The notes under the pieces are model-generated. The model saw nothing but the letters and a program-made list of their open reading frames with translations. It was not told where the DNA came from and did not search any database. Below, one piece after another: positions 1 through 32,306 of a DNA stretch of 32,306 bases (within the stretch, counting starts at the first letter, position 1; every line of letters begins with the position of its first letter). The position numbers and the translations under genes were made by a program. Origin of the DNA: Nitrospira sp. (GTDB lineage: Bacteria > Nitrospirota > Nitrospiria > Nitrospirales > Nitrospiraceae); NCBI GenBank assembly GCA_005116965.1, contig SWDG01000006.1, positions 909,259 through 941,564 of the forward strand. Direction: 5' to 3'.

Positions 1-2
1 GG

Positions 3-446
3 TTGACGAGCCGTGTCCTGCACCAGCGGCTGCCGATTCATGCGTGGAACGGAATGAATTGGGCACTGTCTTGGGTCCGGCGTGACGTCAATCGCGTGCT
101 TCCGCTGATGCAGCTGCCGAATGGTCCGTTTCGGAAATGGATGCCGGATCGTTGGCAAGGCATTAAGACCTGCAATCTTTCGGCATGGCGGACAGACTTG
201 ATCCGTGTGAATGGACTGGACGAATCCTACGAAGGATGGGGGCTGGAAGATTCCGACTTGGTTATTCGGTTACTCCATGCCGGCGTGAAACATAAGAATG
301 CGCGCTTTGCTGCGACCGTGTTCCATTTATGGCATCCCGAGCAGGATCGCATGCGGCTGCCGGCTAATCAGAAACGGCTGGATGATCTGTTGCGATCGAC
401 AACTGTGCGAGCCGCCATTGGTCTGGATCAGGGTGGTGGTCTCTGA
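3..446 (+). CDS. Glycosyltransferase, C-terminal part (cut by window edge)
   Basis: This is the C-terminal end of a sugar transferase, probably GT2-like with a galactosyltransferase-type C-terminal region. The frame is open to the left edge, so the first Met-like codon at 3 is not the true start. The visible signature is 'GLDESYEGWGLEDSDL' followed by 'HLWHPE'. In this family the acidic ED/D cluster and a trailing His-containing motif lie near the metal and acceptor site. The stop overlaps the ATG of the following heptosyltransferase by 1 nt (TGATG), which suggests one transcript for surface polysaccharide or LPS assembly. The nucleotide-sugar-binding N-terminus is outside the window, so the sugar specificity cannot be given. 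Confidence 0.75.
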   Translation: MTSRVLHQRLPIHAWNGMNWALSWVRRDVNRVLPLMQLPNGPFRKWMPDRWQGIKTCNLSAWRTDLIRVNGLDESYEGWGLEDSDLVIRLLHAGVKHKNARFAATVFHLWHPEQDRMRLPANQKRLDDLLRSTTVRAAIGLDQGGGL

Positions 447-1615
447 TGTCGACGGGCGATGCGCTCTGTGATGAGAGTGCTGGTGATGAAATGAAGCGGG
501 ACATACGCCGCATACTGATTGTGTGTACACGCCGGATCGGAGATGTCCTGTTGGCGACGCCGGTTGTGCGATCGCTCAAGCGCGCCTATTCGGAAGCCGT
601 CATCGACATGCTTGTATTTGAAGGAACGCAAGATGTTGTGGCCGCAAACCCAGACATCCATCGAATCTGGACGATCGCCGAACGCCCGGTGATTGGTCCT
701 CATCTGGAATTGCTGTGGTCGCTCTGGCGTCGATACGACCTGGCCTTGTCGGTCTTGGCCGGAGACCGCCCGACTATTCATACCTGGGTGGCAGGACGAT
801 ATTGTGTGGGCACTCTATTAGATGACAGTAAATCGTGGTGGAAACGAAGGTTGCTCGATGAATGGGTAGCGTTTGACAATATCCATACCCATACCGTCGT
901 CATGAATCTCCGGTTGCTCGCCTCGTTAAATATCGAACCGCATAGAACCCCTGTCGTCAGTTGGAGTCGTGAAGATGAAAAAGCCATTCACGACGTATAT
1001 CCAGGAATGAATGGCGCTCCTCGATATGTCGTACTGCATATCTCGCCAAAATTCGCATACAAAACCTGGACGACATCCGGTTGGGTTGCCCTTGGACGGT
1101 GGTTAGCGGATCAGGGAATGACGGTAATTGTGACGGGAGGGGTGTCTGATCAACAAACCTCCTGTGAGCAGGTGATTCATGGGCTATCCGATGCGGTAAA
1201 TCTGGTTGGTCAGGCAACGTTGCCGGCGCTTGGCTATTTGCTCAGTCGCGCGGCCTTGTACGTCGGAACAGATACTGCTGTCAGTCACATGGCGGCGGCT
1301 GTGGGTGTGCCGACCGTCGTGTTGTTTGGGCCATCGAATCCGGTAAAGTGGGGGCCCTGGCCGAAAGATTTTCCTGAAACGGTGCAAAGCCCATGGCGAA
1401 GACAAGGGTCGCAGCGACAGGGAAATGTGTTTCTGCTCCAAGGGGAAGGGGATTGCGTGCCGTGTCTTGGGGAAGGCTGCGACCGCCACATCAATAGTCT
1501 GAGCGATTGCCTACAGAGATTGTCAATCGGTCGTGTGATTGCAGCAGCTGAGGCAATGCTCTTGAATGAACACGATCGGACGTGGAGTGTGGGAGCGGAG
1601 GTCTCTCAATCGTGA
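446..1615 (+). CDS. GT9-family heptosyltransferase (RfaF/WaaF-like)
   Basis: This probable ADP-heptose:LPS heptosyltransferase would act at the inner face of the inner membrane in LPS core assembly. It has the GT9 layout: an N-terminal Rossmann half opening with 'ILIVCTRRIGDVLLATPV' (about residues 22-39), and a C-terminal half with 'GTDTAVSHMAAAVGVPTV' and 'LFGPSNP', the typical donor-binding segment. At 389 aa it is slightly longer than the family norm because of a 15-residue N-terminal extension. An alternative start is the ATG at 491, just before MKRDIRR. The chosen ATG at 446 overlaps the preceding stop. Cysteines near the C-terminus (CVPCLGEGC) resemble the Cys-rich tail of many GT9 members. 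The exact acceptor is unknown. Confidence 0.85.
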   Translation: MSTGDALCDESAGDEMKRDIRRILIVCTRRIGDVLLATPVVRSLKRAYSEAVIDMLVFEGTQDVVAANPDIHRIWTIAERPVIGPHLELLWSLWRRYDLALSVLAGDRPTIHTWVAGRYCVGTLLDDSKSWWKRRLLDEWVAFDNIHTHTVVMNLRLLASLNIEPHRTPVVSWSREDEKAIHDVYPGMNGAPRYVVLHISPKFAYKTWTTSGWVALGRWLADQGMTVIVTGGVSDQQTSCEQVIHGLSDAVNLVGQATLPALGYLLSRAALYVGTDTAVSHMAAAVGVPTVVLFGPSNPVKWGPWPKDFPETVQSPWRRQGSQRQGNVFLLQGEGDCVPCLGEGCDRHINSLSDCLQRLSIGRVIAAAEAMLLNEHDRTWSVGAEVSQS

Positions 1616-3546
1616 AGCAAGTGACGAGCACTCTCCTTCACAGGATCGACAGTCTGCTTGGACAGATTGTGCAGGGCTATCGTTCAGTGCTTGTACTCGG
1701 GATAGAGCTTGTCCTCATTGTCGCTGCGAACCTCTCCGCGTTTGCCTTACGCTTTGATGCCAACATCCCGGTGTCCTACGATCGCATCATGTGGAGATAT
1801 CTCCCCGGTATTGTACTCGTGTTTGGGAGCAGCTTGTGGGTATTCGGAATTCAACGAGGACTATGGAGATATGTCGGTCTCCATGATTTGGGACGCATTT
1901 TCTTGGCTGCTCTTGTCGGCGCCGCTGCATTTTACGGATTGTGCCATATGGCATTGCGGTGGGCCGAATATCCGCGATCGATCATCATTTTAACCGGACT
2001 CCTCACTGGTCTCTATCTTGCCGGTATTCGCGTAATGGTGCGATGGTTCAGGGAATGGATACGGATTATTGAGCCGACCGCCAGACGAGCGCTGATCGTC
2101 GGTGCTGGGCACGCGGGCGAGTTGCTGGTAAGGGACATGTTGTCGGACGGAGGCTATAACTGCCGTCCGGTGGGGTTTGTGGATGATGATCCTATCAAAC
2201 GTCGAATGAAAATTCATGGAATCTCAGTCGTAGGAACGATCGATGATATCAAGAAGGTGGCGGAAGCGCTGGAGGTGCACGAGATCATCGTCGCCATACC
2301 GTCAGCCTCGACTATGGTGAAGCAAAAAATTCTGGCGGCTTCAGCAGGGTGCACAGCTCCGATTAAGACCCTCCCCGATGTCAAACAATTATTGCATGAT
2401 CCCGTCTCTCTGCAGCAAGTGAGACCGATGAGTTTGGACGATTTGCTGCAGCGTGAGCCCATCCAGACGGATCGCCAGGAACTATACCCTCTCATATCCG
2501 GAAAGACGTTGCTCGTCACTGGAGCAGGAGGTTCGATCGGGTCAGAGTTGTGCCGGCAAATCGCACGGTATAATCCCCAGTCGTTGGTCCTCTTCGAGCG
2601 GTATGAAAACGCTCTTCATTCACTCATGCTGGAGTTGAAGGGAGCTTTCCCAGCCGTGACGATCTTCCCTGTCATTGGAGATGTCACTGTTCCCGACCGC
2701 GTGTCGGAAGTGTTCCAACGGGCTAGACCCGATATCGTGTTTCATGCCGCGGCGCTCCGCCGGCATCAGCCGGCCATTGCGACCGCGATGGATCGAATCA
2801 GGGAGCTGAAAGTGACCGGGGCATCCACGCAGGTGATTGATGATATCTATCGCGCGATCAAGCCAGTTTCAATCGACAACGGTGTCATGGAGCAGTCCTC
2901 GAAGGCGGCTGTGGTGCCGGTGATGTTTAAATGGTCAGATGTCGGGAGTTGGGGCAGTCTGGACGAAGTGGCGGAGAAAAATAAGGCCGGCAATGTGGTG
3001 ATCGGACGAGTGGTCGATCTTGAGAGTACGCGCTCGATCGTCTATGCGGATCGGCGTGTTGTTGCAACGATCGGGTTACAAGATATGGTGGTGGTCGATA
3101 CCCCCGATGCGACGTTGGTGTGCCCCAAAGCGCGGGCGCAGGATGTGAAGAAGATCGTCGATATTCTGAAGCAGCAGCAAGCCCCTGAACATTTGGAACA
3201 CCTGACGGTTCAGCGGCCTTGGGGATCGTACACCGTGTTGGAGGAGGGGCCTGGGTTCAAAGTGAAACGCGTCACAGTGAATCCCGGAGGCCGTCTTTCG
3301 CTCCAACTCCATCGCCAACGCAGTGAGCACTGGGTTGTGATAGCTGGTACAGCGCGTGTCACGAGAGGCGTAGAAATCTTTGATTTGCAGGTCGGACAAA
3401 GTACGGCGATTCCGATGAAGACACAGCATCGACTCGAAAATCCTGGCAAAGAGATCGTGCATATCATCGAAGTACAGAACGGACCGTATCTCGGTGAGGA
3501 TGATATTGTGCGGTTTAAGGATGATTACGGACGTGCGAAAAACTGA
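1612..3546 (+). CDS. Chimera: CapD/WbpM-like membrane SDR N-half fused to ManC C-half
   Basis: This 644-aa open frame joins two proteins. Residues 1-380 match polysaccharide nucleotide-sugar dehydratases of the CapD/WbpM/FlaA1 type: four membrane segments (about 20-135), a first Rossmann motif GAGHAGE at 164, and the SDR motif GAGGSIGSE at 304. The match continues to 'FHAAAL' near residue 382 and then stops. The SDR catalytic Tyr-Lys region and the rest of that domain are absent. From about 385 the chain reads as ManC/AlgA: the end of the GDP-mannose pyrophosphorylase domain (WSDVGSWGSL at 441) and an intact type II phosphomannose isomerase cupin (from 534, with LHRQRSEH at 566-573). The nucleotidyltransferase signature is lost. 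The GTG start overlaps the upstream stop (GTGA), with GGAGG at 1597. Dehydratase and pyrophosphorylase activity are unlikely; the isomerase cupin could work. It may be a real deletion fusion or an assembly error. Confidence 0.85.
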   Translation: MKQVTSTLLHRIDSLLGQIVQGYRSVLVLGIELVLIVAANLSAFALRFDANIPVSYDRIMWRYLPGIVLVFGSSLWVFGIQRGLWRYVGLHDLGRIFLAALVGAAAFYGLCHMALRWAEYPRSIIILTGLLTGLYLAGIRVMVRWFREWIRIIEPTARRALIVGAGHAGELLVRDMLSDGGYNCRPVGFVDDDPIKRRMKIHGISVVGTIDDIKKVAEALEVHEIIVAIPSASTMVKQKILAASAGCTAPIKTLPDVKQLLHDPVSLQQVRPMSLDDLLQREPIQTDRQELYPLISGKTLLVTGAGGSIGSELCRQIARYNPQSLVLFERYENALHSLMLELKGAFPAVTIFPVIGDVTVPDRVSEVFQRARPDIVFHAAALRRHQPAIATAMDRIRELKVTGASTQVIDDIYRAIKPVSIDNGVMEQSSKAAVVPVMFKWSDVGSWGSLDEVAEKNKAGNVVIGRVVDLESTRSIVYADRRVVATIGLQDMVVVDTPDATLVCPKARAQDVKKIVDILKQQQAPEHLEHLTVQRPWGSYTVLEEGPGFKVKRVTVNPGGRLSLQLHRQRSEHWVVIAGTARVTRGVEIFDLQVGQSTAIPMKTQHRLENPGKEIVHIIEVQNGPYLGEDDIVRFKDDYGRAKN

Positions 3547-3639
3547 ACGGAAAAAGTCATACAGTCACCCCCAATAGACCTTCAACTGTACAACTTTCAG
3601 ACTTGAAGACTGTGCAACAAGAGGACTGAACGAGGAACT

Positions 3640-5040
3640 ATGGGTTTGTTTCGCGAATACGATCTGAGAGGAATTGTCGGCAGCGAATTGACCGAGGATC
3701 TAGCTGAACGGGTGGGTCGTGCCTACGCCACGTACGGCGTGACGCGTGGCGTGAAGACGATCAGCCTGGGGCGTGACGGGCGGCTCAGTTCTCCGTCCTT
3801 GCACAAGGCGCTGCTCAAGGGACTGCTCGCGGGCGGACTCGATGTGATCGATATTGGGCTTTGCACCTCACCACTCGTGTATTTTTCTTTGTTCACGCTG
3901 CCGGTCGATGGCGGTATCATGATTACTGGAAGCCACAATGCGGCGGAGTATAACGGCTTTAAGATCTGTGTCGGCAAGTCAGCCATTCATGGAGAGGAAA
4001 TCCAGGAACTTCGAAGGGTAATGGAAACAGGGGTATTCGTATCGGGGAACGGCCAGCTCTCCGCGCATCCGATTATTCCCGACTATCTGGCGTACCTCCG
4101 GAAAAGCTTCTCCCATGTTCACGCAAACCGGCTGCATGTCGTGATCGATAGTGGAAACGGCGCAGCGTCTCTGATTGCCAAACAAGCTCTTGAATTGTTG
4201 GGTTGCAAAGTGACCGGGTTGTATTGCGATCTTGACGGCCGCTTTCCTAACCACCATCCGGATCCTACGGTGCTTGAAAATCTCGCCGACCTCATGCAGG
4301 CCGTGAAAAGTCACCGGGCTGACGTAGGGATCGGATATGACGGGGATGCGGACCGAATCGGGGCGATTGATGAGCAAGGGGAGGTGCTGTGGGGTGACCG
4401 TCTGTTGGTCATCTACTCGCGTGACATCTTGTCTGTGCAACCCGGCAGTACGATCATCTCCGAAGTAAAGGCGTCACAGAGTCTTTATGATGACATCGCC
4501 AAGCGAGGCGGGCGTGGGATCATGTGGAAGACCGGACATTCGCTGATCAAGGCAAAGATGAAAGAGGAATCGGCGGTATTGGCAGGTGAAATGTCCGGAC
4601 ACATGTTTTTTGCGGATCGATATTTTGGGTACGACGATGCGGTCTATGCGTCTTGTCGGCTTGTTGAAATCCTGGCGAAGACCCAACGCCCGCTTTCCAC
4701 GTTAGTCGCTGACTTGCCCAAAACGGTGGTGACTCCAGAGATCCGGGTGGACCTTCCTGATACAGTCAAATTCGACGTCGTGGAGCGGATTCGCCTGAGA
4801 TTCTCGGAGTATTTGCGGAGCAAGCAAGGCCTTGGGCCGAGCAAGTTGGTGCTTCGGGACCTCATCACGATCGATGGTGTCCGCGGAATATTCGATGATG
4901 GATGGGGGCTCATCCGGGCCTCCAACACGCAACCAGCCTTGGTGCTCAGATTTGAGGCGACGTCCGCTGCACAGCTTAACGTCATTCGAGCGATCGTCGA
5001 GGAGGAACTCCTGGAGGCGAAACGAGCGGTTGGGTGTTAG
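3640..5040 (+). CDS. manB: Phosphomannomutase/phosphoglucomutase (AlgC/ManB type)
   Basis: Alpha-D-phosphohexomutase that interconverts mannose-6-P and mannose-1-P (and probably the glucose forms), feeding GDP-mannose and nucleotide-sugar synthesis in the cytoplasm. Its 466 aa is the normal length. It opens with 'FREYDLRGIVG', carries the phosphoserine loop as 'TGSHNAAEYNGFKI' (usual TASHNP is TGSHN here), the metal loop 'GYDGDADRIGAID', and the sugar-specificity loop 'GEMSGHMFF'. Domain 4 near the C-terminus has 'RASNTQPALVLRFEA', the phosphate-binding site. A GAGGA ribosome site precedes the ATG. It follows the CapD-ManC chimera by 93 nt, which fits mannose supply for surface glycans. The symbol manB is assigned by family; algC would be equally valid. 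Confidence 0.9.
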   Translation: MGLFREYDLRGIVGSELTEDLAERVGRAYATYGVTRGVKTISLGRDGRLSSPSLHKALLKGLLAGGLDVIDIGLCTSPLVYFSLFTLPVDGGIMITGSHNAAEYNGFKICVGKSAIHGEEIQELRRVMETGVFVSGNGQLSAHPIIPDYLAYLRKSFSHVHANRLHVVIDSGNGAASLIAKQALELLGCKVTGLYCDLDGRFPNHHPDPTVLENLADLMQAVKSHRADVGIGYDGDADRIGAIDEQGEVLWGDRLLVIYSRDILSVQPGSTIISEVKASQSLYDDIAKRGGRGIMWKTGHSLIKAKMKEESAVLAGEMSGHMFFADRYFGYDDAVYASCRLVEILAKTQRPLSTLVADLPKTVVTPEIRVDLPDTVKFDVVERIRLRFSEYLRSKQGLGPSKLVLRDLITIDGVRGIFDDGWGLIRASNTQPALVLRFEATSAAQLNVIRAIVEEELLEAKRAVGC

Positions 5041-5840
5041 TGGCTGCCACGGCCTGGCCCGATCGAATTCCCCGTGTCTCCCGCATGTGCGGCTCCGCTT
5101 TGATTGTCGTTGCCGTGTTGCTCCTGCTCTTACCTGCTGGTTCAATTAAAACGCACGCTCAAAGTGAACTCAAACATCCTTTTCAGGTCGGTGAACGGCT
5201 GACGTATGAGGTTTCTTGGCTCAATATGACAGCCGCGATTGCTGTGATGGAAGTGGTTCAGATGGAAGGACCGAACGATCGACCGGTTGCCAAGTTGGTG
5301 GGGACGGCGTCCTCAACACCGATCATCACGAAGTTCTTTCCGGTGGATAATCGAGTGGAGTCGGAGCTGGATCTGGAGACACTGGCTCCGGACCATATGA
5401 CCTTCCGTCGGCGAGAAGGGAGAAAGAAAGAAGATATCGAGTATGTCTTCCATCAAAAAGAAGGCACAGTCACGGCCCTCAGAGGAGGTGCGACGGAGTC
5501 GCTTCCTATCCCAGCCGGAACACAGGATATCATGTCATGCTTGTACTATACGCGGACGGTCTTGCCACCGAATCCGGGGGCTTCACTGAAAATGAACGTG
5601 TACCACGATAAGAAGAATCGCCCGGTCGAGGTTCTTGTCGAAGCGATCGAGACCATTGAAGGGGCCTGGGGAAAGGCGGAGACGGTCCGGGTGCTAGTGA
5701 TCATGCCGTTCCATGGGCTGTTCATGAATCAGGGTAACATCCGCGTGTGGGTTACCAATGATGACAGGAAGACTCCTCTTCGGATGAAGGCGAAGGTCGT
5801 GCTCGGGTCCATTGTCGCTGATTTGGTAGACGGCTTTTAG
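5034..5840 (+). CDS. Exported DUF3108-like protein
   Basis: A predicted exported protein of unknown function resembling the DUF3108 family. After a hydrophobic stretch (ALIVVAVLLLLLPAG) and a likely signal cleavage after THAQ, the mature part reads 'FQVGERLTYEVSWLNMTAA', the usual DUF3108 opening, and continues as an all-beta protein ending 'GSIVADLVDGF'. The GTG at 5034 overlaps the mutase stop by 7 nt. The ATG at 5085 would leave a shorter, cleaner signal peptide and is equally possible, since neither start has a strong ribosome site. Members often occur beside envelope genes, which fits the surface-sugar neighbours. No catalytic residues are recognisable. Confidence 0.65.
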   Translation: MLVAATAWPDRIPRVSRMCGSALIVVAVLLLLLPAGSIKTHAQSELKHPFQVGERLTYEVSWLNMTAAIAVMEVVQMEGPNDRPVAKLVGTASSTPIITKFFPVDNRVESELDLETLAPDHMTFRRREGRKKEDIEYVFHQKEGTVTALRGGATESLPIPAGTQDIMSCLYYTRTVLPPNPGASLKMNVYHDKKNRPVEVLVEAIETIEGAWGKAETVRVLVIMPFHGLFMNQGNIRVWVTNDDRKTPLRMKAKVVLGSIVADLVDGF

Positions 5841-5880
5841 GAAACCGCTACTCCAAAGCAAGAGTATTGAACATCGATTG

Positions 5881-5909
5881 TTGTTCGCACGGGTCAAACC
5901 CGCTATACT
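5881..5909 (+). promoter_or_regulatory. Candidate sigma70-type promoter for fbp
   Basis: A -35-like TTGTTC (5881-5886) and a good -10 TATACT (5904-5909) are 17 nt apart. The predicted transcription start (about 5916) would fall only a few bases before the fbp ATG at 5920, leaving almost no leader. Confidence 0.4.
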
Positions 5910-5919
5910 GGGCGCCATC

Positions 5920-6924
5920 ATGCGAGAATTTCCACTTACGTTAAACCGCTTTATCACTCAGAATCAGGCCTCGCATCAAGCTGCGACGGAGGAGTTCTCC
6001 GGTTTATTGACCCAGATTGGTCTGGTCGGCAAGCTCATTTCTGAAGATCTACGGCGCGCCGGGCTGATCAACATTCTTGGAACGACCGGCGACACGAACG
6101 TGCAGGGAGAAACGGTCAAAAAACTGGATGCCATTGCCAACGACGACTTCGTCAAAGTCTTTCAACACAGCGGCTATGTCTGCGCCTTAGCTTCGGAAGA
6201 AATGGAAAAGCCGATCTCAATGCCAGGCAATTGGCCGCAGGGGAAGTACATGCTGCTGTTCGATCCGCTTGATGGCTCCTCCAATACGGACAATAATATG
6301 CCGCTCGGGGCCATTTTTTCCGTGCTCAAGTATGACCGGGCTGATCGTTTGCCCACCGAAGGCGAAATGATCCGTCGAGGAACCGAACAAGTTGCGGCCG
6401 GTTACCTGCTGTACGGATCAAGCACGATGCTGGTGTACACTGTCGGGCAGGGCGTGTACGGATTTACGCTTGAACCCGGCATCGGGGAATATCTTCTCTC
6501 CCACGCGCAGGTCAGAATTCCTGACAAGGGCAAGGTCTACGCTGCCAATGAAGGAAACTATAACAAGTGGTCGGAGGGAACGAGGAAGTATGTGGATTCG
6601 CTCAAGGTCAGCGATAAGGCAACCGGTCGTCCGTACAGCGCCCGGTATTCGGGCTGTTTGGTGGCCGATGTGCATCGCCTGTTGCTCGGAGGCGGGATCT
6701 ATCTCTATCCGGGCGAAACCGATAAACCAGAAGGGAAGCTGCGACTGCTCTACGAGGCGAATCCGCTGGCCTTTGTCGTCGAACAGGCCGGGGGAAAAGC
6801 TTCAACGGGCACATCGAGAATTATGGAAGTGGAGCCGAAGAAATTGCATCAGCGCGTGCCGCTGATTATCGGGAGCCGCAGCGACGTCGAGCAAGCGGAA
6901 GCGTACATTCAGGGGAACGCCTAG
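5920..6924 (+). CDS. fbp: Fructose-1,6-bisphosphatase, class I
   Basis: Hydrolyses fructose-1,6-bisphosphate to fructose-6-phosphate in gluconeogenesis, in the cytoplasm. The 334-aa product has the class I signature region 'LFDPLDGSSNTDNNMPLG' (metal-binding Asp residues), an earlier acidic metal site 'ALASEEME', and the substrate-binding 'GCLVADVHRLLLGGGIYLYPG'. The ATG at 5920 is chosen because the protein then begins MREFPLTLNRF as in relatives. An upstream TTG at 5878 would place the likely promoter inside the gene. No clear ribosome site precedes 5920. The aldolase gene follows 42 nt downstream, so the two consecutive enzymes of triose-to-hexose synthesis are probably co-transcribed. Confidence 0.95.
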   Translation: MREFPLTLNRFITQNQASHQAATEEFSGLLTQIGLVGKLISEDLRRAGLINILGTTGDTNVQGETVKKLDAIANDDFVKVFQHSGYVCALASEEMEKPISMPGNWPQGKYMLLFDPLDGSSNTDNNMPLGAIFSVLKYDRADRLPTEGEMIRRGTEQVAAGYLLYGSSTMLVYTVGQGVYGFTLEPGIGEYLLSHAQVRIPDKGKVYAANEGNYNKWSEGTRKYVDSLKVSDKATGRPYSARYSGCLVADVHRLLLGGGIYLYPGETDKPEGKLRLLYEANPLAFVVEQAGGKASTGTSRIMEVEPKKLHQRVPLIIGSRSDVEQAEAYIQGNA

Positions 6925-6966
6925 ATACTCAGGTATGTGGTACTGTGATGTTGTTGGGAGGGAGCT

Positions 6967-7890
6967 ATGAGAGACCGGGTTCAAGAAATTCTGAGTTGGT
7001 ACGGGAGTGATAACGCGGGGACTAAGACCAACATCGCGCGTCTACTCCGGTCAGGTAAGTTGGCGGGGACCGGCAAGTTGGTCATTTTACCGGTGGATCA
7101 AGGATTCGAGCATGGGCCGGCGAGGAGTTTTGCGCCGAACCCATCCGGTTATAATCCGCACTATCACTTTCAGCTCGCGATTGATGCCGGATGTAATGCC
7201 TATGCTGCCCCACTGGGGTTTCTGGAAGCCGGGGTCAATGAGTTTGCGGGCCAGATTCCCCTCATTCTCAAACTCAACAACCACGATGTGCTGCATGATG
7301 AGAAGGATCCATTGCCTTCAGTCACTGGTAGTGTGAGGGATGCTCTTCGGTTGGGTTGTTCGGCCGTTGGGTTCACGATCTATCCCGGTTCGTCCCATTG
7401 CAATGCCATGTATGAGCAATTGCAGGCGATTGCCGAGGAAGCGAAAGACAGTGGCCTTGCGGTGGTCGTGTGGTCCTATCCGCGAGGGTCGGTGTTGAGC
7501 AAAGAGGGTGAGACGGCGATGGACGTGGTTGCCTATGCGGCGCAGATTGCGGCTCAATTGGGCGCACATATTATCAAGGTAAAATTGCCGACTGCGCATT
7601 TGGAACAGGCTGCGGCCAAGAAGGTGTATGAATCGACGCAAATTCCAATCAAGACTCTGGCGGAACGAGTGAAGCACGTCGTCCAGAGTTCGTTCGATGG
7701 TCGTCGGATCGTCATCTTTTCGGGCGGGGCCAAGAGCGAGGATAAGAACGTATTCGAAGAAGCTCGAGCCATTCGCGATGGTGGAGGCTTTGGCTCGATC
7801 ATCGGTCGGAATTCATTCCAGCGTCCAAAGGCGGAGGCGACCGAGTTTCTTCACACGATCATGGGGATTTACAGCGGCGAGATTAAGTAA
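6967..7890 (+). CDS. fbaB: Fructose-bisphosphate aldolase, class I (DhnA/FbaB type)
   Basis: Reversible aldol cleavage of fructose-1,6-bisphosphate through a lysine Schiff base, so no zinc is needed. The 307-aa protein has the archaeal/bacterial class I pattern: 'LPVDQGFEHGP' near the N-terminus, 'HIIKVKLPT' with the likely Schiff-base Lys, 'VIFSGGAKSED' and 'GSIIGRNSFQRP' as phosphate-binding loops. A strong ribosome site (GGGAGGGAG) precedes the ATG. It sits directly after fbp, the next step in gluconeogenesis, as expected for an autotroph making hexoses from trioses. Confidence 0.93.
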   Translation: MRDRVQEILSWYGSDNAGTKTNIARLLRSGKLAGTGKLVILPVDQGFEHGPARSFAPNPSGYNPHYHFQLAIDAGCNAYAAPLGFLEAGVNEFAGQIPLILKLNNHDVLHDEKDPLPSVTGSVRDALRLGCSAVGFTIYPGSSHCNAMYEQLQAIAEEAKDSGLAVVVWSYPRGSVLSKEGETAMDVVAYAAQIAAQLGAHIIKVKLPTAHLEQAAAKKVYESTQIPIKTLAERVKHVVQSSFDGRRIVIFSGGAKSEDKNVFEEARAIRDGGGFGSIIGRNSFQRPKAEATEFLHTIMGIYSGEIK

Positions 7891-7926
7891 CGCCCCATGC
7901 AGTATTGATACGAGCGAAATGGCACC

Positions 7927-9477
7927 ATGAATCAAGTGGATTTTGAACACAAACCGCCTCGCAGAATGAGAAGATGGATGGTTGCTGCAACCTTGTTAAC
8001 GGTTGGGATCGTCATAGGTGTTGTGGTTGCTTCGGACCTCGGCTGGTTGCCTAGGGGACATGCGGTTCCCGATGCATCTTCCATTGTTCCGACGCTCCCC
8101 ATCGCCAGACCCGTGTCGACGGCTCCTCAACCAGTTTTGGGCGGGGGCAATCAAACATTTGTCGATATTGCCAAGTCTGTGAAACCGGCGGTGGTCAATA
8201 TCTACGCGACCAAGAACGGACGTTCTGAAGGCTCCGGGACAGCGCCGTTTGATGACCCTTTGTTTAGAAAGTTTTTTGGCGACGAGTTTTTCAAAAAGTT
8301 TGAACACCCGAAAGAGCGAAAAGAACGAGGGCTTGGGTCCGGCGTCATCGTTGAATCACACGGACTCATCATCACCAACAATCATGTGGTCGGCAAGGCG
8401 GATGAAATTCGCGTCACGCTGTCCGATAAGCGCGAATTTAAGGCGAAGCTGATCGGGACCGATCCGAAGACCGATGTGGCCGTCGTGAAGATCGACGCGA
8501 CGGGGCTTCCGACCGTCGCCTGGGCCGATTCAGACAAGCTGGAAGTCGGGGAGTTTGTCTTGGCGGTCGGGAATCCGTTTGGACTGACACAGACCGTAAC
8601 GTTGGGGATTGTCAGTGCCCTTGGACGAGCCGCCGGTATTGCGGAGTACGAGGATTTTATCCAGACAGATGCGGCGATCAACCCCGGGAATTCAGGTGGA
8701 GCTCTGGTCAATGTGCGGGGTGAGCTGGTTGGAATCAATACGGCCATCTTCAGCCAGAGCGGTGGCAACATGGGGATCGGGTTTGCCGTGCCGAGCAATA
8801 TGGCACAGTCGATTATGGGGCAACTGGTGCAGACGGGCAAAGTCGTTCGAGGGTGGCTCGGTGTCTCGATTCAAGAGCTCACGCCGGAATTGTCCTCCCA
8901 GTTTGGAATCACGGAGACAAAGGGTGTGTTGGTTAGTGATGTCATGGATGACAGCCCGGCGAAAAAGGCCGGATTCGAACGAGCCGACGTCATCATCGAG
9001 TATGATGGCAAGTCGATGGATTCACCGACGCATCTGCGCAATGCTGTGGCCCAGACTCCGGTTGGAAAGAAAGTTGTGGTGAAGCTCATTCGGGACAAGA
9101 AACCCAAAACCATTGACCTCACCATCGTCGAGCAGCCCAAGTCGATGTCACAAAACGGCGATGAGGATGGAGGGGATGCAGCGACGCCGACGGGCATACT
9201 CTCCAGTCTCGATGTGCGAGATCTCACGGAAGAATTAGCGGGCCGGTATGGGCTCAAATCCAGTGAACGGGGCGCGGTGATTATTCGAGTCAAGCCCGGA
9301 AGCACGGCGGAAGAACTGGGAGTTCGTGAGGGGGATATCGTGCTCGAGGTCAATCGTCAAGCCATCACGTCCGTGAAAACTTTTGAGCGAATCGCCGGTA
9401 AATTACCTAAAGATCAAGCCGTCTTGCTGTTGTTGAAACGGCAGGGGCGGACGATCTATCTCACGCTTCGTCCATGA
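7927..9477 (+). CDS. degP: DegP/HtrA-family periplasmic serine protease
   Basis: Envelope quality-control protease/chaperone (family S1C). The 516-aa chain has one N-terminal hydrophobic segment (about residues 17-37, signal or anchor), then the trypsin-like domain with the full triad: His153 in 'TNNHVVG', Asp183 in 'DPKTDVAVVK', Ser256 in 'NPGNSGGAL'. Two PDZ domains follow, the first after 'RGWLGVSIQEL' (about 310-400) and the second from about 425 to the end. The order and length match DegP/MucD rather than the single-PDZ DegS. It starts 36 nt after fbaB but is functionally unrelated. Whether it is DegP, DegQ or MucD cannot be settled by eye. Confidence 0.92.
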   Translation: MNQVDFEHKPPRRMRRWMVAATLLTVGIVIGVVVASDLGWLPRGHAVPDASSIVPTLPIARPVSTAPQPVLGGGNQTFVDIAKSVKPAVVNIYATKNGRSEGSGTAPFDDPLFRKFFGDEFFKKFEHPKERKERGLGSGVIVESHGLIITNNHVVGKADEIRVTLSDKREFKAKLIGTDPKTDVAVVKIDATGLPTVAWADSDKLEVGEFVLAVGNPFGLTQTVTLGIVSALGRAAGIAEYEDFIQTDAAINPGNSGGALVNVRGELVGINTAIFSQSGGNMGIGFAVPSNMAQSIMGQLVQTGKVVRGWLGVSIQELTPELSSQFGITETKGVLVSDVMDDSPAKKAGFERADVIIEYDGKSMDSPTHLRNAVAQTPVGKKVVVKLIRDKKPKTIDLTIVEQPKSMSQNGDEDGGDAATPTGILSSLDVRDLTEELAGRYGLKSSERGAVIIRVKPGSTAEELGVREGDIVLEVNRQAITSVKTFERIAGKLPKDQAVLLLLKRQGRTIYLTLRP

Positions 9478-9532
9478 GCAGTCAGTGGGCCATCCATTAT
9501 ACAGTGACTGCAGATATTCCTAGACTCTTCAC

Positions 9533-10252
9533 GTGAGTAATCACACCGTGGCTCTCGTCCCTGCCGCTGGACGAGGCCTTCGCATGGGCGGCTCGGTGCC
9601 TAAACAATTTCTCGCCCTCGGCGGTGAACCGCTGGTGGTTCACTCGCTTCGTGTGCTTCAGCGCTCTCCCGCCATCCACGAGATTATACTAGCTGTGCCA
9701 GAGGCCGACCTCGACTACTGCCTCAATGACCTTGCCGTTCGATATGGCTTCTCAAAAATCACGAGGGTGGTCGCGGGTGGAAAGGAGCGCCAGGATTCGG
9801 TCCGGCATGCCCTTGAACACGTGCCTATCGAGACGGATATCGTGGTCGTTCATGATGCGGTACGACCGTTCCTGACTCTGGATATGGTGGCTCATGTGGT
9901 CGAGGCGGCTCGCCATGTGGGTGGGGCCATTGTGGCCTTGCCGATGCGTGATACGGTCAAGCAGGTTGGAAGCAATCATCATATCGAACGAACGGTTGAT
10001 CGCGGGCCACTCTGGTTGGCACAGACGCCGCAGGCATTCCGACGTGATCGATTGTTGGACGCCCACCGCAAAGCTCATGCGGACGGTGTGTGCGCCACCG
10101 ATGATGCGTTCTTGTTCGAATGGGCTGGTCACCCAGTCGTGGTGGTGGAAGGGAGCGGAGAGAATATCAAGGTCACGCGGCCTGAAGATATGGTGATCGG
10201 TGAGGCCATCTTGGCCTCCCGTCAGTCGGGACGCATGAAAGGGACAGCATGA
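9533..10252 (+). CDS. ispD: 2-C-methyl-D-erythritol 4-phosphate cytidylyltransferase
   Basis: MEP isoprenoid pathway enzyme that joins CTP and methylerythritol phosphate. The 239-aa product shows the CTP-binding loop 'LVPAAGRGLRMGGSVPKQFL', 'VVHDAVRPFL' (metal-binding Asp), 'ALPMRDTVKQV' and 'TPQAFRRD', all diagnostic of IspD. Translation appears to start at GTG 9533. The stop overlaps the ispF ATG by 4 nt (ATGA), so the two consecutive-pathway genes are translationally coupled. Confidence 0.95.
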   Translation: MSNHTVALVPAAGRGLRMGGSVPKQFLALGGEPLVVHSLRVLQRSPAIHEIILAVPEADLDYCLNDLAVRYGFSKITRVVAGGKERQDSVRHALEHVPIETDIVVVHDAVRPFLTLDMVAHVVEAARHVGGAIVALPMRDTVKQVGSNHHIERTVDRGPLWLAQTPQAFRRDRLLDAHRKAHADGVCATDDAFLFEWAGHPVVVVEGSGENIKVTRPEDMVIGEAILASRQSGRMKGTA

Positions 10253-10734
10253 GCAAGGGATTTCGTATTGGGTATGGCTATGACGTTCATCCATTGGGAC
10301 CAGGGCGTAAACTGATTCTTGGCGGGGTCGAGATTCCCCATAGCAAAGGGTTGGTTGGTCATTCTGACTCCGATGTGCTGGTTCATGCCGTTTGCGATGC
10401 CTTGTTGGGTGCAATGGGAGAGGGAGATTTGGGACGGCACTACCCCAGTTCGGACCCCAAGTACAAAGGAATCTCAAGCCTCAAATTGTTGGAAGATGTC
10501 ATGTCGAAGCTGAGAGTGAAGGGATATCGAGTGGGAAATATTGACACCGTGATCGTGGCTCAAGCGCCACGTCTCGGACCGCACCTCGCGGCGATGCAGA
10601 AGACCATGGCAGAAGCTGCCGGGGTCCTCCCTGAGTCAGTCAATGTCAAGGTGAAGAGCGGAGAAGGGTTAGATGCCGTGGGCCATGAGGAGGGCATGAT
10701 CGCTCATGCCGTTTGTTTGATCGAGCCGGTCTGA
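10249..10734 (+). CDS. ispF: 2-C-methyl-D-erythritol 2,4-cyclodiphosphate synthase
   Basis: MEP pathway enzyme that cyclises CDP-methylerythritol phosphate. It is a trimer with a zinc site in each subunit. At 161 aa it has the usual length. Visible motifs are 'GYGYDVHPL' (Asp and His zinc ligands), 'GHSDSDVLVHAVCDALLGA' (third zinc His and substrate loop), 'HYPSSDPKYKG' and 'VKVKSGEGLDAVGHEEG'. It overlaps ispD by ATGA and is followed after 20 nt by cysE. Confidence 0.96.
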   Translation: MSKGFRIGYGYDVHPLGPGRKLILGGVEIPHSKGLVGHSDSDVLVHAVCDALLGAMGEGDLGRHYPSSDPKYKGISSLKLLEDVMSKLRVKGYRVGNIDTVIVAQAPRLGPHLAAMQKTMAEAAGVLPESVNVKVKSGEGLDAVGHEEGMIAHAVCLIEPV

Positions 10735-10754
10735 GGTCGTAGGATAGACTGCTG

Positions 10755-11405
10755 ATGCTGGCGCACATTACACAAGACCTCAAGGCGGTCTTTGATCGAG
10801 ATCCGGCGGCAACAAGCAAGCTGGAGGTCATCCTTACGTACGCAGGCTTCCATGCGTTGTTGGCGTATCGGATTTCCCATTGCCTCAAGTCGTTGGGCAT
10901 TCCCTTCCTACCGCGTGCGATTTCACAACTAGCCCGCTGGGTGACCGGTGTGGAGATTCATCCTGCCGCCAAAATCGGGACAGGGTTTTTCATCGACCAT
11001 GGTATGGGAGTGGTGATCGGCGAAACCGCTGAGATTGGGGACTATGTGACTCTCTTTCAAGGCGTGACGTTGGGAGGCACAGGCAAGGAACGTGGTAAGC
11101 GGCATCCAACGTTGGGTAATCACGTGGTGGTTGGGGCCGGGGCCAAGATCTTGGGGGGGATTACGATCGGCGACAATGTGAAGATCGGGGCTAATTCTGT
11201 CGTATTGAAGAATGTTCCCCCCAATTCGACGGTCATCGGTGTGCCGGGACGCGTAATCAAGTCCCTGGGCGAACGGTTGCCAGATGCGACGATGGACCAA
11301 GTCGATTTGCCGGACCCCATCAGCGATCGCTTCATCGCGTTGGAACAAGAATTGATCGAACTCCGAAAAAGACTCGAAAATCCTGATGAGAAGTCTAATC
11401 CATAA
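10755..11405 (+). CDS. cysE: Serine O-acetyltransferase
   Basis: Transfers acetyl from acetyl-CoA to L-serine, the first step of cysteine synthesis. The 216-aa protein has the short-type layout: an alpha-helical N-terminus ('[18 protein letters not shown]'), then a left-handed beta-helix of hexapeptide repeats with '[24 protein letters not shown]' split across catalytic Asp-His residues, '[17 protein letters not shown]' as the acetyl-CoA loop, and 'GVPGRVIK' closing the helix. The C-terminal tail ([10 protein letters not shown]) looks like a short coiled coil. It lies downstream of ispD-ispF and is closed by a hairpin at 11439. Confidence 0.93.
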
Positions 11406-11438
11406 CAGTGAGCGATATGGGCAGGCTCAGGGACACAA

Positions 11439-11473
11439 TTAATCCGGCGCGGTGTGTTGCCGCACCGGATTAA
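11439..11473. terminator. Hairpin between convergent cysE and psiF-like genes
   Basis: A near-perfect stem: outer arms TTAATCCGG/CCGGATTAA (11439-11447, 11465-11473), one C/A mismatch, inner arms GCGG/CCGC (11449-11452, 11460-11463) and a 7-nt loop. It lies between two converging genes and probably stops transcription from both sides, although no long T-run follows on either strand. Confidence 0.65.
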
Positions 11474-11478
11474 CAGGA

Positions 11479-11799
11479 CTATGCAGAGAGACAATCGCTC
11501 ATGAATAGCTTCCGCTCGTCGCCCTTCAACTTCTTGTCGCCCGCTTCTTTATTGCACGTTTTCATCTTATTCTGCTGAGAGCCCTTCCCTCCTCCGCCTT
11601 TCTCCGACTTGGCGGAGAGACAGCCCTTCATAAATTCCTTCCGTTCGTCTCCCTTTCCTTCGCCAAACCCCTTTGCGTTCGCCCTCTCGTTGCAGGCCTT
11701 CATCTTGTTCTGCTGTTGAGGTGCGGCGACGGCGAATGGAGTCGCCCCAAGGCTAACCATGAACAAAGCAACGGTGATCACACGTAGCGCTGTCGACAT
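11479..11799 (-). CDS. psiF: PsiF-repeat exported protein
   Basis: A small exported protein (106 aa) with a clear signal peptide (ALRVITVALFMVSLGATPFAVA) and two copies of the PsiF repeat: 'NKMKACNERANAKGF...DERKEFMKGCLSA' and 'NKMKTCNKEAGDKKL...DERKLFMSDCLSA'. Each copy has a Cys pair that could form a disulfide in the periplasm. In E. coli PsiF is phosphate-starvation inducible and its biochemical role is unknown. A good ribosome site (AAAGGAGAA) precedes the ATG on the minus strand. It converges with cysE. Confidence 0.85.
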   Translation of the reverse strand: MSTALRVITVALFMVSLGATPFAVAAPQQQNKMKACNERANAKGFGEGKGDERKEFMKGCLSAKSEKGGGGKGSQQNKMKTCNKEAGDKKLKGDERKLFMSDCLSA

Positions 11800-11846
11800 A
11801 CCAATTCTCCTTTATGGTGAGAGGTGAGATACGCGTCTGAGCGTGC

Positions 11847-11852
11847 ATCTTA
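11847..11852 (-). promoter_or_regulatory. Candidate -10 element for the psiF-like gene
   Basis: On the minus strand TGC-TAAGAT forms an extended -10, about 48 nt before the start codon. The rest of the 285-nt divergent region (11800-12084) shows no convincing gene. A short open frame at 11869-12054 lacks a ribosome site and any recognisable sequence. Confidence 0.3.
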
Positions 11853-12084
11853 GCAAAAAAATACGTACTTGTCTGTGAGGAGAGGCATGAGGTCTGTTGG
11901 TCATCAGCGATTCATGGGCGAAGAGAGCCTGTGTAGGACGATAGCCACTGAGAATGAAGTTACGGCGTGGCGCTCAACAAGACAGGATGATTTCTTCAGA
12001 GGAAAAGGATATTCTCTGAAGGCAATCAATACACCGCAGCGGCATCCATCTTGACGTGTATAGGTGGGAAGAGAGAAGGAATCC

Positions 12085-13719
12085 ATGAGCTCAACCCCAG
12101 GCATGACACCATCGAGCCAGTTTAGGAAGCTCCTCTTGTCGGAGCAGCTGGAATTCATCTGCGAAGCTCATAACGGCCTGAGTGCAAAGATCGTGCAGGA
12201 AGCCGGCTTCGACGGTATTTGGGCCAGCGGCCTTTCCATCTCAGCCCAATTTGGCGTCCGTGACAACAACGAAGCCAGCTGGACCCAAGTTCTGGAGAAT
12301 CTGGAATTCATGTCCGATGCGGCCACGATTCCGATTCTCCTCGATGGCGACACAGGGTACGGCAACTTCAACAACATGCAGCGGCTGGTCCGCAAACTGG
12401 AGCAGCGACGTATCGCCGCGGTGTGCATCGAAGACAAGCTTTTCCCCAAGACCAATAGTTTTATCAAGGGCGATGCTCAACCGATGGCGGACATGCATGA
12501 ATTCTGCGGCAAGATCAAGGCAGGCAAAGACGCTCAGACTGATTCGGACTTTTGCATTATCGCGAGAGTGGAAGCCTTCATCTGTGGGTGGGGGTTGGCG
12601 GAAGCCCTTCGCCGAGCCGAGGCCTATCGTCAGGCAGGTGCAGACGGCATTCTCATTCATAGTGCCTTGTCGGTGCCGGATGAGATCCTTGCGTTCAAGC
12701 AGGAATGGAGCAATCGATGTCCTGTCGTGATTGTGCCGACCAAGTATTACGCCACGCCCACCGATGTGTTTCGGCAGCATGGGTTCTCAATGGTTATTTG
12801 GGCCAATCATATGCTCCGAACTGCCGTGGCCGCCATGCAGAAAACCGCGTGGACCTTGAAGGAGCAGCAACATCTGCTCTCCATCGAAGACAAAGTTGCG
12901 CCGGTTTCAGAAATCTTCAGGCTGCAAAATGCCGCAGAGTTACAAGATGCCGAAGACCGCTATCTTCCCAGAGGCGCCGAAAACACCAGCGCTATCGTAT
13001 TGGCGGCTTCCCGTGGGGAGGAGCTTCGTGAGCTGACAGAGCACCAACCCAAGACCATGGTGAAAATTCAGGGGACGCCGATCCTTGCCCGCATCGTGGA
13101 CGCCTATAACGCCGTGGGGATCAAGGACATCACCGTCGTTCGTGGCTATAAAAAAGAGGCGGTGACGCTGCCCAACCTGACCTATTTGGATAACGATGAC
13201 TTTGCCGAGACCGGTGAGTTGGATTCCTTGGACAAAGCAATGCGCGCCCGGAAAGGGTTGGCCAAGGATCTGATCATTTCGTATGGTGACGTGCTCTTCA
13301 ACACGTACATTCCTCAGGCCCTGTGTCAGGAAAAAGAGGACTTTGTCGTCTTTGTGGACAGCGATTGGCAGAACCAGAGCAGCTATACCCGTCTAGGCGG
13401 ATTTGCCGAATGCACGCTGCCGAATTCAAGGAAAGCCTTCAATGCTAAGATCTATCTTAAACAATTAGGGAATCTGGCACCTCAAGAAAGCATTCATGGA
13501 GTCTGGATGGGGTTCCTCAAAGTGTCTCCCGCCGGAACCATCCACCTTCAGGCGATCCTCGCTGAGATGGTAGCGGATCCAGCGAATCGCAAAGCCGGCA
13601 TTCCCCTTCTATTGCAAGAACTGTTGAAGCGGCAACTCTCTGTTCGCGTACTCTATACGGTAGGGCACTGGCTCGATATCAACAGCCTTGATGATGTGGT
13701 TCAGGCAGGCAATTTTTAA
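12085..13719 (+). CDS. PEP phosphomutase fused to MobA-like nucleotidyltransferase
   Basis: A bifunctional 544-aa protein for phosphonate synthesis. Residues 10-295 are phosphoenolpyruvate mutase (isocitrate lyase superfamily), which makes phosphonopyruvate from PEP. It has the metal site '[10 protein letters not shown]' (about 86-94) and the diagnostic '[10 protein letters not shown]' (116-125), which separates true mutases from lyases. Residues 302-544 form a sugar-nucleotidyltransferase-like domain starting '[21 protein letters not shown]', where the usual glycine of LAAGxGxR is Ser. 'ISYGDVLFN' is the likely metal Asp. The fusion suggests activation of a phosphonate with CTP, as in known PEP mutase-cytidylyltransferase proteins. 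ATG 12085 with AGAGAAGGA is preferred to GTG 12064. No phosphonopyruvate decarboxylase or transaminase gene is adjacent. Confidence 0.85.
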
Positions 13720-13731
13720 CCATTCACGCCC

Positions 13732-14469
13732 TCACTCGTAATCCACCCGTACCAAAAATAGCCCCTGTGGGGGAGCTGTTTTCCCGGCTGCTGAACGATC
13801 TCGTGCATCGAGAATGTGCGTGAGCCTGTCCGGCGGACGTTTGTGCAAGCCGACCTCCGCAAGGGTGCCGACAATCGAACGGATCATCTGTTTCAGGAAC
13901 CGGTCGGCATAGGCTTCGATTCGCAGCCGATCGCCTTCACGGGAGACCATGAATCGTTGTAGATGACAGATGGGATTGTCGTTGTCGGTGGGCTGGGTCT
14001 GGAACGAAGAAAAATCGTGCGAGCCGATCAGGGCCAGTCCTGCCTGATTCATTGCCGCGTCGTCAAGAGGTTGATGGATATGCCAGCAATAGTCACGCTC
14101 AACGGCCGGACGTTCCGGGCGATTCAGAATACGGTATTCGTACAGTTTACCCTTGGCCGAATGTCTTGCGTGGAAGGTGTCCGGCATGAGCGCGACTGAT
14201 CGCACCACGATGCTCTTCGGGAGATGGGCGTTCAGCGCTCTGGTCCATTCTCGGGGCGTCAGGTCACGGTCGATACGGAAACTCGCCACCTGCCCCATCG
14301 CATGTACTCCTGCATCGGTGCGTCCGGCGCCGATGACCGGTGCGTTGATTTGAGTGACGCCTGCAATGGCCGCTTCGACGGCTGCTTGAACCGTTGGCTG
14401 ATCGGGCTGACGTTGCCAGCCTGCGTAGGCTGTGCCGTCATATTCGAGAGTCAGTTTGACGATAGGCAT
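13732..14469 (-). CDS. truA: tRNA pseudouridine synthase A
   Basis: Makes pseudouridine at positions 38-40 of the tRNA anticodon arm. The 245-aa product has the N-terminal 'LTLEYDGTAYAGWQRQP', the catalytic-Asp motif 'GAGRTDAGVHAMGQV', 'HARHSAKGKLYEYRI' and 'FLKQMIRSIVGTL', all typical of TruA. It lies 30 nt downstream of the amidase gene on the same strand and is probably co-transcribed with it. Its stop is 12 nt from that of the convergent PEP mutase gene. Confidence 0.96.
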   Translation of the reverse strand: MPIVKLTLEYDGTAYAGWQRQPDQPTVQAAVEAAIAGVTQINAPVIGAGRTDAGVHAMGQVASFRIDRDLTPREWTRALNAHLPKSIVVRSVALMPDTFHARHSAKGKLYEYRILNRPERPAVERDYCWHIHQPLDDAAMNQAGLALIGSHDFSSFQTQPTDNDNPICHLQRFMVSREGDRLRIEAYADRFLKQMIRSIVGTLAEVGLHKRPPDRLTHILDARDRSAAGKTAPPQGLFLVRVDYE

Positions 14470-14499
14470 GCAACACGTGGATGGCGATGAGCGAGACGA

Positions 14500-15783
14500 T
14501 CAGCGGATGTCCGGTCGATTATTGGTCAGGAACGAAACGATACCATGATAGAGGGATTGAGCGACATCGCGGACGAACGCCGGTTTTCTGAGGAGATCTT
14601 CCTCGTCGGGGTTGGAAATATAGGCGATCTCGGCCAGGATGCTGGGCATGCTCGTAAACCTCAAGACGTAAAAGGGTGCTGTCTTGACGCCATGGTCGTT
14701 GACCACGTATGGCCCGTTCATCTGGGAGACCATGGCTTCTTTCGCGTTCCACGCAAGCTCCAGGGACTCCTCGATTTTCTTTGCCGTTAACAGATCTGCC
14801 ACGAGGTATTCCCATCCGACCCCGGTGTTGATGATCGGGGTGCCGTTCTCCCGTGCTGCGACCTCAAGTGCTCGCTGATCCTTGGCCTCCCCGAAGTGAT
14901 AGATTTCAATCCCTTTGACTATGCGTGACGGATGCGAGTTGACATGGATGGAGACGAAGAGATCGGCTTCGTTGCTGTTCGCAAACCTGGCCCGATCTTC
15001 CAGCTCAATAAACACATCACGGTCTCGGGTCATCAATACACGCACGCCGGGCTGCTTACTTAGAAGTTCACGAAGCTGGAGCCCTACCTTGAGGGTAATA
15101 TCCTTCTCCTCGGTCCTTTGGAGCCCCCGTGCGCCCGGATCTTTTCCCCCATGGCCGGGATCGATCACGATGGTTGTGTATCCCTTGGCGCGTGGCGTGA
15201 CGGGTTGGGAGGCGGAAGAAGCTGCTCGTTGAGAGACTTCTCGTGGGTCAAGCGCGGAAGGAGGGACTGGGGCGTTGGGTGGAGTCACGTCAATGACCAA
15301 GCGAGGGGGATGGGACAGCGTGAAGTGCTTATAGGCTCGGAACGATGTGGTCGGAAGAGACACCGCGACAGCATGCGAAGGCAGTTGAGTGACCATGAAG
15401 GGTGATGGGATGGTCCCGTTCGTCGCTTTCGTTTGCGCTGGTTGGCTGAGCCATGTGTTGGGAAGGGCGAGGACCACGCGACTTGGATTGGTCGCTCGTT
15501 GCTCGATGACCGTCGTGTGACGATCGAGATCCAACACGAGTCTGCTTCTCTCTGGGCTCGTCATCACACGGAAATTGCGAACGGTAACGGGAGCCAGGGA
15601 AGCGGTCGTTCCTCTGATGCGGCTCTGTTCCGATGACCGCACCGGCAAAGTACGGTGATCATCGGAGGACCACGCCCAGGCCGCTGGGATCAAGCTCCCG
15701 TATGCGAAGAGGAAGAAGATGGCAGTGGACGAGAGGAGGGTGAGGGGCTTAAAGGAAAGCAGTCGAGCCTTTCGTATACGCAT
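14500..15783 (-). CDS. amiC: N-acetylmuramoyl-L-alanine amidase with AMIN domain (AmiC-like)
   Basis: Periplasmic zinc amidase that cuts peptide stems from peptidoglycan, usually for daughter-cell separation. After a signal sequence (about residues 14-36) comes an AMIN domain ('VTVRNFRVMTSPERSRLVLDL', targeting to septum or envelope), a Pro-rich linker, and the Amidase_3 domain: 'IVIDPGHGGKDPGARG' (zinc His), 'TEEKDITL' (zinc Glu), 'DLFVSIHVNSH' (zinc His) and 'ILAEIAYISNPDEE' (catalytic Glu). The ATG at 15783 is chosen because a TTGACA/GAATAG promoter at 15815-15843 would start transcription after the upstream possible start at 15843. Although it is a zinc enzyme near zur, it lies on another transcript. 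Confidence 0.92.
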   Translation of the reverse strand: MRIRKARLLSFKPLTLLSSTAIFFLFAYGSLIPAAWAWSSDDHRTLPVRSSEQSRIRGTTASLAPVTVRNFRVMTSPERSRLVLDLDRHTTVIEQRATNPSRVVLALPNTWLSQPAQTKATNGTIPSPFMVTQLPSHAVAVSLPTTSFRAYKHFTLSHPPRLVIDVTPPNAPVPPSALDPREVSQRAASSASQPVTPRAKGYTTIVIDPGHGGKDPGARGLQRTEEKDITLKVGLQLRELLSKQPGVRVLMTRDRDVFIELEDRARFANSNEADLFVSIHVNSHPSRIVKGIEIYHFGEAKDQRALEVAARENGTPIINTGVGWEYLVADLLTAKKIEESLELAWNAKEAMVSQMNGPYVVNDHGVKTAPFYVLRFTSMPSILAEIAYISNPDEEDLLRKPAFVRDVAQSLYHGIVSFLTNNRPDIR

Positions 15784-15814
15784 GGGCCTTTTGTCGGTAG
15801 AAGACAATGGGAAA

Positions 15815-15843
15815 CTATTCTCAGATGTCCGTCGGCTTGTCAA
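15815..15843 (-). promoter_or_regulatory. Candidate promoter for amiC-truA
   Basis: Minus strand: consensus -35 TTGACA (15838-15843), 17-nt spacer ending in TGA, and -10 GAATAG (15815-15820), a weak hexamer helped by an upstream TG. It lies in the divergent gap to the NYN-domain gene. Confidence 0.45.
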
Positions 15844-15910
15844 GAATTACACCAGTTAGCTAGGCGGAATTCGGATTGACTGTGGGCTCACGATCACGAT
15901 AGCGTGTGAT

Positions 15911-16432
15911 ATGCCGACGCATCTGATCGTCGATGGGTATAACGTGCTGGCTGGTGCCGGAGCCCTTCCCGGACGTCTTGAATCGGCTCGCGAGGTGTTG
16001 CTACATGATTTGGCCGCCTATCGGCATCGGAAGAACCATGCTATCACCGTCGTATTTGACGGCTGGCAACAGGGCCAGCCATCCGAAGGGCGGGAGCATC
16101 GTGCCGGAGTCCAGGTGATCTATTCAAAACGGGGTGAGCGTGCGGATCAGGTCATCCAACGCCTAGCACGGGAATACGGGGCGGATTGTGCGGTCGTCAG
16201 CTCTGACCACGAAATCGTAAATACAGCCAGAGCTCATGGGGCCATGGTCATGGGAGCGCGCGAATTTGCGGACAAGCTGCGGGTGTCATCGAGCCTAGGC
16301 GGTGCCATACCCTATAAAGAACTCGATACAGGAGTCGATATTCGCCCAACGCGGGGGCCGGAGAAGAAGGGGAACCCTCGAAAACTGCCAAAATCTCAAC
16401 GACAACGCGCTCGCCAGCTCAAGCGATTTTAA
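15911..16432 (+). CDS. NYN-domain (YacP/Rae1-like) predicted RNase
   Basis: A 173-aa PIN/NYN-domain protein, probably an endoribonuclease like YacP/Rae1, which acts on ribosome-associated RNA in Bacillus. It starts 'HLIVDGYNVLAGAG' (first metal Asp and Asn), then has 'VVFDGWQQG', 'GERADQVIQRLA' and 'CAVVSSDHEIVNTARAHG', which together give the clustered acidic residues of the family. The basic tail (KLPKSQRQRARQLKRF) could bind RNA. Its last 14 nt overlap the end of the convergent tatD gene. Confidence 0.8.
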   Translation: MPTHLIVDGYNVLAGAGALPGRLESAREVLLHDLAAYRHRKNHAITVVFDGWQQGQPSEGREHRAGVQVIYSKRGERADQVIQRLAREYGADCAVVSSDHEIVNTARAHGAMVMGAREFADKLRVSSSLGGAIPYKELDTGVDIRPTRGPEKKGNPRKLPKSQRQRARQLKRF

Positions 16433-17189
16433 ACAGCTGTCTTGCATTCTCGGTCGTTCGTCCCTGAATCTCTTCCAAGGAGAGCTCGGGATGAATGGCT
16501 GCGAGTTGCTTTGCTACCTGTGCCACATACGCCGGTTCATTGCGTTTTCCGCGATAGGGAACAGGCGTCAGGTATGGGCAATCGGTTTCGATGAGCAGGC
16601 GATCCAGCGGGGTCTTCTTGGCAATCTCGCGTAGGGCGGTCGCACTCTGAAACGTTAGGATTCCCGAAAACGAGAGATGAAATCCCAAATCAAGGGCTTC
16701 CTTCGCCAGCCAGGCATCCCCAGAAAAACAGTGAAAGACCCCGCCGACTTCTGACGCCTTTTCTTCCCTTAAAATTGCGACCGTATCCTCCTGTGCTTCC
16801 CTCGTGTGAATAATCACGGGTAGCTTAAGTTCGCGTGCAACCTGAATCTGCTCGCGGAATCGGTCACGCTGCTCTTTTGGGGAGGAGTGATTGTAGTGAT
16901 AATCGAGCCCGATTTCCCCATAGGCCACGACCTTCTCGCTCTTCGCTAGACGGCGGAACTCATCATACCAATCGTCCTGGATATGCTTGACCTCATGTGG
17001 ATGGACTCCGACGGAGGCATAGACAAAGGGATAGTGATCGGCGAGCGCGGCGGCTGCTTGACTGGTCGCCAGATCACAGCCGATAGAGACGAAGGCGTCG
17101 ACTCCGGCTTCCCGCGCGCGGGCAATGACGGCCTCCCGATCGTCGTTGTAACGTGCGTCGTCGAGATGAGTGTGGGTATCGATCAGCAT
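16419..17189 (-). CDS. tatD: TatD-family metal-dependent deoxyribonuclease
   Basis: TIM-barrel hydrolase of the TatD family (256 aa), a 3'-5' exonuclease on DNA or an enzyme of similar phosphoester chemistry. Metal ligands are visible in order: 'IDTHTHLDD', 'GEIGLDYHYN', 'VIIHTREA', 'GVFHCFSG' and 'LIETDCPYLTP'. The start at 17189 gives the standard MLIDTHTHL opening; a longer frame reaching 17270 would add an unrelated 27-residue leader that runs into the zur promoter. It is divergent from zur, with 119 nt between the start codons. Confidence 0.92.
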   Translation of the reverse strand: MLIDTHTHLDDARYNDDREAVIARAREAGVDAFVSIGCDLATSQAAAALADHYPFVYASVGVHPHEVKHIQDDWYDEFRRLAKSEKVVAYGEIGLDYHYNHSSPKEQRDRFREQIQVARELKLPVIIHTREAQEDTVAILREEKASEVGGVFHCFSGDAWLAKEALDLGFHLSFSGILTFQSATALREIAKKTPLDRLLIETDCPYLTPVPYRGKRNEPAYVAQVAKQLAAIHPELSLEEIQGRTTENARQLFKIA

Positions 17190-17251
17190 GGTGGGTATCC
17201 TACCACGGTGACCAGGAGATGACGAGACTGGCTGACTTTGACAATTGGCGC

Positions 17252-17279
17252 TTGACATTGATCTGGCCACGATGATAAA
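17252..17279 (+). promoter_or_regulatory. Promoter of zur
   Basis: Consensus -35 TTGACA (17252-17257) and -10-like GATAAA (17274-17279) with a 16-nt spacer. The predicted start lies inside the palindrome at 17280-17297, so a bound repressor would block initiation: autoregulation. Confidence 0.5.
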
Positions 17280-17297
17280 TGCAACTCACTTGCAACT
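17280..17297 (+). promoter_or_regulatory. Candidate Zur operator, zur promoter
   Basis: Palindrome GCAACTCACTTGC (17281-17293), centred on C17287, extending to TGCAA-N5-TTGCA. It agrees at 15 of 18 positions with the site at 30745-30762 (shared pattern TGCAAmTCAyTTGCrACT). It lies directly after the -10 element. Confidence 0.6.
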
Positions 17298-17308
17298 TGG
17301 AAATTCAG

Positions 17309-17725
17309 ATGGCCGAATCAATACTTGATAGTCTGCGAGCCGGCGGGAAGAAACTGACGAAGCCCAGGAAGGCCATTCTGGCCATTCTTGAGCAGAGCTC
17401 GCTGCCGATCACGGTGGCTGAAATCGCTGATCAACTAAAGAAGGCAAGGGCAGCGGTGGATCTGGTTACGGTCTACCGGAATGTGGCGATGCTGCAGGAG
17501 CTTAAATTGGTCAACCCGGTTGGGCTCCATGAAGGGCAGATGCGGTACGAGGTCTGTCATGGTCGTGAACATCACCACCATATTCAATGTCGTGGGTGCG
17601 GCCAGATTGTCGACCTGATGTTGTGTCCGCTCAAGAAGCTGACGGAGTTGGTCGAGCGGAAAACTAAGTTCGCTATCGATGGTCATGTGCTAGAGTTTTT
17701 TGGCTGGTGCCCGCAATGCCGATGA
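17309..17725 (+). CDS. zur: Fur-family metal regulator, probably Zur
   Basis: A DNA-binding repressor of 138 aa. The winged-helix half contains 'LTKPRKAILAILEQS' and the recognition region 'AAVDLVTVYRNVAMLQEL'. The dimerisation/metal half has the His cluster 'GREHHHHIQCRGCGQIVDL' and two CxxC pairs (Cys94/97 and Cys134/137) for structural zinc. Assignment as Zur rather than Fur or PerR is inferred from the gene content downstream: COG0523 GTPases, ZIP, cysteine-free HemB and S18. An ATG at 17279 lies in the promoter/operator, so the start is placed at 17309 (MAESILDS). Its stop overlaps the next gene by ATGATG. Confidence 0.85.
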   Translation: MAESILDSLRAGGKKLTKPRKAILAILEQSSLPITVAEIADQLKKARAAVDLVTVYRNVAMLQELKLVNPVGLHEGQMRYEVCHGREHHHHIQCRGCGQIVDLMLCPLKKLTELVERKTKFAIDGHVLEFFGWCPQCR

Positions 17726-18024
17726 TGCGACTTCTACATACAAGTAGCCGGTGGGCTCTTGTCGCCGGCTATGTGTTGTTGGTGCTGACCCTCCAGCCGT
17801 TATTGCTGGAGCATACCTTCGCAACTGGTACTTCCCACGAACATTCGGCTCAGGATGTCTGCGCCTGGCTGGACCATGCGGCGAGTGTCGGATTGCATTC
17901 AGTGACGCCCCCACCTGTGCTCAGTCCTGTTCTCGTAACGACTGCATGTACGCTTGATCTCATCTTTTCATCGCTCACCCGCTCGTTTGATTCTGTCCGT
18001 GGGCCTCCCTCCTTCGTCTCGTAA
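17722..18024 (+). CDS. Tiny membrane protein, copy 1 of a pair
   Basis: An unrecognised 100-aa protein with one hydrophobic segment ('WALVAGYVLLVLTLQPLLL'), a short His-containing stretch (TSHEHSAQD), the motif 'CAWLDHAASVGLHS', a second mildly hydrophobic part and the ending 'SVRGPPSFVS'. The same pattern recurs in the product of 31644-31952: 'HAWLEWAASSGLSG' and 'QSRGPPALG'. Short proteins ending in R(A/G)PP are known among metal-associated DUF2946-like proteins, but that link is only a resemblance. Start at 17722 or 17725, overlapping the zur stop. It is followed by a 208-nt gap rich in small hairpins. Confidence 0.65.
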   Translation: MMRLLHTSSRWALVAGYVLLVLTLQPLLLEHTFATGTSHEHSAQDVCAWLDHAASVGLHSVTPPPVLSPVLVTTACTLDLIFSSLTRSFDSVRGPPSFVS

Positions 18025-18064
18025 TCATCGAATTCCACCGTCGTTTGGCTATGCTCTTTTCTCT

Positions 18065-18184
18065 GCACCTTGTGCGGGGAAGATCGGGTAGTTGTCGCTT
18101 TCCGCCTCCCGGAAACCGACACTCAAGGGGTTGGGCGTTCTTCACTTGTCCTGAAGAACGGTATCCGATCTTCTCCAGCAGAAG
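18065..18184 (+). other. Hairpin-rich intergenic leader before the first COG0523 gene
   Basis: Four short perfect inverted repeats follow one another: GCAC/GTGC (18065-18075), TTTCCG/CGGAAA (18099-18115), GTTCTTCA/TGAAGAAC with a 7-nt loop (18137-18159) and CTTCT/AGAAG (18170-18184). None is followed by a T-run. This 208-nt gap (18025-18232) has no gene and no copy of the palindrome seen before zur. It could hold an mRNA structure or processing site. Confidence 0.35.
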
Positions 18185-18232
18185 GTGTCCGAGGCGATGG
18201 TTCCACAGTTGATATTTAGGAGGAGGTGTGTG

Positions 18233-19210
18233 ATGGCGACGACGACTGAGATGATAGCTCCAGTCCCGGTGACGGTGCTAACTGGATTTCTGGGGGCGGG
18301 GAAGACGACTCTGCTTAATCGGATTCTGACGACGGAGCATGGGAAGCGGGTTGCGGTGATTGTCAACGAGTTTGGGGAGGTCGGCATCGACAATCAGTTG
18401 GTCATTGGCGCGGACGAAGAGATCTTTGAGATGAACAACGGCTGCATCTGCTGCACTGTGCGCGGTGATTTGATCCGCATCATTGGTAATCTCCTCAAGC
18501 GGAAGGATCGATTCGACTACATGGTAATCGAAACGACCGGGCTGGCCGATCCGGCCCCGGTTGCGCAGACGTTCTTCGTCGATGACGAGATGAAGCGGCG
18601 GTTGTTGCTCGACGGAATCGTCACCGTCGTCGATTCGAAACATATCTGGGAACATCTTGATACGAGTCCGGAAGCCAAAGAGCAAATCGCATTCGCCGAT
18701 GTGATTCTTCTGAACAAAATCGACCTGGTTCCGCCTGGAGAGGTGGACCGATTGGAAGCAAGGATTCGGGCGATCAACGTCATGGCGAAGATTCATCGGA
18801 CGAAGGATGCACAGGTGGAGATCAACCGGCTGTTGAACATCGGAGCGTTCGATCTGGGTCGTAAGTTGGACATCGATCCCAACTTTCTCGGCGAAGATGC
18901 GTATCAGCATGATCCGAGCGTGTTCTCCGTGGCGCTGGTCGAGGATGGAGTGGTCGACGAGGAAAAGGTGAACGACTGGTTCCGGGAAGTACTCAGTACC
19001 ATGGGAACAAAGATCTACCGGATGAAGGGGATTTTGAATGTCGAAGATCGTGACCATCGGTTCGTATTCCAAGGGGTGCACATGTTGTTTGATGGAAAAG
19101 CCGATCGCCAGTGGAAGCCCGGGGAGGTTCGCAATAACCAGTTGGTGTTCATTGGGAAGGATTTGGATCGAGATGCGTTGACGAAGGGATTCCGGTCATG
19201 CCTCGTCTAG
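18233..19210 (+). CDS. COG0523 (CobW/G3E) zinc-handling GTPase, paralogue 1
   Basis: A metal-chaperone GTPase of 325 aa. The G domain has Walker A '[13 protein letters not shown]' (18-30), '[10 protein letters not shown]', the metal-binding CxCC as '[13 protein letters not shown]' (Cys71-Cys74), Walker B/switch '[11 protein letters not shown]' and the guanine motif 'NKID' (161-164). The C-terminal CobW_C domain ends 'GFRSCLV'. Zur-regulated family members (ZagA/YciC, ZigA) allocate scarce zinc to client enzymes. The ATG at 18233 has a very strong ribosome site, AGGAGGAGG (18218-18226), so an upstream TTG at 18185 is rejected. Paralogues lie at 20552 and 22807. The WD40 gene overlaps its last 13 nt. 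Confidence 0.93.
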
Positions 19211-20265
19211 CCAAACGTCAAATGACTGTGACGCTCAGCCCAATTGGGCGAGCGATGCTCGGTGACTATGTCCATCGCGTGGCCTTTGCGTCTGATGGAA
19301 CTAGATTTGCCGCATGCTCTACGTCGGGCCAAGTGGCTGTCTGGGAAGTTGCTTCCCTCAAGCCGGTCTATGAACTCAAGGGGCATCAGCAGTCGGCGTT
19401 AACGCTAGCCTGGCATCCAAAGCGGCAGGAGTTGGCATCGGGGGGGCAGGACGGTCTCGTCCGAATCTGGAATGCGAATACAGGTGAAGAGCGCGCAGCA
19501 CTTCCTATTGGAGGACAAGGTTCGTGGGTCGAGCATCTTGCCTGGTCGCCGGATGGGAAATTTCTGGCTGCGTCAGCGGGGAAACAGCTTCGCATCTGGA
19601 ATATCGACTCTGTGGTGTCCCCTCAACTTGCCGCTGAAGTTCCGGATTATAAGACGACGATTTCAGCCTTGACCTGGATGCCGTGTGGTGACGGTGTCGT
19701 GGCCTCTGCCTATGGCGGGGCCTGGCTATGGAAGATCGGCCAAGAGAAGCCGGTCCGGCCCTTTCCTTATGATGGTGCCCTACTGACGATCGCGGTGAGT
19801 CCGAGCGGGGAATATCTGGCATCAGGAAACCTCGACGGATCGGTCCATCTCTTCCGTACGGACAGCGATCAGAACTGGCATATGTCCGGCTATCCGGTGA
19901 AGGTGACATCAGTGCGATTTGATTATAACGGTCTCAATCTGTTCACTGCCTCCGGTCCGTCACTGGTCGCTTGGAACATGAAGAAATTTGAGGGGACAGG
20001 CGGGCGTCTCTTTAAAGGACATCTGGGATGGATTCAAGAAATCGCCTGCCATCCCAGTCGATCCATCATGGCAACGGTAGGGGAAGACGGTCTGCTCTGT
20101 CTCTGGTCGCCACAGACGACCAAACCGCTGTTGAGTCAGGAAGTGAACCAGGCCGGTGGACTATCGTGCGTGGCCTGGGGTTCCAACGGGCAGTATTTGG
20201 CGACCGGTGCAAGTGACGGGGGCGTGTCATTGTTCTCCGTTCATGGAGTCGAGGATCAAGCATGA
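19198..20265 (+). CDS. WD40 beta-propeller protein
   Basis: A 355-aa cytoplasmic protein made of about seven WD40 blades. Examples are '[25 protein letters not shown]', continuing '[22 protein letters not shown]', then '[21 protein letters not shown]' and '[22 protein letters not shown]', each with the GH...D...W spacing. There is no signal peptide, and no kinase or other fused domain. WD40 propellers are scaffolds with no catalytic site. It overlaps the upstream COG0523 gene by 13 nt and the downstream Cys/His protein by ATGA, so a role as a docking platform between GTPase and client is plausible but inferred. Confidence 0.88.
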
Positions 20266-20555
20266 ATTTGTTCGGCCCAAAGCGCGTGCTGCAACAGGAT
20301 CAGGTCGATCGAATCAAGTCCTGGACTCGTGAAACCTGGAGCCTCGGTGAGGACACCACCATTATGGTGACCGAATTGGAATGTCGGGAGCCCGGTTGCC
20401 CGCCGATCGAAACGGTCATTGCAGTGCTGGAAGGCCCGGGAGTCACGAAGCAGTACAAGCTCCATAAGACGACCGACGAGGTGAGTCGGCATGATGTGGA
20501 AGGTCTGGCCAACGGAGGTGAACCGCATCACCACGCAGAAGGAGTTTCGGGATGA
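20262..20555 (+). CDS. Small conserved-looking protein with Cys pair and His tail
   Basis: A 97-aa protein of unknown function. The central motif 'MVTELECREPGCPPIETVI' has two cysteines in CREPGC, and the C-terminus carries three consecutive His (GGEPHHHAEG). Together they could bind a metal ion. It is joined to its neighbours by 4-nt ATGA overlaps on both sides (WD40 upstream, COG0523 paralogue 2 downstream), so it is made with them. The composition is acidic and soluble with no membrane segment. A small partner or client of the adjacent GTPase is the natural guess. No family name is offered. Confidence 0.7.
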   Translation: MNLFGPKRVLQQDQVDRIKSWTRETWSLGEDTTIMVTELECREPGCPPIETVIAVLEGPGVTKQYKLHKTTDEVSRHDVEGLANGGEPHHHAEGVSG

Positions 20556-21568
20556 AGACGTCGTCGATGTCGTCTGTCTATGTGATCGCCGGTTTCTTGG
20601 GGAGTGGGAAGACGACCCTGCTCAAGCGTGCATTGGCCCATCAGTTAGACCAGGGCATTACACCGGCGGTGTTGATGAATGAGTTTGGGGAGGTCGATGT
20701 CGATGGGTCGTTGTTGCATGAGCATCCACGCTCGAAGGATGTTGAGTTGGAGGCCCTACTGAGCGGCTGTATTTGCTGTGATTTGTCGGGTGAGTCCAGC
20801 GAAAAGGTCGGACATTTGGTGCAGAAGTCTAAGGGCGCTCCGCTCTTCATTGAAACAACTGGTTTGGCGGACACCGGTCAGGTGGTTATGGGGGTTGAGA
20901 AGGCGCTGGCTGATCAGCAGAAACACTCATCCAGAGGCAAGTTGGCCTCCGTGATCGTGATGGTCGATGCGCCTCAGTTCTTGAAGCTTGGCGCGTACTG
21001 GTCCGCAGCCAAGGACCATCTCAAGAGGGCTGATACGGTGGTGTTGAACAAGTTGGATCAGATCGACAAGGAGCAGGTTGAACTGATCGAGCGGCGCATC
21101 AAGGCGGCCAATTCCAAGGCTGTCATCGTGAGAGCCGTGCATGCGGACGTGCAGATCGAACGGATACTCCGTCGGTCGAGAAGTGTTTCTGTAGCCATGA
21201 AGATGGATGGGGAACTCAAGAATTCCGCAGCCGGCTATCAAAGCGGCAGTTTCAAGATCCTGAAGCCGTTCGATCCTATTCGCCTCGAGGCCTGGTTGAA
21301 GCGATTTCAACGATCCGTTATTCGCATGAAGGGTTTTGTGAACGTGCAAGGGCGGGAAGGATTCCAAGAACTTCAATGGGTCATGGGCTCGTTGGCACTG
21401 AGTCCCTACATAGGGGCCAAGCCATCCCAGGCCATGGTCGTGGTCATCGGTCGGCGCGTGCCCTGGCAACGATTTCTCGAAGGCTTAGAGACCTGTCTTG
21501 TGAGGCGGGCCAGCCGGACGAAGCGCCAGACCAAGCGATGGAATCGTGCGACAGGGAGGACAGTATGA
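20552..21568 (+). CDS. COG0523 zinc-handling GTPase, paralogue 2
   Basis: The second COG0523 member, 338 aa. It has Walker A 'GFLGSGKTTLLKR', 'MNEFGEVDVDG', CxCC in 'LSGCICCDLSGE' (Cys73-Cys76), '[13 protein letters not shown]' and 'NKLD' (166-169). The C-terminal domain contains 'RMKGFVNVQGREGFQELQ' and ends in a strongly basic tail (RRASRTKRQTKRWNRATGR), which paralogue 1 lacks and which could contact RNA, the ribosome or an acidic partner. It diverges clearly from paralogue 1 outside the motifs, so this is an old duplication. It is ATGA-coupled to both neighbours. Confidence 0.92.
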   Translation: MKTSSMSSVYVIAGFLGSGKTTLLKRALAHQLDQGITPAVLMNEFGEVDVDGSLLHEHPRSKDVELEALLSGCICCDLSGESSEKVGHLVQKSKGAPLFIETTGLADTGQVVMGVEKALADQQKHSSRGKLASVIVMVDAPQFLKLGAYWSAAKDHLKRADTVVLNKLDQIDKEQVELIERRIKAANSKAVIVRAVHADVQIERILRRSRSVSVAMKMDGELKNSAAGYQSGSFKILKPFDPIRLEAWLKRFQRSVIRMKGFVNVQGREGFQELQWVMGSLALSPYIGAKPSQAMVVVIGRRVPWQRFLEGLETCLVRRASRTKRQTKRWNRATGRTV

Positions 21569-22272
21569 TGCAAGGGAGTGGAGCCGTGACGACGATGACA
21601 GAGCAAGGCACGAAGCCAGTAGACGACCCGGCCGCACGGCAGTTAGTCCAGGAAGCTCATGGTCGTATGTATCGATGGCCGGCGCATTTTGCCGGCTACC
21701 GAGCGAAGCTTTCATTGAACGATGAGGGGCGAGTCTATCGCGGGAGGATGAGCCTAGTCCCCAGGAAAGAGACCACTGTTGAGTTGGACGGAGCTGGCGC
21801 GGCCCTTCAAGAGTGGGTGCGAGAACGGCTGTGGACTCAGGGGATGCACTTGGCCTATTCCGTATTCGAGGAAGGCGATGGCAAGTATGTGCTGTCCTTC
21901 GATCCCCAAGATGATTCTGCTGTGCCGCACCCACGAGGCCACCGTGTACTGCTGACTGGAGGGCGACTCGATTCTTGGTACCGGATCAAGGATGGCCAAT
22001 ACACCCAGATCGGGCGGATCACGCCAATGACGGAACGGCGAGTCAATACGATCGAGCGCTGCGATCACGCGCCGGACGGAAAACAATATTCCAGCCACTA
22101 TGTGATGACCTATTTCTCGCTCGATGGGCAAACCGTGATCGGAATGGAGAGCTACGTCAATGAGTATAAGGACATCAATGGGGTGTGGCTTCCCTGGCGT
22201 CGACGTGTCTCATTTGGCGAGCGAGGCCTGGTGAAAACACGAATTATCGAACTCTCGGAGCATGAGGTCTAG
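21565..22272 (+). CDS. DUF3386-like protein
   Basis: A cytoplasmic-looking protein of 235 aa resembling DUF3386, best known from cyanobacteria. It opens 'ARQLVQEAHGRMYRWPAHFAGYRAKL', then alternates beta strands such as 'GRVYRGRMSLVPRKETTVEL' and ends 'YVNEYKDINGVWLPWRRRVSFG'. The biochemical function is unknown; the shape suggests a lipocalin-like or lipoprotein-like beta barrel without a signal peptide. The start is ATG 21565 (overlapping the upstream TGA) or ATG 21568, which sits better behind GGGAGGA at 21554. A longer frame from 21376 lies inside the GTPase gene and is rejected. Confidence 0.6.
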   Translation: MMQGSGAVTTMTEQGTKPVDDPAARQLVQEAHGRMYRWPAHFAGYRAKLSLNDEGRVYRGRMSLVPRKETTVELDGAGAALQEWVRERLWTQGMHLAYSVFEEGDGKYVLSFDPQDDSAVPHPRGHRVLLTGGRLDSWYRIKDGQYTQIGRITPMTERRVNTIERCDHAPDGKQYSSHYVMTYFSLDGQTVIGMESYVNEYKDINGVWLPWRRRVSFGERGLVKTRIIELSEHEV

Positions 22273-22274
22273 GG

Positions 22275-22814
22275 ATGATCACACAGGCTGGTGTGTCTGT
22301 AGCGGTGTCGGTACTGACCGTCTCTGATAGTCGAACGCCGGAGACGGATACGAGCGGTGATACTATCGTCGATCGGCTTACTACAGCCGGTCACCGACTT
22401 GCAGACCGTAAGCTCTGCAAGGACGACTATGAGACCATCCGTCGCATCATTGCCGGCTGGGTGGCCGATCCAAAAGTTGAATTCGTCATCGTGACGGGTG
22501 GAACAGGTGTTACCCAACGTGATGTGACGCCTGACGCCGTACGATCGCTCTACACGAAGCCGATTCCGGGGTTTGGAGAACTGTTTCGGTGGTTAAGTTT
22601 CGGTGAGATCGGGACCTCCACGATACAGTCCCGCGCCGATGCCGGCGTCTGTGGAGACACAATCGTGTTTCTCCTTCCCGGTAGCACGGGGGCCTGCCGG
22701 TTAGGGATGGACAAGATCATTCTGCCGCAGCTCGACATCAATCACAAGCCTTGCAATCTGACGGAACTCCTGCCGCGCGTAAAGCAGGAATTTCCACCCC
22801 ACGACGATGACTGA
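22275..22814 (+). CDS. moaB: MoaB/Mog-family molybdopterin adenylyltransferase-like protein
   Basis: A 179-aa protein of the MoaB/MogA fold, which adenylylates molybdopterin before molybdenum insertion. Visible motifs: 'VLTVSDSRTPETDTSGD', 'EFVIVTGGTGVTQRDVTPDA' (TGGTG loop at 74-78), 'GEIGTSTIQSRADAG' and 'LLPGSTGACRLGMDKII'. All the core motifs look intact. It begins 2 nt after the DUF3386-like gene and overlaps COG0523 paralogue 3 by 8 nt. Its place among zinc genes is unexpected: it may be a second MoaB, or cofactor synthesis may need support when zinc is low. Confidence 0.88.
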   Translation: MITQAGVSVAVSVLTVSDSRTPETDTSGDTIVDRLTTAGHRLADRKLCKDDYETIRRIIAGWVADPKVEFVIVTGGTGVTQRDVTPDAVRSLYTKPIPGFGELFRWLSFGEIGTSTIQSRADAGVCGDTIVFLLPGSTGACRLGMDKIILPQLDINHKPCNLTELLPRVKQEFPPHDDD

Positions 22815-23742
22815 AGCAGCCAGCGTGCCCCTGTATGTTCTGGCAGGTCCGCTGGGAGCAGGTAAGACCACCTTGCTGATGCGGCTACTCGCCTTCTGGC
22901 GTGATGCCGGCAAGCACGTCGGCGTTCTGATGAACGAAGCCGGCGCGATCAGTCTGGATGGCGCTCATGCTGGCGCGTCGGCCGCTGCAGTCCGGAACAT
23001 CACCGGAGGCTGTGTCTGTTGCGATGCCCGCGACGGGATTGGAGAGGATCTGGCCGAGCTCGTAGGACAACAACAGGTGGATGTCGTGGTGCTTGAGTGC
23101 TCGGGTATTGCAGACATCGAAGACGTGATCGAGGCTGTCACCGACTCAGTGTGTCTCACGTTGGTACGGTTGGAGAAAGTGATTGCGGTCATCGAACCGA
23201 CCGTTCCGCCTGCTGGGCGTCCCATCGGTTCTCGATATAGGACTCTGGTGCAATATGCGGACGAAGTGATCGTGAACAAGCAAGATCTCTACTCTACTGT
23301 GGAGCAGGAACGATTTCGAACGGCGATCGTTCGTGATAGGGGACATGCCAGGCTGTGGCAGGTGTCGCAGGCTGCCGTGGACCCTGTGTCGTTGCTTCAG
23401 CCGCGCGAACGGCGAACCAAACAGCGAGTCGGAAATGTTGCATTTGGATCGACTCGTGCGCATCCGATGGTGACGACGATTCCTCTGACCGGTCCACTGC
23501 ATCGGGGCCGATTTACTGAGTGGTTCGACCACCTTCCGGTCGGCCTTGATCGGGTCAAAGGGGTCTGTCGGTTTTCCGGTGAGCAGCAGTTGTACGAGAT
23601 TCAGTATGCCTCCCCGGTCACGCGGTGGATCGGCGTGGTTCAGTTTCGACAGGAGCCGGATCCAGCCCTAGTGCTGATCGGCCAAAATTATAATCAGACG
23701 CAGTGTCATCGAATGCTCCAGACCTGTCTGCTGTCAGCCTGA
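22807..23742 (+). CDS. COG0523 GTPase, divergent paralogue 3
   Basis: The third COG0523 protein of the island, 311 aa and the most divergent. Walker A is '[13 protein letters not shown]', and CxCC is kept as 'TGGCVCCDARDG' (Cys69-Cys72). The usual NEFG is 'NEAGAISLDG', the switch ETTGLADP is 'ECSGIADIEDV' (an extra Cys), and the guanine motif is 'NKQD'. The C-terminal domain keeps 'RVKGVCRFSGEQQLYEIQYA'. The extra Cys in the switch region and the changed NExG motif suggest a different metal site or partner from paralogues 1 and 2. Translation is coupled to moaB by an 8-nt overlap, so a link to that protein is possible. Confidence 0.88.
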   Translation: MTEAASVPLYVLAGPLGAGKTTLLMRLLAFWRDAGKHVGVLMNEAGAISLDGAHAGASAAAVRNITGGCVCCDARDGIGEDLAELVGQQQVDVVVLECSGIADIEDVIEAVTDSVCLTLVRLEKVIAVIEPTVPPAGRPIGSRYRTLVQYADEVIVNKQDLYSTVEQERFRTAIVRDRGHARLWQVSQAAVDPVSLLQPRERRTKQRVGNVAFGSTRAHPMVTTIPLTGPLHRGRFTEWFDHLPVGLDRVKGVCRFSGEQQLYEIQYASPVTRWIGVVQFRQEPDPALVLIGQNYNQTQCHRMLQTCLLSA

Positions 23743-23787
23743 CCGGTCGTCATCGCGCACGAGTGGACAGAGAGATAAAGGAACGCT

Positions 23788-24084
23788 ATGTCTTCGTTGG
23801 AATCACGCATCACTAAACAGCAGGGCCGTTTTGCTCTCGATTGTTCACTTGGTGAACTCAAGCGCATCTACCAAGCGCTGTTCTCCCAGTTGCGGACCGA
23901 CTCGGAAGCCGACATCGACGAGTCCGACCTGCTCCTTGACCTTCAGATTATCCTTCAACGGGAAGCTCGAGCTGAGGGGGTCGATATCTCCACCCACAGT
24001 GAGTGGTCACGGTTCCTGGGAGAGCCCTCGGTTGCCTCCTGTGAGCAGCGATATGCTGACTATCAAGAGAAGACACTCCAGTGA
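23788..24084 (+). CDS. Small soluble protein of unknown function
   Basis: A 98-aa acidic, mainly helical protein that I do not recognise ('FALDCSLGELKRIYQALFSQL', 'IDESDLLLDLQIILQREA'). It has only two cysteines, no His cluster and no membrane segment. AAAGGA precedes the ATG by 5 nt. It follows the third GTPase by 45 nt and overlaps the ZIP transporter start by 4 nt (GTGA), so it is made with the transporter. A small accessory or regulatory subunit is possible; nothing in the sequence proves it. Confidence 0.65.
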   Translation: MSSLESRITKQQGRFALDCSLGELKRIYQALFSQLRTDSEADIDESDLLLDLQIILQREARAEGVDISTHSEWSRFLGEPSVASCEQRYADYQEKTLQ

Positions 24085-24890
24085 TGACTCTTCCTGCCGA
24101 ATCATCCTGGGGATTTGTTGTTCTCATGGGCCTGCTTGGGAGTCTGGGGGCATTGCTGCCGGCGGCGGTCGTCCTGTTCATCTCGGACGGGTGGCGTCAA
24201 CGTGTGATGCCCTATCTGCTGAGTTACGCCACAGGCACGATGTTGGCCACCGCGATCATCGGGCTCATCCCTGAAGCGTTAGAACATATCTCCATTTACG
24301 AAGTGGGGATCTCGATCTTAGCGGGGCTCGTTCTGTTCTTTGTGCTGGAGTGGACAGTCATTTGGAGACATTCGCACGGGGATCCGTCGGAAGGCCACGT
24401 TGACGATCATGAACATGGGCACGACCATGCCAGCGGGATTGAGAAAAAGACAGGGATGTTGATCCTAATCGGCGATGCGGTTCATAACGTGGCCGACGGC
24501 ATCGCCATCGGTGCGGCTTGTGTGGCGTCCCCAGGACTCGGTCTGGTCACGACGCTCGCGGTGCTGGGGCATGAAGTGCCACAGGAGTTGAGTGATTTTA
24601 CGATTCTCCTGTCGAGTGGCTTTTCTCGCTGGAAAGCGTTCTTCTGGAATACGCTCTCGGGGATGGGGACATTGGTTGGTGTCGTCGCGGCTTACGGAGG
24701 CCTCGCCTATGCGGAGGCAATCGTTCCCTATGCCCTCAGTGTTGCGGCGGCGAGTTTTCTCTACATCGGCTTGGCGGATTTAGTGCCTGGCCTCCATGGG
24801 CGAATGGGGGCAGCGAAGGGGGTTTGGCAGTTTACCATGATGATCGCGGGGATGGTGACGATCGCGCTGTTGACCATGTTGCCGCATTAG
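24081..24890 (+). CDS. ZIP-family metal transporter
   Basis: An inner-membrane divalent-metal importer, likely for zinc, of about 268 aa with eight probable membrane segments. Segment IV has 'GDAVHNVADGIAIG' and segment V 'VLGHEVPQELSD', the paired HNxxDG and HExPQE motifs that form the ZIP metal site. A His-rich cytoplasmic loop (HSHGDPSEGHVDDHEHGHDHASG, split around residues 96-118) lies between segments III and IV, as in many ZIPs. Start GTG 24081 or ATG 24084. It provides the uptake arm of the putative Zur regulon; no ZnuABC-type ABC importer is seen in the window. Confidence 0.92.
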   Translation: MMTLPAESSWGFVVLMGLLGSLGALLPAAVVLFISDGWRQRVMPYLLSYATGTMLATAIIGLIPEALEHISIYEVGISILAGLVLFFVLEWTVIWRHSHGDPSEGHVDDHEHGHDHASGIEKKTGMLILIGDAVHNVADGIAIGAACVASPGLGLVTTLAVLGHEVPQELSDFTILLSSGFSRWKAFFWNTLSGMGTLVGVVAAYGGLAYAEAIVPYALSVAAASFLYIGLADLVPGLHGRMGAAKGVWQFTMMIAGMVTIALLTMLPH

Positions 24891-24908
24891 CGGTGGAGGA
24901 GTCGGGAG

Positions 24909-25478
24909 ATGATTAGGCAGGCTCAGCTTGGAGACAAGGCGATCTGCTTACAGGGCCGGGTTCCGTTTCGTGGAGAGCGCCTGACCGCCGAGTTCGTCAT
25001 TCCAGCCGCTCGTCTGGCCGACAAGCCGCTCACGGCTGTTGATCTCAGGCGCGGCTCGGTCGTGGTGTCTACGCTGCCAAACATTCAAAAGCATGCCTGC
25101 CTTGCGCAGATTGTGGAGCTTGAGGAGCGTGGTCATGAGCAGTTGCCGGAATGGAGGATCGTTCACGTGTCTGCGGACCACGAGGAGCATTGGCGGGAAG
25201 TCGATCGTTTCCATCCAAATGTTCAATCCTCAGGCTACTCCCTCTGTTGTGCTGATCCGGCGAGTCGGGAGGCCTTTGTGTTGGCCTTTGGAGTTGGCGT
25301 GGAGGATCATCATCGCATCGCGCATGGGCTATTTGCCTTGCAGGATGGAGTGTTTCTAGAAGTCGAAATACCGCACGATCAGATGCGGTCGGCTGCAGTA
25401 AGAGGATTCCTGGAACGGTTGATCGGGGAGATCGGAGCGCCATCGAATCCGACGCCCCGCGTCTCTCCCCCCGAATAG
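24909..25478 (+). CDS. Thioredoxin-peroxidase-like (peroxiredoxin superfamily) protein
   Basis: A 189-aa protein whose layout resembles Tpx: 'AVDLRRGSVVVSTLPNIQKHACLAQ' aligns with the Tpx strand-loop containing the peroxidatic Cys (here Cys64), followed by 'WRIVHVSADHEEHW', 'FVLAFGVGVEDHHRIAHGLFAL' and 'VFLEVEIPHD'. The usual Thr three residues before the Cys is replaced (HAC rather than TPVC), and a Cys-Cys pair at 113-114 stands where a resolving Cys might be. It may therefore be a peroxidase with altered chemistry, or a Cys/His metal-binding relative. It is 18 nt downstream of the ZIP gene and its stop is only 3 nt from the convergent His-rich gene. Confidence 0.55.
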   Translation: MIRQAQLGDKAICLQGRVPFRGERLTAEFVIPAARLADKPLTAVDLRRGSVVVSTLPNIQKHACLAQIVELEERGHEQLPEWRIVHVSADHEEHWREVDRFHPNVQSSGYSLCCADPASREAFVLAFGVGVEDHHRIAHGLFALQDGVFLEVEIPHDQMRSAAVRGFLERLIGEIGAPSNPTPRVSPPE

Positions 25479-25481
25479 GCT

Positions 25482-25829
25482 CTAGGTGAGTTGTAGGACT
25501 CCATGGTCATCACAATGCGCGCCATGGGCAAAGTGTAGGTGGCCGGCGACCAGATAATCGACATGGTCTCCATGGGACACCGCTTGATGTCCGCAGTTCG
25601 TGCCATGGCGATGGCCAGACTCATGCCCATCGCAGCGATGGGTCGGAGTGCAGGCCGCCGGGTTTTGTGTGGTGATGCTGAGTTGATGTTCGTCAACATG
25701 ATCGCTGTGCAGATGGTGGAGGTGTCCGTCATGCAGATAATCGGTGTGACCATCATGGATCACGGCCGGATGTCCGCAGTTCGCTCCATGCTGATGGGCA
25801 TGATGCTCATGGATGGGATGGTCCTTCAT
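25482..25829 (-). CDS. Histidine-rich, probably zinc-binding protein
   Basis: A 115-aa soluble protein with 28 His (about 24%) and 5 Cys. It has two internal repeats: 'HGANCGHPAVIHDGHTDYL' then 'HDGHLHHLHSDHVDEH', and 'HGTNCGHQAVSHGDHVDYL' then 'VAGHLHFAHGAHCDDHG', joined by a 'NPAACTPTHRCDGHESGH' segment. Similar His-rich proteins occur widely in proteobacteria without known function; zinc storage or buffering is the obvious inference. Translation starts at 25829 with a good ribosome site (AAAGGAG). The same frame is open further upstream but that part is antisense to the dihydroorotase gene. It is the only minus-strand gene of the island and interrupts the plus-strand series. Confidence 0.85.
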   Translation of the reverse strand: MKDHPIHEHHAHQHGANCGHPAVIHDGHTDYLHDGHLHHLHSDHVDEHQLSITTQNPAACTPTHRCDGHESGHRHGTNCGHQAVSHGDHVDYLVAGHLHFAHGAHCDDHGVLQLT

Positions 25830-25898
25830 TGGAAGACTCCTTTCGTGAGCAGGGACGGTCCTGATTGTATGTTCAAAGTCTAGTCCTGATGGTGATGG

Positions 25899-27218
25899 AT
25901 GGTCAATAGACAGAATACAGAGGAGGAGTCCTCCATCCTTGTCCTCGCTGGGGGTTGGGTGCTCGATCCCGGACGGTGGGATGGCGAAGCCGACGTCTGG
26001 ATTCGAAATGGAGTAATCGATGCGGTGGTTTCGCCGGATGTACCTCCGCCGCACGCGGCTGAGTGTCTGGATGTGACGGGGTTGCTGGTGTTGCCGGGCC
26101 TCGTCGATCTCCATGTCCATTTGCGTGAGCCGGGCTTTGAATACAAGGAAACCATTGCGACCGGCACGGCGGCAGCCGTGGCAGGGGGATTCACCTCGGT
26201 GTGCTGCATGCCGAATACGAAGCCGGTCAATGACGAGTCGCCCGTGACGCAGTTGATCAAGATGAAGTCCGGCGAAGCCGGTCATGCCATTGTGTATCCC
26301 ATCGGGGCCATTACGAAGGGATCGGTCGGCCGTGAATTGACCGATTTCCAAGCCTTGAAGGAGGCCGGCTGTGTGGCGGTCTCAGATGACGGCCGACCTG
26401 TGATGGATGATCGACTGATGAGGCAGGCCATGCAGCAGGCCTCGGACCTTGACTTGCCCGTGATCGACCATTGTGAAGATCTTATCCTGGCCGGTTGTGG
26501 ATGTATGAACGAAGGTCCGGTGTCTCGTGTGTTGGGGGTACGGGGCATTCCCAAAGGCGCGGAGTTTCGGATGATCGCTCGGGACATCAGATTGGCCGAA
26601 GCCACAGGTGCGCACCTGCATGTGGCCCATCTCAGCACGGCGGCTGGGGTGGACATGGTGCGTCAGGCGAAAGCCAAGGGATTGTCGGTGACGGCTGAGG
26701 TGTGTCCGCATCATTTTACGCTGACGGATGAAGCGGTTCGTGAACAAGGCGTCAATGCCAAGATGAATCCTCCTTTGCGGAGCGAGCAGGATCGTGCTGC
26801 GTTACTCAAGGGTCTTGCAGACGGGACTATCGATGCTATTGCCACCGACCATGCTCCGCATGCCGAGTATGAAAAACAATGGGGGATGGATCGCGCTCCC
26901 TTCGGGATTGTCGGGCTGGAGACGGCGTTGGCACTGACGCTTCGGCTTGTCGAGACGGGTGTCTTGTCTCTGGAGCAAGCCGTGCGGTGCTTGACCAGCA
27001 AGCCGGCTGGGTTGTTGGGACTGCCGGGCGGTACATTGATGCCCGGTGTGTCGGCTGATATCGCCGTGGTGGATCGTGCCTGTGAATGGGTGGTTGATCC
27101 CGAACAGTTCTACTCGAAAGGACGGAATACGCCGTTTGGCGGGTGGCGGCTGCATGGCCGTGTGATGATGACGTTTGTCGGGGGGCAGATTCGGTATCGA
27201 TGGCCTGATGCCGCGTGA
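25899..27218 (+). CDS. pyrC: Dihydroorotase, class I
   Basis: Amidohydrolase of pyrimidine synthesis that interconverts carbamoyl-aspartate and dihydroorotate. The 439-aa protein has the metal ligands of the Aquifex/Bacillus type: His72 and His74 in 'LHVHLREPG', Asp163/164 in 'AVSDDGRP', His191 in 'IDHCED', His244 in 'HVAHLSTA' and the catalytic Asp317 in 'ATDHAPH'; 'NAKMNPPLR' is also present. An in-frame stop at 25893 fixes the ATG at 25899 as the first possible start, though no good ribosome site is seen. No pyrB or other pyrimidine gene is adjacent. In P. aeruginosa a second dihydroorotase belongs to the Zur regulon, so a low-zinc paralogue is likely here. Confidence 0.92.
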   Translation: MVNRQNTEEESSILVLAGGWVLDPGRWDGEADVWIRNGVIDAVVSPDVPPPHAAECLDVTGLLVLPGLVDLHVHLREPGFEYKETIATGTAAAVAGGFTSVCCMPNTKPVNDESPVTQLIKMKSGEAGHAIVYPIGAITKGSVGRELTDFQALKEAGCVAVSDDGRPVMDDRLMRQAMQQASDLDLPVIDHCEDLILAGCGCMNEGPVSRVLGVRGIPKGAEFRMIARDIRLAEATGAHLHVAHLSTAAGVDMVRQAKAKGLSVTAEVCPHHFTLTDEAVREQGVNAKMNPPLRSEQDRAALLKGLADGTIDAIATDHAPHAEYEKQWGMDRAPFGIVGLETALALTLRLVETGVLSLEQAVRCLTSKPAGLLGLPGGTLMPGVSADIAVVDRACEWVVDPEQFYSKGRNTPFGGWRLHGRVMMTFVGGQIRYRWPDAA

Positions 27219-27221
27219 GCC

Positions 27222-27827
27222 ATGGCCATGCAAACGGTCGCATTTATCCATCAGAAGGGCGGCACTGGGAAAACAACACTGGCGATCGCGACTGCGATGG
27301 CGTTGGCGAGCCAGGGTGCTCGCGTGCTGTTGTTGGATGCGGATGTGCAAGGCACAGCTAGTGAATGGGCGAGCCACTGGGGAGAACGGTTCCGTGTCGT
27401 GGCCCGTTCTCAAATTCAGCCGATCGTGCATGACCAGGTTGCCAGATTTGCGCCGATGTTCGAGTGGATGGTCGTCGATGGGCCACCGACCCTGTCTGAC
27501 ATGACGACAAGCATTCTGCGCGGTGCTGACCGAGTGTTCGTGCCTGTCCGTCCGTCCTTTCCGGACATCTGGGCATTGGAGGGGTTGGCAGCGTTATGCA
27601 CGACTCTCAGGACGACCGGAGCGAATCCGGCCATGCGGGTGTTGTGGAATCAAGTAGTTGAGTGGCCGACATCGGCCATGCGGGCTGCCGTGGAGAGCAA
27701 GGGATTTACGATTTCTCCGGCGGTCATCCGGTGGGAAGCGGTTTGGTCGAATGTGATGGAAGGTCGGTCGCTTCCGACTAGTGCGGTTGACTGTCTCATG
27801 CAGCTGATGAAGGAGCCATGTGAATGA
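27222..27827 (+). CDS. ParA/MinD-like ATPase
   Basis: A 201-aa P-loop ATPase of the ParA/ParF type, which usually positions DNA or protein cargo. It has the deviant Walker A 'HQKGGTGKTTLAIATA' with the signature lysine, Walker A' 'VLLLDADVQGTASEW', and Walker B 'WMVVDGPPTLSD'. No ParB-like partner or parS-like repeat is nearby. It starts 3 nt after pyrC and is ATGA-coupled to hemB, so it is expressed with zinc-sparing enzymes. Its cargo is unknown; a role in locating one of the island proteins is speculation. Confidence 0.85.
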   Translation: MAMQTVAFIHQKGGTGKTTLAIATAMALASQGARVLLLDADVQGTASEWASHWGERFRVVARSQIQPIVHDQVARFAPMFEWMVVDGPPTLSDMTTSILRGADRVFVPVRPSFPDIWALEGLAALCTTLRTTGANPAMRVLWNQVVEWPTSAMRAAVESKGFTISPAVIRWEAVWSNVMEGRSLPTSAVDCLMQLMKEPCE

Positions 27828-28849
27828 GCCTCCATCCGATTCTGGCGTCACGACATGAATCGTCCCCACTCCATCACACACGTGCGTCGTTTCGGGCGAG
27901 ACGATCGTCCGGTAGGCTCGCTCCACCGCATCTGATATGGCCTCTGTTTGTGCAAGAGGGAGTCGATCAGATGACGCCGATCGCCTCCATGCCGGGCTGC
28001 GCACGGGTCTCGGTCGACCGGGTGATCGAGCAGGTTGCGGAAGCTGCTTGCGCCGGCCTTGCTGGAATTGCGCTGTTTCCGGTCGTACCGGAACACCTCA
28101 AGGACCCACGAGGACAAGAGAGTTGCAATCGGGATGGGCTGATGTCGAGGGCCATTCGCGCCATAAAAGCCGCTGCGCCGGATCTGTTAATCCTCAGCGA
28201 CGTGGCGCTCGATCCCTATTCATCGGATGGGCATGACGGCGTAGTGATCAACGGCGAGATCAACAACGATACGACGCTTCCGTTGTTGGCAGAGATGGCC
28301 GTCGTCCAAGCACAAGCTGGCGCCGATCTGGTGGCTCCCTCAGACATGATGGATGGGCGGGTTGATGTGATCCGTCGTGCGTTGAATGGGGCCGGTTATC
28401 CACACGTCGGCATCTGCAGCTATGCCGTGAAGTATGCCTCGGCATTTTATGGACCGTTTCGCGAAGCCTTGGAGAGCGCGCCGCGGATCGGTGATAAACG
28501 GACCTATCAGATGGACCCAGGAAATCATCGAGAAGCTCTGCGGGAAATCAGGCTCGATGAAGCAGAGGGTGCTGATTGGCTGATGGTGAAGCCCGGTTTG
28601 CCGTACTTGGATATCGTACGTCTGGTGCGGGCTCATTCGGCGCTTCCCGTTGCGGTATACCACGTGAGTGGGGAATACGCCATGCTCAAAGCGGCAGCGG
28701 TCGCCGGTGCATTCAGATACGAAGAGGCCTTACTGGAATCGCTCACCTCCATGCGACGAGCCGGCGCCGATCTGATTGTCACATACGGCGCACTCGATGC
28801 TGCGAGGTTGCTGGCTTCTGCTCCACCTATCGTCGAACCGATGAGGTAG
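27824..28849 (+). CDS. hemB: Zinc-independent delta-aminolevulinic acid dehydratase
   Basis: Porphobilinogen synthase (341 aa), the second common step of tetrapyrrole synthesis. Schiff-base lysines are in 'SYAVKYASAFYGPF' (Lys203) and 'MVKPGLPYLD' (Lys256). The active-site zinc cysteines of E. coli-type HemB (CxC...C) are replaced: the segment reads 'DVALDPYSSDGHDG', with Ala128, Asp130 and Asp138. This is the Pseudomonas-type pattern that needs Mg rather than Zn at the active site. 'APSDMMDGRV' is also of the non-zinc type. In a low-zinc operon this enzyme would keep haem, sirohaem and cobalamin synthesis running. ATGA overlap with the ParA-like gene. Confidence 0.93.
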   Translation: MSLHPILASRHESSPLHHTRASFRARRSSGRLAPPHLIWPLFVQEGVDQMTPIASMPGCARVSVDRVIEQVAEAACAGLAGIALFPVVPEHLKDPRGQESCNRDGLMSRAIRAIKAAAPDLLILSDVALDPYSSDGHDGVVINGEINNDTTLPLLAEMAVVQAQAGADLVAPSDMMDGRVDVIRRALNGAGYPHVGICSYAVKYASAFYGPFREALESAPRIGDKRTYQMDPGNHREALREIRLDEAEGADWLMVKPGLPYLDIVRLVRAHSALPVAVYHVSGEYAMLKAAAVAGAFRYEEALLESLTSMRRAGADLIVTYGALDAARLLASAPPIVEPMR

Positions 28850-28856
28850 CCTTGTC

Positions 28857-29708
28857 ATGAAGGACGCTCAGGAGGACACTCTGCCGTTTTTCGAACCAGA
28901 GGTCGTCCTGTACCACGCGGATTGTCCCGATGGGTTTGGCGCGGCCTGGGCGGTCTGGAATCGTTGCCCGACGGCTCGGTTTGTGATGGCCCGGCATGGT
29001 CAGCCTCCGCCCGATGGTCTGGCCGGAAAGCGTCTAGTGATTCTCGATTTCAGCTATGCTCGTCCGACGATCGAACAGTTGGCGAGCTCGGCGTCGGCAT
29101 TGGTGATTCTCGATCATCACGTCTCGGCGCAACAGGCGCTCGGTGATCTGCCGTACACGCACTATGAACAGGATAAGTCCGGTGCCGTGCTCGCATGGGA
29201 ATGGGCGCATCGGACATCTGCTCCTTGGCTCTTGCAGTATGTGCAGGATAAAGATCTGCATCACTGGCAATTGCCAGAGAGTCGGGCCATCAATGCGGCG
29301 ATCGAATCCTACTCGTTTGACTTTGATGTGTGGAGCGGGTTGCAGCAGGACTATTTGGTCACGGAAGGACGGGCGATTCTCCGAGCACAGGAGCAGTTTA
29401 TCGACAAACTGCTACGGACTGCTGTGATGGTGCGCTTCGAAGGCGAGATTGTCCCTGCCGTCCACAGTTCAATTCTCCGCAGCGAATTGGGCGAACGTTT
29501 GGCTCTGGATTATCCTTTTTGTCTCGTGTGGTACGAGCGTGAGGGGCGGCGGTATGTCAGTCTCCGCTCGCGAGATGGCGGCGCCGATGTTTCGCGGATC
29601 GCGCAGGCCCATGGGGGCGGTGGGCATCGACATGCGGCGAGTTTTTCCATGCCGATTGTTGAGAGGCAACCCATGCCATTCACCATAGTCGCCTGGCGTA
29701 TGGAGTAG
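28857..29708 (+). CDS. DHH-family phosphoesterase
   Basis: A 283-aa DHH/DHHA1 hydrolase. The N-terminal domain has 'VVLYHADCPDGFGAAWA' (first metal Asp), 'LVILDFSYARP' (second) and the family motif 'ALVILDHHVSA'. The C-terminal DHHA1 domain ends with 'AHGGGGHRHAASFSMP', the substrate-binding GGGH motif. Relatives are Mn-dependent and cleave short oligonucleotides, cyclic dinucleotides or other phosphoesters; the substrate here is not evident. It lies 7 nt after hemB and 9 nt before the M23 peptidase, in one apparent transcript. Confidence 0.85.
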   Translation: MKDAQEDTLPFFEPEVVLYHADCPDGFGAAWAVWNRCPTARFVMARHGQPPPDGLAGKRLVILDFSYARPTIEQLASSASALVILDHHVSAQQALGDLPYTHYEQDKSGAVLAWEWAHRTSAPWLLQYVQDKDLHHWQLPESRAINAAIESYSFDFDVWSGLQQDYLVTEGRAILRAQEQFIDKLLRTAVMVRFEGEIVPAVHSSILRSELGERLALDYPFCLVWYEREGRRYVSLRSRDGGADVSRIAQAHGGGGHRHAASFSMPIVERQPMPFTIVAWRME

Positions 29709-29717
29709 GGATCGGGC

Positions 29718-30689
29718 ATGTCTACAATCAGCGTGACAGGTACGAGTCGATGGAGAATCCGATTTCGAGCGGTTGTGCGCGTTTGGGGTGTCGGAGGGGT
29801 GTGCCTCTGCCTGGTCGGCGGGAGCGCGGGCCTGTCACCTGCCTCGGACAGGGCTGGCGAACAGCTGAGTGGAACACAAGGTCAGATTCTGGTCGTGAAG
29901 GTCGTGGAGGCCGACCTGAGGGCAGACGTCAGCGGAACGTTCTTGGGTCGTGCCGTTCCCTTCTTCCCTGATCCGCGCCCCGAGGAACCAGTCGGGTATA
30001 TGGGCCTGATCGGCCTTGATCTGCAGGAGAAGCCGGGAATGCATGTACTCCTGGTTGATGTGAATTCGCAGGGTCATACACGCCGTGTGCCGTTCCGGGT
30101 GCATGTGGACAAGGGCACGTTCCCTATTCAGCACCTCACGCTTCCGCGCGAGAAAGTGGACTTGGATGAGGCGAGCCTGTCTCGATGGAAGGCCGAGCAA
30201 CAGCAGATCAGAGAGGCGCTCGAAACAGATTCTTTGCGAAGGCTTTGGGGGAGCAGGTTTCTAGAGCCGGTGCAGGGGGTTCGCACCGGGGTGTTCGGCA
30301 GCGTGCGGGTGATGAACGGTCAACCGAGAAATCCTCATAATGGGATCGATATTGCGGCGCCACTCGGCACGGAGGTGCATGCGAGCAGCGAGGCAGTCGT
30401 TCGTCTGACGGTCGACCATCTGTTCTCCGGTAAAGGAGTCTATCTCGACCATGGGTTGGGGTTGTACACCATGTATTTTCATTTATCGGAGGTGCTAGTC
30501 GAGGAGGGCGAGACTGTGAGGGCCGGTCAGACTGTCGGGAAGGTCGGCGCAACAGGGCGGGCGAGCGGGCCACATCTTCATTGGGGCGCAAAGCTCAACG
30601 GGGCGCGTATCAATCCCGAGGCGCTGCTTGCGCTGACCGCTCCGTATCGATCACATGAGGAGCTGAACGAGCGGAGTCGAAAGCCATAA
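29718..30689 (+). CDS. M23-family peptidoglycan endopeptidase
   Basis: An exported 323-aa LytM/M23 metalloendopeptidase that should cut peptide cross-links in the wall. A membrane/signal segment (about residues 19-40) precedes a beta-rich domain, and the M23 domain follows from about 185. Zinc ligands are His207 and Asp211 in 'NPHNGIDIAAPLG' and His288 in 'GPHLHWG', with catalytic His286. The active site looks complete, so it still needs zinc. In Vibrio cholerae the M23 endopeptidase ShyB is Zur-controlled and works at low zinc; this gene, at the end of the hemB transcript, may be an analogue. Confidence 0.9.
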   Translation: MSTISVTGTSRWRIRFRAVVRVWGVGGVCLCLVGGSAGLSPASDRAGEQLSGTQGQILVVKVVEADLRADVSGTFLGRAVPFFPDPRPEEPVGYMGLIGLDLQEKPGMHVLLVDVNSQGHTRRVPFRVHVDKGTFPIQHLTLPREKVDLDEASLSRWKAEQQQIREALETDSLRRLWGSRFLEPVQGVRTGVFGSVRVMNGQPRNPHNGIDIAAPLGTEVHASSEAVVRLTVDHLFSGKGVYLDHGLGLYTMYFHLSEVLVEEGETVRAGQTVGKVGATGRASGPHLHWGAKLNGARINPEALLALTAPYRSHEELNERSRKP

Positions 30690-30700
30690 GTAGAAGGCGA

Positions 30701-30722
30701 GGCTTGCAACTGTCTGCAAGCC
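30701..30722 (+). other. Perfect inverted repeat at the -35 region of the next promoter
   Basis: Arms GGCTTGCA (30701-30708) and TGCAAGCC (30715-30722) with a 6-nt loop, 11 nt after the M23 stop. No T-run follows, so a terminator role is doubtful. The inner TTGCAACTGTCTGCAA resembles the operator half-sites nearby, so it may be an extra repressor site. Confidence 0.5.
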
Positions 30723-30732
30723 AGGGTATTAT
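30704..30732 (+). promoter_or_regulatory. Candidate promoter of the PF02552-like operon
   Basis: -35 TTGCAA (30704-30709) and -10 TATTAT (30727-30732) with a 17-nt spacer. The predicted start is near 30739, between overlapping palindromes. Confidence 0.45.
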
Positions 30733-30762
30733 GCAAATCATAATTGCAAATCATTTGCGACT
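30728..30762 (+). promoter_or_regulatory. Candidate Zur operator region, PF02552-like gene
   Basis: The core GCAAATCATTTGC (30746-30758) is a perfect 13-bp palindrome centred on C30752, and matches the zur-promoter site (TGCAAmTCAyTTGCrACT). Upstream, ATTATG-N5-CATAAT (30728-30744) is another palindrome, and GCAAATCAT occurs twice in direct orientation, 13 nt apart (30733 and 30746). This could seat two repressor dimers. Confidence 0.6.
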
Positions 30763-30785
30763 AGAGGACTGGAGAATGCAATCTC

Positions 30786-31400
30786 ATGAGATACGAAGTT
30801 CGTCCTGGTCCTGAGCACTTTTTGCCGCCGGCAGCGGCCAGCATGGGCATTCGATTGCCGAGTCCAGGCGAAGCGATCGTGCATGGGTATATCGTGCCCG
30901 AAGAGCAGGCGATGGAGGAGGCGGCCCGACGACTTATGAGCGCCAAGGTGCCGACAATCTTTCCGGGGCCGCTGGTGTTATGGGCTTGGACGCCCACGGC
31001 TCAGAAAAAGGCCAAAGCGATTCGCCATCTCTTCAATGTATTGAAAGAGAACGTGGGGCCGAATCAGAAACCGATGTTGATTCCGATGCCGGACTACCGG
31101 CCGAAGTATCCGAAGATCAATCCCGAGGTTGAGATCAATCCGAACCATCCGAACTTAACGATCTGGCACAACCGGATCGATACATGTCTCTTCATCGGCG
31201 TCCATTGTCATCAAGCCAATCTGACGCTGAAAATCGTGCGTGGCGGGACGAATTGTTACACGATGGCGATGTGTGCACAGGCCGGGCATGAGGATGCGAT
31301 GCTGTCCTTCCGCGATATTACGCCGGATCACATCATGCGCTTGGCGGATAAGCTTCGTGAATTGAAGGGGACCGTGTCAGGTCCGTCGATCAATCAATAG
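30786..31400 (+). CDS. PF02552-like (CODH/ACS epsilon-type) family protein
   Basis: A 204-aa protein resembling the family named 'CO dehydrogenase beta / acetyl-CoA synthase epsilon subunit'. That fold is a DHS-like nucleotide-binding domain. Visible parts: 'AARRLMSAKVPTIFPGPLVLW' (like the 'PLLVVGP' segment of CdhB), 'IDTCLFIGVHCHQANLTLKI', and a Cys/His-rich 'GGTNCYTMAMCAQAGHEDA'. No catalytic CODH subunit is in the window, so it is not evidence for CO metabolism. Similar proteins are annotated in Nitrospira and may serve 2-oxoacid:ferredoxin oxidoreductases (recollection, unverified). A ribosome site GGAGA at 30771 precedes the ATG. Its promoter has a zur-like operator. Confidence 0.6.
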   Translation: MRYEVRPGPEHFLPPAAASMGIRLPSPGEAIVHGYIVPEEQAMEEAARRLMSAKVPTIFPGPLVLWAWTPTAQKKAKAIRHLFNVLKENVGPNQKPMLIPMPDYRPKYPKINPEVEINPNHPNLTIWHNRIDTCLFIGVHCHQANLTLKIVRGGTNCYTMAMCAQAGHEDAMLSFRDITPDHIMRLADKLRELKGTVSGPSINQ

Positions 31401-31408
31401 GAGTCGAG

Positions 31409-31627
31409 ATGTCTGAGCGTTCGACACCACCATCCGGCTTTATGGCGTTCCTTCCCAAGGAGTACCAAGGAGAGTTTTCGCGAGATTGGATCATGGGGCT
31501 ATCGCCGTTCTATGACCAGACCTGTGCTCAGTGTTTCACGGTTCAACAGGGGAAGTGGGTCGGCTTAGGATCACAAGAATTCGACGAGAGTGCGCTGAAG
31601 TGTGAGGCGCGCTATGGATTGGTGTAG
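31409..31627 (+). CDS. Small cysteine-containing protein of unknown function
   Basis: A 72-aa protein with no recognised family. Sequence features: 'FMAFLPKEYQGEFSRDWIM', then 'DQTCAQCFTVQQGKWVGLG' with a CxxC-spaced pair and a third Cys in 'ALKCEARYG'. It could bind a metal or be a small redox subunit. AGGAG precedes the ATG and it begins 8 nt after the PF02552-like gene, so the two proteins are likely partners. The three Cys alone are too few to define a zinc ribbon. Confidence 0.65.
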   Translation: MSERSTPPSGFMAFLPKEYQGEFSRDWIMGLSPFYDQTCAQCFTVQQGKWVGLGSQEFDESALKCEARYGLV

Positions 31628-31643
31628 GAAAGTGGTGAGACCG

Positions 31644-31952
31644 ATGAAGGGCCAATTGACTCGAGTGATGTTCATCGCCGCCGTCACGATGCTGTATGTG
31701 TTAGTGGCCCTGCCCCTGCCCTATCTCCTCATCGACCACTACTCCGCGATACAAGCAGGCGATACGAGTCACTCCGATGTCGACATCCATGCGTGGTTGG
31801 AGTGGGCCGCCAGTTCCGGGCTGTCTGGGACGGTGCCTGTCCTGCCGTTTGTGTTGGTCCCGTCACGTTTAGTAGCAATTTCATCGCCGCAAATCTTCTC
31901 GGTTGTGCTGGATTCCGCCCTGCAGTCTCGTGGTCCACCTGCTCTCGGTTGA
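31644..31952 (+). CDS. Tiny membrane protein, copy 2 of a pair
   Basis: A 102-aa protein with a hydrophobic N-terminal segment ('MFIAAVTMLYVLVALPLPYLL'), a polar stretch with His/Asp (GDTSHSDVDIH), the motif 'AWLEWAASSGLSGTVP', a second hydrophobic segment ('LPFVLVPSRLVAI') and the end 'LQSRGPPALG'. It matches the protein at 17722-18024 in order and motifs (AWL(D/E)xAAS.GL, S.RGPP), so they are paralogues at the two ends of the zinc island. The frame also opens at 31602, overlapping the previous gene, but ATG 31644 gives the better N-terminus. The 145 nt that follow hold no gene that I can see. Confidence 0.65.
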   Translation: MKGQLTRVMFIAAVTMLYVLVALPLPYLLIDHYSAIQAGDTSHSDVDIHAWLEWAASSGLSGTVPVLPFVLVPSRLVAISSPQIFSVVLDSALQSRGPPALG

Positions 31953-32097
31953 TCTCATCGCATCGTGCTGATTCCGTAGGCACGCGGACGCTTCGGTGTC
32001 TGGTGTCATCACGTCGTACACGTCACGATCAGGCGAAGAGTTTGAGCGCTACCGACAGAGGGGGTCTGAGTCAAGTGAACGAACAAAGGAGCCATGT

Positions 32098-32306
32098 ATG
32101 TTTGAAGAGCGACGGCGTCGCGTGATCGACGACATGACGCCGGTAGATTGGAAGAATGTCGAATGGTTGTGCCGGTTCATCACGGAGAATGGGCGCATCT
32201 TGCCTCGTCGCATGTCGGGCGCCAGTCAGCAGCGGCAGCGGGAAATCGCCCGTGCGATCAAGCGCGCGCGGCATATGGCTTTGTTGCCCTTTGGTAGCTC
32301 GCGAGG
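32098..32306 (+). CDS. rpsR: 30S ribosomal protein S18, cysteine-free paralogue (cut by window edge)
   Basis: The frame is open from ATG 32098 to the window end (69 codons). '[22 protein letters not shown]' and '[14 protein letters not shown]' are the S18 core that binds 16S rRNA and S6. The N-terminus ([16 protein letters not shown]) is short and lacks the Cys motif of zinc-binding (C+) S18 proteins; the only Cys is in 'WLCRF' in the core. It is thus a C- type, the kind many bacteria place under Zur control to release zinc from ribosomes. AAAGGAG (32085-32091) stands 6 nt before ATG 32098; the nearer ATG at 32094 stops after three codons. No S6 or L9 gene precedes it, so it is not the housekeeping rpsF-rpsR-rplI locus. 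Confidence 0.88.

Follow-up and report, generated by a model that had tools for sequence, protein, structure and literature searches.

A conserved palindrome is the candidate operator of a Zur-type regulator at two zinc-related operons in Nitrospira

Introduction

The Zur box of Bacillus subtilis is a 7-1-7 inverted repeat. For Streptomyces and other actinobacteria, the consensus of the Zur box is TGAAAATGATTTTCA (PMC2823685, PMC5472717). Zur regulons typically include zinc-free copies of ribosomal proteins as well as COG0523 proteins (PMC6103462, PMC2770081), and the ligands of the sensory site already vary among known Zur proteins (PMC6103462). In the literature searched, we found no paper on a Zur protein or a Zur regulon of Nitrospira. 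Here we analyze a window of 32,306 nucleotides, by which we mean the whole stretch of DNA examined, from a Nitrospira genome. A palindrome recurs in this window at two promoters, and behind it sit genes for zinc uptake and zinc sparing: a ZIP transporter, G3E GTPases, zinc-free S18 (joined in relatives by zinc-free S14 and L31B), and a HemB without zinc cysteines. We propose, with a probability of roughly 0.87, that this palindrome serves as operator for the Fur-family protein encoded at 17309-17725, which would act on both operons as a zinc-sensing repressor of the Zur type. The analysis provides a conservation-backed candidate operator for nitrite oxidizers that are central to their environments.

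Results

A sequence-only reading of the window had claimed that TGCAACTCACTTGCAACT at 17280-17297 and TGCAAATCATTTGCGACT at 30745-30762 agree at 15 of 18 positions around a common palindromic centre. Both sequences are found at these coordinates, with three of the 18 positions differing, and both lie, as that reading also held, at promoters; their -35 and -10 elements can be read (Table 1). It had proposed a genome-wide scan with the pattern TGCAAmTCAyTTGCrACT, and in our pattern searches of the genome (3.73 Mb in 27 contigs) the motif is not scattered: at zero to two mismatches, the two operators are the only places found, both at promoters. Within the window they are the only matches without a mismatch (0.17 expected at up to three mismatches), and the one remaining match is operator 2 on the opposite strand; the earlier reading had noticed no third good match in the window. 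At three mismatches, the genome contains 12 other places, one of which is again operator 2 on the opposite strand; a reversed control pattern gave four. Similarity alone is therefore no proof of a link, and the pairwise match of 15 in 18 is by itself weak genome-wide evidence for one. The exact core TGCAA-N5-TTGCA occurs once in the whole genome, at zur. With up to one change it occurs at three places in the window, namely 17280, 30745, and 12183, the last of which is intragenic; in the source genome, operator 2 has one imperfect half-site base. The three-mismatch matches across the genome and several single-mismatch matches in other genomes were set aside as background-like, those inspected being intragenic or beside unrelated genes.

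The evidence for a functional link comes instead from orthologous promoters. Of the 79 genomes examined in the genus, 14 encode a relative of the regulator with at least 69% identity, and the named matches are almost all from Nitrospira, N. moscoviensis included. In all 14 of these orthologs, the core lies 27 to 30 bases 5' of the start codon, exact in 11 and with one change in three. We searched the order for further orthologs with an alignment of the regulator and obtained them from the remaining genera of that family and from a second family at ≈55% identity. With at most one change, the core is present in 19 of 19 upstream regions from the other genera and in 35 of 35 readable upstream regions from the second family; one further upstream region was masked, and one divergent paralog lacks the box. 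Across the order, TGCAA-N5-TTGCA thus precedes the regulator in every readable relative tested (68/68; 56 exact, 12 with one change), which bears out the comparison with relatives that had been suggested. Shuffled upstream regions contained at most two cores per group, and the other Fur paralog of the genus showed no TGCAA-N5-TTGCA box at the 17 loci checked.

The 56 exact boxes carry 33 different spacers, from which it follows that the half-sites, and not the whole stretch, are under constraint. The motif as originally drawn holds as a palindrome but not as an 18-mer: the conserved unit is the 15-bp core, a 7-1-7 palindrome with a 1-bp centre that overlaps or adjoins promoter elements. We link the two operators functionally because orthologous promoters conserve the box, not because the pair is similar. 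A chance resemblance between them could appeal to the 12 further genome matches at three mismatches, but the presence of the box in all 68 orthologous promoters and in six further second-operon promoters leaves that explanation with next to no probability, and on this conservation we rejected a chance pairing.

Table 1. Coordinates of the features in the window
Feature	Coordinates	Strand	Evidence or remarks
zur operon promoter	17252..17281	+	-35 TTGACA 17252-17257; extended -10 TGa-TAAATG 17273-17281
Operator 1, TGCAACTCACTTGCA	17280..17294	+	15-bp core of the 17280-17297 element; kept 5' of all readable orthologs (68/68)
zur, Fur-family regulator of 138 aa; position points to autoregulation	17309..17725	+	Pfam FUR, 93.7 bits
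sHis1, small membrane or exported-looking protein, paralog of sHis2 (41% over 86 aa)	17722..18024	+	
G3E/COG0523 GTPase (YciC/ZigA-like)	18233..19210	+	Pfam cobW and CobW_C; NCBIfam
Second G3E/COG0523 GTPase	20552..21568	+	Pfam
Third G3E/COG0523 GTPase	22807..23742	+	Pfam
ZIP-family metal transporter	24081..24890	+	Pfam Zip, 123 bits
PyrC paralog	25899..27218	+	The genome has a further copy (60% identical)
HemB paralog without zinc cysteines	27824..28849	+	Island copy DVALDPYSSDGHDG, main copy DVCIDEYTDHGHCG
M23 peptidase, last gene 5' of operator 2 in the source genome	29718..30689	+	
Second operon promoter	30704..30732	+	-35 TTGCAA 30704-30709; 17 bp; -10 TATTAT 30727-30732
Operator 2, TGCAAATCATTTGCG	30745..30759	+	One change relative to a perfect palindrome; core intact at the same place in six relatives
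PF02552 protein, third genomic copy, behind operator 2	30786..31400	+	
72-aa protein with CxxC	31409..31627	+	No NCBIfam match; conserved in the island
sHis2, paralog of sHis1	31644..31952	+	No Pfam match
bS18 paralog without CxxC...C zinc ligands, cut by the contig end	32098..32306	+	TIGR00165, 75.8 bits

The position of the box relative to the promoters is also retained. The zur promoters of Nitrospira and of other genera in its family follow a strict TTGACA...TGnTAAATG pattern, with the box overlapping or adjoining the -10 element; TTGAC(A) and the extended -10 TGnTAAATG are invariant or nearly so among 21 distinct upstream regions of zur in that family. The final two bases of the zur -10 are the first two bases of the operator. 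Operator 2 lies 12 bases downstream of the second-operon -10, and the same spacing of -35, -10, 12 nucleotides, and box can be read in relatives. Six further Nitrospira have the operator-2 box at this promoter position, four with the PF02552 gene (G007, G010, G028, and G029) and two without it (G048 and G049); in G067 and G017 the second gene set, or part of it, follows the first and has no box of its own. Since the palindrome overlaps promoter elements that are themselves conserved, it might be read as a promoter or RNA element, or as the site of another regulator, tied to zur by position only. Such a reading is very unlikely in our view: the symmetric half-sites are kept while the 5-bp spacer varies, the palindrome follows the regulator across two families even where the island is absent, and it recurs at a second promoter at a different distance from the -10. 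The start of zur given earlier, 17309, is correct. A longer ORF from 17279, which would make the motif intragenic, was rejected, as its N terminus is not conserved in relatives.

Two further sequence features lie near the second promoter. Within 30730-30759 (TATGCAAATCATAATTGCAAATCATTTGCG), an extra TGCAAATCAT half-site forms a direct repeat just 5' of operator 2 and could let two dimers bind. At 30701-30722, just after the M23 gene, the inverted repeat GGCTTGCA-ACTGTC-TGCAAGCC overlaps the -35 of the second promoter and may be the terminator stem of the first operon.

The first operon, or zur island, encodes a DHH protein in addition to the genes of Table 1. The order of most of its genes is kept across the island genomes, and in nearly all of them sHis1 adjoins zur. 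A gene for a WD40 beta-propeller (19198-20265) lies within this zinc operon and keeps its place in the island genomes. sHis1 and sHis2 contain His residues, belong to no Pfam family, and occur one per operon near the operator; they are possible zinc-related envelope proteins. The main S18 copy has the motif CRFC, and the S18 paralog behind operator 2 is cysteine-free as far as the window reaches. The second operon of relatives continues with zinc-free S14, type-B L31 (L31B), and four more G3E GTPases; a search for this continuation in the source genome through zinc-free S14 did not find it, and the contig ends with the window. Zinc-free S14 is present in five of 79 genomes, four of which have zur, and the fifth, which is incomplete, has the second operon and the box.

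A duplicated subunit of 2-oxoacid:ferredoxin oxidoreductase is an unexpected member of the target set. Of the other two PF02552 copies in the genome, one (78% identical) is located on contig C1 at the head of a pyruvate/2-oxoacid:ferredoxin oxidoreductase operon, and one (54% identical) lies inside a second 2-oxoacid:ferredoxin oxidoreductase operon. The copy behind operator 2 stands alone, with no other oxidoreductase subunits. It retains metal-binding-looking residues (HCH and several Cys), so it does not qualify as a simple zinc-free substitute.

The zur product has the fold and sequence of the Fur family by Pfam FUR, and its PDB relatives by sequence include ScZur and MtZur. A structural model of the protein also matches Fur-family PDB structures; its confidence is moderate (pLDDT only 74) and the metal-site region is poor, and it was hence not used for ligand geometry. 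Among 19 orthologs, the structural Cys4 zinc site (C94, C97, C134, and C137) is invariant, as are H88-H91, D102, C106, and H126, which might form the sensory site. C83 of the window protein, which aligns with the sensory cysteines C79 of ScZur and C88 of EcZur, is a Cys in only three of the 19, with Arg or Val in the other 16. The sensory site of this clade may thus be differently built, and, given that the sensory Cys varies among orthologs, zinc specificity is read from the content of the regulon and not from the ligand set. With the NCBIfam equivalog model of E. coli Zur (PRK11639), the product scores 31.7 bits against a cut-off of 167 and so is not an E. coli-type Zur; it scores higher with the Fur and PerR models, below their cut-offs as well. 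In L265, L266, and L267 of the second family, the zur ortholog has its box, but downstream of it an overlapping gene for a MerC-family membrane protein takes the place of the zinc island.

The model scores, the variable sensory Cys, and the MerC-like neighbor in the second family count against the zinc reading, together with the imperfect operator 2. The first three would fit a box that is the operator of the zur product with another metal or cue as the signal (iron, manganese, nickel, or peroxide), the models placing the protein nearer to Fur and PerR than to the Zur of E. coli. The regulated set, however, is one of zinc sparing, and the genome encodes a separate Fur paralog with a better FUR-model score than the zur product, which makes another signal improbable. 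We favor the Zur-type assignment because both operons hold zinc-specific genes. Overall, the order-wide conservation of the box and the zinc-type content of the two operons support the candidate Zur operator that the sequence-only reading had put forward.

Discussion

We infer zinc dependence, binding, and repression by the 17309-17725 product from the locus, and the following mechanism is a proposal on that basis. When zinc is sufficient, a metal-bound dimer would occupy TGCAA-N5-TTGCA at both operons, overlapping the -10/start region at the operon that encodes it and sitting just 3' of the -10 of the second. To judge by the positions of the operators, RNA polymerase would be blocked at both, and both operons would be silent. 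At low zinc, the repressor would leave the operators, and the released operons would provide the ZIP importer, several G3E metallochaperone GTPases, zinc-free S18, and zinc-free HemB; relatives would make zinc-free S14 and L31B too. The spare PF02552 subunit of 2-oxoacid:ferredoxin oxidoreductase would also be made.

More speculatively, and with rather less than even odds, the order may harbor a Zur-like clade that has a sensory site without the canonical cysteine (perhaps using the invariant Cys106) together with a half-site of its own, TGCAA, and in which zinc starvation induces a duplicate PF02552 subunit. If true, this induction would tie zinc supply to the CO2-fixing 2-oxoacid:ferredoxin oxidoreductase and to carbon fixation in nitrite oxidizers. 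The probable zinc response gains the PF02552 copy, the 72-aa CxxC protein, two small His-containing proteins, and the M23 peptidase, and the 15-bp motif allows genes of zinc limitation to be predicted across the order.

The motif had been described as different from the Zur boxes of E. coli and Bacillus. This is accurate for its sequence but not in the sense of a foreign element, since the 7-1-7 layout is established in Gram-positive Zur boxes. The Bacillus subtilis system shares the 7-1-7 layout and the targeting of a G3E GTPase (yciC) and zinc-free ribosomal proteins, whereas the half-sites of its box differ in sequence from those of Nitrospira. E. coli Zur is likewise a Fur-family protein with a structural Cys4 zinc site and an L31-type paralog among its targets, but its znuABC box is unlike TGCAA-N5-TTGCA, and it binds as a dimer of dimers (PMC4219657, PMC6103462). 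The gene content resembles the Zur/COG0523 clusters of beta- and gamma-proteobacteria, which combine zur, several COG0523 GTPases, and second copies of HemB and PyrC (PMC2770081); that paper's list of nine enzyme families does not include the duplicated PF02552 oxidoreductase subunit, and its text does not name Nitrospira.

The Streptomyces Zur box is likewise a 15-bp 7-1-7 palindrome. With TGAAAATGATTTTCA, the perfect form TGCAAATCATTTGCA, which occurs in relatives, shares 12 of 15 positions and operator 2 shares 11 (PMC2823685), the half-sites differing by a symmetric C/G in place of A/T. The Nitrospira system also departs from that of Streptomyces in that the Cys79 sensory position is not conserved and that the zur cluster holds ZIP and not znuABC. 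ScZur aligns to the zur product over 123 residues without gaps, and the targets of Streptomyces Zur similarly include zinc-free ribosomal protein paralogs and COG0523.
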